64,000 nt of DNA, taken from NCBI GenBank assembly GCA_017935945.1, contig JAGBGN010000108.1:1-64000 (forward strand), given 5' to 3'. This document shows, piece after piece, positions 1 through 64,000 of this stretch; within the stretch, counting starts at the first letter, position 1; each line of letters starts with the position of its first letter. The position numbers were made by a program, and so were the translations under genes. Under the pieces are notes generated by a model. That model was not told the DNA's origin and searched no databases. It saw only the letters and a list, made by a program, of their open reading frames with translations. Origin of the DNA: Candidatus Methanomethylophilaceae archaeon. GTDB lineage: Archaea; Thermoplasmatota; Thermoplasmata; Methanomassiliicoccales; Methanomethylophilaceae.

Positions 1-393
1 GGTATCGAGCCTACCAAGTTGGTGCTCTACACCTCGGCACAGTGGAAGAGGGATGTGATGTCCTTCGGTCTGGAGATGCTTCGCGAAGGAAAGCTCACCG
101 TTCCCGATCTGACCAAGAGGTGTATGTCCGAGGAGTCGATCAAGAAGAACGGTAAGGCGGCTTCCGAACTGGCGAAGAAGGTCGCCGTCGAGTTCGTCAG
201 ATCCACCCCCGAGGCCAAGGCACCCATAATTGAGACCGACGAGACCGGACTCCTGTCAGCCGCGATAGGGTTCCTGTCCGACGAGACCGGACTCCCCGTG
301 GAGGTCTATTCGGCGGATGCTGAGGGCATATACGACCCCCAGAACAAGGCCAAACAGGCTGTCCCCGGTAGGCCCGCCATATATCTGGAGTGA
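1..393 (+). CDS. leuS: Leucyl-tRNA synthetase, C-terminal part (5' truncated by window edge)
   Basis: The frame is open from base 1 and ends with TGA at 391-393, so only the last 130 residues are present. The enzyme charges tRNA-Leu with leucine. The visible part matches the end of archaeal-type LeuRS: a helical anticodon-binding stretch containing SAQWKRDV, then the small C-terminal tail domain with the DPQNKAKQAVPGRPAIYLE-like ending typical of archaeal and eukaryotic enzymes. The catalytic domain lies outside the window. The stop codon overlaps the ATG of the next gene (TGATG), so the two are probably co-transcribed. Confident on family, from sequence resemblance only. Confidence 0.86.
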   Translation, partial: GIEPTKLVLYTSAQWKRDVMSFGLEMLREGKLTVPDLTKRCMSEESIKKNGKAASELAKKVAVEFVRSTPEAKAPIIETDETGLLSAAIGFLSDETGLPVEVYSADAEGIYDPQNKAKQAVPGRPAIYLE

Positions 394-851
394 TGGGATT
401 GTTCATCGACATCGCCAGGTCCCGTCACAGTTGCAGGATGTTCGGGGAGTCCCCGTTGTCCGACGAGGAGATGAGATTGATATTGGAGGCAGGGGAACTG
501 GCCCCCTCCTCCAGGAACCTGCACCCCGTCAGATTGTTCCCCGTGTCCGACACGGATGCCATCAGGGCCCTGGCCGGGTGCAGACCTTCCAGCACCACCG
601 CATTGAAAACGGCTACCTTCGCAGTCGTGGTCGCGGCAGATCCCATGGTATCCGATGTCTGGATCGAGGACTGTTCTATAGCATCCATAATGATGCAGTT
701 GGAAGCAGAGGATCTCGGTCTCGGATCATGTTGGATCCAGGTAAGGCTCCGCTCATCCGTTGATGGATCCGCCGAGGATGTCGTCCGCAATGTGTTGGGG
801 TTAGATACGGATCTCACGGTGCATTCGATCATAGCAATCGGAAAACAATGA
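393..851 (+). CDS. Nitroreductase-family FMN oxidoreductase
   Basis: A 152-residue protein of the small nitroreductase fold, which binds FMN and passes hydride from NAD(P)H to nitro, quinone or other acceptors. The N-terminus carries the family signature ARSRHSCRMF (usually R-R-S-x-R) near residue 8, followed by APSSRNLHP around residue 38, the usual FMN-phosphate region. The C-terminal half has the LGSCWIQVR-type segment. It is short compared with the 180-220 residues common in the family, so it belongs to the small archaeal subgroup. The ATG at 393 overlaps the leuS stop; a GTG at 390 is an alternative start. The substrate cannot be told from sequence. Confidence 0.8.
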   Translation: MGLFIDIARSRHSCRMFGESPLSDEEMRLILEAGELAPSSRNLHPVRLFPVSDTDAIRALAGCRPSSTTALKTATFAVVVAADPMVSDVWIEDCSIASIMMQLEAEDLGLGSCWIQVRLRSSVDGSAEDVVRNVLGLDTDLTVHSIIAIGKQ

Positions 852-852
852 A

Positions 853-870
853 TTGGGGCATCTGCCCCAA
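853..870 (+). terminator. Hairpin after nitroreductase gene
   Basis: A 7-bp perfect stem, TTGGGGC and GCCCCAA, with an ATCT loop starts two bases after the stop codon. There is no clear T-run behind it, so it may be a weak terminator or a 3'-end stabiliser. Confidence 0.45.
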
Positions 871-883
871 GTTCAATTGAATA

Positions 884-913
884 TTAGGTATTACTTTCTT
901 AAATTATACCTAA
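884..913. promoter_or_regulatory. Inverted-repeat operator candidate upstream of winged-helix gene
   Basis: TTAGGTAT at 884-891 is matched exactly by ATACCTAA at 906-913, with an AT-rich centre that includes a TATA-like CTTAAATTATA. The repeat overlaps the likely promoter of the regulator that follows, which suggests autoregulation by that regulator. That link is inferred from position. Confidence 0.5.
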
Positions 914-960
914 CATTCTGTGAGATAATAACTAAACTCAGAATGCGATTAAGGTTTGGC

Positions 961-1320
961 ATGACCAAGGTCCTTTCCAAGGTTATCGCTGCCAAGAACG
1001 TTTATGAGATCCTTACAAGGTTGAAGGTCAATGGACCTACCAACATAACGGCACTAGAGGATATATCCCATAATGTGAAAGCACGTAGGACGTTGAACAT
1101 CCTCATGGATGAGGGTATCGTCCAGTCCTATCCGAATCCTTATCGTTCCGGTATGACGATGTATGAATTGACTTCCAAGGGGGAGTTGTTCGTATTGATG
1201 CTTGATTGCTGCGAGCATGTCATACTGGGCACATTGAACATGGAAGATGATGAATTCCATGAGGTTCTGGAGATTCTTGATAAGAATGAGCCACTTTCAT
1301 CCATCTCCCGTCAACATTGA
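961..1320 (+). CDS. Winged helix-turn-helix transcriptional regulator
   Basis: A 119-residue protein with a winged-helix pattern: helix (NVYEILTRLKVNGPTNITAL), recognition helix (KARRTLNILMDEGIVQSYP) and wing (SGMTMYELTSKGELFVLML). These resemble small archaeal ArsR/MarR-like regulators with an effector or dimer helix at the C-terminus. The ATG at 961 was chosen because the domain begins directly after it; an in-frame ATG at 943 is also possible. The inverted repeat at 884-913 is a plausible binding site. Its targets are unknown; the flanking nitroreductase and the next gene are candidates. Confidence 0.66.
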   Translation: MTKVLSKVIAAKNVYEILTRLKVNGPTNITALEDISHNVKARRTLNILMDEGIVQSYPNPYRSGMTMYELTSKGELFVLMLDCCEHVILGTLNMEDDEFHEVLEILDKNEPLSSISRQH

Positions 1321-1345
1321 TAAATGATGGACCTCTCGGACGGAT

Positions 1346-1969
1346 ATGGTCCAGGTAGCGGATGTCATTCGCAGAGGGGCATTAAGACTCAGACAGGCTC
1401 TGGGCCCCATGGTGGCGGACAGGGTCATCCATGGTTGCCCTATTCCCCGGCAGGAATTGGTTACAGAAGGGGGACCTGTTGCTTTCACATTGAGGAACAT
1501 GGTACATCCGGTCCTGGAAGCATTGGGATTCGATGGCGTGTACCATCAAACATCCTCCTTCAACATAGGTTCCGGAAATGGGAACAAGGTGTTGGTGGTG
1601 GTATCACGTTTCAATTCCGGTCCAGATATGGGACAAGCCATCGATATACTGACTCACAGTGCGATAAGGATGGCGATAGTCACCGATGGCATCCATTGGA
1701 ATCGATTGTTCGTGAGATCTGACGGAATAATATCTGTGACATCCAAGGTGGATCTTACGCAAAGGTACCTCCTGGAGATGGAGGCTCTCGTCTGGAACAG
1801 GATGGTATCATCTACCGTGGATCCCCAGATGGAACGTCTGTGTCGTGATTTCTCATCCAACAATGTGGACATCGCATTGGTATCGGAGACCAGGATGCCA
1901 TCACGTCACATCATGGAAACCGAATGGTGGCATCGAGGCAGTCAATCCTTGGCCGATAACACATGGTAG
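1346..1969 (+). CDS. Uncharacterised protein, possibly related to type I restriction HsdR_N domain
   Basis: A 207-residue protein not recognised with certainty. The middle part (FTLRNMVHPVLEALGFDGVYHQ, then AIRMAIVTDGIHWNRLFVRSD) has the layout of stand-alone HsdR_N-like PD-(D/E)XK domains: a helix ending in a LGF/LGW turn, then strands with a 'TDG..W' motif. A clear D...E-x-K triad is not visible, so nuclease activity should not be assumed. No strong ribosome-binding site precedes the ATG. The 3' end overlaps the convergent exonuclease gene by 28 bp. Codon use is like its neighbours, so it is probably a real gene. Confidence 0.45.
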   Translation: MVQVADVIRRGALRLRQALGPMVADRVIHGCPIPRQELVTEGGPVAFTLRNMVHPVLEALGFDGVYHQTSSFNIGSGNGNKVLVVVSRFNSGPDMGQAIDILTHSAIRMAIVTDGIHWNRLFVRSDGIISVTSKVDLTQRYLLEMEALVWNRMVSSTVDPQMERLCRDFSSNNVDIALVSETRMPSRHIMETEWWHRGSQSLADNTW

Positions 1970-2571
1970 GTCTTATCCCGATACATCTGAATCATGAGGT
2001 GTGAAGCCATTCTGGCGTCGGAAAGGGCTCTGTGGTCCTGTTCCTCACCTATCCCTGCCGGATCATCCTCGGTGATCGTCTTGTAGGCATAGTCAAGTTT
2101 GGGGAAGCGGTACTGCCTTCCATAGTATTGACTCGGGAGTTTGCAAACATGCATGGCTGCGATCATTATGTCTGAACAAGTGGTGAAGTGTCCCCTCATG
2201 TTCCAAGGCTCATGGTAGAGGAACTTGTCCATATCGTAGGCGATGTTGTATGCGGTGACGACCTTGCCTTTCAGGATCTTCCTGACCTTTTCGATGACTT
2301 CCATCGCAGGTGGCGCTTCGGATACCATATCCAAGGTCATGTCGGTGTTCTGGAAGATCCATGCATCCCTGTGGTAATCATCCCACTGATCGGTGTCATA
2401 TCCCAATACAGAACCGAAAACGTCCTCCACAGTACCCTTGGACAGGGAGACCTTCGTGATTCCGACATCGACCACGAGGTCCTTGGGTGCACCCTCCAAT
2501 CCCGTTGTCTCAGTATCGATGACATAGATCTCGTCCGGAGGGAAATCATCCAATGTGAAGTAAGGTGACAT
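1942..2571 (-). CDS. DnaQ-like 3'-5' exonuclease (DEDDh family)
   Basis: A 209-residue exonuclease-fold protein. Exo I motif DTETTG lies near residue 18, Exo II is AYNIAYDMDKF, and Exo III is DHRALSDARMAS with the His and Asp five apart that define the DEDDh subgroup. All four acidic residues and the histidine are present, so it should be active on DNA or RNA 3' ends with two metal ions. The ATG at 2571 is preceded by GTGAGGT; an upstream in-frame GTG at 2580 overlaps this site and is less likely. A sequence relative with lost catalytic residues is at 33058-33609. Confidence 0.84.
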   Translation of the reverse strand: MSPYFTLDDFPPDEIYVIDTETTGLEGAPKDLVVDVGITKVSLSKGTVEDVFGSVLGYDTDQWDDYHRDAWIFQNTDMTLDMVSEAPPAMEVIEKVRKILKGKVVTAYNIAYDMDKFLYHEPWNMRGHFTTCSDIMIAAMHVCKLPSQYYGRQYRFPKLDYAYKTITEDDPAGIGEEQDHRALSDARMASHLMIQMYRDKTYHVLSAKD

Positions 2572-2747
2572 GTACCTCACAAGTCAAACTATCTATTTCA
2601 ATCCATTCAAATTATTCAGTTAGTAACATCTGGCTTCAATGGGACCAACGGGTTGTTATTAACATGGAACGGTATCGGGTGGAAGGCCATGGTCGATCCA
2701 CAGTTCTCATGAGTCGATAGGCTGTAGGATAAGTCGGAGTCGGTGGT

Positions 2748-3434
2748 ATCATCAGATACAGCAACATAAGGGAAGGTAGGTTCGTAAGTCGTCCGAACAG
2801 GTTCATAGCCATGGTCGAAGTGGATGGCATCATCGAGAAGTGTCATGTTAAGAACACTGGTCGTTGCAGGGAGATACTCGTACCAGGAACCAAGGTCGTT
2901 CTTCAGGGTTCCGATTCAGAGACGAGGAAGACACGCTACGACCTCATAGCGGCCTACAAGGGGGACATGTTGATCAACATCGATTCCCAAGCTCCGAATG
3001 TCGTCTTTGGAGAATACCTCAGATCGTCCCGGATGTTCTCCGACGAAGCGGTAGTACGTCCGGAGTACACCCATGGCGATTCCCGTTTCGATTTCTATGT
3101 GGAAGACGGAACACGTAAGGTCCTGATAGAAGTCAAGGGCGTGACCTTGGAGTTCGATGGGATCTGCATGTTCCCCGATGCCCCCACAGAGCGTGGGGTG
3201 AAACATCTGAGAGGTTTGGCACATGCGATCGACGAAGGCTACGAGAGCATGGTCTGTCTCATCGTGCAGATGAAGGGGATGGATCATTTCATCCCGAATT
3301 ATGCTACACACAGGGAGTTCGGAGAGGTCCTCGAGGATGCATGTTCCAGAGGTGTTGTTCTCAAGGTCCTGGAATGCCATGTCGAAGAGGACGGTCTTGA
3401 GATAATCGGGGAGATACCCTACAGGTTTGAGTAA
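2748..3434 (+). CDS. sfsA: SfsA family protein (PD-(D/E)XK fold); start codon unusual
   Basis: SfsA, the 'sugar fermentation stimulation' protein, is a nucleic-acid-binding protein with a nuclease-like fold whose cellular role is unsettled. The family core is clear: KNTGRCREILVPGT, YTHGDSRFDFYVE, VLIEVKGVTLE (the E-x-K of the nuclease fold) and FPDAPTERGVKHL. The first ATG is at 2811, but the same frame upstream encodes REGRFVSRPNRFIA, the conserved N-terminal SfsA signature, so the protein must begin earlier. No ATG, GTG or TTG exists between the in-frame stop at 2730-2732 and 2811. ATC at 2748 or 2751, or ATA at 2766, are the only near-start codons. The chosen start is therefore tentative; from 2748 the protein has 228 residues, normal for the family. 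Confidence 0.85.
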   Translation: MIRYSNIREGRFVSRPNRFIAMVEVDGIIEKCHVKNTGRCREILVPGTKVVLQGSDSETRKTRYDLIAAYKGDMLINIDSQAPNVVFGEYLRSSRMFSDEAVVRPEYTHGDSRFDFYVEDGTRKVLIEVKGVTLEFDGICMFPDAPTERGVKHLRGLAHAIDEGYESMVCLIVQMKGMDHFIPNYATHREFGEVLEDACSRGVVLKVLECHVEEDGLEIIGEIPYRFE

Positions 3435-3437
3435 ACT

Positions 3438-3461
3438 GATGCCGGGTAAGTCCCCGGCATC
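3438..3461. terminator. Hairpin between convergent genes
   Basis: GATGCCGGG at 3438-3446 pairs perfectly with CCCGGCATC at 3453-3461. It sits between the stops of sfsA and the convergent membrane protein gene and may serve both strands. There is no strong T-run on either side. Confidence 0.5.
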
Positions 3462-3467
3462 GAGGAT

Positions 3468-4361
3468 TCATTCATAATCGGTGTCGATGCGGATGCTGTC
3501 CGGATCCTCACTCTCAAGGGTTCTGATGAGTCTTAGGTAATCCGACACCGCCTTCTCCTGATCGTTAATCATCTGATGGAGGAGGTAGACGTTCTTCATC
3601 ATCGGATCTGCATCCATGAACCTTCCGTTTTCAGGTTCATCCTTGATCATGGACACTATCATGACTCTGACCGACCTGGTACCGGATTTAGCGTCCTCAT
3701 AACCTATTACCGCTTCCAATGCGGCTTCACCATAGGCTGTGGCATTGATGTATTTCATAACACAGTCGAATATCTCAGGATAGTTGTTGAAATCAACGGC
3801 CTCGATAAGTTTCTCGAAATCATGGTACAGTTTGCGTTGGTAGTAGTCGTATCTTTTGATCTTGGATATTCCCACGTCCGACACTAGTTCGGAAGGGCCG
3901 TACATGTCCCTCATGTCGTTGATGGTGAATTCCGAATCGACTTGGAATTTACGCATGGTTCTCCCGTGGGGGGTTATCACCATGTTCTTCCTGACGATGT
4001 ACATGTCGATGTCGGGTTGGATGATCCTGTTGTGTCTGAGGATCGCTCTGGCTTCGTCACGTCTCTTCCTACTCTCCTTGTTGTGTGATACCAGGGTATC
4101 CATGAACATGACGACCACTATCAGGGCAAGGGTGTTGCAGAAGAGGTTGTTCAGATAATCCGTGATCGTCCATAGACCATCCATGATTATCACCGGCACC
4201 AGCATGATCACACTGGAAACGATGACGACCAAGACCAATTTCATTACCATGGAGATTTCGTATCCGAACTCCGTGTTGGAGGCACGACCCTTCTTGTATT
4301 CCGAGTCGAGTTGCTTGCCGTTTTTGGCAAGGGGGATGTTCGGTATCTTCAAAGACCGCAC
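3468..4361 (-). CDS. Two-pass membrane protein of unknown function
   Basis: A 297-residue protein with two transmembrane segments near residues 38-60 (MVMKLVLVVIVSSVIMLVPVII) and 68-87 (NLFCNTLALIVVVMFMDTLV), a charged loop after the second (SHNKESRKRRDEAR), and a soluble C-terminal domain of about 200 residues rich in charged helices. The family is not recognised. The start overlaps the end of the HPr-kinase-like gene by 13 bp, so the two are translated together and probably work together. No catalytic motif is visible. Confidence 0.6.
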   Translation of the reverse strand: MRSLKIPNIPLAKNGKQLDSEYKKGRASNTEFGYEISMVMKLVLVVIVSSVIMLVPVIIMDGLWTITDYLNNLFCNTLALIVVVMFMDTLVSHNKESRKRRDEARAILRHNRIIQPDIDMYIVRKNMVITPHGRTMRKFQVDSEFTINDMRDMYGPSELVSDVGISKIKRYDYYQRKLYHDFEKLIEAVDFNNYPEIFDCVMKYINATAYGEAALEAVIGYEDAKSGTRSVRVMIVSMIKDEPENGRFMDADPMMKNVYLLHQMINDQEKAVSDYLRLIRTLESEDPDSIRIDTDYE

Positions 4362-5311
4362 CGCCCTCTGATTATCTCGCGTATGCGATCCTGGGTTTCC
4401 TTAGCCGACAGTGTCGTGTTCACCAGGAACACATCGCATTGTGACAGGTATTCCCTGAAGAATTCAGTACGGGAGTTGATGCTACGTTCATCCTTGATGA
4501 GTTGGTGGGGGTTGCAGAAATCATTCTCCACCAGGTAGTCCAGGGCTTCCTCCGTTTTCATTTCTCTTACGATGCGGTCATCGGACTTGTCGCGTTTGAG
4601 CATGAAGATGTACTTCATGGATGTGCGGTCGATGACCGAACCCTTGCCGGCAACCCAGCGGACATTGCCTATTCCACGACCCTTGTTGTCGAATCTGACG
4701 CCGGTGACGAGTGGTTTGTACTCCTCCCATACATCACCGATGTCAGCATCGATGTAGCAGTTCTTCTCGGAACCTGCGACGGTGGGGCGATCCGAACCGA
4801 AGTTGACGAAGTACCAATCATCTGAGATGAGGTGGGTGTTCATCATCCTGAGGAGGCCCCAGGATTGAGTGGTCTTCCCTGTCTTGGAGGGGGCGATAAG
4901 TGTAACCCCGGAGCCGTCGATATCCAGTGCCGCACCATGTACGGAGAAGATCCCATGGGCTTTCTCGAGGATGTTACCGGATATTCCCAGAGCGATGCTC
5001 TTGATCCATCCGTAGTAGTCGAAATTGAAGAGGAACATCGTGTAAGACGACACGTCGTATTCCGCATGAAGGTCGCACGAATCATCGTTGATGCAGTATA
5101 TCCTGGCATGTGGGCGAACATGGTCGGACATATGGTAGAAATTGTCCGTCCACATATCCATGTAATCCCTATTCTCTGTGAATAGTTCCACACAGATGCC
5201 GTTGATGTCTGCCTTGGATGAGTGGTACTTGAACGCCTCACAGCGCTTTCTAAGTTCTACGGACCTTTCATCATCAATGATAGTTACCTTGTAAGCCAAA
5301 TCTTTCCCCAA
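4349..5311 (-). CDS. HPr kinase/PEP carboxykinase-like P-loop protein
   Basis: A 320-residue protein with the core of the HPr-kinase C-terminal domain. HGAALDIDGSGVTLIAP at 125-141 leads into the P-loop PSKTGKTT (141-148), followed by SDDWYFV at 163-169, matching the 'SDD' strand of HprK-type kinases. Such stand-alone proteins occur beside PqqD-like or sulfotransferase genes in bacteria, often with unknown substrates. There is no HPr or other phosphotransferase-system gene in this window, so a role in carbon catabolite control is unlikely. It forms a two-gene operon with the membrane protein downstream. Fold call is good; substrate unknown. Confidence 0.66.
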   Translation of the reverse strand: MGKDLAYKVTIIDDERSVELRKRCEAFKYHSSKADINGICVELFTENRDYMDMWTDNFYHMSDHVRPHARIYCINDDSCDLHAEYDVSSYTMFLFNFDYYGWIKSIALGISGNILEKAHGIFSVHGAALDIDGSGVTLIAPSKTGKTTQSWGLLRMMNTHLISDDWYFVNFGSDRPTVAGSEKNCYIDADIGDVWEEYKPLVTGVRFDNKGRGIGNVRWVAGKGSVIDRTSMKYIFMLKRDKSDDRIVREMKTEEALDYLVENDFCNPHQLIKDERSINSRTEFFREYLSQCDVFLVNTTLSAKETQDRIREIIRGRCGL

Positions 5312-5348
5312 ATGTGCATGGGGGATGAAGCTTATAGAATCTCCTGAC

Positions 5349-5711
5349 TCAGGACTCGGTGGATACTGGGTCGGACGGTACTATCGGTGTTATGAACTGG
5401 TTGTTGAGCCCCCACATCGCCAGATCCTTCAGTATCGGCATAATGGACATTCCCTTGGAAGTGAGTTCGTAACACACCTTCACGCCCTTCTCGGAGTCTA
5501 CATTGCGGGTGATCATGTGGTCCGCCTCCAGTTCTTTCAACTGTTTGGTCAGTATCCTCGATGATATTTTCCCAATGACCTTCTGGAGTTCTGAGAACCT
5601 CATGGGTCCGCTGTGGATTAGGAGACATAGTATCGTAACCTTCCAACGTCCTTCTATGACGGACATCGCTGCGTCGACTGCACAGTCGTACCTGATGTTT
5701 TTGTTCTCCAT
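5349..5711 (-). CDS. HxlR-family winged-helix regulator
   Basis: A 120-residue HxlR-type regulator. The family signature is plain: CAVDAAMSVIEGRWKVTILCLL at 10-31, GPMRFSELQKVIG, then the recognition helix KISSRILTKQLKELE and the wing KGVKVCYELTSKG. HxlR proteins often sense redox or electrophile signals through a cysteine near the N-terminus; Cys10 is in that position here. The gene is divergent from the flavoprotein operon at 5792, sharing an 80-bp AT-rich region, so it most likely controls that operon and itself. The start ATG lies about 25 nt from a TATA-like AATTAAATAA on the same strand. Confidence 0.86.
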   Translation of the reverse strand: MENKNIRYDCAVDAAMSVIEGRWKVTILCLLIHSGPMRFSELQKVIGKISSRILTKQLKELEADHMITRNVDSEKGVKVCYELTSKGMSIMPILKDLAMWGLNNQFITPIVPSDPVSTES

Positions 5712-5791
5712 AATGTTAGTAACAAAATGTTATTTAATTACTTTTTGTAACAACAAATTTATATATAGTATCTAGAAGATGAACCAACACT
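5712..5791. promoter_or_regulatory. Divergent promoter/operator region (HxlR regulator and flavoprotein operon)
   Basis: For the plus strand, TTTATATATA at 5758-5767 lies about 29 nt before the ATG at 5792. For the minus strand, AATTAAATAA (about 5732-5741) serves the regulator. Between them are two copies of GTAACAA (in AGTAACAAAATG and TGTAACAACAAA) and short palindromes GTTA-G-TAAC and AACA-AAA-TGTT, a likely binding region for the HxlR protein. Confidence 0.55.
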
Positions 5792-6343
5792 ATGTCGAAG
5801 ATAGTAGCAATTGTAAGTAGTCCTAGAAAACAGAGCAATTCAGCCGACATCGTCGATAAGATGATTGAAGTTGCAAAGGCCAACGGAAACGAGGTCCAGA
5901 GGTTCTCCATGAACGACCTTGAGAAGTTCATGGGTTGCCAGGCTTGCATGGCATGTAAGAAGTCTGGAAAGTGTGTCAGGAAGGATGATATCGCACCCAT
6001 CATCGATGCGATCTTCCAGGCAGACAGCGTCATCCTCTCCACTCCCGATTACTTCGGACAGCCCTGTGCACAGTACAGGCTCCTCGAGGACAGGATGTAC
6101 AGCTTCATCGGTCCCAACTTCGTCCCCTTCATCGAGGCTGGAAAGAAGGTCGCAGTCGTCGTCACATGTGCTTCCGGAGTCGATGGAGCAGTGCAGATCA
6201 GCAAGAACATCACCGGGGTCATGACTAACTTTTTCAAATTCGAATCCGTTGGGGAAATCGTCTACTCCGAACTCCAGAACGGACCTGCCAAGGACAACGA
6301 GCAGGTCATGGCTGAGGCAGCGGAGATGGCATCCAAGCTCTAA
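5792..6343 (+). CDS. NADPH-dependent FMN reductase / iron-sulfur flavoprotein
   Basis: A 183-residue flavodoxin-like protein. The N-terminal SSPRKQSNSADI loop (9-20) is the FMN-phosphate site of the FMN_red family. Cysteines 49, 52, 55 and 61 (C-x2-C-x2-C-x5-C) form the compact cluster motif seen in the iron-sulfur flavoproteins of methanogens, which pass electrons in oxidative-stress or redox reactions. TPDYFGQPCAQ at about 90-100 is the typical second FMN loop. It is the first gene of a probable operon with a flavodoxin and a DUF1294 protein, under the divergent HxlR regulator. Confidence 0.84.
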   Translation: MSKIVAIVSSPRKQSNSADIVDKMIEVAKANGNEVQRFSMNDLEKFMGCQACMACKKSGKCVRKDDIAPIIDAIFQADSVILSTPDYFGQPCAQYRLLEDRMYSFIGPNFVPFIEAGKKVAVVVTCASGVDGAVQISKNITGVMTNFFKFESVGEIVYSELQNGPAKDNEQVMAEAAEMASKL

Positions 6344-6372
6344 GGCAAACTAAGAACATAGGATGTGAACGG

Positions 6373-6774
6373 ATGGGAAAAGCGATAGTCTATGCTACTG
6401 GTTTAACGAAGAATACGAAGAATCTCGCTCAGTATATCTCTAAGAAAGCGGGTACCGACATATTCAACCTGAAGGAACTCTCCAAACTGGATCTCAGTTC
6501 CTATGACACCGTCATCTTCGGAACCGGCGTACATGCAGGTAAGCCCTACAAACAGGTCACCGAGTTCATAGAGAACAACAGGGATGCCCTTAATGGAAAG
6601 AAGTTGTACTTGTTCATCAGTTGCATGTACAACGATGAGAAGGGAGACAACCAGTGTGAGAAGATCGCAACCGATCTCGGTATCCCCGATGCAGTTTACT
6701 TCAACAAGAAGGCTGAGGAGATGAACGAGGACGGATTCCCCGTCGCAGTCGACGACTTCATCGCGAGATTGTGA
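6373..6774 (+). CDS. Flavodoxin-domain protein
   Basis: A 133-residue flavodoxin-like protein. YATGLTKNTKNLAQYIS at 8-24 corresponds to the flavodoxin T-x-T/S-G-N-T phosphate-binding loop, and YDTVIFGTGVHAGKPYKQV is the second, isoalloxazine-contacting loop. It resembles protoporphyrinogen oxidase/HemG-like flavodoxins more than classical electron-carrier flavodoxins. The gene lies 29 bp after the iron-sulfur flavoprotein and 4 bp before the DUF1294 gene, so it is in the same operon and probably the same redox task. Confidence 0.8.
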   Translation: MGKAIVYATGLTKNTKNLAQYISKKAGTDIFNLKELSKLDLSSYDTVIFGTGVHAGKPYKQVTEFIENNRDALNGKKLYLFISCMYNDEKGDNQCEKIATDLGIPDAVYFNKKAEEMNEDGFPVAVDDFIARL

Positions 6775-6778
6775 TTCA

Positions 6779-7054
6779 ATGAATGTGACCCTGATAGTAT
6801 TGGGAGTCTATGTCCTGTTGAACTTACTGTCATTCGGGATGTTCGTATGGGACAAGCACAAGGCAAAGAACGATCAGTGGAGGACTCCCGAGTCCACGCT
6901 TATCCTGTCTGCATTACTCGGTCCTTTCGGTGCGACCGCGGGTATGAAGCTGGCAAGGCATAAGACCCAGAAACTGAAGTTCAAGCTGGTGTACATCTTC
7001 CTGGTGATCCATGTGATCATCATAGTCTACCTGGGCTACGGTGCATTGTTCTGA
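6779..7054 (+). CDS. DUF1294 membrane protein
   Basis: A 91-residue integral membrane protein. Two hydrophobic helices (about 3-22 and 70-88) and a shorter one (STLILSALLGPFGATAGM) flank the DUF1294 signature: WDKHKAK near 25-31 and RTPESTLILSALLGPFGATAGMKL with KTQK after it. The function of the family is unknown. It is the last gene of the redox operon and is followed by a terminator. Confidence 0.8.
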   Translation: MNVTLIVLGVYVLLNLLSFGMFVWDKHKAKNDQWRTPESTLILSALLGPFGATAGMKLARHKTQKLKFKLVYIFLVIHVIIIVYLGYGALF

Positions 7055-7058
7055 AACA

Positions 7059-7088
7059 GCGGGGTAATCCCCGCATCCTTCCTTTTTT
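7059..7088 (+). terminator. Hairpin plus T-run ending the flavoprotein operon
   Basis: GCGGGG at 7059-7064 pairs with CCCCGC at 7069-7074 across a TAAT loop, followed by a pyrimidine stretch with six T at 7083-7088. Confidence 0.7.
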
Positions 7089-7146
7089 GGATTCAGGATT
7101 GCATTAGTTTTATCTTCTAGTAAAAAATCATCAATCCATAAGTGAC

Positions 7147-7851
7147 ATGATGCTTGTTCAGGATTACATTGGTTTGATCCTGGTATATGGCCTGATTGCA
7201 ATCTCACTAGCCATCGGACTGTATCTGGATCGTAGGGGGAGCGCCCTCGATGTACGCAAGATAATCCATATCGGTGTGGGCAATTTCATTTTCATCTGGT
7301 GGATGTTCACCGAAGGGTGGGTGATGTTGACTTTCTTCACCATTCCCTTTGCAATCCTGCTTTTCATCGCCATGTTGAAGGACAACATCATATCCGAATC
7401 AGATCTGGGAAGGATCAACAAGAAGGGTCACAAGACGGGTCTGTTCCTCTATGCGGTCAGTATTAGCTTGATGATCCTGCTGTTCTCTGATCATTGGGTT
7501 GCTGCAACATTCGGTATCGTAGCCATGACCTATGGTGACGGTTTCGGATGTGTCATAGGCAAGAGGTTCGGAAAACATCCAGGGTTCAACGGGAAGACCT
7601 TGGAAGGTTCCCTGGCCGTATTCATCTTTACGACAGTCGTATGCATGGTCGTACTCGCCCTGTACTCGTTCCTTTCCTCTGAAATGGTGCTGGGATTCTC
7701 GGCAGACTGTACCGCAATCGTTCCTGGATTCGTCGCATGCATCATCGCCGGATTGGTTGCAACAATCGTCGAGGCCGTGTGCCATGGAGCGTATGATAAC
7801 ATAGCCATCCCCATGTCGGTGGCTCTGGTTATGGTACTACTGGGGTTGTAA
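7147..7851 (+). CDS. Dolichol/phytol kinase or CDP-alcohol cytidylyltransferase-like membrane protein
   Basis: A 234-residue protein with six or seven hydrophobic helices. The diagnostic stretch is YGDGFGCVIGKRFGKHP followed by NGKTLEGSLA, the conserved block of the dolichol kinase (SEC59)/phytol kinase/phosphatidate cytidylyltransferase superfamily; RKIIHIGVGN near 37-46 is the N-terminal H-containing motif of the polyprenol-kinase branch. It probably phosphorylates a prenyl alcohol, using CTP or another nucleotide, at the membrane. The next gene starts one base after its stop and is a thymidylate-kinase-like P-loop protein. ATG 7150 is an alternative start. Confidence 0.7.
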   Translation: MMLVQDYIGLILVYGLIAISLAIGLYLDRRGSALDVRKIIHIGVGNFIFIWWMFTEGWVMLTFFTIPFAILLFIAMLKDNIISESDLGRINKKGHKTGLFLYAVSISLMILLFSDHWVAATFGIVAMTYGDGFGCVIGKRFGKHPGFNGKTLEGSLAVFIFTTVVCMVVLALYSFLSSEMVLGFSADCTAIVPGFVACIIAGLVATIVEAVCHGAYDNIAIPMSVALVMVLLGL

Positions 7852-7852
7852 C

Positions 7853-8425
7853 ATGACTTGGTACGTTGTAGACGGGATGGATGGATCCGGAAAGAGTTCC
7901 ATAGCCGATACATTGTGCTCCTGTCTCAGTTCCAATGGTCGCAAGGTCATCGTACTGACCCATCCGAACACAGATACGTTCATCGGAAGGTTGGAACGGA
8001 AGGCATTGACGATAGAGGGCAAGCCGGCCTTGATCGTCACCATCGGATTGTACATCGCCGATGTACTAAGTTCCCTTTCCAAGCTCAAAAGGTTGCAGAG
8101 GATCTACGATGATGTTGTTTTCGTGCGTTATACGGGTGCTGTGGCCTACCTCCCGGAAAGCATCTGTCCCATTGCTTACCGTACGATCTCAAGCATACTG
8201 CCCAAGCCCGATGTCAGATTATTCGTCGATGTGGATGCAGAAACCGCTATGAGACGTATAAGGTCACGCGGTGATGATGTAGAGGTCTTCGAGACGGTGG
8301 AGAGGTTGGAATCCACCCGCAGTAAACTCAGGACCATACTCGCCGATTGGGAGATCATCGATAATACCGGGACCATTGAAGAATCGAGGTTGAAGGTGGA
8401 GGAGTGCATCCGTTCCAGATCATGA
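7853..8425 (+). CDS. Thymidylate-kinase-like P-loop kinase
   Basis: A 190-residue protein with the thymidylate-kinase arrangement: P-loop GMDGSGKSS at 8-16, VRYTGAVAYLP near 88-98 where dTMP kinases have DRY...S..AYQ, FVDVDAETAMRRIRSRG (the lid/dimer strand and helix) and a C-terminal regulatory helix. The catalytic DR(Y/H) aspartate is not present (VRY instead), so dTMP may not be the substrate. It is tightly coupled to the polyprenol-kinase-like membrane gene, which raises the possibility of a nucleotide or lipid-phosphate salvage role. The gene converges on taw1. Confidence 0.66.
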   Translation: MTWYVVDGMDGSGKSSIADTLCSCLSSNGRKVIVLTHPNTDTFIGRLERKALTIEGKPALIVTIGLYIADVLSSLSKLKRLQRIYDDVVFVRYTGAVAYLPESICPIAYRTISSILPKPDVRLFVDVDAETAMRRIRSRGDDVEVFETVERLESTRSKLRTILADWEIIDNTGTIEESRLKVEECIRSRS

Positions 8426-8443
8426 CGGATGCACGGCATCGCG

Positions 8444-9382
8444 TCAGATGCCGTATATCTTCCTCACGTCGGTCTCCTCGCCGGGGTGGCCGAGTAGAAC
8501 AACGCGGCTGTCTGCCCTCTCCTTGATCAATTCCATGCCGATCCTGTCACCAAGTTGTCTGGAGAAGTCCTTGATCTCCTCGAACGAGGGCATGCATGCC
8601 ATGGACAGGCGTTTCCTGGAACCACCGACGAAGACGTACCCCTTGGGTTCTACAAGATCCGGATCGGCTATGCGATCGAGACGTGCATAATCATCGATCC
8701 AGCCCAGATTCACATCCTTGACGAGGGTGTGCCTTATGACGGTGCGTGTCTCGAGGGAGGGCATCATCTCCAAGGTCTTCATTATCTTCTCCCACCCGTC
8801 AGACACCTTGGGACGACATACGGAACGGTACACATCCTCGTTCGGGGCAGCGACCGTGACGTAAAGTTGCATCGGCAACGTGTCCAGTGACTCCAATCTC
8901 TCAGGATATGTTCCATTGGTCACCATGAATGTGGTCATGCCCCTGCGGTGGCATTCTTCGATGAACTCGGAGAGGTATGGGTAGGTGATGGGTTCGCCCG
9001 CCAGAGATATGGCAACCTGATTGGGGTTGCATGCTTCCTCGAACATCTCGGGGGAACAGCGCGGATCGCCTTTGAAACCGGTGATCAATTTCCTCTGGTG
9101 GGCAATGAGGGCGTCGAGCATCTCCTTGGGTTCCGACCAGTCCTTTACCTCGAAGTCGTTCTCCTGGACCCTCCAACAGAATGTGCACATGTGGCTGCAT
9201 TCGTTAATCGCGGGGGTCATCTGAAGACACCTGTGGCTGCTGATACCGTAGAAGTCCTGTTTGTAACAGTGTCTCTCATGCAACATGCTCTCCTTCATCC
9301 AGTGACATAGTTTCACTGCGGCATGGTCATTGTGGAGTCTGTATTGCTGTTTTATCAGTAGGTCCTTGTACGCTTGATCCAT
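8444..9382 (-). CDS. taw1: tRNA 4-demethylwyosine synthase (TYW1/Taw1), radical SAM
   Basis: A 312-residue radical SAM enzyme that condenses N1-methylguanosine at position 37 of tRNA-Phe with pyruvate to build the tricyclic wyosine core. The radical SAM cysteines are 62, 66 and 69 (ECSHMCTFCW, C-x3-C-x2-C), preceded by HRCLQMTPAI, a signature of Taw1. SLAGEPITYPYL corresponds to the GE(P) SAM-binding motif and MVTNGT follows as in the family. It is the last gene of the ABC ATPase-zinc ribbon-rfcL-taw1 operon. Length is normal for the archaeal enzyme, which lacks the flavodoxin domain of eukaryotic TYW1. Confidence 0.92.
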   Translation of the reverse strand: MDQAYKDLLIKQQYRLHNDHAAVKLCHWMKESMLHERHCYKQDFYGISSHRCLQMTPAINECSHMCTFCWRVQENDFEVKDWSEPKEMLDALIAHQRKLITGFKGDPRCSPEMFEEACNPNQVAISLAGEPITYPYLSEFIEECHRRGMTTFMVTNGTYPERLESLDTLPMQLYVTVAAPNEDVYRSVCRPKVSDGWEKIMKTLEMMPSLETRTVIRHTLVKDVNLGWIDDYARLDRIADPDLVEPKGYVFVGGSRKRLSMACMPSFEEIKDFSRQLGDRIGMELIKERADSRVVLLGHPGEETDVRKIYGI

Positions 9383-9391
9383 TTTGATGCC

Positions 9392-10825
9392 TCAGAAATC
9401 GAATAGGCTGCGCTGACCCTTCGGTTTGGAAGCAGCCGGGGTGGGTGCGGGAGCGGGGGGTTCCACGCTGGTGACGTTCTTAGGTTTGGATTTGGGAACA
9501 TCGGTCTCAATCTTCTCGGTGACAGGTTTGGTTTCCAGTTCCGAGAATATGGCTTTCACGTCTTTGGAATCGGGCTTCTTGTCCAAAAGGAATCCCAGTT
9601 CTTCTGGTTCAAGTTCTGCGCCACGGGTGATGGCGACACACAGTTCCCTATCGTTAGACATCATCGTTTTCAACGGATGCAGGATGTCCATGGAGACCCT
9701 GCGTGTGGATGTATGCAGATACACTGCAAGTTTCATCACCGTGGATCCCTTCAGTGCACGAACACTTTTGCTACGGGACATCTTGGATAGGTACATCGGG
9801 AAGCGTATACGTTCACGGGAGTAACGGTCCGTCCAACGGGATGAGATCACCCCAGCGGTCATGAGGTCCCCGGCATACGACCAGAACCCATAGTATTGAC
9901 GTTTGTGGACACGGCCCAGAAAGATGTCGGCACGGGACAGCATCTCGTATCCACGCACCAGATCTCCGCGGTCTGGGAACTCGTAAGGCATGTTCTCATC
10001 CATCCAGAGCATGGTGGTCTGGGGGTCTGTGTCCGACTGACTGTAAATGCGTCTGGCAGAGGGTACATCGTCTTTTCTGAAGACAGCGGTCATCAGCTCA
10101 TACATGTCGCTGCGGGATTCTCTGGATGAGAGTCCTTCTGCCATCTCTAACGTGACCTCGTCGACACCCAGCGACAGGGATTCAAGATTGCGGACTGCAG
10201 CACGGAGGTCTCCGTTGGCATTGGATACCAACAGCTCCATGGCAGCGGGTTCGACTTCCACTCCCTCTGCTTCTGCGATCCTGTACAGGGTCTTGGTGAC
10301 GGTCGTGGCAGTGGGTTTCTTGAATGTGATCTGAAGGGTGTTGTTTGCGACGACGGAGCTCTTGCGTTTCAACTCGTAAAAATCGTTGACAATGAGGATT
10401 ACAGGCTGGGATGTCTCCTTGATCAGACGGTTTATGACGGGCATCGCTCCACGGTCTGCGTTACCGAAGAGGCTGTCCGCTTCGTCCAATATTATCAGTT
10501 TCCTTGCCCCTGTGGCAGCATCCATGTAACTGCCATCGTCTCCGAAGGTATTGAACATGGAACCGCGAATGGCTACGTTCTCGATAGCGGAGCCCGTACG
10601 TTGATCGGAGGAGTTCATCTCCACAGTATCCCAGCCCATCTCCCGGGCCAGGGCTTCTGCAGAGGTGGTCTTGCCCACACCGGGACTACCCATCAGGACC
10701 AGGGCCCTTTTCTCTGGTATGCCTGTGGTCCAGCTCTTGGCCCACGCCCTCATGGTATTCACTGCGGTGGGATTCCCTACTACTGAATCGAGTGATTGTG
10801 GACGATATTTCTCCGTCCAGTCCAT
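9392..10825 (-). CDS. rfcL: Replication factor C large subunit
   Basis: A 477-residue clamp-loader subunit that, with the small subunit, opens and loads the PCNA ring. It starts with MDWTEKYRP, the standard RFC opening; Walker A GSPGVGKTT is at 46-54, Walker B IILDEADSLF at 111-120, followed by the sensor and lid domains. The last residues QRSLFDF form a PCNA-interacting (PIP) box, preceded by a Pro/Ala/Lys-rich linker. The ATG overlaps the stop of the zinc-ribbon gene (TGATG), which fixes this start; the frame upstream of it has no RFC similarity. Confidence 0.95.
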   Translation of the reverse strand: MDWTEKYRPQSLDSVVGNPTAVNTMRAWAKSWTTGIPEKRALVLMGSPGVGKTTSAEALAREMGWDTVEMNSSDQRTGSAIENVAIRGSMFNTFGDDGSYMDAATGARKLIILDEADSLFGNADRGAMPVINRLIKETSQPVILIVNDFYELKRKSSVVANNTLQITFKKPTATTVTKTLYRIAEAEGVEVEPAAMELLVSNANGDLRAAVRNLESLSLGVDEVTLEMAEGLSSRESRSDMYELMTAVFRKDDVPSARRIYSQSDTDPQTTMLWMDENMPYEFPDRGDLVRGYEMLSRADIFLGRVHKRQYYGFWSYAGDLMTAGVISSRWTDRYSRERIRFPMYLSKMSRSKSVRALKGSTVMKLAVYLHTSTRRVSMDILHPLKTMMSNDRELCVAITRGAELEPEELGFLLDKKPDSKDVKAIFSELETKPVTEKIETDVPKSKPKNVTSVEPPAPAPTPAASKPKGQRSLFDF

Positions 10826-11292
10826 CAACTGGCCTCCGGGCTGTATACGGCTCTGAAGATGTCCGATGCATGATACATAAACAGACCCAGTTTGATGAAC
10901 AGCAACAGCATGTAGCTTTCGGACAACATGGGGGTTATGTACCAGAGGATGAAGGTCATGCAGAGGAACATTGCTCCACGGGACCATTGTTTCAGTACGA
11001 GGTGTCCAATTCCGAAGACGTTGAAGAAGCTGGGGATTAGTGCCAGCATGAGGGCGATTATGCCGTTCTTCCTCATCCTGATTATGGGCATCTGTCTGGC
11101 CAGTGCTGCTCCGCAACTGTCGCAGAAATCATCAGAGGGGCCCACAGGTGAGCCGCATGAATGGCATCTGCCATCGGTAACAAGGTTGTCCCCGTCCATA
11201 CGGAGGGCTTTGGATTTCATGCACCCGCAACGGTGACAGAAATCTGAATCATCGGGTATCTGACACCCGCATTCTGAACATATGTAGATCAT
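10825..11292 (-). CDS. Double zinc-ribbon membrane protein
   Basis: A 155-residue protein with two zinc ribbons (CSECGCQIPDDSDFCHRCGC at 5-24, then CHSCG...DDFCDSCGAAL) followed by two to three hydrophobic segments (IIALMLALIPSFFNVFGIGHLVL and GAMFLCMTFILWYITPML). Proteins of this shape are common in Thermoplasmata and have no assigned function. The start ATG at 11292 overlaps the end of the ABC ATPase gene, and its stop overlaps the rfcL start. Two other zinc-ribbon membrane proteins occur in this window, at 23455 and 33612. Confidence 0.7.
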   Translation of the reverse strand: MIYICSECGCQIPDDSDFCHRCGCMKSKALRMDGDNLVTDGRCHSCGSPVGPSDDFCDSCGAALARQMPIIRMRKNGIIALMLALIPSFFNVFGIGHLVLKQWSRGAMFLCMTFILWYITPMLSESYMLLLFIKLGLFMYHASDIFRAVYSPEAS

Positions 11293-12092
11293 TGGGTAAC
11301 ATCTCCGGACAGATGCATGCTGTAGATACCCCCTAAACATTCGACCTTTATAGGTTCGCCGTAGAGCTCCGACACGACCTCGTCGGTAAGCAGCTCCTCT
11401 TTGAGGCCATCGGCGAATACCTCTCCGTCCCGGATCATCACGATGCGTTTGACTGATACGGGGATGTCGGTGAGATCGTGGGTGACCATGACTATCGATA
11501 TGCCGGAGGAGATCATCAGATCGAACATAGAACGGAACTTTGATTTCATTACGATGTCCAAACCTGTCATCGGCTCATCGAGAACCAAGAGACTCGGGTC
11601 AGTGACAAGTGCTCTGGCGATGAGTGCGCGCCTCATCTCACCAAGCGATATGTTCCTGATCTCATGTTCCAGTATATCCTCTATGCCCATCTCCTTAGCT
11701 GCATTGAGGACGGATCTTATCATATCGGGAGTGACGGTGTGGTTCCTGAACACATCCAAGCTGTTGAAGAAGCCGGAGCATATCACCTCACTGACGATGG
11801 TATCGCTCCTGAACATCGATTGCAGGTCCATGGAGACGACCCCCATACGTCCACGGATCTCGAAGAGGTTCCATCTGTCCTCTCCGAATATGCGCATGGT
11901 GGAGGGGGATTCCTCATCATAGTATGGCCTGATGTCGCCTCTCAAGAGCTTTATCAAGGTCGTCTTACCAGAACCATTGGGGCCGATGACAGCGACATTC
12001 TCGCCCTTGAATATGTCCAGATCTACAGACCTGAGAATATGGTCCCCATCCCTCACGACAGATACGTTCCTCAGCTCCAGAGCTTTTTCCAT
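11289..12092 (-). CDS. ABC-type ATPase subunit
   Basis: A 267-residue ABC nucleotide-binding protein. Walker A GPNGSGKTT is at 37-45, the Q-loop is around VVSMDLQ, the signature is NISLGEMRRALIARAL (LSGGQ replaced by SLGEM), Walker B LLVLDEPMTGLD and the H-loop VTHD. No permease gene is nearby, so it may partner with an unlinked membrane component or act alone, as some ModF-like proteins do. It is the first gene of the operon that runs through rfcL and taw1. The short insertion DDEESPST after the first strand-helix unit is unusual. Confidence 0.84.
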   Translation of the reverse strand: MEKALELRNVSVVRDGDHILRSVDLDIFKGENVAVIGPNGSGKTTLIKLLRGDIRPYYDEESPSTMRIFGEDRWNLFEIRGRMGVVSMDLQSMFRSDTIVSEVICSGFFNSLDVFRNHTVTPDMIRSVLNAAKEMGIEDILEHEIRNISLGEMRRALIARALVTDPSLLVLDEPMTGLDIVMKSKFRSMFDLMISSGISIVMVTHDLTDIPVSVKRIVMIRDGEVFADGLKEELLTDEVVSELYGEPIKVECLGGIYSMHLSGDVTQ

Positions 12093-12169
12093 GTTCGCAC
12101 CCAGATACAGGTAATACTTAATTTTAAACCGAATGATTTCGGATCATCCGTCATATGTGATCGGTCAGA

Positions 12170-12484
12170 TCAGTAATCGGCAAGTTCCTTTTTCTCGGAG
12201 GGTATCCTCAGGAGTTTGTCCATCTCCTCCAGCAACTTTGCCACATCCATTCCGAGCTTGGTGAGTGAGACGATGGTGGATCTAGAACTGTCATCCATGT
12301 CCTGGTTGACGAGCCCCATTGATTCCAGACTGTTGATCTTGTCGGGCATCCTGGGGTTGGATGACACGCCCTGGTAGATGTCTATCTTCCTACTGGGTCC
12401 ATTGGTTATGAGGTAGAGCATGATGTTGATGAGGTGCTTTTCCTCAAACTTAGAAGCGTAAGGTATTCTGGATTCCTTCTTCAT
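12170..12484 (-). CDS. Winged-helix DNA-binding protein
   Basis: A 104-residue protein with a small winged-helix domain: HLINIMLYLITNGPSRKIDIYQGV, SSNPRMPDKINSLESMGLV (recognition helix) and STIVSLTKLGMDVAKLLEEMD (wing and C-terminal helix). It is similar in plan to the regulators of many archaeal small-protein operons. The ATG at 12484 was chosen because residues before it are not domain-like and a TATA-like TTTTATATAC lies about 38 nt upstream, inside the terminator of the symporter gene. Targets unknown. Confidence 0.6.
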   Translation of the reverse strand: MKKESRIPYASKFEEKHLINIMLYLITNGPSRKIDIYQGVSSNPRMPDKINSLESMGLVNQDMDDSSRSTIVSLTKLGMDVAKLLEEMDKLLRIPSEKKELADY

Positions 12485-12520
12485 CGTATCATCCGGCTTG
12501 GGCTGGAGATTAACGGAAGT

Positions 12521-12548
12521 ATATAAAAAAGCAGGGGGTGGCCCCTGC
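12521..12548 (-). terminator. Terminator of the symporter operon
   Basis: On the minus strand a GCAGGGG/CCCCTGC stem (7 bp, 4-nt loop) is followed by TTTTTTATAT. The T-run doubles as the TATA-like element for the next minus-strand gene at 12484. Confidence 0.75.
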
Positions 12549-12560
12549 AAGGAAACGGGT

Positions 12561-14198
12561 TTAAGCGGTTGTGCCAGATATTTCCTTTCTCCTGAAGTAG
12601 ACCAATGCCAGAGCCATCGTGATGATGGACAGGGGTAGACTGATTATCAGCGGGTCCACGGAGGAGATGATCGAATCGGGGAAGAGGACTGCCTCGCCGG
12701 TGATCAGCTTGCATATGGGGAGGAAGATACTCATTCCGGTGTTGAGGAAGAGTGCGCTGAACAGGTATGAACCGGTACCGGCGACGATACTGGCTATGGC
12801 TGCAGACTTGCAGGGGTTCTTCTTCGCATAGAGGGCATGGAAGTATGCTGGCAGAAGCGCGGCTGCAGTCATTCCCATGAAGACGGATGTCGCCTTGGCG
12901 ATGATGTCCTTGGGCATGAGGTAGCAGTACACGACGACGAGAACCAACATGATCACGATGACGATCCTGTTGACATTGACGGACTTGGAGTCCCCTTCCA
13001 TTCCCTTCTTGTTCTTGATGAGGGTGTACAGGTCGTATCCTCCGGCAGCTCCGATCGTGTGCATCAGAGCACTGATAGTGGAGATTGCTGCACAGATCAG
13101 GGACAGCAGGAAGAGCGAGATGAACAGGTCACCGAATGTCATTCCGTGGAACACCTCAACGATGTACTGGGGAATGATGAAGTCTGTACCGAGGCCGATG
13201 CTTGTGATGTACTGGAATGCTGTCATTCCATACTCGTTGTTGAAGTAGACGTTGCTGAGGGCTCCGACGGTGTATGCGGAACCGACGATCACGAGCATGA
13301 AGACCGAACCGTATATTAGGGACTTGTTGAGGTCCTTGTCGGACTTGGCGGACATGTACCTGACCACGAGCTGGGGCTGAGTGAGTGCACCGATTCCAAC
13401 ACCCATGACGAATGTTGTCACGACCGTCATCCATTCCTTGGAACCGAAGTCGGACATGGATGTCCATCCGTTGAATCCCTCCAGGACGCCGAGGTTGGTC
13501 TCACCGATCTTCTGGTCCCAGAGACCAGTCAGAGAGCTTGTAGCATCTCCGACACCTCCGAGGACCGCATAGGTGACAACCAGGATGACTGCCATACCGA
13601 TGAACATGATTGCGGCCTGCAAGGCATCGTTGTACATGACCGCGATGATTCCACCGTATACGACGTATATCGCCACGATGAGGGACAACAGGATAAGGAT
13701 GTAGTTGTAGTATTCAGTGAGGCCGGTCATAACTGCAATCGAATTGACTCCTCCCTTGAGGACAGCTGCAGCGTAGATGGGCATCATAATGATGATGAGA
13801 ATCGCTGTGAAAGCTCTGATTCCCTTTGATTTGTACACTTTTCCAAGGAGATCTGCAAATGTGGATGCACCGAGTTTCCTTCCGATCTTCCTGGTCCTTC
13901 CTCCAAAGACGAGGAATGCCACAACAAGACCGACGAACAGATTCAGGAAACACAGCCACATCAGTGACATTCCATGTACGGCCGATTGTCCACCGAATCC
14001 GATAACGGCGGATGCACTGAGGAAGGTGGCTCCATATGAAAGGGCGATGATGATCGGACTGGTCTTGTTCCTTCCGAGAAGGAAATCATCGTTGTTGCGA
14101 GTGTGTTTGTATCCATAGTATCCGAGTAGGAGTGTGACGACTATGAACACAACCGCCATGGCGCCGAACATTGTCAGATTGACACCTTCAGCACTCAT
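12561..14198 (-). CDS. Sodium:solute symporter (SSS family)
   Basis: A 545-residue membrane transporter with about 13 hydrophobic helices. The sodium/solute symporter signature is present: FLLGRNKTSPIIIALSYGATFLSASAVIGFGGQ near the N-terminus, and VYGGIIAVMYNDALQAAIMFIGM (GG..AV..TD..Q region of the family). It takes up a small solute with Na+; pantothenate, proline or a short carboxylate are typical substrates and cannot be separated by eye. The ATG at 14198 overlaps the end of the 45-residue partner gene by 11 bp and is preferred to the ORF start at 14228. Confidence 0.88.
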   Translation of the reverse strand: MSAEGVNLTMFGAMAVVFIVVTLLLGYYGYKHTRNNDDFLLGRNKTSPIIIALSYGATFLSASAVIGFGGQSAVHGMSLMWLCFLNLFVGLVVAFLVFGGRTRKIGRKLGASTFADLLGKVYKSKGIRAFTAILIIIMMPIYAAAVLKGGVNSIAVMTGLTEYYNYILILLSLIVAIYVVYGGIIAVMYNDALQAAIMFIGMAVILVVTYAVLGGVGDATSSLTGLWDQKIGETNLGVLEGFNGWTSMSDFGSKEWMTVVTTFVMGVGIGALTQPQLVVRYMSAKSDKDLNKSLIYGSVFMLVIVGSAYTVGALSNVYFNNEYGMTAFQYITSIGLGTDFIIPQYIVEVFHGMTFGDLFISLFLLSLICAAISTISALMHTIGAAGGYDLYTLIKNKKGMEGDSKSVNVNRIVIVIMLVLVVVYCYLMPKDIIAKATSVFMGMTAAALLPAYFHALYAKKNPCKSAAIASIVAGTGSYLFSALFLNTGMSIFLPICKLITGEAVLFPDSIISSVDPLIISLPLSIITMALALVYFRRKEISGTTA

Positions 14199-14325
14199 CC
14201 TCTTCATCCTCCGTATCTCTTCCAGCACCTTTCATGACTCCGTAAGCCACACAGAAAGCAACTGTTAGGAAGCATCCCAGGTAGGCTGACCAGATCCAAA
14301 AGTCTGGAATTCCAAGTATACTCAT
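14188..14325 (-). CDS. Small single-pass membrane protein, symporter accessory subunit
   Basis: A 45-residue protein: MSILGIPDFWIWSAYLGCFLT, one membrane helix to about residue 28, then an acidic tail ending EDEEDEC. It overlaps the symporter gene and precedes it in the operon. Small proteins of this shape are paired with archaeal and bacterial SSS transporters (for example the PutP/PanF-type 'small accessory protein'). GGTGAAAAG stands directly before the ATG as ribosome-binding site. Confidence 0.72.
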   Translation of the reverse strand: MSILGIPDFWIWSAYLGCFLTVAFCVAYGVMKGAGRDTEDEEDEC

Positions 14326-14340
14326 CTTTTCACCTTGTTG

Positions 14341-14359
14341 CGTGCTAACATTTAGCACG
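14341..14359 (-). promoter_or_regulatory. Palindromic operator in the symporter leader
   Basis: CGTGCTAA and TTAGCACG form an 8-bp perfect inverted repeat around a 3-nt centre. It lies about 25 nt downstream of the minus-strand TATA-like element (ATATTATATATCG, about 14379-14391), that is, at the expected transcription start, and 15 nt before the small-subunit gene. A repressor bound here would block RNA polymerase; it could also be an mRNA hairpin. Confidence 0.6.
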
Positions 14360-14412
14360 GATATTTGGAGGATGCCCTTTCGATATATAATATCATTGGA
14401 GGAATCGGACCG

Positions 14413-14622
14413 ATGGAAAACCATTCTATTGATGTTTTAAGGAAAAAACGGTGGAGACATCGTCAAAATCTTTCTTCATGCTTGTTTCAGACTATTCAAA
14501 TCTTAAACAGTCGACAATACGAATCCTGTTTGAAAGCGATGGCGTATGTGGATTCAGGGATGTATATCCGAAATCAACAGTATGCAAAACATGGAAAAGC
14601 AATCAGAAATCATTTAATATAA
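14413..14622 (+). CDS. Possible small basic protein (doubtful gene)
   Basis: A 69-codon ORF with some support: GGAGGAAT 10 nt before the ATG and a TATA-like ATATATAAT about 27 nt upstream. Against it, the codons (CGA, CGT, TTA, CAA) differ from the rest of the window, the protein looks like nothing known, and its stop falls inside the SRP RNA promoter. It is listed so that the gap 14326-14637 is described; it may well not be translated. Confidence 0.22.
   Translation: MENHSIDVLRKKRWRHRQNLSSCLFQTIQILNSRQYESCLKAMAYVDSGMYIRNQQYAKHGKAIRNHLI
14613..14621 (+). promoter_or_regulatory. TATA box of the SRP RNA gene
   Basis: TTTAATATA lies about 25 nt before the first base of the SRP RNA helix at 14638-14640, the normal archaeal distance. 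Confidence 0.6.
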
Positions 14623-14637
14623 TTCGTATATGGGGGT

Positions 14638-14948
14638 TTGTCTGGCTTGACCGGGGTGCTTGGCGTGCCCTATACCCGAAATCGTCAATACGCGGGGGTG
14701 ACAGCAGGGGACGGCTCCTCTGAACATTCAAGCCCATCTAGCAACTATGAAACCTTGTCCTATAGAGTTGGTGTTTGTGACGAAGACGGCCGGAGGGTCG
14801 TTGTTCACACATTAATCGGGGGAACCGGGTCAGGTCCTGACGGGAGCAGCCTTACTTCGAACTACTGACGTTTACGGGGTAGCAGGGTTGAGACGCGAAA
14901 TGGTAAACTTGAATCGGGAGGGGGTGTCAACCCCTGTGGCCAGGCGCT
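14638..14948 (+). ncRNA. ffs: Signal recognition particle (7S) RNA
   Basis: An RNA of about 310 nt, the usual archaeal SRP length. The 3' half contains the SRP54-binding helix 8: GGTCAGGTCC, a four-base loop, and GGGAGCAGCC at about 14829-14852. The 5' part, GGCTTGACCGGGGTGCTTGGCG...ATACCCGAAATCG, fits the archaeal Alu domain. The ends GTCTGGC (14640-14646) and GCCAGGC (14939-14945) pair to form helix 1, and CTTTTT follows at 14947 as terminator. The helix 8 loop reads TGAC instead of the common GGAA-type tetraloop. Exact ends are uncertain by several bases. Confidence 0.88.
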
Positions 14949-14970
14949 TTTTGCCACCGATTACAGTGAA

Positions 14971-24188: not shown

Positions 24189-24191
24189 GTC

Positions 24192-24734
24192 ATGAGATAT
24201 GTCGTGGCGATTTCAGGAGCATCCGGATCAATATATGGTGTCAGACTCCTCCAGGAGTTGAAAGGGGAGAAGATCCTCGTAATGTCGGACTCTGCCAAGG
24301 CCATTCTCGAATCCGAGACCGATTACACCGTCGACCAGGTCTGTGATATGGCCGATAAGGTCTACGGGGATGGAGACATGTTTGCCTCCATCGCCTCCGG
24401 TAGTTTTAGGTACGACGCCATGTTCGTCGCCCCTTGCAGTGAGTCGTCAGTGGCCAAGTTTGCCAACGGTATAGCCGATACACTCATCTCCCGTTCTGTC
24501 TCCGTTTGCATAAAGGAAGGCAGGAGGCTCGTCCTCCTCGTCAGGGAGACACCGAAGAGCGCAATCATGTTGGAGAACGAATTGAAACTGGCTCGTCTCG
24601 GCGTACGTATCGTGGATGCCAACCCCGGATTCTACCCCCGCCCCAAGACGGTCGATGACATAGTGGATATCGTCGTCGGCAGATGCATGGATCAGGTCGA
24701 TGCGGAACACGACCTGTACAAGAGATGGGAATGA
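24192..24734 (+). CDS. ubiX: Flavin prenyltransferase UbiX
   Basis: A 180-residue enzyme that attaches a dimethylallyl group to FMN to make the prenylated cofactor of UbiD decarboxylases. SGASGSIYGVRLL at 8-20 is the FMN-binding opening; APCSESSVAKFANGIADTLISR and RRLVLLVRETPKS(A) are diagnostic, and PGFYPRPKTVDDIVDIVVGR closes the family pattern. No ubiD is in the window. The start codon is 25 nt from a TATA element, so the mRNA is probably leaderless. Confidence 0.93.
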   Translation: MRYVVAISGASGSIYGVRLLQELKGEKILVMSDSAKAILESETDYTVDQVCDMADKVYGDGDMFASIASGSFRYDAMFVAPCSESSVAKFANGIADTLISRSVSVCIKEGRRLVLLVRETPKSAIMLENELKLARLGVRIVDANPGFYPRPKTVDDIVDIVVGRCMDQVDAEHDLYKRWE

Positions 24735-24755
24735 GTGCCCGACCAGACCTCGGGG

Positions 24756-27311
24756 TCACTCATCCCTGACGCTTCCCTTGTTGTATTCCTCATGGAGGCT
24801 CTCCATGTAAGCCTCCTCAATCTTCTCCACCGTTTTCTTGAAAGCTCCCTTCTTCAAAAGGGCCAGTTCGACCACGAACCACAGTGCGACCACGATCAAC
24901 AGGATAGCGAACACTGACTTGGGGAATATGACCAGGCCGACGAGACCTATCGCTATGATCGGGAAGTACGTGTACATCGTGTAGATCACGAGGAACAGGA
25001 ACAGAACCAATGCTATGGGCAGGGGACTCTTGTTAATCCTCCCGTTGGGGGACAGGAACTTGAACCTGGGGCATATCAGAAGGATCTGCAGGATTCCTGC
25101 AGTGGTGACGAAGAACACCATGGCAGATCTGGCGCAGACTTCTGCAGCTCCGGAATCGGACCAGGAGAGGTAATGGATCAGCTCCTCACCATTGGATGCG
25201 ATGCTGGGCACCAGTCCAGCCAGGTACTCCCAGTCTATGACCAGAACTCCGTTTTCATATGCGAGCCATGTGGCGGCATATGTTATGAGGCCGAATGTGG
25301 CGATTATGATCGCTGAAGGGATGGAGAAACGCAGAACATCCGGAAGTATCAGGTCCTTGTTCTTCTCGGGTTTGGAGAAGAACGTCATGAAAAACGCCAT
25401 TATGGATACGGATACGAAGGCATAGTATGTGTTCTGAATCGGTATCATCGGAATGGAACCGACGAAGACGAATGTGAACAGGAACATTATGGCCAGGGCG
25501 AAGTTGCGGGTCAGGTACAGTTTGAGGATATCCCTCATACCGGATACGGTCTTCCTTCCTTCGACTAGTGCCTTGGGGAGGGCGGAGAAGTTGTCATTGA
25601 CCAGTATCATGTCGGAAACACCGCGTGCTGCATTGGAACCGCTTTCCAGTGAGATTCCGACCTGAGCGGATTTGAGTGACTTGACATCGTTGACACCATC
25701 TCCGATCATGGCCACGTACCTGTCGTTCCTTTTCAGAACCTCGATGACCTCCTCCTTGTTCTCAGGTTTCATCCTGCCGAAGATGTTGGTTTCGAGGATG
25801 GTCTTCTCACGCATCTCCGGATCCATCGAATCGAGTTCCGGTCCGGAGATTATCTTCCTCTCACCGGGGATGTTGGCGATACTGAACAGCGCATCGACGG
25901 TTACCGGGTCGTCTCCGGAGATGACTTTGAGGTCCATGTCGTTCTCGAGGAAGACCTCGATGGTCTCTCTGCAGTCATGTCTGACCTCATCACGGATGGA
26001 TATCACCGTGAAGGGGTCCAGTTCAGGGATGGTCGGTTCGCCATCGGAGTACAGGGGGACGTCTCCGGCCTTGCAGATGACAACGGTCCTGAAACCTTTG
26101 AGGGACTCAGTCCTGACAATCTCGTCGATGTTCTCGACATCCTTGCAGTGTTCCCTCAGGATGCTCCAGGCTCCGGTGTACATGGTGACAACGTTTCCTG
26201 CATCCCTCACCTTTACAGCGCTGAATTTTCTCTGGGATGAGAACTGGATCTCATCGATCAATTCGCTGTCCGATTCACCGTATTCGGTGATTATCGTTCC
26301 GATCGTACGGTTCTTGCTGCCTGTGGCGGTGGCGAATACGGAGGCCAGATGTTCGGCCTCACCGGGATCGATGAGGTGGTGTGAATCCTGGAAGACGAGC
26401 TTGTTCGTCGTTATAGTTCCCGTCTTGTCCATACAGACCGTGTCCACATGACTTATGGATTCCACAGAGTTGGACCTCTGCAGCAATACTCCTGAGTCGG
26501 CCATGCGCACTGCTGCGATCATGTAGGTGAGCGTGATCAACAGGAAGAGTGCTATCGGGACGACATCCAGGCACAATACCAGGATCTCCAGTGTCTCTGC
26601 ACTGAATAGGTCCCCGTGTCCGAGGATTACCATCACGGCGGTTATACCCATGAGGACAGCGGATGTGATCATGAGGACCTTAGTTATGGATCCGGTCTCC
26701 ATCTGAAGGGGGGTCTTCTTGGATGTGAACTTCTTGGCGCTGAGGAGCATCTGGGATGCATAGGAATCATCGCCGAATGCGGTAACGCGGTAAACGCCCT
26801 CTCCGGTGATACAGAACGAACCAGAGTACACGGACTCGCCAACATTCTTCCTGACGGTACTGGACTCACCGGTGAGTAGGGACTCATCCATCTCCAGGGA
26901 CCTGCATTCAAGGATCTCACCGTCGACAAGGGCCTGTTCTCCGGAACGGAGGATGATCAAGTCGTCCTTCACGATCTCCTTCTGATCGATCTCCACCTCC
27001 ATACCGTCGCGTATGACCGTGACCTTGGGGCGGGTCAACAAGGATATCTTGTCCAACCTGCGTTTGGCACGCATCTCCTGGACGGTGGCAATCAGGATGT
27101 TCACTATGATGATCCCAGTCGCCGAGAGTGCGCTTATCACCTCGTGGCAGAAGAGGAGCATGGCTCCTATTATGAACAAAACGATGTTGAAGGGGGTGAA
27201 CGTGTTCTTGACGAAGATGTCCGTGTATGTCCTGCTGGTGCGGACATCCCCGTTGTTGACTAGCCCCTGCTCTTTCCTCTGTTTCACTTCTTCTGAGGTG
27301 AGGCCCTGCAT
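24756..27311 (-). CDS. P-type cation ATPase (CtpE-like)
   Basis: An 851-residue cation pump. GLTSEEVKQRKEQGLVNN at 3-20 is the N-terminal P-type motif, with TGES at 147-150 (actuator), DKTGT at 295-299 (phosphorylated aspartate) and GDGVND at 537-542 (hinge). The order of helices and the TSRTYTDIFVKNTFTPFN opening resemble the CtpE calcium pumps of actinobacteria. Helix M4 reads VPIALFLLITLT, without the PEGL glutamate of classical Ca2+ pumps, so ion specificity is open. The ATG at 27311 is 27 nt from TATATATA, hence leaderless; the frame open upstream to 27509 is not part of the protein. Confidence 0.9.
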   Translation of the reverse strand: MQGLTSEEVKQRKEQGLVNNGDVRTSRTYTDIFVKNTFTPFNIVLFIIGAMLLFCHEVISALSATGIIIVNILIATVQEMRAKRRLDKISLLTRPKVTVIRDGMEVEIDQKEIVKDDLIILRSGEQALVDGEILECRSLEMDESLLTGESSTVRKNVGESVYSGSFCITGEGVYRVTAFGDDSYASQMLLSAKKFTSKKTPLQMETGSITKVLMITSAVLMGITAVMVILGHGDLFSAETLEILVLCLDVVPIALFLLITLTYMIAAVRMADSGVLLQRSNSVESISHVDTVCMDKTGTITTNKLVFQDSHHLIDPGEAEHLASVFATATGSKNRTIGTIITEYGESDSELIDEIQFSSQRKFSAVKVRDAGNVVTMYTGAWSILREHCKDVENIDEIVRTESLKGFRTVVICKAGDVPLYSDGEPTIPELDPFTVISIRDEVRHDCRETIEVFLENDMDLKVISGDDPVTVDALFSIANIPGERKIISGPELDSMDPEMREKTILETNIFGRMKPENKEEVIEVLKRNDRYVAMIGDGVNDVKSLKSAQVGISLESGSNAARGVSDMILVNDNFSALPKALVEGRKTVSGMRDILKLYLTRNFALAIMFLFTFVFVGSIPMIPIQNTYYAFVSVSIMAFFMTFFSKPEKNKDLILPDVLRFSIPSAIIIATFGLITYAATWLAYENGVLVIDWEYLAGLVPSIASNGEELIHYLSWSDSGAAEVCARSAMVFFVTTAGILQILLICPRFKFLSPNGRINKSPLPIALVLFLFLVIYTMYTYFPIIAIGLVGLVIFPKSVFAILLIVVALWFVVELALLKKGAFKKTVEKIEEAYMESLHEEYNKGSVRDE

Positions 27312-27334
27312 ATATCCAGATGCTTCAGTAACGG

Positions 27335-27342
27335 TATATATA
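27335..27342 (-). promoter_or_regulatory. TATA box of the P-type ATPase gene
   Basis: TATATATA on the minus strand, centred about 27 nt before the ATG at 27311. The spacing leaves almost no 5' leader. Confidence 0.65.
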
Positions 27343-27366
27343 CCATTCCATCGAAGGTACAAGATG

Positions 27367-30267
27367 TCAGGCGTTTTGTACAGCCAGATTCCTGTCGACC
27401 CTCTCCTTAATCTCCTCCATGCCGAGGGGTTGGAACTCCTCGACGATATCCATGGAAACGAATCTGATGAAGCACTTCGCGGGTTTCCTGTAGAATCCAC
27501 TGGCCGCATGGGCGTAGACGGAGAGCTGGATCATGTATTCGCCGATGAACCTGTCCGAGACGTCGGTTTTCCAGTCGTGGATCTCGATGTGGTCGTCGTA
27601 GACGGCCAAGAGGTCTATGACGCCCCTGAGGGTGACACCGGTTCCCTCAACGGGCAGTGCACACTCGATCTCGGATCTGAGCAGGTCTGCATCCGACAGG
27701 TCATCCAGTACCTTCCTGATGACGGGTAGTTCGGGGAACTCCGTTTCATCCACACGTGCACCCATGTTCATGAGATGTGCGAGCTCGTGTATCCTGGATC
27801 CGTACTCCTTCCCCTTGCCGCATACCTCGTCGGAATCATCCGACATCCCGCCCATGCCGTCCTCCGTTCCGAAGTCCATTATGTCATGCACTGCCATCTT
27901 CACCCTGCGGGTGGTGTACTCACCGATCTCGGGCATCGGGATGATCTGATCGGAAGCGGGCCCCTCGAGGAAGTCCGAAGCGGGGATCTCCTCGGGAACA
28001 AGGTTCAGTCCCTCGATGAAGAGGGAGGGCTTCGAGGCAATCAGGGTCTCGAACTGCTTGGCCCTGGACATGGAGACGAACATGAGTCTCCTCTCCTCAT
28101 CGTATTCATGAGGCACGGCCTTCATGGCTATGTGTGTCTTCCACGATTGGCATATCTTGTCATACTGGCCTGTTCCGGACACCATGTTCCTGCATCTGAT
28201 GCCTGTGAGGTCGTTCACCGAGAATATGCTGCTGTCCGACTTCGTGCTCGGCATAACCATCTGGTCGATGAATGGCATGATGACCGCCGGGTACTCCAAT
28301 CCCTTGGATTTGTGCATGGTCATGATGGAGACCGCATTGCCACTGATCGAATTCTCCATGGGGTAGGAGGTTTCCTCCTCGATGTCGTTCTCGATTATCG
28401 TTATGATGTCGGATATGGTCATCAGGGAGTTCCTGTGGAGATCGGAAACGGTCGAGATGATGGCCTGGGTGACATCGTTGTCCAGATTGTAGAATCCGTA
28501 AAGCGAGGTCATGAGGTCGGTGATCCTGCGTCTCTTATTGTACAGGTTCCGCCTCTGCTCCCTGATGATTTCAGGTACATGTCCCGGTCCGGACAGGGCA
28601 TCGTTGATGTCGACCAGGTTGTAACCCATGTCCGCCATGACCGGTACCAGGCCCCAGGGGTCCATCTCATTGTTTACGTACCTCAGCCATGCCAGTGCCA
28701 ACTTGCCCTCGCGTGTGGACATGATGCATTCATCGCCACTCATGAAAGCGGGTATCCCATGGTCCAAACAGGCCTTCAGGACCAATCTGCAATGCTTGAT
28801 GTTGCGGCAGAAGACGGCAATGTCGCCGTATCCCATCGGCCTGCGTTGTCCCTTGTCCACGCACTCGTACCTGCCTGGGGAAACATAGTCCAAGATGGCA
28901 TCTACCGTCATCTTGACCTCATCCTGGACATCCTTGGCCTGAACGTACCTGATGGATGAGTCGGTATCCTCGAGGTCGTCCCTTCCCTGGGAGATCCTGA
29001 CCAGGGATTCGTTGATGCTGTCCTCGGGGACCACATCCTCCTTGGATCCTTTGAGGAACAGGCAGTCGAAGGCACGGTCGATGATGAACTGATGTGAGCG
29101 GTAGTTCGTGTCCAAGGACAGCAGGGTGACTTCAGGTATGGTGAACGGTACCCTCTCCAGGTCCTCGTTCAGGAATCTCCTCAATCTAACGCATTGGTTC
29201 CTGAAATCCGTGATGTTCTCGATGGAAACATACCTGAATCCGTATATCCCCTGCTTCCAGTCTCCGACAACGCAAAGATTTGGTTCCGAGAGCAGCATCA
29301 GTGCGATCATCAACTGATTGGAGTTGGTGTCCTGGAACTCGTCGATCATCACATAGCGGAATCTGTTCCTCTCCCTCACGGACCTGTTGCTGTACAGGAC
29401 GGTGAATGCGAGCATCGAGTTGAGTTGGAACGTCAGGCGGTTGTCCGTTATGGATTTCCTGACATATTCGTAATAGACATCGTGTATGAACTGGACCATC
29501 AGTTCGCGGTCCGTATCATCAACGACCTCCCCGAGTATGGCATCCCCGAGTTGCTGTTCGAACGTCAGGGGGACGTCACCGAATTTGTTCACATCGAGTT
29601 TGGACAGTGTATCCGCCAACTTGCTTCTCTTCCCATCCCCGGGGACATCCTGGTCCTTCAGGATCCGGAGGAGTCCGTCCCTGTCCCCATATAGGGTTCT
29701 CTCCACATCGAGTCCGAACCAGCCTCCCCTGATGGCCACTATGCCCTTGGACATCAACTTCTCTACGAGGAACATGACCTCCAGTGGTTTCTCGCTGGCT
29801 ATGGGTTCCCATGGTCCGTAGGCGCCTTCGTTCATCTTCAGGAAACCATCGATGAAATCGCAGAAGTACATGTTCTTCTGGGTTTTGTTGGTGGTTATCC
29901 TGGCGTTGGGGGTCAGTCTCTCCTTCATACCGAAGAAGTCACCGACCTGGTCTGGGGAATCCAGGACAATCGACAGGCAGAACGAATCGAACGTGGTGGC
30001 CTGGACCTGTTTGGATTCCTTCAACCTGTTTTTGGAGTTCAGCAGGGATTTGATCCTCTCTTCCATCTCCGCGGCCGCGTTGTTGGTGAACGTGAGTAGG
30101 ATGACCTCTCCGGGAGAGACATCGGGCCTGCTGATTATGTTCTCATAGCGTCTGACAATGGTATGCGTCTTCCCTGTTCCCGGACCAGCATCGACGACGA
30201 CCATCCCCTCGAGGGTGTCCGCCAAACGTCCTTGGGATTCGTTCAACCTGTCTTGCCTCTCACTCAT
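27367..30267 (-). CDS. AddA/RecB-like UvrD-family helicase with C-terminal RecB nuclease domain
   Basis: A 966-residue protein. A superfamily 1A helicase comes first: Walker A AGPGTGKT at 27-34, motif Ia LLTFTNNAAAEM, Walker B DEFQDT at 309-314, motif III VVGDWKQGIYGFR and motif VI VSMSRAK. A PD-(D/E)XK nuclease follows at the C-terminus with GVIDLLA (Asp885) and DWKTD (Asp898, Lys900), as in AddA and RecB. Such proteins unwind and degrade DNA ends for recombination. The ATG at 30267 overlaps the end of the AddB-like gene by 8 bp, so the two form a complex-like pair. AddAB is rare in archaea. Confidence 0.88.
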   Translation of the reverse strand: MSERQDRLNESQGRLADTLEGMVVVDAGPGTGKTHTIVRRYENIISRPDVSPGEVILLTFTNNAAAEMEERIKSLLNSKNRLKESKQVQATTFDSFCLSIVLDSPDQVGDFFGMKERLTPNARITTNKTQKNMYFCDFIDGFLKMNEGAYGPWEPIASEKPLEVMFLVEKLMSKGIVAIRGGWFGLDVERTLYGDRDGLLRILKDQDVPGDGKRSKLADTLSKLDVNKFGDVPLTFEQQLGDAILGEVVDDTDRELMVQFIHDVYYEYVRKSITDNRLTFQLNSMLAFTVLYSNRSVRERNRFRYVMIDEFQDTNSNQLMIALMLLSEPNLCVVGDWKQGIYGFRYVSIENITDFRNQCVRLRRFLNEDLERVPFTIPEVTLLSLDTNYRSHQFIIDRAFDCLFLKGSKEDVVPEDSINESLVRISQGRDDLEDTDSSIRYVQAKDVQDEVKMTVDAILDYVSPGRYECVDKGQRRPMGYGDIAVFCRNIKHCRLVLKACLDHGIPAFMSGDECIMSTREGKLALAWLRYVNNEMDPWGLVPVMADMGYNLVDINDALSGPGHVPEIIREQRRNLYNKRRRITDLMTSLYGFYNLDNDVTQAIISTVSDLHRNSLMTISDIITIIENDIEEETSYPMENSISGNAVSIMTMHKSKGLEYPAVIMPFIDQMVMPSTKSDSSIFSVNDLTGIRCRNMVSGTGQYDKICQSWKTHIAMKAVPHEYDEERRLMFVSMSRAKQFETLIASKPSLFIEGLNLVPEEIPASDFLEGPASDQIIPMPEIGEYTTRRVKMAVHDIMDFGTEDGMGGMSDDSDEVCGKGKEYGSRIHELAHLMNMGARVDETEFPELPVIRKVLDDLSDADLLRSEIECALPVEGTGVTLRGVIDLLAVYDDHIEIHDWKTDVSDRFIGEYMIQLSVYAHAASGFYRKPAKCFIRFVSMDIVEEFQPLGMEEIKERVDRNLAVQNA

Positions 30268-32941
30268 CCGAATCCACCTCCTCCTCGCCGATGACCGACA
30301 ACGTGCAGGCGGACCTGTAACTGCAATCCGCACAGTTGATGCGTGGTCTGGCCTCGAAGCCGGATAGCGAGCTGGCACGCATCTCGGCATGTTGCTCGTC
30401 CAGGGTCTCCATGAAGGAGTCCAGAACGTTGCGGGGGATCAGGACGTTGTATTTGTCGTGGACGATTCCGTTATGGACAAGTTTGGAAACCTTGCCTATG
30501 GCCGCCTTGGCGTTCTTGATATTGGTATCGGAAGCCTTCTTGCCGACGATGCCGAGGATGGTGTTCACCAATGCGGAATCCTCCCTCCAGTCATCTGGAT
30601 CACCGATGGCATTTTCCGCTATCGCAATAAGGATGTCCTTCTGGAACGGTTGGTAATCTTTGCTGAGTTTGAGTTCGATTCCGTACAAGGGGGACTCTGC
30701 CAGTATATCCCGGGTACTCTTGTCTAGAACCTTCACTGTGCGTACGTTGCCCATGATGTCGAAACCGGGTTTCGCCGATTCGACATCCCTGTCCATGACA
30801 TGGAACATCCTGAACTCGCATTCACTCCTCTTGTCATGTTCCATGGCAAGTTGCAGGTACAGCATGGGTTGGAACTCGAAGTACCTTGCACCGGAATCCA
30901 GATCCATGGCCTTGACGATCGTACCTCCATCCTTCGCACCGCCGGTCTTGTAGTCGGTGATGACCCCATCGAGGATCAGGTCTATCTGACCGTATAGCGG
31001 GTGCGATGTGGAGTTGTATCCCATCTCGCAGACTGAGCTGCAGAACTCGATGCCCAGTGAGAGCATGAAACGGTTGGGGTGACTACGCGAGTCGTTCCTG
31101 ATGTCCAAGGGTACGGGCCCCTTCTTCACGCGGTCGATGTACATCATCACGTTGTTCATCGCCCTGCCTATGCGTTTGTGGTCCAGTACCTCCATCGAAG
31201 GTGAGGAGAGTCCGGAGTACCTATCGGATATCATGTCGACGAATGTCTCGACCCCCATGTCCCTGACGACTTCGGGGTGGCAGAGGTACAGTTCGGAGAA
31301 TTCGTGGATGAGGTTGCCGAACTCGGTGCTCTTCTCATCCGAACCTGGAAGGCATTGTCTGAAAAGATAGGACAAGGGGCAGGACACGTACATGTTGTAT
31401 GTGGATTTGGTGAACTTGTCCTTGAATTCCTTCTCGTCGTCGATAGTGTCCTCTCCACGGTTGGGGATGACGGCTTCCGACTCGTGGACCCATCTACCGG
31501 TCACGACTTCGCGGAATACATCGCGGAAACCCTTCACCGATACCGGAGAGTGATCGTCGTTGTACGGTCTTCCGCTGTTCAGCATGAGTTCGAACGACAT
31601 CGATGGTTTTGCCATCTCACCGTTCTTTGTCCTGTTGACGAGGTAGAACCTGCGGGAGCCCTGTTGAAGGAGCACCGAGGTACGTGTCACGTTCCTGTCC
31701 ATCTCATCTTCGACATCCAGATACCTCTTACCGAGCACCTTGTGGTTCCAGTCCTGCTCCATTCCCAGATAGATCACGACGGGGCGGTCGATGAAAGCGG
31801 AGTTGCGACAGTCGGCAACCAGGACTCCGACCTTCTCCTCTATGGGTATCTCCTCATTGTGACGAAGGTCAGACACGTTGTCCACAGCATAGGTCAGTTC
31901 CTCCATCAGATGGGATGTCACCTTCTCGTCCGTTATAGCCAGACTGTCGATCACGATCCCCACCTGGATCCTAGCACGTCTGTCACAGAGCCTGTCCCTG
32001 ACCTCGCCGAAAGTGAGGTTCCTGATGTTGCGCATGATGTCCTGGAGTTCGGAGGCACGTTCGCGCATATCCTCCTCCGTCTGTTTCGAAAGGAGGTACT
32101 TCTCCCTCCCTTTCCTGAAGAAACCGTTGTAGTTGGAGAAGATCTCCTTGACATGCCTGACCCTAATCGTGTCGTAGTTCAGGCCCAATCTCAGGAAGTT
32201 TATGTAGTCCCTTATCTGGGCCAGGTCCCTGACGTTGAGGCTGTTGATGAAGGGAAGTCTACGTCTGTACAGGGATGCCCTGACGGCATCGGTCAACGGT
32301 GAGGAGACATTCACGACTATGGCGTAATCTGAGGGTCTGGATGCATCTATGAGTGCTACAGCGTTCTCAGCGAGTTGCCTGTCGTTGCCGATCTCATAGG
32401 CTGTATCGAACTCGAACGGTTCGGATGTGAAGAGATCGACTTCGGTGAAGTCACCATAGGGGGTGAACTTCTTGTCCAGGTTGTCGAAAAGGTCTACACC
32501 GACGATCGCGATGGATTCCTGTTCGGAGTAGAATCTGCTCTTATCGGGGTCGAAGCGCTCCATCACCATCTCAAGAGTCGGTATCCTCGAATACGAGTCA
32601 TAAACGAGGCGTGAGAACCTGGAATGCAGATGCTTCCTAACGTCGGATGTGTATCTGCTGATCTCCCTGATGTTCTCGACCTCTGCATGTACGAACCTGA
32701 ATGACGAGTCGACATCCTTGCAAATTATCGAAATCAGTTCAAGGTCGTTCTTCAGTGGGACACCGAGGGTCTCGGTGGCGAGTAGTTTGGCCAGCATGCG
32801 CGGTGTCACTGCGAAGAATCCGACTACGGGACGGTCAACTCTTGCGTTCAGGGCAGTGGCAAGAGCGGCATCGTTGGTGATGACGAGGCTGTGGTCACGG
32901 ACCTCCTCGTAAATTTCGTCGACGGTCTTCGCACGCTTCAT
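30260..32941 (-). CDS. AddB-like protein with C-terminal iron-sulfur PD-(D/E)XK nuclease
   Basis: An 893-residue protein with the AddB plan: a degenerate N-terminal helicase-like region (no Walker A lysine found; RPVVGFFAVTP at 37-47 is a fold marker) and a C-terminal nuclease. Around 514-530, STYNMYVSCPLSYLFRQC is the AddB/Cas4-type opening with Cys521; the nuclease has GQIDLILDGVITDYKTG, and the last cysteines 870, 873 and 879 (C-x2-C-x5-C) complete a 4Fe-4S cluster. It is transcribed first in the operon. AddB partners AddA in bacterial end resection. Confidence 0.82.
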   Translation of the reverse strand: MKRAKTVDEIYEEVRDHSLVITNDAALATALNARVDRPVVGFFAVTPRMLAKLLATETLGVPLKNDLELISIICKDVDSSFRFVHAEVENIREISRYTSDVRKHLHSRFSRLVYDSYSRIPTLEMVMERFDPDKSRFYSEQESIAIVGVDLFDNLDKKFTPYGDFTEVDLFTSEPFEFDTAYEIGNDRQLAENAVALIDASRPSDYAIVVNVSSPLTDAVRASLYRRRLPFINSLNVRDLAQIRDYINFLRLGLNYDTIRVRHVKEIFSNYNGFFRKGREKYLLSKQTEEDMRERASELQDIMRNIRNLTFGEVRDRLCDRRARIQVGIVIDSLAITDEKVTSHLMEELTYAVDNVSDLRHNEEIPIEEKVGVLVADCRNSAFIDRPVVIYLGMEQDWNHKVLGKRYLDVEDEMDRNVTRTSVLLQQGSRRFYLVNRTKNGEMAKPSMSFELMLNSGRPYNDDHSPVSVKGFRDVFREVVTGRWVHESEAVIPNRGEDTIDDEKEFKDKFTKSTYNMYVSCPLSYLFRQCLPGSDEKSTEFGNLIHEFSELYLCHPEVVRDMGVETFVDMISDRYSGLSSPSMEVLDHKRIGRAMNNVMMYIDRVKKGPVPLDIRNDSRSHPNRFMLSLGIEFCSSVCEMGYNSTSHPLYGQIDLILDGVITDYKTGGAKDGGTIVKAMDLDSGARYFEFQPMLYLQLAMEHDKRSECEFRMFHVMDRDVESAKPGFDIMGNVRTVKVLDKSTRDILAESPLYGIELKLSKDYQPFQKDILIAIAENAIGDPDDWREDSALVNTILGIVGKKASDTNIKNAKAAIGKVSKLVHNGIVHDKYNVLIPRNVLDSFMETLDEQHAEMRASSLSGFEARPRINCADCSYRSACTLSVIGEEEVDSDE

Positions 32942-33057
32942 AACAATGGAATCTGGACCGAATTAATAGAATGTTCCTTTATTTAGAGCTCCAGCTGAAT
33001 CGGACGGCGAAGGCGTTCTGAGAAAACGGTTATGTTCGTGGACACATTGGAACCATC

Positions 33058-33609
33058 ATGGATGACATCTATGTCGTTGAGGTTGTGTCGACAGGTGATT
33101 CCGGATTCCCCAAGGACACTGTCGCCGAGATCGCTGTATGCAGGGTCCTGTCGGATGGATCGGATTTCGACAGCATCCTATCATCGACGATCAACCTCGA
33201 TCCCATGGATCTGGGAAAGGATTCCCTGGATCATCTGGATTCGCATCACGGTATAACGACCTCCGACCTGTACATGGGTGAGGATCAGGCACTGGTGGTG
33301 CGTGACTACCAGAATCTGGTTTTCGGAAAGGATTGCACATCGTTCGATGTAAACCACACGTTCGGGAAGTATCTGTCATTCGAACCATGGGATTCCACTC
33401 GCAACCTGACGCTCCTGCCCCCGATAGTATCGAGGGTCGACAGGTCCTTGAGGGAGCCCACCGAAGATGGACGTCCAGTGCTGTGCAATGTTTACGAGAA
33501 GCTATGTCCCGGCGATCCTGCCGGGGTGGGAAAGGGTTTCAGGGCCTTGGACATGGCATCCATGACCGCTTCGATAGTGATGGTTCTGAGGGAATCCGGA
33601 TTCTACTGA
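33058..33609 (+). CDS. Degenerate DnaQ-like (exonuclease-fold) protein, probably inactive
   Basis: A 183-residue protein that aligns by eye with the DnaQ-like exonuclease at 1942-2571. The opening IYVVEVVSTG...G-PKD-V replaces IYVIDTETTG...G-PKD-V, so the first catalytic Asp is Glu and the Glu is Val. The third motif FRALDMAS lacks the catalytic His of HRALSDA. An Exo II-like SFD is left at about residue 95. It may have become a binding or regulatory protein. It lies alone between the AddAB-like operon and the convergent zinc-ribbon gene, from which its stop is 2 bp away. Confidence 0.6.
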   Translation: MDDIYVVEVVSTGDSGFPKDTVAEIAVCRVLSDGSDFDSILSSTINLDPMDLGKDSLDHLDSHHGITTSDLYMGEDQALVVRDYQNLVFGKDCTSFDVNHTFGKYLSFEPWDSTRNLTLLPPIVSRVDRSLREPTEDGRPVLCNVYEKLCPGDPAGVGKGFRALDMASMTASIVMVLRESGFY

Positions 33610-33611
33610 TG

Positions 33612-34073
33612 TCAGAATCTTACCTTCACAATCAGTGATTTCAGGATCACATCGAGTGCGGCCCCGATGTACATCAACCCGTAGATGATCGACAAGGGCA
33701 GTATGGAGATCTTCATGAAGAATGTGATCAGGAAACCGGGTCCGATACCGAAAGTGAGGCTGATTATTCCGATGAAGAATCCCAAACCGATCAGGAGAAT
33801 AATGTATCCCCCTATGTTGCGTGGATTCCTGTATATCTGACCGAGTCCGAGGAGACCTACCAGTCCCGGGATCAGGGCTAGGAACAACGCGATCTTGCCA
33901 TCGGGAGCAGTCTTGGGTGTCTGTGGTTCGAATTGGGTTCTACCCTCCTTGCGAGATTCCTTGGGTGTCGGAACTGATTCGTCCATGTTGGGAATCTTCC
34001 TGTAGCATTTAGGACAGACGTCAGCACTGCTGGTGATCGCCTCTCCACAGAAAGGACAGAAACGGGATGCCAT
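33612..34073 (-). CDS. Zinc-ribbon membrane protein
   Basis: A 153-residue protein: zinc ribbon FCPFCGEAITSSADVCPKCY at 5-24, a polar linker to about 58, then two or three membrane segments (KIALFLALIPGLVGLLGLGQIY and IGGYIILLIGLGFFIGIISL, with a further one after). The 'GQIYR' motif resembles TM2-domain proteins. The function is unknown. It starts one base after the stop of the thioesterase gene in the same operon. Confidence 0.68.
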   Translation of the reverse strand: MASRFCPFCGEAITSSADVCPKCYRKIPNMDESVPTPKESRKEGRTQFEPQTPKTAPDGKIALFLALIPGLVGLLGLGQIYRNPRNIGGYIILLIGLGFFIGIISLTFGIGPGFLITFFMKISILPLSIIYGLMYIGAALDVILKSLIVKVRF

Positions 34074-34074
34074 C

Positions 34075-34509
34075 TTACTCCTCCTTCTTCAAAACGAATG
34101 CGGTGCATACAGATGAAGCCACGAGTTTCCCGTCCTCGTTCATGACCCTGACATCGTAGATCTCTAGGGAACGTGACCTGTTGATGGGGGTCGCAACCGC
34201 TGTGAGTTTCCCGAAACCAGGTCTGTGGAAGGACACGTTGGTGTTCTGACCAGTGCAGTCCTTGGTGAGATTTGTCGCGATTGCGAAGGTATGGTCCAAC
34301 AGGACGTATATGGCGGCACCATGTGCACGGCCATGGCTGTTCATCTGATGCGGTTTGAGTTCCATGGTACAGACGACCTCATCCCTGGAGATGCGGGAGA
34401 TCTCGATGCCCGCATCTCTGGCATAAGGGGCGTTGTACATGTCCATCACACGGTCCGCGAATTCCACGGTATCCGGAGACATCCTGGACCTCAAGGTTTC
34501 GATATCCAT
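34075..34509 (-). CDS. PaaI-family hot-dog thioesterase
   Basis: A 144-residue hot-dog protein. MNSHGRAHGAAIYVLLDHTFAIATN is the catalytic helix of PaaI-type acyl-CoA thioesterases (usually HGG..ALLD), then FHRPGFGKLTAVATPINRSRSLEIYDVRV is the following strand block. It should hydrolyse an acyl- or phenylacetyl-type CoA ester. A TATA-like TATTTAAG lies about 26 nt before the ATG. Confidence 0.84.
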   Translation of the reverse strand: MDIETLRSRMSPDTVEFADRVMDMYNAPYARDAGIEISRISRDEVVCTMELKPHQMNSHGRAHGAAIYVLLDHTFAIATNLTKDCTGQNTNVSFHRPGFGKLTAVATPINRSRSLEIYDVRVMNEDGKLVASSVCTAFVLKKEE

Positions 34510-34638
34510 GCTTTGTGATTTTTCAAATGGTATTTAAGAAATGGTAGGTGACGATCATCCATCCGGAACCAGTGGCGGTAGTGGAGATATCCCGCTTTCG
34601 CAAGGTTATAGATATCGATTCGTCGATGCGGATGTCAG

Positions 34639-36039
34639 ATGTCGGAAACAGTGACCGTAACCCAGCTGAACAACCGTGTCAAGAACATACTCGCGGGAAG
34701 TCCGGCCGTCAACGACATATGGGTCAGCGGCGAGATATCCAATCTCAAGAGGTATTCTTCCGGACATTATTATTTTACATTGAAGGACGAGGGGAGTGAG
34801 GTACGCGCGGTCCTGTTCGCGGGTTCTCGTTCCCGCATGGATTTCGAACCCATGGAGAACATGAAGGTACTGGCTTTCGGCCGTGTGGATATGTACGTCG
34901 CCCGGGGCTCATACCAGTTCGTTGTGGGGACGATGCGTAAATCGGGAGTCGGGGACCTGTACATGAGATTCGAGGCCCTTAAATCGAAACTTGAGGCCGA
35001 GGGCCTCTTCGACCAGTCCCGTAAGCGTCCCCTTCCAAGATATCCAACGAGGGTCGGCGTGGTGACATCCAGATCCGGTGCCGTCATACATGACATAATC
35101 ACCACCTCATCCACCCGTTTCCCAGCCGACATAATCCTGGCTCCGGCCCAGGTACAGGGTGAGGGGGCGGCGGAATCCATCTCCAAGGGGATCAGTCTCC
35201 TCAACAGGATCGGTGTGGATGTCATAATAGTCGGCAGGGGCGGTGGTTCAATCGAAGACCTGTGGGCGTTCAACGAAGAAGTGGTGGCCCGTGCCATAGT
35301 TTCTTCAAAGGCTCCTGTCGTATCCGCAGTCGGTCACGAGACCGATTTCACCATAGCTGATTTCGTATCGGATGTACGTGCTCCCACCCCCACGGGTGCA
35401 GCAGCAATAGTTCTCCGTGGCATGGATGAACTCTCCTCGGAGCTGGATACACAACTGGTCAGGATTCAGCGTTCATTCGGTTCGGCACAACGTGAAAGAC
35501 ACAACAGGTTGGACGTCATCGATGCACGTCTGTCTCCCGAACGTGGATTGGAATCGGTTGCCATGAGGCGCATGGAGGTGGATGACCTGATGCATCGTGT
35601 CCAGGTCATTTGCGGTGACAGCATGTCCGATGCCAGGTCCCGTCTTTCGGACCTGGGTTCGAGGATGTCCATGGAACGTGCCCTGAACAGGATCGAATCA
35701 CTACGTAACCGGGTCGAAGGTCTCGTTGAGAGTGTCCGTTTGAAAGTGGAGTCCAACCGTGCGGTGTCGGAGATGCACCTGTCACAGGTGTCGGACAGGA
35801 CCGATGCCATGGTCAGGATGATCGGGCCAATGGCCGCCGCCGATCTGAACGGACTGTCCAAACGCCTCGAGTCCTTGAACCCCATGAACGTCCTCAGTCG
35901 TGGGTACAGCATGGTCACCGATTCGGATGGATCCATCGTGACATCCATAGGTTCCATCGACACTGGGAGCAACATAACAATTAGGATGAGGGATGGATCG
36001 GCTGAGGCCGAGGTAATCAGGAAGGAGTTGAACAAATGA
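34639..36039 (+). CDS. xseA: Exonuclease VII large subunit
   Basis: A 466-residue XseA. It has an N-terminal OB-fold (VTVTQLNNRVKNILAGSPAVNDIWVSGEISNLKRYSSGHYYFTLKD), a catalytic domain with RVGVVTSRSGAVIHDII and GRGGGSIEDLWAFNEE, SAVGHETDFTIADFVSDVRAPTPTGAA, then a long coiled coil for XseB binding and a C-terminal LNPMNVLSRGYSMV. With XseB it cuts single-stranded DNA from both ends. Full length. xseB starts within its stop codon. The enzyme is mainly bacterial. Confidence 0.94.
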   Translation: MSETVTVTQLNNRVKNILAGSPAVNDIWVSGEISNLKRYSSGHYYFTLKDEGSEVRAVLFAGSRSRMDFEPMENMKVLAFGRVDMYVARGSYQFVVGTMRKSGVGDLYMRFEALKSKLEAEGLFDQSRKRPLPRYPTRVGVVTSRSGAVIHDIITTSSTRFPADIILAPAQVQGEGAAESISKGISLLNRIGVDVIIVGRGGGSIEDLWAFNEEVVARAIVSSKAPVVSAVGHETDFTIADFVSDVRAPTPTGAAAIVLRGMDELSSELDTQLVRIQRSFGSAQRERHNRLDVIDARLSPERGLESVAMRRMEVDDLMHRVQVICGDSMSDARSRLSDLGSRMSMERALNRIESLRNRVEGLVESVRLKVESNRAVSEMHLSQVSDRTDAMVRMIGPMAAADLNGLSKRLESLNPMNVLSRGYSMVTDSDGSIVTSIGSIDTGSNITIRMRDGSAEAEVIRKELNK

Positions 36040-36281
36040 ACGGAGATTTCGCAGCAGAAGTTGAATCGATGACTTTCGAACAGAGTATGAAAGCACTGGA
36101 GGAACTCGTTTCCGAGTTGGAAGCCGGTGGGATAGATCTGGACCGCAGCATAGAGGTCTATGAGAAGGCAGTGATACTCAGGAACCGCTGTCGCAGGGTT
36201 CTCGATGAAAGTGAACGCAGGATAAAGGCGATTATGGAGACCTCTGGAACCGTTGTGGAAGAGGATTTCGACGTCAACTGA
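36036..36281 (+). CDS. xseB: Exonuclease VII small subunit
   Basis: An 81-residue helical-hairpin protein with the XseB pattern: MTFEQSMKALEELVSELEAGGIDLDRSIEVYEKAVILRNRCRRVL. Several copies wrap the coiled coil of XseA. ATGA overlap with xseA indicates coupled translation. The last 8 bp overlap the convergent DUF4435 gene. Confidence 0.92.
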   Translation: MNGDFAAEVESMTFEQSMKALEELVSELEAGGIDLDRSIEVYEKAVILRNRCRRVLDESERRIKAIMETSGTVVEEDFDVN

Positions 36282-37134
36282 GGTCGGACCACAGTTTCAG
36301 ACCATGGGCCTCTGCCCATCCGGCAGTACGGGCGAAAACATCCGTCTTCTGGAAATCGGAATCAGTGAATGCCAACCTGAGTGCCCCTCCGAGGGACCCC
36401 TCGTTCAATCCCTTGCTGTTGAAGGATCCAAAAATACGTTTGAGGCCTATAAGCAGGATCTTAACCGTGTCATGTCCACGAGCGGCCTTCCATACATCGT
36501 CCAGGTCTCTCGCCTCCTCGTTCAGCCGGACCAGCAGATCCTTTTCTGAGGCCCTTGAGTTCTCGGAATTGGAGATGACCTCGGACACCATTTTCCTGGC
36601 ATCCAGACCCAGTGTCCGGGGGTTGATGAAGGTGTTGAAATCCAGGTCCCTGAACTTCAGGTTCAATCCATCCCTTTGGGAGATGTACATCAACAGGCCG
36701 ATCGGGTAACTGGAATTCACTATCGCATCCCTCACCGGACCGATTCTCTCGACGAACGTCTGCAGACGTTCATCATCCCCATATTCGACCAACAGGTCAT
36801 CCAGTGCTCCGCTGTGTATGACCATCATCTCCATGTCCCTGTAATCCGAATGGAATAGTGGTTCAGATGGTGTTTTACGTCTGAGACGGTCCAGGTCCGC
36901 ATCCATGATGCCCAGGACCCCACCATCTCCTCTACGGTTGAACATGATGTTGGTCGAGTTACGAACGTTTTCCTTCGAATGAGCGATAATGATCTTCACT
37001 TGGGAATCATCGGTGAACTTACCGTAGAGCCTCTTATCGGTGATCCCCTCCACGATCAGGAACGTCCCATCATGGACCGTACGCATCATGGACATCTGAT
37101 TGCAGATGTCATCTGCCGTCAGGTATTCACGCAT
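36274..37134 (-). CDS. DUF4435 Toprim-like protein (AriB-like, putative defence nuclease)
   Basis: A 286-residue protein. FLIVEGITDKRLYGKF (25-40) is a Toprim opening with the catalytic Glu, and GIMDADLD (about 75-82) is the D-x-D motif; MEMMVIHSGALDDLL follows as in DUF4435 proteins of the OLD/AriB group. Toprim nucleases cut nucleic acids with two metals. It overlaps the ATPase gene before it by 8 bp. The pair ATPase then DUF4435 is the arrangement of the PARIS anti-phage system (AriA-AriB), where AriB is an abortive-infection effector. Identification as PARIS is inference. Confidence 0.7.
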   Translation of the reverse strand: MREYLTADDICNQMSMMRTVHDGTFLIVEGITDKRLYGKFTDDSQVKIIIAHSKENVRNSTNIMFNRRGDGGVLGIMDADLDRLRRKTPSEPLFHSDYRDMEMMVIHSGALDDLLVEYGDDERLQTFVERIGPVRDAIVNSSYPIGLLMYISQRDGLNLKFRDLDFNTFINPRTLGLDARKMVSEVISNSENSRASEKDLLVRLNEEARDLDDVWKAARGHDTVKILLIGLKRIFGSFNSKGLNEGSLGGALRLAFTDSDFQKTDVFARTAGWAEAHGLKLWSDLS

Positions 37135-38167
37135 TTCCCGGCCTCAGTTCCACCGTCAGGTCCCATTTGTCATGGATGACCTGGGGTGAATGGGTGGCGA
37201 CAATCATCTGGAGGTTCCTAACGCGACAGATGTTCAGGAACAGGTCGGCCAGTTTCTGTTGCCAAGACACATGCAGTGAGATTTCGGGTTCATCGACGAT
37301 AACCAGTGAGCCGGGAGTGGCATGGAAAAGCAGGATGTAGAACATGATCAGAATCTGCTTTTCACCAGATGACAGACGTGAGAGCTGGAGTGCGGTGCCG
37401 TTGTCCATCTGGATGCCCAACTTTCCGGATTCGGATACGACGACGCTCTTGTTGATGAATATCTCGTTCACGATGTCCTTGAAGACGATGATGGACTCCG
37501 CCAGGTTGTAATTACGGTCCACGTAATCCGCTATGGATCCGATGAGCTGGACGTATTCATCGCGGTTCGAGGTGAGCTCGTACCTGGATGGTGGGAACCT
37601 CAGTCTGGGTGGGAGATTGGGTTCCAGTCCTCCATCCTTTATGAAATCAAGTTTCGCTTTGAGATCCTTGGCCAGGAATTCCAGTTCAGCATCGCTCTTA
37701 CCTTCTGCAATATCCCTGGACGGTGGTCTGAGTTCACCGAGTTCCTTGGCATACCTTATGCTCTCGTAAAGCTCCTGAGCATAGGCATCTAGTGCGGAGG
37801 CGAGATGGCCGTCACGCTTCTTGAGGACAAGTCTCTCCGGAGGGATGTAGATCACATCGCACAGCGAAGCCATCTCCTCTTCATCGATCTTGGTCTCGAG
37901 CTCATTCCTCTGCATCTGGACGAGAAGATCTCCACCGTTGTTCTCGACGATGAGCACTGTACCCTCATCGAAACCGATGTCCATCCTCTGGAACATGGTA
38001 TCGGAGATGTATTTGAGATCCCCTTTGAGGGAACTGGAAATGAGATGCATGAGGGTGCTCTTTCCAAACCCGTTGGGGGAGTGGAGGAATGTGAGTGTGT
38101 CGAAGAGTTCGATGTCATAATCGAACTCATTGAACAACTGGTCGATGTATGCTGATTTGATCTTCAT
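37127..38167 (-). CDS. SMC/ABC-like AAA ATPase paired with DUF4435 protein (AriA-like)
   Basis: A 346-residue ATPase of the SMC/OLD type. Walker A is SPNGFGKST at 30-38 after FDTLTFLHS, signature LSSGEKQILI and Walker B SLVIVDEPEISLH with VATHSPQVI as the H-loop. The middle region (about 120-220) is helical and shorter than in Rad50-like proteins. It shares gene order and size class with AriA, the sensor ATPase of PARIS, though 346 residues is on the small side. Overlap with the Toprim gene suggests a fixed stoichiometry complex. Confidence 0.74.
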   Translation of the reverse strand: MKIKSAYIDQLFNEFDYDIELFDTLTFLHSPNGFGKSTLMHLISSSLKGDLKYISDTMFQRMDIGFDEGTVLIVENNGGDLLVQMQRNELETKIDEEEMASLCDVIYIPPERLVLKKRDGHLASALDAYAQELYESIRYAKELGELRPPSRDIAEGKSDAELEFLAKDLKAKLDFIKDGGLEPNLPPRLRFPPSRYELTSNRDEYVQLIGSIADYVDRNYNLAESIIVFKDIVNEIFINKSVVVSESGKLGIQMDNGTALQLSRLSSGEKQILIMFYILLFHATPGSLVIVDEPEISLHVSWQQKLADLFLNICRVRNLQMIVATHSPQVIHDKWDLTVELRPGNA

Positions 38168-38333
38168 GGGCGGAGTATGTAATCGGTTTGATTCTATTTA
38201 TCAAAGTAGGGAGGGGACCACGGAACCTTCGATTGCGACATGGTATGCATTCCGAACATCTGTCCATTTTGACCTCCTGTCCGATAGTACCTTCTGGAGA
38301 ACTTTTATCTTAAATGTTTACAATCGGTCCCGT

Positions 38334-39167
38334 ATGAGTAACGATGATTCCTTCAACGAGATCGTTGCCGACCTCTCGGCCGGACGTACCGATGAAGTCA
38401 GTTCCAAATCGATCGCGTTGGCTGAGGAAACGGATGATCCATTCACCATAGTCAAATGCATTTCATTGCTGAAGGTCGCCAACGACAAGGAGACCATTTC
38501 GAAACTCATCGATATCCTGATGACGAAGGTCCCTGAGGAGTACAACCCCCGTGTCGAGATCGCCGGTGCCCTTAGGGGACTCGAGTACCCCCACAAGGCA
38601 TACGAGATCCTCAAGGGAATGGAGGGCGAGGACCCTCTCGTCCGTATCAAATCCATATGTCTGGCGGAAATGGAGGAGTACGAGATGGCACTGTCATGCG
38701 TCACCGGGATCAAGGAGCAGACGGTCGGTGACAGGGTGCTGATGGTCGACATCTACAGTTCGCTCGGGGAGCATTCCGCAGCCAACAAGATCGCGGAATC
38801 CCTTATCGGCGAATTCCCCAAGGAGTATGTGGTCATGAGGTGCTATGTGACCGCACTCATCCTCGCAGGAAGGGACAAGGAAGCAGTCAAGTTCGTCCGT
38901 TCATGTCTCAAAGACAAGAGTGCCGATTCCAATGCGATCGCAGCCTATGTCATGAGGATCACTGGAAACATCAAGGCCGCTGCCGGATACGCCACACGTG
39001 CCATCCAGATCGACAATGGTCATGTCGGTGCCATGGAGACACTCGGGATATGCCTCGCCGAGAAAGGTGAGATCGATAAGGCCCGTATCGTAGCTGGGGC
39101 GATCAATGAGAAGTCCCCTGGCGACAAGGCCGCCCTCAACGTCCTCTCGTACTGTGACAGGGACTGA
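38334..39167 (+). CDS. Tetratricopeptide-repeat protein
   Basis: A 277-residue all-helical protein with TPR-like repeats, clearest at the end: NAIAAYVMRITGNIKAAAGYATRAIQIDNGHVGAMETLGICLAEKGEIDKARIVAGAINEKSPGDKAALNVL. It probably acts as a protein-binding scaffold; no partner is evident. ATG 38334 lies about 28 nt from CTTTTATC (38302-38309), hence leaderless, and the 68 upstream in-frame codons are not counted. Confidence 0.76.
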   Translation: MSNDDSFNEIVADLSAGRTDEVSSKSIALAEETDDPFTIVKCISLLKVANDKETISKLIDILMTKVPEEYNPRVEIAGALRGLEYPHKAYEILKGMEGEDPLVRIKSICLAEMEEYEMALSCVTGIKEQTVGDRVLMVDIYSSLGEHSAANKIAESLIGEFPKEYVVMRCYVTALILAGRDKEAVKFVRSCLKDKSADSNAIAAYVMRITGNIKAAAGYATRAIQIDNGHVGAMETLGICLAEKGEIDKARIVAGAINEKSPGDKAALNVLSYCDRD

Positions 39168-39177
39168 GATGCAAACC

Positions 39178-39217
39178 GGTCCGGGAGCTTGTCACCGGAC
39201 CATTTCTCTTTTTTTCA
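39178..39217 (+). terminator. Terminator of TPR gene
   Basis: GGTCCGG (39178-39184) and CCGGACC (39195-39201) form a 7-bp stem, followed by ATTTCTCTTTTTTTC. Confidence 0.75.
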
Positions 39218-39244
39218 AAATCCAATAGGCATCCGGTCGTTTAA

Positions 39245-40771
39245 TCAACGACCCCTGCGGATCCCCCTGAACGTGGAACGGTAGTTCGACCAGACCTCAC
39301 GCCAGAACTCGGGTGTGATGAACACCAGTGCGAGCATGATCTCCAGACGACCTATCCACATGAGTGCCATCATCACAATCTTCACCATGGGGTCCAGGTC
39401 GGCCATCGTACCGGAAGGACCGTAGTTACCGAATCCCAATCCGAGGTTGGAAACCGCACTTATGGAAAGACCCAGGGCATCGACCAGGTCGTGACCCAGT
39501 ATCATGATGATGATGGATCCGACGATCAATGTTATGAAGTACATGATGAAGATCGAAAGGGCGGACAGCAGAGCGTTGTCGTCTATCGGTTTGCCATCCA
39601 CCTTGACGGTTGTGACGGCGTTGGGGTAGAGTGTCTTTGACATGGCATTCTTGACGAATGCGAATATTATCCAAAGCCTACCGAACTTCACACCTCCGCT
39701 GGTGGAACCTGCGGATGCTCCGATGAACGCCACGACCATCAGTAGGATGACACATTGGGAGGGGAACGTGACATAGTCGACAACAGCGAAACCCGAGCTG
39801 GTTCCAAGGGAGACGGTTGTGAAGAGGACGTCTTTGAAAAGCAGGACATAGTCTTCGAAACTCATTCCGGCCCTATTGTCCATGTTCAACAACATCATGG
39901 CGAATATCGTGATCGAAATCAGTGCGAACCACAATGAGAGGGACCTGAATTCGGAGTTGCTGCGATAGACGGCCTTGTTGCGTAGATAGAGGGCCCTGTA
40001 ATGCAGATAGAAATTGACTCCTCCCATGAACATGAACACCAGTGTGATGACTTGGACATACACGGAGTATCCCATCAGACTGTCATTCCTACCTATCAGT
40101 CCGCCGGTGGATATCGTGTTAAGACCCAGGCACAGGGCTTCGTAGAACCCCATGTTGCAGAGGATAAGCAGTATCATGTTGATGGCGGTGAGGATGGCGT
40201 ATACGGATACGAAGGACTTAGCGGCCTTGTTTATGCGCACGGAGTAGTCCGATGAACCCGAACCCTCGAGTTCATTGCGGAAGAACGAACGACCCATCCC
40301 GAACATGGGGAGCAGGTACATGAAGATCAGAATGACGACAAGACCTCCGATCCATGCGGTCAGCGACCTCCAAACCTGGAGGCTGATGGGCATGGACTCG
40401 ATGTCGCGGATGACCGTGGCACCGGTGGTGGTGAAACCGCTCACGGATTCGAACAGCGAATCCAACGGACTGATACCGGACAGCAGGTACGGGAACGTTC
40501 CGATTATGAAGATGAGTGCCCAGGCGAGTCCCACCAGCATGAGGCCGTTGACGTTGCGGAAGTTGCGAGATTCCTTAAACAGGAAATACTGGATCAGACC
40601 CAGTACGACCAAGGGTATGACTGGCAGGATGAAAGGTTCGACCGGCTCATCCTCGACGAGTGCAATCACCGATATGAGGACTAGGAGGAAGGCGAACATC
40701 AGTTCAACCATCCCAAGCACCTTGAAGGTGGTGCTGTGCAGGTTCTTCAGTCTTCCCAGGTAGTGTGCCAT
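39245..40771 (-). CDS. trkH: Potassium uptake protein TrkH
   Basis: A 508-residue membrane protein with four repeats of membrane helix-pore-helix. Pore signatures are FESVSGFTTTGATV, CLGLNTISTGGLIG, TVSLGTSSGFAVVDY and SISAVSNLGLGFGNYGP. With TrkA it conducts K+ inward. It directly follows trkA; the upstream GTG at 40777 overlaps the trkA stop and is a second possible start, but the ATG at 40771 gives the usual amino end. Confidence 0.93.
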   Translation of the reverse strand: MAHYLGRLKNLHSTTFKVLGMVELMFAFLLVLISVIALVEDEPVEPFILPVIPLVVLGLIQYFLFKESRNFRNVNGLMLVGLAWALIFIIGTFPYLLSGISPLDSLFESVSGFTTTGATVIRDIESMPISLQVWRSLTAWIGGLVVILIFMYLLPMFGMGRSFFRNELEGSGSSDYSVRINKAAKSFVSVYAILTAINMILLILCNMGFYEALCLGLNTISTGGLIGRNDSLMGYSVYVQVITLVFMFMGGVNFYLHYRALYLRNKAVYRSNSEFRSLSLWFALISITIFAMMLLNMDNRAGMSFEDYVLLFKDVLFTTVSLGTSSGFAVVDYVTFPSQCVILLMVVAFIGASAGSTSGGVKFGRLWIIFAFVKNAMSKTLYPNAVTTVKVDGKPIDDNALLSALSIFIMYFITLIVGSIIIMILGHDLVDALGLSISAVSNLGLGFGNYGPSGTMADLDPMVKIVMMALMWIGRLEIMLALVFITPEFWREVWSNYRSTFRGIRRGR

Positions 40772-40773
40772 CG

Positions 40774-42117
40774 TCACAACTCCGGTACCACGTCTTTTCC
40801 GAACACCTTCACGAGTTCATCGTCGTCATCGAGGTATGTGAAGACGATGACGCTGTCATCGACTTTGAATTTGAAGTCTAGACGTGGGTAGATGAGCTTG
40901 TCCTCCCTCTCCACAGCGACGACCCTGATCCCTTCAGGGATGTTCAGGTCTCCAAGGTAGCTGTCGTTCAGCTTCGAGTCCTTGTCGACCTTGTGGGTGA
41001 AGAAAATCTCGTTGTTCGCACGAAGACGCATCATCATGACCTCGTCGGGTAAAGTGCACTTCGTTATCTCGTTGGAGACGACGTGATGGAAACCGACGAT
41101 GGTGTCCAAGCCTGTGAACTTGAATATGTCCTCATACTCTTTCTTGACGTATCTGCTGACGATCTTCCTCGCATGGAACTTCTGTGCCGACATGCACATG
41201 AGCAGGTTGGTATCGTCCTGACGGGATGTCGAAATCGTACAGTCCGCCTTGAATATGTTCTCGGAGTTCTGGGTCTCCGGTTCTGAGAAGTCCGCGTTGA
41301 TGACGACGACTCCGGAAAGGTTCTTCGCAAGCTCCCTGCACCTCTGAGGATTGCGGTCGATGATCTTGACGAACCTCCTTCTGGAATCAGTGGACAGGAG
41401 GCGTGCGAGGTTCATCCCCACGATGCTACCGCCCAGGATGATGAATTCCCTGGCCTTGGAATCGACACCCATGATCTCGTTGAAATGCATGAGTCCGTTC
41501 TCACTTCCGAAAACACAGAGGCGGTCACCGACGTGTATCTCCATGGTGTCGATGTTGACCAGGAGCTGGTCGTTGCGGTATACGCCGAAAACAGTTGCCT
41601 CGTCGCCAACATCAAGGTTCATGACGATCTTCCCCACGATCTCCTGATCCGATTCAACGGCAAATATGGCGACATGGGCATCGGCACCGTTGGCGATCTC
41701 GTAATCAATTGCATTCTCGAGGATCGCCAGTTTGTACATCTTCTCGGCGGTGAGTATCTCAGGCGAGATGACGAAATCAACCCCATCGGTGGCACTATCC
41801 GTCATGTAGTCGGGATTGGTTATGGTGGAGACCGTCTTGATTTCCGGTTTGAGCTTCTTGCTCAACATGCATGCGAAAAGGTTGGAATCATCCTTACGGA
41901 GGCAGGCGATAACGATGTCGGCACCATGGTCCTCGATGGCATATTCGAGGATGCGTGGATTGGTACCATCACCATGCAGTACCGATACATTGAGACGGGA
42001 TTTAACCTGCTCTGCAACCTCGAAGTCCTTCTCGATGATGAGAACATCATGGACGCTGGAGATTGTCTCGGCTGCAACGAACCCAACGTCGCCTGCTCCG
42101 ATGATAATTACCTTCAT
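40774..42117 (-). CDS. trkA: Potassium uptake regulator TrkA (two RCK/KTN domains)
   Basis: A 447-residue cytoplasmic protein with two RCK halves. The first opens with MKVIIIGAGDVGFVAAETIS (G-x-G-x-x-G NAD-binding loop, then VLIIEKD), the second with FIILGGSIVGMNLARLLS and VKIIDRNP. Each half ends in a TrkA-C domain. It gates TrkH in response to NAD(H) or adenine nucleotides. The ORF is open to 42996 but only the part from ATG 42117 is TrkA; a TATA-like GGTTTAAATC lies about 30 nt upstream. It is divergent from hisD. Confidence 0.93.
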   Translation of the reverse strand: MKVIIIGAGDVGFVAAETISSVHDVLIIEKDFEVAEQVKSRLNVSVLHGDGTNPRILEYAIEDHGADIVIACLRKDDSNLFACMLSKKLKPEIKTVSTITNPDYMTDSATDGVDFVISPEILTAEKMYKLAILENAIDYEIANGADAHVAIFAVESDQEIVGKIVMNLDVGDEATVFGVYRNDQLLVNIDTMEIHVGDRLCVFGSENGLMHFNEIMGVDSKAREFIILGGSIVGMNLARLLSTDSRRRFVKIIDRNPQRCRELAKNLSGVVVINADFSEPETQNSENIFKADCTISTSRQDDTNLLMCMSAQKFHARKIVSRYVKKEYEDIFKFTGLDTIVGFHHVVSNEITKCTLPDEVMMMRLRANNEIFFTHKVDKDSKLNDSYLGDLNIPEGIRVVAVEREDKLIYPRLDFKFKVDDSVIVFTYLDDDDELVKVFGKDVVPEL

Positions 42118-42249
42118 TTCGGTGCTATCACCACTCGCATCCGATTTAAACCTTGTCTGGTCTGGACAGGTGGTTCGACTTCGAAGTTCGCGGAATTCCC
42201 GCTCACCTTCTGGCAACATATAAATCGTAGCCTTACCTAAGAGTCGACC

Positions 42250-43512
42250 ATGTGGAAGCAGGTAAACGAGGATTTCTGGAAAGAAAACCGTGAATCCAAG
42301 GTCGATCAGGTCAATGAGATCGTGTCCGACATCATCGAGATGGTCCGTGAGAAGGGGGATCAGGCCCTCATAGAACTGGCCAAGAAGTTCGACAAGGTGG
42401 ACCTGGAGAGGGTAGCCGTTACGCGCGAGGAGATCGAGGAGGCCTATGAGAAGGTGTCTCCCGAACTCGTAGAGGAACTGGAGAACGCAGCCTACAACAT
42501 CCAGCGCTTCCATGAGATGCAGAAGCCCGCCGGAATGTGGTTGACCGAGGTGGAGCCCGGTGTGACACTCGGAGTCAAGAGCACCCCCCTCGAGAGGGTC
42601 GGATGCTACATCCCCGGAGGACGTGCATCGTATCCCAGCACTATCCTCATGACAGTCATCCCCGCGAGGGTCGCCGGTGTGGACGAGGTCATATGCTGCA
42701 CTCCTGCACCGCCAAATCCCTTGACACTGGTGGCTGCCGATATCGCTGGAGCAGACGAGATCTATCTCACCGGTGGTGCCCAGGCCATAGCGGCGATGGC
42801 GCTCGGAACGGAGAGCATCGAACCTGTCCAGAAGATCGTGGGACCTGGAAACGTGTTCGTCACGTCTGCGAAGATGATGCTCAGGAACAGGGTGGAGATC
42901 GACTTCCCCGCCGGACCCAGTGAGATCGGAGTTCTCGCCGATTCCACAGCAGTTCCCGAATTCCTCGCATCCGACCTCATCGCCCAGGCAGAGCACGACC
43001 CCTCATCCGCATGCCTCCTCGTGACCACCGATCCCGATCTCCCCGACGTAGTCTGGGAACACATGGAACGCATGATCGAGAAGGCACCCAGGAAGGAGAT
43101 CATCGAGAAGGCCTTGGTCAACTCCGGATACATCATCGCCACGGATATGGACCTGGCGATCGAGATCATGAACGGAATCGCTCCTGAACACCTTTCGCTC
43201 CAGGTCAGCGATCCTCTCGACGTCCTCAGCAAGGTCAGGAACGGTGGATCGATATTCGTCGGTCCGTACACTCCTGTTGCAGCAGGGGATTACGCATCCG
43301 GTACCAACCACGTGCTCCCCACCGCCGGCCATGCAGCCACATGCTCTGGCCTCAATGTCGCCCACTTTATGAAGACGTCCACAGTTCAGTACCTCACAAA
43401 GGAGGGCCTCGCATCCATCGGCCACACCATACAGTCACTGGCCACTGCCGAGGGCCTGCACGCTCATTGCGAATCCGTGAGGGTCAGGGGCACCGATGAC
43501 GAAGAACAGTGA
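42250..43512 (+). CDS. hisD: Histidinol dehydrogenase
   Basis: A 420-residue enzyme for the last two steps of histidine synthesis (histidinol to histidine with 2 NAD+). VGCYIPGGRASYPST, LTGGAQAIAAMALGTESIEPVQKIVGPGN, DFPAGPSEIGVLAD and QAEHDPSS carry the substrate and zinc ligands (Gln and His of 'QAEH'); GIAPEHLSLQ and GTNHVLPT are also family marks. It stands apart from other his genes. Its end overlaps ppk1 by 17 bp. A TATA element CATATAAAT lies about 29 nt before the ATG. Confidence 0.95.
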   Translation: MWKQVNEDFWKENRESKVDQVNEIVSDIIEMVREKGDQALIELAKKFDKVDLERVAVTREEIEEAYEKVSPELVEELENAAYNIQRFHEMQKPAGMWLTEVEPGVTLGVKSTPLERVGCYIPGGRASYPSTILMTVIPARVAGVDEVICCTPAPPNPLTLVAADIAGADEIYLTGGAQAIAAMALGTESIEPVQKIVGPGNVFVTSAKMMLRNRVEIDFPAGPSEIGVLADSTAVPEFLASDLIAQAEHDPSSACLLVTTDPDLPDVVWEHMERMIEKAPRKEIIEKALVNSGYIIATDMDLAIEIMNGIAPEHLSLQVSDPLDVLSKVRNGGSIFVGPYTPVAAGDYASGTNHVLPTAGHAATCSGLNVAHFMKTSTVQYLTKEGLASIGHTIQSLATAEGLHAHCESVRVRGTDDEEQ

Positions 43513-45562
43513 TTCCAAGGGACTCCTGAACGAGAAGTACTACTTGAACAGGGAGCTATCGTGGCTGGAATTCAACCGCCGTTGCCTGGCCGAGGCCGAG
43601 GACCCGACCAATCCTTTACTGGAGAGGGTAAAGTTCCTGGCCATATGCTACGGCAACATGGACGAGTTCTTCATGATCCGTGTCCCGGGGATGCTGTCCC
43701 GTACACCCATCCCGGGTCCGGACTACAGCATACCGTTCGATGAACTGATGGGTTGCATATCAGGGACCGTCCAGGAACTCGTGGACGAGTACGGCGAATG
43801 CTGGTCCCAGCTCAAGGGCGAATTGGCCCAGAACGGGATATACATCCTGAAGGTCGACCAGTTGAACCCAGACCAGGGTGCATGGGTCAAACGCTTCTAC
43901 AAGGAGAGGGTCCACCCCCTCCTCACCCCATTGGCACTGGATGTGTCGCACCCGTTCCCTTTCATATCGAACAACGCTTTGAACGTGGCCGTCAAACTTC
44001 GTGACAAGGACGGCGACATAATGTATGCCAGGGTGAAGGTCCCCCTCAGGATCCTCTCGCGCTTCGTCAAGGTTCCGTCGGCCGTCGGCGACACCTTCGT
44101 CCTCCTGGAGGATATACTGGAGAACAACATCTCCTCCCTTTTCCCCGGATTGGACATCCTAGATGCTCATGTGTTCCGTGTCACCCGTAATGCAGATGTC
44201 AAGGTGACCATCGATGAGGCTTGCGACTTCATGTCTGCCGTGGAGGAGTCCATTGAGGACAGGGACGTGGGTTTCCCCGTGAGGATGGTCGTCGAGGATA
44301 CCATGCCCCGCGACATGATCCGTCTCTTCGGCAAGAACCTGAAACTGGATCCCATTCAGATCCACAGCACCGATGCGATACGTCTCGTCGACCTGTGGGA
44401 GCTGTACAACCTCAACCGTCCCAAACTGAAGTACAAGAAGTTCGACCCCTACACCCCTCCGGAACTGTCGGAGGGCATGGACCTGTTCGAGGCGATCAAA
44501 TCCAGGGACTGGTTCCTGTTCCACCCGTATGAGTCGTTCTCCACCATAGTCCGTCTCGTCTCCGATGCCGCCGACGATCCGAACGTCATGAGCATCAAGA
44601 TATGCCTCTACCGCATCGGTAACGACCCCTCGCTCATCAGATCGCTGATCAGGGCCCGTGAGAACGGGAAGACCGTATCCGTCCTGATGGAGTTGCGTGC
44701 CAAGTTCGATGAGACCAACAACATCAAGTGGGCAAGACAGCTCGAATCCATCGGAGTCCATGTGGTCTACGGACCCTTGGACCTCAAGGTACATTCCAAA
44801 CTCCTGCAGATCGTGCGTCTGGAGGGTGAGAAGCTCGTAAGATACACCCACATGAGTTCCGGTAACTACAACACATCCACAGCCAAGCAGTACGGGGACA
44901 TATCGTTCCTGACTGCCGATCAGGAGATCGGGGAGGATGTGGGGGAGTTGTTCAACGCCCTGACAGGGTTCTTCGGACCGAGGATTTACAACCACCTCCT
45001 GGTCGCACCGCTCACACTCAAGAAAACGCTGATCGCAAAGATAGACCGTGAGGCTGAGAACCACAAGAAGAACGGCAACGGATACATCGCGATGAAGGCC
45101 AACGGTCTGATAGATTCCGATATAATATCGGCCCTGTACCGTGCATCCATCGCAGGTGTCCGTATCGACCTGAACATCCGTGGACTGTGCTGTTTGAAAC
45201 CCGGCATCCCCGGCGTCTCCGAGAACATCCGTGTCACCAGCATAGTGGACCGCTTCCTTGAGCACTCCAGGATATACTACTTCGAGAACAACGGGAACCC
45301 CGAGATGTACATGGGTTCATCCGATATGATGCCGAGGAACCTCCTGGCCAGGGTCGAGGTGCTGTTCCCTGTTAGGGATCCCAGGATCATGAGCAACATC
45401 CGTGACAGAATCCTCAGGATGCATCTATCCGACAACACCAAATCGTGGTTGTTGAACCCCGATGGTTCGTACACGAAGGTGACAGTTGCCGAAGGGGAAC
45501 CAAGAATCCGTTCACAGGAATGGTTCATCGAGAACAGGGGTCTTTGGCATGGTGAACCCTGA
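43496..45562 (+). CDS. ppk1: Polyphosphate kinase 1
   Basis: A 688-residue enzyme, normal PPK1 length, that polymerises ATP gamma-phosphate into polyphosphate. It has the N-terminal YLNRELSWLEFNRRCLAEAED, LFHPYESFSTIVRLV, LKVHSKLLQIVR (catalytic His) and YTHMSSGNYNTSTAKQYGDISFLTAD (phospholipase-D-like second site), with NIRGLCCLKPG near the end. The start lies inside the end of hisD and the stop overlaps ppx, so the three genes form one transcript. ATG at 43496 matches the family start. Confidence 0.94.
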   Translation: MTKNSDSKGLLNEKYYLNRELSWLEFNRRCLAEAEDPTNPLLERVKFLAICYGNMDEFFMIRVPGMLSRTPIPGPDYSIPFDELMGCISGTVQELVDEYGECWSQLKGELAQNGIYILKVDQLNPDQGAWVKRFYKERVHPLLTPLALDVSHPFPFISNNALNVAVKLRDKDGDIMYARVKVPLRILSRFVKVPSAVGDTFVLLEDILENNISSLFPGLDILDAHVFRVTRNADVKVTIDEACDFMSAVEESIEDRDVGFPVRMVVEDTMPRDMIRLFGKNLKLDPIQIHSTDAIRLVDLWELYNLNRPKLKYKKFDPYTPPELSEGMDLFEAIKSRDWFLFHPYESFSTIVRLVSDAADDPNVMSIKICLYRIGNDPSLIRSLIRARENGKTVSVLMELRAKFDETNNIKWARQLESIGVHVVYGPLDLKVHSKLLQIVRLEGEKLVRYTHMSSGNYNTSTAKQYGDISFLTADQEIGEDVGELFNALTGFFGPRIYNHLLVAPLTLKKTLIAKIDREAENHKKNGNGYIAMKANGLIDSDIISALYRASIAGVRIDLNIRGLCCLKPGIPGVSENIRVTSIVDRFLEHSRIYYFENNGNPEMYMGSSDMMPRNLLARVEVLFPVRDPRIMSNIRDRILRMHLSDNTKSWLLNPDGSYTKVTVAEGEPRIRSQEWFIENRGLWHGEP

Positions 45563-47069
45563 AGGCGAGGTCGTCGGTTTCATAGACATAGGAACCAACT
45601 CGATCCACCTGCTCATATCCCGTTTCGATCCGGAATACGGGGTCACACCCATCTTCCAGGACAAGGAATCGGTCAGGATGGGGCGCAGCCTCTATTCCAC
45701 CGGTAGGTTCGACCAGGACACCATAAGCAAGGCATCGATAACCGTCACCCGGTTCGCCAGGACATCGCGCGAGATGGGTGCTGAGAAGATCATAGCAATG
45801 GCCACCTGTGCTGCCAGGGAAGCATTCAACTCATCCCAGTTCATCAGGGCCACCTCCCGCGATGTGGACATCCGCGTGATATCGGGTAAGGAGGAGGCCA
45901 GGTTGATATCGCTGGGGGTCTTCGGTCCCGACGGTCCGTCAGAGAAGTCCCTAAACATCGATATCGGTGGTGGAAGCACCGAGATGACACTCATGGATGG
46001 ACGTGATACCCTGTTCTCGGACAGCCTCGAGATAGGTGCGGTAAGGTTTGCTTATTCTCTCGGTATCGACTGCAACTCTGTCGTCACCAATTCTCAATAC
46101 GCCAGGATGCGCAGGGAGGTCAGGTCATCGTCCTATCATGCGGTTGATCTAATCCGTTCGATGGGATACGACCGTGTCGTCGGATCCGCAGGCACCCTCG
46201 TGGCATTGGCTGAAATGTGCGGTGCCAGGAGGAAGGATGGAGACACCTCGTACATTCTTCGCTCGGAACTGGGCCCCCTCATGAAGGAGGTCCGTAGCAA
46301 GGATTCGAAGGAGAGAGCGACGATACCCGGTCTGGGCCGTGGCCGTACGGATATCATAGTCCCGGGAGGCGCCATCGCCGAGGAGCTGATGGATCTGCTG
46401 GGTATTGAGAGGATGGATGTGTCCACCAACGGACTGAAGCAGGGTATGCAGATCGACTACATGATCTCGCGTGGACATACCGTCTTCGACACCCGTGATT
46501 CCGCGGTGCTGGCACTTGCTTCAAGATGCAACTACGACCGCTTCCATGCCGAATCTGTTAGGAGGAACGCACTGTCAATCTTCGACCAGATGCGTTCCCT
46601 GGCACTCCACAACATGAACGATGACGACAGGAACATCCTAGCCAGTGCGGCCACTCTTCATGATATCGGGATGATGGTTAACTACCCCAACCACCACCTC
46701 ATATCTCAGAAGATCATCGAATACTCGGATCTGCAGGGATTCACTGTCGATGAGGTCAGGGACATCGCCCTGATAGTCGGTTTCCATCACAAGAAGTTCC
46801 CAGGACCTAAGGATCCCAGGCTTTCCGGCCTTTCCCCACATGACTCATTGCGTGTGAGGATGTGCTCCATGATGCTCAAGATGGCGGATGTCCTCGACAG
46901 GCACAGGGACTCCACGGTCACCGATGTATCGATGGTCATGGATGGGATGTGCCTGAGGATGAGGATTACGAGTTCTGACGATCCGAGCATGGGTATCTGG
47001 CGTATAGAGAAGCTCCGCGGGGATTTCAGGAAACTATTCGGTGTCGAAATTTCCCCGGAAGTCCATTGA
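45549..47069 (+). CDS. ppx: Exopolyphosphatase / pppGpp phosphohydrolase (Ppx/GppA) with HD domain
   Basis: A 506-residue protein. GFIDIGTNSIHLLIS at 10-24 is the first phosphate loop of the ASKHA fold; VISGKEEARLISLG, NIDIGGGSTEMTL and VVGSAGTLVALAE are further Ppx motifs. The C-terminal part has an HD-type helix set (LHDIGMMVNYPNHHLIS, HHKKF). It removes terminal phosphates from polyphosphate, reversing ppk1. ATG 45549 lies in the end of ppk1 (14-bp overlap). Synthesis and breakdown enzymes made together suggest a managed phosphate store. Confidence 0.9.
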   Translation: MVNPEGEVVGFIDIGTNSIHLLISRFDPEYGVTPIFQDKESVRMGRSLYSTGRFDQDTISKASITVTRFARTSREMGAEKIIAMATCAAREAFNSSQFIRATSRDVDIRVISGKEEARLISLGVFGPDGPSEKSLNIDIGGGSTEMTLMDGRDTLFSDSLEIGAVRFAYSLGIDCNSVVTNSQYARMRREVRSSSYHAVDLIRSMGYDRVVGSAGTLVALAEMCGARRKDGDTSYILRSELGPLMKEVRSKDSKERATIPGLGRGRTDIIVPGGAIAEELMDLLGIERMDVSTNGLKQGMQIDYMISRGHTVFDTRDSAVLALASRCNYDRFHAESVRRNALSIFDQMRSLALHNMNDDDRNILASAATLHDIGMMVNYPNHHLISQKIIEYSDLQGFTVDEVRDIALIVGFHHKKFPGPKDPRLSGLSPHDSLRVRMCSMMLKMADVLDRHRDSTVTDVSMVMDGMCLRMRITSSDDPSMGIWRIEKLRGDFRKLFGVEISPEVH

Positions 47070-47332
47070 TTCGGTTGGACGATACCCACGTCCAAAGCCG
47101 TTGAATCCTTTCCGTCCGAATCTATATACGACGTTCGTCGTAATAATGATCCTGGATCCCGTGTGTGGCTATGTCGACTCCACGTGGTGAATCCGAGCTA
47201 TCTGCGACCACCATCCGAAGTGCATATGAAATCTTTTGGACAATTGATTTAAATATCGGTTTTACCAAGTAGCCAATCTGAGGGCCCATTTTCCATAATT
47301 CTTTTAAACTTGCAAACAATCGGTAGTCCGTT
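47070..47332. other. Non-coding gap with hairpins and TATA-like elements
   Basis: No convincing gene. It has TCTATATAC (about 47122-47130), an ACGAC/GTCGT hairpin around 47129-47142, the pair GTGGT/ACCAC in GTGGTGAATCC...CGACCAC (about 47185-47215) and an AT-rich stretch ending in CTTTTAAACTT (47301-47311). The last element probably belongs to the RNA candidate that follows. Nothing else is recognised. Confidence 0.35.
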
Positions 47333-47390
47333 AGCATGAGACAGCCCCCTTGCAGGGATTCGTTCCCAACTGTCTCGTGCTTTCCCCTTT
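47333..47390 (+). ncRNA. Candidate small structured RNA
   Basis: GCATGAGACAG (from 47334) pairs with CTGTCTCGTGC (to 47380) over 11 bp; inside is a second stem GGGA-TTCG-TTCCC with an internal C-rich loop. TTTCCCCTTTTC follows as terminator-like tract. CTTTTAAACTT at 47301-47311 lies about 27 nt before the first stem, fitting an archaeal promoter. There is no ORF of note. The family is not recognised; it is not a tRNA, and the C/D and ACA boxes are absent. Confidence 0.45.
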
Positions 47391-47547
47391 TCACGTTCGA
47401 CCAATTGCCGAATGACCGGATACTGTTGTAGAATCCCATTACAACAATCCTCTATGTATTGGGTCGAAACCGTCATGGAGGTACGACCAGAAGCCCGAAG
47501 GGAGTCTTTCTCAGATTATTAGTACATCCTACATCTTAGGTTGGAAC

Positions 47548-48822
47548 ATGGTTCAGATGACGCTGTTTGACGATTCCCCGACCAGGGAGAGGAAGGTTGT
47601 CAAGAGCGGACTCTGCAATCTATGCAAAGGGACGAAAGCCCTCTGCGGAAGGGACAGGTGCCCTCTGATGCTGAAATTCTATTCCCATCAGAAGTACCTC
47701 CCGCAGATAGACCGCAAAGAGGTCGAGGGTTGCAGTCCACCTGCCGTCTTCGTCGGAAGGAATGGGTACCCGAAAGTCGACATAGGTCCGCTCCTCCCCT
47801 CCGAATTCGGTGACACTTCGCTTCTCGATTCCCCTGAGAGATGGGTCGGCATGGGTATGGACCAGATAGCCGAGATGAGGTTCAGGCTGGTAAGGGGCAA
47901 ACACAGGATCGATGCTAGGGATTTCAGGAAAGCGGGTCGTATAGTCGACAGCGTCCAGGAACTGGCTTTGACAGAGAAGCCGATAGAGGTGGAGACCAGG
48001 TTCGATAAGAAACCCACAGGCAGGATGGTCCTGGATGATGCCGTACAACCATTCGGTCCATCCGGCAGGATGGAAGGTCTGTCGGTAGGAAACGGCAGGT
48101 TCGAGAGGAACCTGGAGAAATCGTTCTATGATACGGACCTGAGATCCACTGAGGCCGTGATCAACTCATACCGTAACGGGACACTCGTATCGGAGATCCA
48201 GAAGGCATTCTCGGTGGGGACGATGGGTATCGACAAGAACCGCAGGTTCGTACCCACCAGATGGAGCATCACCGCCGTCGATGACATCATCGGAAAGGAC
48301 CTGGTCCGTAGGACGAGGTTCAACGAGACCATAGATGATTACAGACTGTACCGTTGGGATCAGTTGGACAACAGGTGGTGTATAATCATGCTGCCTGCAA
48401 CATGGCGTTTCGAACTCATCGAGGCCTGGCTTCCACGTTCCAGTTGGAACCCCAGTTCCATACGTGTCGACATGACGGCGGATGACGAGGGTTTCGATGG
48501 CAGGTCCGAGTACGCACAATCCGGAGGGGCGTACTATGCCGCCCGGTTGGCGGTCGCAGAGGCTCTGGAAGAGGAGGGAAGGACTGCGGGCGTCGTGATC
48601 TTCAGGGAGATCCACCCCGGGTACGACATACCCCTCGGGGTTTGGAACATCAGGGAGAACGTACGTGCAGCCCTTAAACAGAGGCCGATTTCTTCCGATT
48701 CCATGGATTCCCTGTGGCCATGGATCGAGAGCCATATGGATATCAAACGTGATTCGTGGAAGAAGAATTCCGCGGTTCTGCATGAATGGAAGGTCCAACG
48801 CAGGTTGGATGAGTTCTACTGA
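47548..48822 (+). CDS. Nre family DNA repair protein, paralogue 1
   Basis: A 424-residue archaeal Nre protein, a family tied to DNA repair and PCNA in haloarchaea. The N-terminal zinc finger is GLCNLCKGTKALCGRDRCPL (22-41), followed by SPPAVFVGRNGYPKVDIGPL and SVGTMGIDKNRRFVPTRWSITAVDD. The C-terminal QRRLDEFY is a canonical PIP box (Q-x2-L-x2-F-Y). QMTLFDD at 3-9 resembles a second, N-terminal PCNA-binding motif, absent from paralogue 2. The 3' end and the next nre gene are 7 bp apart. Confidence 0.9.
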   Translation: MVQMTLFDDSPTRERKVVKSGLCNLCKGTKALCGRDRCPLMLKFYSHQKYLPQIDRKEVEGCSPPAVFVGRNGYPKVDIGPLLPSEFGDTSLLDSPERWVGMGMDQIAEMRFRLVRGKHRIDARDFRKAGRIVDSVQELALTEKPIEVETRFDKKPTGRMVLDDAVQPFGPSGRMEGLSVGNGRFERNLEKSFYDTDLRSTEAVINSYRNGTLVSEIQKAFSVGTMGIDKNRRFVPTRWSITAVDDIIGKDLVRRTRFNETIDDYRLYRWDQLDNRWCIIMLPATWRFELIEAWLPRSSWNPSSIRVDMTADDEGFDGRSEYAQSGGAYYAARLAVAEALEEEGRTAGVVIFREIHPGYDIPLGVWNIRENVRAALKQRPISSDSMDSLWPWIESHMDIKRDSWKKNSAVLHEWKVQRRLDEFY

Positions 48823-48829
48823 GGTTCAC

Positions 48830-50104
48830 ATGGCAGGAAGGACCTACTATTCGAGAACCCGGGACCTGGAGGTCGAAGGTACAGGTAGCGGACTGTGCTC
48901 AATATGCAAAGGTGCACACAGGTTGTGTGGTAAGGACCGTTGCCCGCTGATGATCAAGTTCTACTCACGTCAGAAGACCCTGCCATTGATCGATGTCAAG
49001 GACCTGGCAGGATGCAGTCCCCCGGCGGTCTTCGTTGGACGGCACGGCTACCCGAAGGTAGACATAGGTCCACTGATCCCCCCGGAATTCGGTGACACAT
49101 CCATAATGGATACCCCCGAGAGGTGGATGGGCATGTCCATCGACCAGATCGTGGATTTCAGATTCAAACTCGTACGTGGGAAGTACAGGATCGATGCAAC
49201 GGATTTCCGGAAATCGGGAAGGATAGTCGACAACGTACAGGAGCTTGCATTGACGGAGAAACCCATCGAGGTCGAGGCAGCCTTCAGTCAGAAACCCACG
49301 GGTCGCATAATCATGGATGATGAGGTCCAGCCTTTCGGTCCGTCAGCACGTATGGAATCCATGGTCAAGGGTAATGGTCGTTTCGAGAGGAACCTTGAGA
49401 GGTCCTACTACGACACAGACCTCAGGGCGACCGAGGCGGTGGTCAACTCCTACCTCAACGGTACCATGATCTCTGACATACAGAAGGCATTCTCCGTGGG
49501 GACGATGGGTATCGACAAGAACCGCAGGTTCGTACCCACCAGATGGAGCATCACCGCCGTCGACGACATCATCGGCAAGCATCTGTTGAAGACTACGAAG
49601 TTCAACGAGACCATCGATGATTTTAGATTGTACCAATGGAATCAGTTGGACAACAGATGGTGCATCCTGTTGATGCCCTGTACCTGGAGGTTCGAACTCA
49701 TCGAGGCCTGGTATCCGAACACCACCTGGAATCCTGCCGGTAAGACCGTTGACATAATCTCGGATTGCGAGTTCTTCGACGGTCGTACGGAATATGCACA
49801 CATCGGAGGATGCTACTATGCATCCCGTATGGCGGTTAACGAACTCCTGATGGCCGAGGGACGTACCGCCGGTGCGGTCATTATGAGGGAGGCCCATCCT
49901 GGCTATGTCATGCCCGTCGGTGTGTGGAACGTGAGGGAGAACGTCAGAGCATGCCTCAAGACCCGCCCCATGCACTTCGATACACTTGACCAGGCCTGGG
50001 TGGAGATCGAGAAGATGATGGACATCAAGAGGGAGACCTGGATTAAGAATTCGGGCGTCCTCCGTGACTGGATGATCCAGAGGAGGATTGATGACTACTA
50101 TTGA
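48830..50104 (+). CDS. Nre family DNA repair protein, paralogue 2
   Basis: A 424-residue paralogue of the upstream gene, alignable end to end. It has the zinc finger GLCSICKGAHRLCGKDRCPL (21-40), SPPAVFVGRHGYPKVDIGPL, and the C-terminal QRRIDDYY, also a PIP box. The N-terminal extension differs (AGRTYYSRTRDLEVEG). A 68-nt block (49496-49563) is identical to 48214-48281 in paralogue 1 although most of the gene differs in third positions. ATG 48830 with GAGGT just before it; the longer ORF start at 48665 lies inside paralogue 1. Confidence 0.9.
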   Translation: MAGRTYYSRTRDLEVEGTGSGLCSICKGAHRLCGKDRCPLMIKFYSRQKTLPLIDVKDLAGCSPPAVFVGRHGYPKVDIGPLIPPEFGDTSIMDTPERWMGMSIDQIVDFRFKLVRGKYRIDATDFRKSGRIVDNVQELALTEKPIEVEAAFSQKPTGRIIMDDEVQPFGPSARMESMVKGNGRFERNLERSYYDTDLRATEAVVNSYLNGTMISDIQKAFSVGTMGIDKNRRFVPTRWSITAVDDIIGKHLLKTTKFNETIDDFRLYQWNQLDNRWCILLMPCTWRFELIEAWYPNTTWNPAGKTVDIISDCEFFDGRTEYAHIGGCYYASRMAVNELLMAEGRTAGAVIMREAHPGYVMPVGVWNVRENVRACLKTRPMHFDTLDQAWVEIEKMMDIKRETWIKNSGVLRDWMIQRRIDDYY

Positions 50105-50903
50105 CACCAACCTGGATGATTTCAACGGTCCTGTAGGTGATTGGGACGGCGTCTATGAGATCATCGAATGCAAGAAAGCCCTCTCGCCATCCGGATTGCC
50201 GGATATCGATTATGCCCTGAATCCGTATTCAGGTTGCGAGCATGGATGCATATACTGCTACGGACCGAACACAACCCACTCCGAACTATCCACATGGAGG
50301 GTCGTCAGGGTCCGGAGGAACATTCCCGACAGATTGCTCAGGGAGCTGCCGGCCGTGGATGGGACGATAGGGATCGGAACGGTCACAGATCCATATCAAT
50401 ATGCCGAGAAGAGGTTCCGTCTGACACGTTTCTGCCTCGAAGTGCTCCGTTCGAAGAACCGCAGGATACACCTCCACACCAAGTCTGATCTCGTAACCCG
50501 GGACATCGACCTGCTCCAGGAGATCAGCGGTGTCACGGGAGTGACCATCACCACCCTTGACGACCGCGTATCCAAAATGACGGAACCGGGTGCACCCCTA
50601 CCCTCTAAAAGGCTCCATGCCTTGTCTGAACTGGCAGCAGCTGGTGTCAACGTGTACGCCCTCGTCGCACCTGTGATGTCCACCTTGGAGGGGAAGGAAC
50701 GTGAGTTGGTAGAAGCTGTGCATGAAGCAGGCGTCCGCACGATATACTACAACTCGTTGCATCTTCATTACATCGATCCCACACGCATTCTGCGGATGGG
50801 GATCACCCAATCGACACCAGCTGAACAGGAACTCAAGAGGTGGGGTCATGAGTTGGGGATCGATGTCATCGATGTTTTCGGCAATCAGGGCCGTAAACAC
50901 TGA
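50091..50903 (+). CDS. Radical SAM protein (SplB/Rv2578c-like)
   Basis: A 270-residue radical SAM protein. Cysteines in YSGCEHGCIYCYGP (C-x3-C-x2-C) near residue 50 bind the cluster; the DYALNPYSGCEHGCIYCY opening and GIGTVTDPYQYAEKRFRLTR are typical of the spore-photoproduct-lyase-like (Rv2578c) family. It overlaps nre2 by 14 bp with GGAGG before ATG 50091 and is likely in the same operon, so a DNA-lesion role is plausible but not shown. The codon at 50088 (TTG) is not needed as start. Confidence 0.85.
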   Translation: MTTIDTNLDDFNGPVGDWDGVYEIIECKKALSPSGLPDIDYALNPYSGCEHGCIYCYGPNTTHSELSTWRVVRVRRNIPDRLLRELPAVDGTIGIGTVTDPYQYAEKRFRLTRFCLEVLRSKNRRIHLHTKSDLVTRDIDLLQEISGVTGVTITTLDDRVSKMTEPGAPLPSKRLHALSELAAAGVNVYALVAPVMSTLEGKERELVEAVHEAGVRTIYYNSLHLHYIDPTRILRMGITQSTPAEQELKRWGHELGIDVIDVFGNQGRKH

Positions 50904-51147
50904 TACTGTTCACATAGTGTACCGAATGACATCGGATTCTAGATAACAGTGTTAATATAATTTGTATCTATTAAATCTAGTTTAGCTACTACATTTAATA
51001 ATTACGAAATCAAGAAACAACAAGATCATATCAGCCATTCATGGAAATGATACTTGAAAAATTGCAGTTGTGAACGACCCAGACGTGGAGCATTAGTTAA
51101 GATGCAACCTACATTTTTGCGTGTGGTAATGATGATAAGATAGGTAA

Positions 51148-51194
51148 GTTTTTATAGAAGTACAAAGTTCGTACAAACAATATACTGAAGGTGA
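51148..51194 (+). promoter_or_regulatory. Thermosome promoter and leader
   Basis: TTTTTATAG at 51149-51157 is the TATA box. Two copies of GTACAAA at 51160-51166 and 51171-51177, 11 bp apart (one helix turn), cover the expected start of transcription. GAAGGTGA at 51187-51194 is the ribosome-binding site of the ATG at 51202. The repeats are candidate sites for a heat-shock repressor. The remaining 50904-51147 is AT-rich with no gene seen. Confidence 0.55.
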
Positions 51195-51201
51195 AATCCA
51201 C

Positions 51202-52824
51202 ATGTATGGTTCTGGAAATCAGCCTGTCATAGTGCTAAAGGAAGGCACTGAGAGGAGCAAAGACAAAGAAGCACAGTTCAACAACATCGCTGCAGCCAAG
51301 GCCGTTGCCGACGCAGTCAGGTCCACACTCGGACCCAAGGGAATGGACAAGATGCTCGTCAACACTATCGGAGATGTCGTCATCACCAACGACGGTGTGA
51401 CCATCCTCAAGGAGATCGACGTCCAGCACCCCGCAGCCAAGATGGTTGTCGAGGTCGCAAAGACACAGGACACCGAGTGCGGAGATGGAACAACCTCTTC
51501 TGTTGTTCTCGCAGGAGAGCTCCTCAAGCAGTCTGAGGACCTGATCAACTCCAACGTCCACCCCACAGTCATCACCAACGGATTCAAGATGGCAGCCGAG
51601 AAGGCAGTCGAGATCCTCAACGACATCGCAGTCGATGCAAACGATGACAAGATCCTCAACCAGGTCGCCGCAACCGCACTCACCGGAAAATCCGTCGGAG
51701 AGCAGGAACAGGCACTGGCCAAGATCGTCGTCGAGGCATGCAAGTCCGTTGCAGATGAGGGCAAGGTCAACACCAAGAACATCCGTATCCAGAAGAAGGT
51801 CGGAGGAGTCATCGGAGACACCAGCCTCATCCAGGGTCTCATCATCGACAAGGAGAAGGTCCACTCCAGGATGCCCACCCACGTCGAGAACGCCAAGATC
51901 GCACTGTTCTCCTGTGCCCTCGAGGTCAAGAAGACCGAGTTCGATGCACAGATCCAGATCACCGACCCCAACTCCATGTCCTCTTTCCTCGCACAGGAGG
52001 AGGAGTCCCTGAAGGCACTCGTCGACAAGATCAAATCCGTCGGAGCAAACGTTGTCTTCTGTCAGAAGGGAGTCGATGAGCTCGTCCAGCACTACCTCGC
52101 CAAGAACGGAATCCTCGGATACAGGAGGCTCAAGCAGTCCGACCTCGAGGCAATCGCAATGGCAACCGGCGGAACCGTCGTCGGAGACGCCATGGCACTC
52201 ACCGAGGCTGACCTTGGAACCGCTGGAGCAATCGATGAGAAGCAGGTCGGAGAGGATGGAATGGCATTCATCACCGGATGTCAGAACCCCAAGGCCATCA
52301 CAATCTTCACCCGCGGTGGAACCGAGCACGTCCTCGAGGAAGTCGAGAGGGCACTCGTTGACGCAATCCGTGTTGTCGGAGTCGCAATCGAGGATGGAAA
52401 GGTCGTTGCAGGTGCCGGAGCACCCGAGATCGAGCTCGAGCTCAGGCTCAACGACTTCGCAGCATCCGTCGGAGGTCGCGAGCAGCTCGCAATCGAGAAG
52501 TTCGCCAAGGCAATGGAGATCATCCCCTGGACCCTCGCAGAGAATGCAGGAATCGACCCCATCGACAGCATCATCAAGCTGAAGAACGCACACGACAAGT
52601 CCAACGCCAACGGCAAGTACTTCGGACTCGACCTCGATTCCGGAGAGGCAATCGACATGCTCGCACAGAACGTCGTCGAGCCCCTCAGGGTCAAGGTCCA
52701 GGCAATCAACTCCGCTGAGGAGGTTGCCAACATGATCCTCAGGATCGATGATGTCATCGCAGCCCGCAGGACCGGTCCCGCACCCCCCGCAGGCGGAATG
52801 CCCGACATGGGCGGAATGATGTGA
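51202..52824 (+). CDS. thsA: Thermosome (group II chaperonin) subunit
   Basis: A 540-residue chaperonin that folds proteins in an ATP-driven double-ring cage. It has [46 protein letters not shown] (ATP site), and [16 protein letters not shown], ending in the [10 protein letters not shown] tail. Full length. The codons are strongly biased to GCA, ATC, AAG and GAG, a mark of high expression. It is monocistronic with a strong terminator. Confidence 0.96.
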
Positions 52825-52831
52825 TTTCAAC

Positions 52832-52867
52832 CAGGGGCTTCGGCCCCTGAAACTTTTTCCCTTTTTT
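52832..52867 (+). terminator. Terminator of thermosome gene
   Basis: CAGGGGC-TTCG-GCCCCTG (52832-52849), followed by TTTTTCCCTTTTTT to 52867. Confidence 0.88.
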
Positions 52868-52931
52868 ACTGATTATTTCCTAACTGTCATTGTTTTATAC
52901 GGTGCAATGTATTCACAAATGGGATGGATGC

Positions 52932-53705
52932 ATGCGAGCAGCACTTTACGCCAGGGTCTCGACCGAGGATCAGGCCAAGGAGGGTTTCTCCCTCGATGCT
53001 CAGATCAAAAGATTGGAAGCATACTGCAAGGTACGCGGTTGGGACATAGCTGACAGGTATGTGGATGAAGGTTATTCAGGACGTAACACGGACCGCCCCG
53101 AATACAACCGCATGATGTCGAACATGGAAGGATGGGATCTCATCCTCGTCCTGAAGATGGACCGTATACACAGGAACAGTGTGAACTTCGCCTTGATGAT
53201 GGACGAACTCCGCAACCAGGGAAAGGAGTTCAACTCGATGCAGGACAAATTCGATACCACCACGGCGATGGGCAGGTTTGTGATGGACATCATGCAGCGT
53301 ATCGCCCAGCTCGAGAGCGAACAGATAGGCGAGAGGGTCAGAATCGGAATGGAATACAAGGCCAGAAACGGCCCCGGCCATCTTGGCTCCGGACATCCAT
53401 ACGGTTACGTTTACAACCGCGGAAAGCTCGAGGTGGTCATCGATGAGGCACACACGGTTCGTGCCATCTACAACATGTACATCCGTGGTTCCACCATGGA
53501 TGATATAGCCGGTTTCCTGAACAAGGCAAACATCCCCGCAAAGAAGGGAGGCCAGTGGAATAAGCAGTCCATCAGCAACATCCTCCACAACCCATTGTAT
53601 GCCGGTTTCAGTGAATGGGATGGGATCGTCCGTGAGGGTCAACAGGAAGCCATCATAGACGTTTCGGTCTATGAATCGATCAACGGCCCAATAGAACTCT
53701 CATGA
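52932..53705 (+). CDS. Serine recombinase (resolvase/invertase family), short form 1
   Basis: A 257-residue protein. The resolvase domain opens with MRAALYARVSTEDQAKEGFSLDAQ (catalytic Ser10 in ARVST), then DEGYSGRNTDRPEYNRMM, LKMDRIHRN and AQLESEQIGERVRIGM. A partial recombinase domain follows (GHPYGYVYN, then WNKQSISNILHNPLYAG). Large serine recombinases are 450-700 residues, with a zinc ribbon and coiled coil; here these are missing. The start ATG 52932 fits the fold. The stop overlaps the next recombinase by ATGA. Confidence 0.88.
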   Translation: MRAALYARVSTEDQAKEGFSLDAQIKRLEAYCKVRGWDIADRYVDEGYSGRNTDRPEYNRMMSNMEGWDLILVLKMDRIHRNSVNFALMMDELRNQGKEFNSMQDKFDTTTAMGRFVMDIMQRIAQLESEQIGERVRIGMEYKARNGPGHLGSGHPYGYVYNRGKLEVVIDEAHTVRAIYNMYIRGSTMDDIAGFLNKANIPAKKGGQWNKQSISNILHNPLYAGFSEWDGIVREGQQEAIIDVSVYESINGPIELS

Positions 53706-54550
53706 CCCTTCGTGCAGCCATATACGCAAGGGTATCGACGGATGAACAGGCTGTCGAAGGATACTCCCTGGAAGCACAGAAGGACCTGTTGGAGAGCTAC
53801 TGCATAGCCGAAGGTTGGGACATATCTGCAGTGTACGAAGATGATGGATATTCCGGTAGAAACATCAAAAGACCGGCCTACCGCAAGATGATGTCCGAGA
53901 TGGACCTGTGGGACGTGATCGTCGTCATCAAGATGGATCGTATCCATAGGAACAGTAGGAACTTCATGAACATGATGGAGGCCCTCGAATCGAACAAGAA
54001 GATGTTCGTATCCTCATCCGAAGCCCTGGATACGACCAATGCTCTCGGAAGGTTCGTGGTCGATATGATACAACGTCTTGCCCAGCTCGAGAGCGAACAG
54101 ATCGGGGAGAGGACGTACATCGGCATGAGGGAGAAAGCTGAAACGCTCGAAACATCCAATGCGACCAAGAAGACAATGGGATTCAACCCACCTTTCGGTT
54201 ACAGGTTGGAGAACGGTGCACTCACTATTGATGATGCGGAGTTCCCTGTTGCATGCTCCATCTTCTCCATGTACTCTTCCGGTATGACCATCGACCAGAT
54301 ATGTTACCAGTTGAACCGCGATGCGACATTGACACGTCGTGGGAATCCATGGAACAAGTACAACCTCAGGAACATCCTCCATAATCCTGTGTATGCGGGA
54401 TATATGCGTTGGGAGGAACTGCTCATCAAACACGATGCAAAGATCGTCCTTACACCAGAGGAATATAACGATATCCAATTGAAAATGGCCTCCAAGGTTC
54501 GGGATCCTAGGAAAAGAAATCCAATCCTTTTATCAACATTGGATGAATGA
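53702..54550 (+). CDS. Serine recombinase (resolvase/invertase family), short form 2
   Basis: A 282-residue paralogue of the preceding protein. MTLRAAIYARVSTDEQAVEGYSLEAQ (Ser12), DDGYSGRNIKRPAYRKMM, IKMDRIHRNSRN, AQLESEQIGERTYIGM and WNKYNLRNILHNPVYAG align block for block, but third positions differ, so the duplication is old. It too lacks the zinc ribbon. Coupled translation suggests a heteromeric recombinase. No inverted repeats or att-like site were found next to it. Confidence 0.88.
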   Translation: MTLRAAIYARVSTDEQAVEGYSLEAQKDLLESYCIAEGWDISAVYEDDGYSGRNIKRPAYRKMMSEMDLWDVIVVIKMDRIHRNSRNFMNMMEALESNKKMFVSSSEALDTTNALGRFVVDMIQRLAQLESEQIGERTYIGMREKAETLETSNATKKTMGFNPPFGYRLENGALTIDDAEFPVACSIFSMYSSGMTIDQICYQLNRDATLTRRGNPWNKYNLRNILHNPVYAGYMRWEELLIKHDAKIVLTPEEYNDIQLKMASKVRDPRKRNPILLSTLDE

Positions 54551-54744
54551 GAAAAATCGCTTTGTCCAGTTATATTTAAAATATTCTATCAAATATCTTA
54601 CCTAAGAAATTGCTGGCCTCCACCTCCGGAATAGGATGAATGAAAATATCCATCCATCCATAATAAACCATTGTGAAACGTATATGTTTTAAATAGTTAT
54701 AAAACAACAGATTGTATGGTCTTAGACCAAAAGGAGGAAATAAA

Positions 54745-55263
54745 TTGACTGAGGAATGCAAACCATTGGACCCGACAGCGTTCGGATTGTTCTTTGTGGC
54801 CCTTGTATCTCTCCCCCTCGCCCTTGCCGGATTCATGAACGGTATGGGAATCGAGAACGAGATCATGGCTCACGTTGGAAAGCTCCTGCTGCTCGGAGGA
54901 TTCTTTATTTTCCTGGCCTCATATTTCGCTTACAAGGCCGGAAGCAACTTCGGATTCATCGTATTCGGTCTCGTCGCTCTCGGAGTGTTCTATGCAGGAT
55001 ACGACGGAGGAGACCTCTACATCAGCCTCACACTTGGAATCATCTACCTGATCTGTCTGATCTGGTCTGTACGTGCACACACACTGAAGACCCTGACAAT
55101 CATCCTGCTGACCACCGCACTGGTGTTCTTCGCAAACGGATGTGTTGTCGAGTACGGAGCTGACTGGTCCTGGCTGTTCCTTGGATTGGCTGCGATCTTG
55201 AACTTCGCGTTCAACCTCTATCTTGCATTCGCTCTTGCAGATGAGAAGCTTCCTTGCTTCTGA
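54745..55263 (+). CDS. GPR1/FUN34/YaaH-type transporter (TTG start)
   Basis: A 172-residue protein with six membrane helices. The family marks are LDPTAFGLFFVALVSLPLALAGF (N-P-x-P/F-like opening) and GDLYISLTLGIIYLICLIWSVR; such proteins move acetate, succinate or ammonium-like solutes. TTG at 54745 is preceded by AAGGAGG with 7-nt spacing, the strongest ribosome-binding site around; the ORF's earlier TTG at 54712 has none. A TATA-like GTTTTAAATAG lies at about 54686-54696. Confidence 0.8.
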   Translation: MTEECKPLDPTAFGLFFVALVSLPLALAGFMNGMGIENEIMAHVGKLLLLGGFFIFLASYFAYKAGSNFGFIVFGLVALGVFYAGYDGGDLYISLTLGIIYLICLIWSVRAHTLKTLTIILLTTALVFFANGCVVEYGADWSWLFLGLAAILNFAFNLYLAFALADEKLPCF

Positions 55264-55408
55264 TATAGAGGAAGTCGGAAACATTTTCCTGGGCTCTGCC
55301 CAGATCTTTCTTTTATTATACACCCCATGAAAAAGTCATCAGAACATCGATTCGATGTTTTAAGTCGATAAGTATAAAATAATGAATCCAATCCGAGATT
55401 CGGTTCAA

Positions 55409-55504
55409 ATGAAAACCGATACTAAGAAGAAATTGGGAGCCTACTTCATGGTTGCCCTCATGATCCTTGTCGTCGTCACTGTCGCCGCAAGTGCATTCAT
55501 ATGA
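55409..55504 (+). CDS. 31-residue membrane peptide upstream of SDR
   Basis: A small ORF: MKTDTKKKLGAYFMVALMIL, then VVVTVAASAFI. It has a basic start and one hydrophobic helix. The stop TGA at 55502-55504 overlaps the ATG of the next gene (ATATGA), which supports translation of both. TATA-like TATAAAATAATG precedes at about 55373. The role is unknown; it could be an anchor or leader peptide for the dehydrogenase. Confidence 0.55.
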   Translation: MKTDTKKKLGAYFMVALMILVVVTVAASAFI

Positions 55505-56259
55505 ACATTGCATTGGTAACGGGGGCCTCATCCGGTTTGGGTGAGGAGTTCTGTCATTCGTTGGATGCAAAGGGTCTGGATTGTATATGGATGGTGGCCA
55601 GGAGAGCTGAGGCTCTCAAAAGGGTTGCCGATTCATTGAAAACACCAACCAAGATCATAATCGCCGACCTCTCGACAAAGGAAGGTGTGGGAAAGGTCAT
55701 CGATGAGCTGAATGAAGGATCCCCATCCATCCGCTACCTCATAAACAATGCAGGATTCGGATTGTTCGGTAGTTCGTGGAAAATCCCTCGTCAGAAAACC
55801 GAGGAAATGATATCCCTGAATGTCACGGCATTGGTCTCGATTACTTCAGCCTGCATACCCCATATGTCTTCAGGATCCAAGATAATCGAGATATGTTCTG
55901 AATCAGCCTATGTCCCATTGAAGGATCTTGCAGTATATTCATCCACGAAAGCCTTCGTAAGACACTACTGCGATGCACTCAGAGAGGAGTTGAAGGATAC
56001 CGGCATCACCGTTACAGAAGTTTCCCCAGGATGGATACGCACTGATTTCATAGACATCTGCGTCAATGACAAGGATGTCCCGAAGAAGGTGTTCAACCAT
56101 ACAGTGTCCAGAGAGGATGTCGTATGTGATGCCATGAGGGTGGCCGATAAGGGCGGCAAACGTAGCACCTGTGGATTGTATACCAGGATCCAGATTGCAC
56201 TTTCCAACCATTTCCGTGGCCTGGCAATAAGGGTTTGGAACGGTTCCCTCAAACGCTGA
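55501..56259 (+). CDS. Short-chain dehydrogenase/reductase
   Basis: A 252-residue SDR. TGASSGLG (7-14) is the NAD(P) loop, ADLSTKEG the adenine end, NNAGFG (81-86) and the catalytic S...Y-x3-K as ESAYVPLKDLAVYSSTK; SPGWIRTDF follows. The substrate is unknown. The C-terminal tail (HFRGLAIRVWNGSLKR) is amphipathic. It is translationally coupled to the 31-residue peptide. Confidence 0.9.
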   Translation: MNIALVTGASSGLGEEFCHSLDAKGLDCIWMVARRAEALKRVADSLKTPTKIIIADLSTKEGVGKVIDELNEGSPSIRYLINNAGFGLFGSSWKIPRQKTEEMISLNVTALVSITSACIPHMSSGSKIIEICSESAYVPLKDLAVYSSTKAFVRHYCDALREELKDTGITVTEVSPGWIRTDFIDICVNDKDVPKKVFNHTVSREDVVCDAMRVADKGGKRSTCGLYTRIQIALSNHFRGLAIRVWNGSLKR

Positions 56260-56288
56260 TTCCATCTGATTAAAACAACTTCCTGGAA

Positions 56289-56318
56289 GCTTTTTAACCA
56301 AGCAGATACGTATGTATC
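56289..56318 (+). promoter_or_regulatory. Catalase promoter with short palindrome
   Basis: GCTTTTTAACC (56289-56299) is TATA-like and about 28 nt from the ATG. GATAC (56305-56309) and GTATC (56314-56318) form a 5-bp inverted repeat over the expected transcription start, a possible peroxide-repressor site. Confidence 0.45.
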
Positions 56319-56321
56319 GGC

Positions 56322-57830
56322 ATGGATTCTTCCAAACTGACAAGTAAGAACGGAGCTCCGGTGCCAGATTCTCAGAACTCCATGACTGCGGGGCCACGTG
56401 GGCCAATGGTTCTCCAAGATGCTTGGTTCCTGGAGAAGATGTCGCATTTCGATAGGGAGGTCATTCCGGAGAGACGCATGCATGCCAAGGGATCTGGCGC
56501 TTTCGGTAAATTCACCGTGACAGGCGATATAACAAGATTCACATCGGCATCATTGTTCTCAAAGATAGGGAAAGAAACTCCAGTATTGGTCAGATTTTCA
56601 ACTGTTGCTGGGGAGAGGGGAGCAGCTGATGCTGAAAGGGACATACGCGGTTTCGCCATCAAATTCTATACAGACGAGGGGAACTGGGATCTTGTTGGAA
56701 ACAACACTCCGGTGTTCTTCATACGCGACCCACTCAGATTCCCTGATCTGAACCATGCAGTGAAAAGAGATCCGAAGACGAACATGAGGTCCGCTCAGAA
56801 CAATTGGGATTTCTGGACGATGATACCTGAAGCCCTGCATCAAGTCACAATAGTGATGTCAGACCGCGGTATTCCCAAATCGTACAGGCATATGCATGGC
56901 TTCGGTAGCCATACATTCAGTATGATAAACTCTGAAGGTAAGAGAACATGGGTCAAGTACCATCTACGTACACAACAGGGCATAGAGAACATAACTGATG
57001 AACAGGCTGAGGAGATTGTTGGAAGGGACAGGGAGAGTAATCAGAGAGATCTGTTCGAATCAATTGAAAGGGGTGAATTCCCCAGATGGACCATGTACAT
57101 CCAGGTCATGACTGAGGAACAGGCTGATGGTTACCATGAGAACCCCTTCGATATAACAAAGGTATGGCCTCATGGGGAGTTCCCCCTTATCGAAGTAGGG
57201 GTACTCGAACTCAATCGTAATCCTGACAATTACTTCGCACAGATTGAACAAGCCGCTTTCAATCCTACAAACCTTGTTCCTGGATTAGGACTGTCTCCGG
57301 ATAAACTCCTCCAAGGGAGGATCTTCTCATATGGTGATGCACAGAGGTATCGCCTTGGTGTGAATCATAATCTCATTCCTGTTAACGCTCCCATTTGTCC
57401 TGTAAACTCCTATCATCGTGATGGTCTGATGCGTACCGACGACAACTATGGTTCAAGGAAGCACTATGTCCCCAACAGCTATGGGGAATGGGAGGATAAT
57501 GGAGTAAAGGAACCGCCATTGAGGATACAAGGTGATGTGGACCGCTACAATCCATATGAGGACCGTGAAGATGATGTTTTCAAACAGCCTGGAAATCTAT
57601 ATCGTCTGATGACTGAAGATAAGAGGGCCCTTCTGATAGAGAACACAGTACGTAATATGCAAGGTACTACTGACAATCTGAAGTATCGTCATGCAGTACA
57701 TTGCTACAAGGCCGATCCCGATTACGGAGAGCGTTTGATCAATGCTTTCAACCTGGATATGGATTACCTGAAGCATCTCACCACTCTTTCAGAGAAAGAG
57801 CTACAATTCGAGACTAGGAGTAAGGTTTGA
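56322..57830 (+). CDS. katA: Monofunctional haem catalase
   Basis: A 502-residue clade-3-type catalase that splits hydrogen peroxide. Motifs: [20 protein letters not shown] (catalytic His55 region), [43 protein letters not shown] (with the catalytic Asn), and [23 protein letters not shown] (haem-ligand Tyr). Length is normal. Codon use (AGA, CAT, AAT, ATA more frequent) is nearer AT-rich genomes than its neighbours. Probably acquired by transfer; many anaerobic methanogens keep a catalase. Confidence 0.95.
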
Positions 57831-58815
57831 GTAAAATCCAATCGAATTCACCAAATAAACCTCTTATCTGTTGTTTTTTCAGATAAGATGTAAACAACTT
57901 ACAATCACCATTTTTTTCATTGATATCATCTTTTTTTTTATAAAATTTAATTAATAAATGTGATAACTTAATTGAATATAATATTCTTTTTAATCTATAT
58001 TTTAGATAATTATTGGCAGATTTACCTTTATCCTAATTGCATATCATTTTCTATTAGATTATTATGAATTACTGATTATCTAAGATATCTATAAATTATA
58101 AAGCTGGTACCTATATCAAATTAATAAATTCAAATCAATAAAATTTCATAATAATTTGAATATCAATAATATAATTTCTTTGATATTTGCAAATTTAGAT
58201 CTGAAATATAAAATTTTGAATTATTATTCATATTGTATCATTTTTTGAAAAGAATAATGTTATTTCAAATATTTTGTGAATTGTAATTATTTCCCAAAAA
58301 TCGTTTGAAAATGGTGGGTAAAATAAGTCAAAATTGACAAATTAAGTTGACATACGGGAGACCGTCGTGGACAAGAATGTATCATTTTTTGAATGAAAAA
58401 TCGGATTCTACCATATAATTTCAATAAATTTCAATTATGGTAATTACAACCGATAATTTAAACATAATCATCTAAAATTACACAATAATAATTATGTCGT
58501 AATTATTTTATCTGGATACTAAATTAAGTAAATTAATTCATTATTATCATAATATACGAAATTTTTTAAAAAAAATTAAAGAAATAACTATAATCATCAA
58601 TTATATCATATTATATTAAAATTCAAACTTATCTTCTATTATCTACAATAATATTCAATTTATTATAATAACTAAATAAAATATAATTATTATTGATGAT
58701 AAAGATATTAGCTAAAATAATATCAATAAAATAATGATAAAGATATAGAGCAAATAAAGATTGAAATAAATAAAGTTAGTAAAGCTATTAGCTTAATTAA
58801 TTATTATTAAACAAA
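57831..58815. other. 985-bp extremely AT-rich non-coding block
   Basis: No ORF or known feature except CTTATCTG (57863-57870)/CAGATAAG (57880-57887), an 8-bp stem behind the catalase gene that may end its transcript. From about 57890 to 58800 the sequence is mostly A and T, many homopolymer A/T tracts and ATTATT words. The single normal-composition spot is at about 58350-58378 (CATACGGGAGACCGTCGTGG). Such blocks occur at origins, at integration edges and in transferred islands; none of these is proven. No ORB-type origin box seen. Confidence 0.6.
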
Positions 58816-59268
58816 TCAGTAAGGACTGTAGATTCTAATCAATTCACTGTCGATTACATGCTCTATGAAATCTAAGCGGAAACAACTCTGACGATATTGC
58901 TCTAGATCCTTGAGTCTCATGAATTGGGAATTGATATTGTAGAATCTGGTAAGGAAGAAATGTTCTGGTGATGCAGGAGTACCGCCGACGCCGATAGCAA
59001 TGAACGTTGGATCCTCATCAACATCGCTTATCCATTTCCTCATATGGAATGTGGAAGGGAAGATGCTTATGAGTCCATCATCAAGACAATTCTCAGAATA
59101 GTGACAGATCAGGTTGAAACCCCATTCATCAGGATTCATCAGCCTGAAATCAGTTTCAAAGGGATCGGAGATTTCGTTGACATCGAGGATCTCGAAAATA
59201 CAATCCTCGGAGTCGAGGATGTCATGTAAAACATCCTTGAACTCCGATCCCTTGGTGGTAATGATCAT
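58816..59268 (-). CDS. Unknown protein A of four-gene cassette
   Basis: A 150-residue acidic protein, last in the cassette. It alternates strands and loops: NEISDPFETDFRLMNPDEWGFNLICHYSE..., then TFIAIGVGGTPASPEHFFLTRFYNINSQFM. The latter resembles the conserved strand-turn of small restriction-endonuclease-like or immunity-type proteins, but I cannot name a family. It overlaps gene B by 4 bp (ATGA). The stop is at the edge of the AT-rich block. There are no transmembrane or zinc motifs. Confidence 0.55.
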   Translation of the reverse strand: MIITTKGSEFKDVLHDILDSEDCIFEILDVNEISDPFETDFRLMNPDEWGFNLICHYSENCLDDGLISIFPSTFHMRKWISDVDEDPTFIAIGVGGTPASPEHFFLTRFYNINSQFMRLKDLEQYRQSCFRLDFIEHVIDSELIRIYSPY

Positions 59269-60542
59269 TCCTCCGTGAGATAGGCGTACTTCTCGATGAA
59301 TGCATCCTGAATCTTTGCAACGATGTTGTTGTAACCCTCTTCCAGAATCCTCTCATCAGGATTGAGAGAGTTGACATACATGTTCTGATGCTTCGGTTCC
59401 TCAGCGACCTCAAGGATGGAGAGCAATCCGATGAAACCATTCTCAATGGATGCCTTATCAGAATAATCCATCGAGAGTATGACCTTACAGATGTCTACAT
59501 CGACCTTCAGGAAATCGATGACATCCTCACACGCATCCTCATTGAAACGTCCACTCAAGGACATGTCAATGAAGTAATCGATCTTGGAGGACTTCATGTC
59601 CTGAACCTGGGAAAGGATGGAGATCTCATCAACCGTCAAAAGCTCATCACGGAAATCAGACACAGGCTCCACTTCTACAGGTGCTTCTTCCTCCACTGTT
59701 TCAGATTCCACCACGGCATCATCGCATGTGACATCTGGTTTGGATGTGTCCGGCACAGAATCGGAGACTTCCTCTTTTGGGACCATGGCTTCAGAATAAA
59801 CGTCTTCCCTCTCGAAAAGCTGGATAGAGATATCGATACTCGTCTGAACAGAGTAGAGTTTCTTGATTATCTCGGTATCAACCACTGCATTGGATGCTTC
59901 CTCCGCCCTGGATACAATATCGTCTACGATGGACTTCACAGATGACATTGTCTCCATGTAGTATCCCTCGTCATCGGACTGGGAATCGGCGAGCTGATCC
60001 ATTTTGACGAGGATTGGTGTGAGCTCAGCCTCCACCCAGGAGAGATCCACCTTCACAGGTTGAGCTTTCATCTCCTCCATGACCTGTATCTCTCCACGTG
60101 CGAAATCCAACTCCTCGGAAAGCTGCTCTATACGCTCGCGACAAACCTTGAGTTCGGATTTCAGCGATTCGATTGCTTCCTTGGACGAGGAATCATCGAC
60201 TCTACATTCATCTATGGTCCTGTTGATCATGTCCACGATTGCATCCACATCGGGAACGTCTTCCTTGGAAGGTATCTTCATCTTGGAGAACTCCTCCTCA
60301 TCTGAACGATCGGATTCGCTTAATGAATCAAGATAAGCAGGCATATCTATGGAATTGGCGACGACCTTCGCCTCCCTGTCCCTGATCAATGAATCGCAAG
60401 CCTGGACATCATCGCAGAGTGATCCTATCAGGACGATATTATCAGAAGGTGCACCAGGATTCAGTCTGGCTGACAATGCGTATTTGATTATCTCGTTAAG
60501 CTTACGGTCTCTGATTCTGTTCAGAAGAGTAGCATCCCACAT
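59265..60542 (-). CDS. Unknown protein B of four-gene cassette, acidic, coiled coil, with end repeats
   Basis: A 425-residue very acidic protein. Residues 105-160 form a coiled coil (IESLKSELKVCRERIEQLSEELDFARGEIQVMEEM). Residues 255-295 are low-complexity and acidic (SDSVPDTSKPDVTCDD...EEEAPVEVEP). The N-terminal stretch KLNEIIKYALSARLN (14-28) and the C-terminal KIDYFIDMSLSGRFN (320-334) are similar (6 of 15 identical), each followed by an A..D..I...L....D...C pattern, so the ends carry the same helical module. A TATA-like GGATATAAG about 25 nt before its ATG suggests its own leaderless promoter. Family unknown. Confidence 0.55.
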   Translation of the reverse strand: MWDATLLNRIRDRKLNEIIKYALSARLNPGAPSDNIVLIGSLCDDVQACDSLIRDREAKVVANSIDMPAYLDSLSESDRSDEEEFSKMKIPSKEDVPDVDAIVDMINRTIDECRVDDSSSKEAIESLKSELKVCRERIEQLSEELDFARGEIQVMEEMKAQPVKVDLSWVEAELTPILVKMDQLADSQSDDEGYYMETMSSVKSIVDDIVSRAEEASNAVVDTEIIKKLYSVQTSIDISIQLFEREDVYSEAMVPKEEVSDSVPDTSKPDVTCDDAVVESETVEEEAPVEVEPVSDFRDELLTVDEISILSQVQDMKSSKIDYFIDMSLSGRFNEDACEDVIDFLKVDVDICKVILSMDYSDKASIENGFIGLLSILEVAEEPKHQNMYVNSLNPDERILEEGYNNIVAKIQDAFIEKYAYLTEE

Positions 60543-60584
60543 GCCAGGAGTATCTGAATACGGGATATAAGAGATTCCTCATCA

Positions 60585-61367
60585 TCAGAGATACATGATG
60601 TGTTCGGACATCCCCCTGTCCACATCCGAGATGAATCTGCCGATGATGACAGCTATACGTTCGAACCTACCTTTGAGGAAAACGTTGATCTCGGAATCGG
60701 GCGTGTCTAGCTTAGGATGGATGAATACTGTTAGGAATGGTTTGGAATCCAACAACTCCAGATCAGCGATCAGTTTTGAGATTTCCTCCGGTTCTATGGA
60801 TCTTCCGGAATAAACACGGAGTATCATTCCGCATTCATCCATCATGAGGTCGCAATACTCCATTGCACGGTCCAAAACCTCCTTCTCCTCCTTACTGGTG
60901 AGTTCTATGTGGAAGCGCTTGGAGCTGAGGTAGGATCTGAACTTCTGATACTCTATGGATCTATGGTAATTGACGGGATCGTTTCCATCGAGGATGCTGT
61001 CCGCAATAACAGTAGCTGCATCCATGCAATCATAGTATCTCTTGAAGTGATCGAATGCTTCCTTGAACAATATCTCATCGTACCGAATATCTTCGCCGAA
61101 CATGGATATGTAGAAATCATAGATTCCGTCTGGAATATCCATAAGATCGTCCTTCAGGGTTTCTAGATCCAAACGGATGCGGTACAGCTCATTGTTGTAT
61201 ATTCTGAGCAATGCGTTGCAACGGTTTATGTCACGAATCAATTTCTCAGTCAGAATGTTCTTCTTTCCCAAACCGATGGAGTCCTCTACAGAGAGTATGG
61301 CTAGTTCACATCCCTTACGAGACATGACCCTTTTTAGGACCTCCTTCTCGGCGGGATTGATTATCAC
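60585..61367 (-). CDS. Unknown protein C of four-gene cassette
   Basis: A 260-residue mostly helical protein (MIINPAEKEVLKRVMSRKGCELAIL... ELYRIRLDLETLKDDLMDIPDGIYDFYISMFGED), ending in a mixed region (KPFLTVFIHPKLDTPDSEINVFLKG). No motif is recognised, and no membrane helix. ATG overlaps the stop of gene D (ATGA). It is 42 bp from gene B. Charged residues and length are in keeping with a structural or sensor part. Confidence 0.5.
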   Translation of the reverse strand: MIINPAEKEVLKRVMSRKGCELAILSVEDSIGLGKKNILTEKLIRDINRCNALLRIYNNELYRIRLDLETLKDDLMDIPDGIYDFYISMFGEDIRYDEILFKEAFDHFKRYYDCMDAATVIADSILDGNDPVNYHRSIEYQKFRSYLSSKRFHIELTSKEEKEVLDRAMEYCDLMMDECGMILRVYSGRSIEPEEISKLIADLELLDSKPFLTVFIHPKLDTPDSEINVFLKGRFERIAVIIGRFISDVDRGMSEHIMYL

Positions 61368-61756
61368 TTCTTCACCCCGAGTTGTCTACGTATCGAATCC
61401 TTCAACGAGACCAAAGCCTTGTGTGTGATCTTCTCATCCTCTCTGGAATCAGCTTCGACCTCCCTGAGGTAGATGGCATACATCCGGGGAGACACCTCAC
61501 TCACGCCAGTAAGGAGAAGCAGATCCTCCTCCATACCATTGTCCAACTCATCGATACGTCCATCGTAATACAGAGATGCCATGCGATAGTATCTGTAATC
61601 CATATCGACATAATCAGCTAATTCCATGTACTGCTCGTATTTTTCAGGGTTCTCCAAGGCACGTAGGGAGAAGAACTCCCTTTCCATCATCTTCCTGTCC
61701 ATGCCTTTTCTGAACATTTCCGCCAAAGTGGCACCATCTATATTCCTTTTGTTCAT
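61364..61756 (-). CDS. Unknown protein D of four-gene cassette
   Basis: A 130-residue helical protein (LAEMFRKGMDRKMMEREFFSLRALENPEKYEQYMELADYVDMDYRYYRMASLYYDGRIDELDNGMEEDLLLL). It is rich in Met, Tyr, Arg and Glu, with no recognised domain; the Y-x2-Y and acidic helices recall TPR-type or adaptor proteins, weakly. It is transcribed first; TTAATATTAATTTA (about 61790-61803) may be the promoter. Overlaps gene C by 4 bp. Confidence 0.5.
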   Translation of the reverse strand: MNKRNIDGATLAEMFRKGMDRKMMEREFFSLRALENPEKYEQYMELADYVDMDYRYYRMASLYYDGRIDELDNGMEEDLLLLTGVSEVSPRMYAIYLREVEADSREDEKITHKALVSLKDSIRRQLGVKK

Positions 61757-61903
61757 AATACCATCATTAATTAATGTGTTTGCTTAACTAGCTAAATTAA
61801 TATTAACCAATCATCTTTGGATTATAATGAGGACGCTTTAAAGTACTAAATATTATGGTGTGTCGAATGGTAATTGATATATCACCTATGTTGATGGACC
61901 TTT

Positions 61904-62554
61904 ATGGGTGGATCATATAAACTCATCATCTTCGACCTCGATGGTACCGTTTCAGATAGTTTCTCCGGAATCCTTCATTGTTTCAAGAGAATGTTGGAAC
62001 ATTACAACGTCGATTATCCCGGTGATGATGAGATGGGTGCTTACCTTCATGGATCCGTGCACGATCACATCCGCAAGCTCCTGAATACTGATGATAAGGG
62101 TGTCTCAGATGCACTTGAGATATACCGTGATTACTACATCTCAGAGGGCGAGGCCATGTGCAAACCATTCGATGGTGCCGAAGATGTCTTCAGGGAACTC
62201 AAGAAGGCAGGATATCTGTTGGGAGTGGCAACCATGAAGATCCACAACTATGCAGTTATGCAGTTGGAAAACTGGGGATTCTTAGATTACTTCGACACTG
62301 TACATGGTGCTGACCCCAATGGTATGATGGATAAGTCTGATCTAATACAGATGTGTCTGAAAGATATCAATGTTGAACCCGAGGATGCACTGATGATCGG
62401 GGACAGTGTCGATGACCTCCTCAACGCACGCAAGGCATCGGTCCCATTCCTTGCAGCCTCATATGGTTCCAACCTTTCCCCATCCATCTGTGAGGACAAT
62501 GGTATCGACTATGTGAGATCCATACGCGACGTAGTCACATTTATTGTCGGTTAA
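61904..62554 (+). CDS. HAD-superfamily phosphatase (phosphoglycolate phosphatase-like)
   Basis: A 216-residue HAD hydrolase. FDLDGTVSDS (10-19) is motif I with the nucleophile Asp, VATMKIHN is motif II (Thr), DKSDLIQ has the Lys of motif III and MIGDSVDDLLNARKA is motif IV. The helical cap follows motif I, typical of PGP/beta-PGM-like members. Substrate open. Its stop lies in a 20-bp palindrome shared with the convergent protease gene. Confidence 0.9.
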   Translation: MGGSYKLIIFDLDGTVSDSFSGILHCFKRMLEHYNVDYPGDDEMGAYLHGSVHDHIRKLLNTDDKGVSDALEIYRDYYISEGEAMCKPFDGAEDVFRELKKAGYLLGVATMKIHNYAVMQLENWGFLDYFDTVHGADPNGMMDKSDLIQMCLKDINVEPEDALMIGDSVDDLLNARKASVPFLAASYGSNLSPSICEDNGIDYVRSIRDVVTFIVG

Positions 62555-62562
62555 CCGACAAT
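62543..62562. terminator. 20-bp perfect palindrome holding both stop codons
   Basis: ATTGTCGG-TTAA-CCGACAAT reads the same on both strands. The plus-strand TAA (62552-62554) of the HAD gene and the minus-strand TAA (62553-62551) of the protease gene share its centre. It would form the same hairpin in both transcripts, so it may end or stabilise both. Confidence 0.6.
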
Positions 62563-63429
62563 CCTGTAACCTGTCTCATCGCCCTCGAGGGTGTAACGTA
62601 CCCCCCTTCCATCGAGGAGTTGGATTATAGTGGAAGCGTGCAATCCGATTCCAACATTCAGGAATTGATTCTCCACAACATTCTGTCCCTGATATTCCAC
62701 CACGGGACGGAATCCCAGTGGCATATGATGGGTCTTCGTCTGCATTGCATAGAGCCTACCCTCCTTGTCGAAAATAGGACCACCGGACTGACCACGCATG
62801 CCAGGTGTTGAAGTCTCGACCTCCACCCAGTCATAGTTACCGTTCTTGCATCTGCCATGTTTGATGGTACGGGTATGGATCCCCTCATTGGGGAACAGGG
62901 CCTCCTTGGCTGGGATCTTGGAAATCCTGAATGAATTCAGGTTGGAATCCCAGGAAGGGGACACATCCACGAACGGGTAACCGAGGCGGCAGAGGGATGT
63001 TCCAGGCCTTGCCTTGGAGGGATCGATGATCACGGGATAATCATGGACCCACGAGGGATTGAATGGTTCGAGTTTTCCTACGGCTATGTCCAACTGTCTG
63101 TCCACATAGGCTTGGACGAGATGGACGCCATCCCAACCCCACCAGAACGAATGGTTCACTATCGACTTCTCATCCGGTTTGATGATGTGGTCCGGTTCAC
63201 CTGCTGCAACGCGCGATGCATTGAGTTCCTCGATCTCCTTCATCTTGTTGGTATCGGTCTGATACTTCGTGTAATGGTCGAACACATGACCCGCGGTCAT
63301 GATCCAACCGTCTTCGTTCAACACGATGAAGGTGGCGACATCCGAGAATACGGTACCGTCATGCATGCGGATGGATGTGACGACGGGACGGGTGTAGCTG
63401 GAGACCTTCTGGAACGCATCGGAGAACAT
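62551..63429 (-). CDS. Trypsin-like serine protease
   Basis: A 292-residue protein with a chymotrypsin/DegP-like catalytic triad: His in GWIMTAGHVFDH (about 49), Asp in RQLDIAVGKL (about 114) and Ser in GMRGQSGGPIFD (about 221). No signal peptide or PDZ domain is seen, so it is likely cytoplasmic. Insertions between His and Asp (PDEKSIVNHSFWWGWDG) are unusual. TATA-like TATAAAAA lies 25 nt before the ATG, so leaderless; codons upstream to 63621 are excluded. Confidence 0.85.
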   Translation of the reverse strand: MFSDAFQKVSSYTRPVVTSIRMHDGTVFSDVATFIVLNEDGWIMTAGHVFDHYTKYQTDTNKMKEIEELNASRVAAGEPDHIIKPDEKSIVNHSFWWGWDGVHLVQAYVDRQLDIAVGKLEPFNPSWVHDYPVIIDPSKARPGTSLCRLGYPFVDVSPSWDSNLNSFRISKIPAKEALFPNEGIHTRTIKHGRCKNGNYDWVEVETSTPGMRGQSGGPIFDKEGRLYAMQTKTHHMPLGFRPVVEYQGQNVVENQFLNVGIGLHASTIIQLLDGRGVRYTLEGDETGYRIVG

Positions 63430-63523
63430 GCTGCGTAATCTGGAATCCCATATAAAAACTGAAGATGTCTGCTGTCGGGCAGCACACAGAGAACCTTTAT
63501 AGACAACCGTCATCCGGAACTTC

Positions 63524-63952
63524 ATGTTGAGCAAGGAGGTCCAGTACAGGATTTTCGCCGGTACCAAGAAGGAGGATTTCACCGGATGGGAGAAGGTCAC
63601 CGTCGAGGAATCAGAATCCATCGATTACTGGTCACTCGATATCGGCAACGGTTACACCCTGGACAGGGTCACCAAGAAGATCCGTGGACTCTTTGGTTCC
63701 CGCAAGGTCCGTTTCCTCAGCATCCGTATGGACCGTACCGTGGAGGATCCTGAAGGGGATTACAGGGATTTCAACTGCAACATGATATTCGACGTCGAGA
63801 TAAGTGTCGATACCGATTCAATAAAATTCAAGGATAAGCACAACTCGTTCGTACTGCTGTCCAGAGAACCAATCGACTGGGAGGAGTTCTCGAAGGGTCC
63901 GGTAACATCTGATGAGGACACTGAGAACAACTGGTCCAGCTTCTATTCCTGA
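63524..63952 (+). CDS. Unknown protein
   Basis: A 142-residue protein, charged and strand-rich (VQYRIFAGTKKEDFTGWEKVTVEESESIDYW, then KVRFLSIRMDRTVEDPEGDYRDFNCNMIFDVEI). No family recognised. The ATG is about 26 nt from CTTTATA (63495-63501). It is divergent from the trypsin-like protease, only 95 bp between start codons, so the two may share regulation. Confidence 0.55.
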   Translation: MLSKEVQYRIFAGTKKEDFTGWEKVTVEESESIDYWSLDIGNGYTLDRVTKKIRGLFGSRKVRFLSIRMDRTVEDPEGDYRDFNCNMIFDVEISVDTDSIKFKDKHNSFVLLSREPIDWEEFSKGPVTSDEDTENNWSSFYS

Positions 63953-63974
63953 ACTTGTCGAATTGTTTTAAGAT

Positions 63975-63994
63975 GGGGGGTGTCCCCCCGTTTA
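63975..63994 (+). terminator. Hairpin after last gene
   Basis: GGGGGG-TGT-CCCCCC (63975-63989), followed by GTTTAA. Confidence 0.65.
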
Positions 63995-64000
63995 ATCGTT

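Follow-up and report, generated by a model that had tools for sequence, protein, structure and literature searches.

What function could be served by four adjacent genes of unrecognised proteins packed on one strand beside an AT-rich block, and are these genes long-standing residents of the chromosome or recent arrivals? The question was raised by a stretch of 64,000 nt of a Candidatus Methanomethylophilaceae archaeon (contig JAGBGN010000108.1, positions 1-64,000; hereafter the window). The source genome has 1.57 Mb in 136 contigs, and its genus was taken as GTDB UBA71 (family Methanomethylophilaceae). In a first-pass annotation, the four genes were suggested to be an accessory module (related to defence, stress or secretion) at a variable locus, and both the AT-rich block and nearby recombinases were considered as signs of such a setting.

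Gene layout and neighbourhood of the cassette

All four open reading frames are located on the minus strand, and the coordinates and lengths first assigned to them proved correct: D (61364-61756, 130 aa), C (60585-61367, 260 aa), B (59265-60542, 425 aa, starting with MWDA) and A (58816-59268, 150 aa). The 42-bp gap reported within the cassette lies between C and B (60543-60584). Both overlaps had been described as ATGA, which is true for B/A; that of D/C is GTGA, reflecting the GTG start of C. Five orthologous loci retain the 4-nt overlap of D and C. Orthologues preserve frame and length at 21-55% identity. Thus, A-D are genuine protein-coding genes and the possibility of chance open reading frames was ruled out. 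Next to D and divergent from it is a HAD-family phosphatase gene (61904-62554, plus strand), followed by the gene for a trypsin-like serine protease outside the cassette (62551-63621, minus strand; likely start 63429) and, divergent from the latter, the gene for protein T (63524-63952, plus strand; 142 aa, no family assigned). On the other side, the cassette borders an AT-rich convergent spacer (57831-58815), beyond which a tandem pair of short serine recombinases is encoded (52890-54550, plus strand).

The distribution of the four genes was largely restricted to one genus. B was identified in 26 of the 31 UBA71 genomes (16 of the 17 high-quality ones) and C in 22, and neither could be found in the 71 genomes from other genera of the family. 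D was present in 19 of the 31 genomes, with weak matches alone outside the genus in the class sample. A was detected in nine, together with one distant homologue in G054 and weak relatives elsewhere. A scan of genome contigs with B alone gave no match, and a scan with the A profile gave matches. The order w18(YgiQ)-Sel1-Sel1-w13-w12-T-trypsin-HAD-D-C(-B-A)-SDR-w3-recombinase pair-thermosome was observed across the genus with rearrangements, and in most UBA71 genomes containing D or C the cassette was located downstream of YgiQ, Sel1, w13, trypsin and HAD and upstream of SDR. Among the rearrangements, B of clade 1 was found elsewhere, adjoining a TBP gene whose neighbourhood offered no functional clue; the trypsin gene has moved away from the cassette in G050; and D can also sit elsewhere in the genome. 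A catalase gene between A and SDR was seen in this genome only, among the loci compared. Sel1-repeat proteins, which have been reported from Methanomassiliicoccales (PMC4153887), were present in the cassette neighbourhood of UBA71 and of the other genera examined, whereas D, C, B and A themselves have no Sel1 repeats.

Co-occurrence and conserved gene order in relatives, which the first-pass annotation had proposed to look for, were indeed observed in UBA71; neither homology to separate housekeeping families nor a lack of co-occurrence was found, each of which had been named as evidence against a multi-protein system. On the other hand, the variable locus suggested by that annotation turned out to be a fixed neighbourhood across the genus, to which the two serine recombinases, syntenic and conserved by vertical descent, also belong. 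The neighbourhood could also be traced outside the genus. In three complete genomes from other genera (G008, G014 and G011), the trypsin gene adjoins a conserved 28-bp element (described below) in the order YgiQ-Sel1-Sel1-w13-trypsin-element, which is the UBA71 order minus D-C-B-A. Thus, the locus is older than genus UBA71, in which D-C-B-A lie between trypsin and element.

A helical module and its possible role

No credible family could be assigned to A-D in Pfam, NCBIfam or PADLOC (the matches of B were coiled-coil noise), nor to the cassette proteins other than B in a PHROGs scan, so that these proteins are as unrecognised as they first appeared. However, B, C and D matched one another in iterated profile searches, which were repeated with unmixed profiles as a check on mixing. 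The C profile directly matched the modules of B and D (E-values from 1e-7 to 4e-5), and the profile of the B C-terminus gave weak matches to B N-terminal, C, D and w13-type sequences (several single ones with E >0.1). Based on hhalign, the probability was 94% between the N-terminal module of C (about 61014-61367) and that of B (60201-60542), 91-93% between the former and the C-terminal module of B (59277-59651), 93-95% between the two B modules and 61-75% between D and the N-terminal module of C (all on the minus strand). When w13, a protein encoded near the cassette and also carried by other genera, was added with its sequences from those genera, profile-profile probabilities of 91% with D, 91% with the C N-terminal module and 87% with the B C-terminal module were obtained; only the B N-terminal module gave a weak value (15%), and unrelated neighbour proteins scored at most 0.4% in the same comparison. 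These profile and profile-profile matches indicate that one module of approximately 100 residues underlies D, the N-terminal part of C, both ends of B and w13. Because other genera already have w13 and its homologous module next to trypsin, duplication of a w13-like ancestor is the most likely origin of D, C and B.

D consists of a single module, for which AlphaFold (mean pLDDT 88) predicted a four-helix fold that begins with two long helices and continues with shorter ones. Conserved residues of the module include K22, D53, Y96 and E108. Foldseek found nothing structurally related to the module in PDB and BFVD, and searches of PDB sequences with the module and A profiles gave nothing useful. 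The C-terminal half of C is helical and unrelated to the module; that it might be a second copy was ruled out by profile comparison. A coiled coil and matching end modules in B had been noticed at the outset, and the match now extends to C and D. Between its end modules, B of the window has an acidic coiled-coil linker; clade 2 has a coiled coil at this place and clade 1 a linker rich in Pro and Glu. Both end modules persist though the nature of the linker differs, which is in favour of a scaffold. All four proteins are acidic (net charge of B from -58 to -75 in clade 2), a property fitting protein scaffolding rather than DNA binding.

A separate observation was made on the coding sequence of C. 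An in-frame TAG was present at two recurrent columns in six clade-1 species, and homology continues past the TAG. At homologue-confirmed gene ends in these loci, TGA was by far the commonest stop codon and TAA accounted for the rest, TAG being seen once as a possible stop. PylS could be detected in all 31 genomes (above the family cut-off in 27). Together with the low use of TAG stops in 'Ca. M. alvus' (PMC4153887), these sequence features suggest the presence of pyrrolysine in C of clade-1 species.

On the basis of these results, it is highly probable that the cassette is a vertically inherited UBA71 operon of module proteins situated between a family-wide trypsin gene and a terminus-proximal element. 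The explanation that we prefer as a whole, with a probability of roughly 45%, is that it represents an adaptor or scaffold of a family-wide, terminus-proximal trypsin locus that has been expanded in UBA71. Its functional part, namely that the modules contact proteins, with B as a tether and the complex in the service of the adjacent protease, is more tentative. The module would be a unit of protein-protein interaction; B, with a module at each end, would tether, and C and D would cap or bridge; the 4-nt overlaps would hold the output of D and C, and that of B and A, coupled. In the manner of an adaptor or scaffold, the resulting complex would hold either the neighbouring trypsin-like protease, a cytosolic enzyme, or its substrates, with A as a non-cutting partner. 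The element would be distinct from this complex and older, and would keep the neighbourhood fixed close to the terminus of replication. Several facts count against this explanation: other genera have trypsin and w13 but none of D, C and B, B of clade 1 and the trypsin gene of G050 are away from the locus, A is limited to nine of the 31 genomes, the B N-terminal module matches w13 weakly, and Foldseek gave no structural relative for the module. That cassette and protease are adjacent at this conserved locus may be a matter of position alone.

It is also conceivable, but unlikely, that the operon is a conflict or defence system in which homotypic adaptor modules couple a trypsin-like effector to a sensor, A being a former nuclease effector. 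In bacterial conflict systems, trypsin-like proteases co-occur with homotypic adaptor modules (PMC7159879, PMC8195603), and the effector-associated or death-like domains of such systems are likewise small modules repeated in neighbouring proteins near such a protease. The cassette module has neither detectable homology to these domains (Pfam, NCBIfam and PADLOC) nor a fold match, and, in contrast with those systems, it belongs to an operon in which a Pfam scan (cassette and neighbours) revealed no NTPase or sensor gene and which occupies a fixed locus in one genus (plus w13 in the family). Pairs of nuclease and trypsin recur in antiviral systems (PMC12799240), and the cassette similarly has a trypsin-like protease with a nuclease-fold gene nearby; however, the nuclease of that report is a proenzyme of the metallo-beta-lactamase type, whereas A has a degenerate PD-(D/E)XK fold without catalytic residues and is not adjacent to trypsin. 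The high divergence of C (21-30% identity) beside the better conserved neighbouring trypsin (43-61%), as well as the TPR proteins with DUF4241/DUF4261 that adjoin D-C-B in some clade-2 loci, would agree with conflict. Against it are the genus-wide vertical inheritance of the cassette at its position, the lack of matches to D in phage or plasmid collections and to A in phages or viral contigs, and a PADLOC search for defence families in which nothing exceeded chance coiled-coil scores.

The predicted nuclease fold of protein A

None of the four proteins had been thought to carry a known catalytic motif. This view holds for B, C and D, but A has a nuclease fold with an eroded motif. Its AlphaFold model (pLDDT 83) has a predicted PD-(D/E)XK fold with an alpha-beta-beta-beta-alpha-beta core, and its top 20 PDB matches by Foldseek were Hjc, EcoRV and SPARDA nucleases, to which nearly all of the best structural neighbours belong (best E-value 2e-3, none passing 1e-3). 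In comparison with these nucleases (the archaeal Holliday junction resolvase Hjc, EcoRV and the SPARDA domain), A has the same fold order and keeps the motif-I Asp (D40), but it lacks E-x-K, contains a new invariant TF-x-[MK]-RKW and is strongly acidic. In all nine A proteins of UBA71, E-x-K is replaced by [ILV]-C-[YHFQ] with an invariant Cys. By contrast, an intact E-C-K or E-A-K was observed in the distant A relatives L086, L088, L091 and L092; of the distant relatives, one is within the genus (G054) and the others are in other genera. A relative with E-C-K is present in G243. Thus, with E-x-K lost in nine of nine proteins and kept in distant relatives, A is predicted to be a pseudo-nuclease. 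It is classed as a fold relative of the PD-(D/E)XK superfamily rather than as an active member.

Residues are known to migrate in the PD-(D/E)XK superfamily, and A has many invariant polar residues (E26, D29, N31, D35, E38, D40, D47, R77, K78, D82 and R108). It could therefore be argued that A still acts as a nuclease, its active site having been rearranged (the invariant R77 or K78 might, for instance, replace the lost lysine), and that the operon cuts DNA or RNA. We consider this rather improbable. In all nine proteins, the places of E and K in E-x-K are taken by hydrophobic residues or by aromatic ones, His or Gln; A is strongly negative in charge; and the catalytic position reads D-C-L or D-C-I in genus g9 and V-C-R in G021, intermediates in related genera that suggest decay. 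A is a defined case of a predicted pseudo-nuclease that can be compared with relatives whose motif is intact.

The AT-rich spacer and its 28-bp element

The presence of the AT-rich block was confirmed: windows of 300 bp with less than 30% GC extend over about 57726-58975 and reach a minimum of 14% GC, the sole run of this kind in the window. The block does not indicate foreign DNA, since an AT-rich spacer recurs downstream of the cassette in 13 of 13 loci with a measurable gap to SDR, being kept at the cassette 3' end genus-wide, and contains one conserved element, with the consensus GTCAACGACGGTCTCCCGAATATCAACT. A foreign insertion was ruled out by this conserved spacer. In the window, the element matches positions 58345-58372 on the minus strand, where zero matches were expected by chance. 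It was found in 20 UBA71 genomes in constant orientation relative to the cassette, and the alignment of these 20 sequences has 18 invariant columns with poorly conserved flanks. The element was not found beside the A-B pair of G057, nor on the short contigs that represent the deep-branching group. An Rfam scan of the AT-rich block revealed no RNA, the element showed neither RNA covariation nor unusual fold energy, and no exact match to it was present in viral contigs.

Outside UBA71, we also searched five complete genomes of other genera, in each case approximately 80 kb about the midpoint; their midpoint fractions presume that the contig start is the origin. The element was identified in three of them (26/28 in G008, 23/28 in G014 and 22/28 in G011), against a background maximum of 20/28 that was seen once in 1.56 Mb of randomly sampled sequence. 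A 21/28 match in G012 lies inside a GC-rich ORF and was treated as doubtful, and no match was found in the midpoint region of G049. The serine recombinase pair, which was considered as a possible partner of the element, was not found in the examined loci around the element in other genera.

Measured from the best orc1/cdc6, the element of three complete UBA71 genomes is located at chromosome fractions of 0.489 (G050), 0.477 (G053) and 0.498 (G055), with a single origin assumed and a second, lower-scoring orc1/cdc6 also present in each; these genomes are syntenic and do not represent three independent events. A single locus would lie this near the antipode by chance roughly once in twenty. Sampled GC skew was positive before the midpoint and negative after it, clearly so in G053. 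In a change-point test using words learned solely on distal parts of the other genomes, the skew switch of G055 was placed at 819-829 kb, a range that includes the element (828 kb). For G050, the switch was at 794 kb and the element at 780 kb, a position 11 log-likelihood units worse; for G053, the two were at 1000 kb and 901 kb, respectively, and the element position was 62 units worse. Hence, G053 is unsupportive, and the replichore word-skew switch lies 0-14 kb from the element in two of the three genomes.

Similar to the archaeal Xer/dif site (PMC2958812, PMC8371274), the element is 28 bp long, intergenic and AT-rich, and is located about opposite the origin and near the skew switch, which two of three genomes place no more than 14 kb away. 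No other match above 20/28 was found in the 1.56 Mb sampled from three genomes. Archaeal dif, however, consists of two 11-bp inverted repeats around 6 bp (PMC8371274), and the dyad search of the element revealed no strong dyad (best 7 of 14). Since this 11-6-11 inverted repeat is lacking, the element is not called dif. It is doubtful whether it represents a non-canonical-dif terminus site of Methanomethylophilaceae and whether the trypsin-module locus, expanded in UBA71 into D-C-B-A, has a functional link to the termination or division of the chromosome.

Even less probable is that the cassette proteins themselves form a chromosome-terminus apparatus acting with the element in termination, segregation or dimer resolution. 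The cassette is immediately 5' of the element in UBA71, and the position of the element (0.477-0.498 from orc1/cdc6, close to the skew switch in two of three genomes) would suit such a role; however, genomes of other genera contain the element in the absence of D, C, B and A, the proteins of the cassette are acidic throughout, the genes for D and B are not always located at the element locus, and the switch inferred in G053 is 100 kb from the element. Finally, a recently acquired mobile accessory island, to which the AT-rich block, the nearby serine recombinases and the catalase gene (seen in this genome alone among the loci compared) would point, is removed by the genus-wide distribution and fixed order of the locus, recombinases included, and by the conserved spacer with its conserved element, leaving it hardly credible; the cassette is not a mobile defence island.

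If the cassette is an adaptor or scaffold of the trypsin locus, as we favour, the element would be a separate feature; it is conserved over at least three genera and near-antipodal to orc1/cdc6 where measurable. Its candidate roles are dimer resolution, fork arrest or segregation, and an apparently featureless AT-rich block becomes a testable candidate terminus site. To our knowledge, neither the ending of replication nor the resolution of chromosome dimers has been described in Methanomassiliicoccales, and the element makes both directly testable. The module, in turn, would define a domain family that is absent from the libraries searched and has been multiplied at one locus in an uncultured genus of gut methanogens.

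AT-rich spacer and its surroundings

The AT-rich intergenic DNA 3' of the cassette carries a 28-bp element (58345-58372 in the window), which has equivalents in 20 genomes and further positions at L203:18748, L215:5732 and L205:12703; in at least three genera it occupies such DNA close to the chromosome midpoint. This element is a candidate terminus site. A few kb away, two short serine recombinases lie in tandem (52890-54550); both keep the catalytic YARVST serine motif, and the pair, which is possibly domesticated, is vertically conserved within the genus. Among the compared loci, a catalase gene between the cassette and the SDR gene (56322-57830) was observed in this genome only and is likely a recent gain.

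Neighbouring genes

In clade 1 (L105-L107 and L109), B immediately follows the genes for a TATA-binding protein and for a large, basic protein, with Pfam confirmation in L105 only. In clade 2, D-C-B is adjoined by TPR proteins with DUF4241/DUF4261 domains and by c11, a beta-rich protein of secreted appearance (L030:2-8272, L044 and L040). Divergent from the trypsin-like protease gene, a 142-aa protein without a recognised family (63524-63952) is kept across the genus.

In-frame TAG in gene C

Two recurrent alignment columns of gene C contain in-frame TAG in six species (L026, L028, L029, L038, L039 and L042), with conserved sequence on either side. PylS is found in all 31 genomes of the genus, which makes C a candidate for a pyrrolysine-containing protein that is not part of methylamine metabolism.
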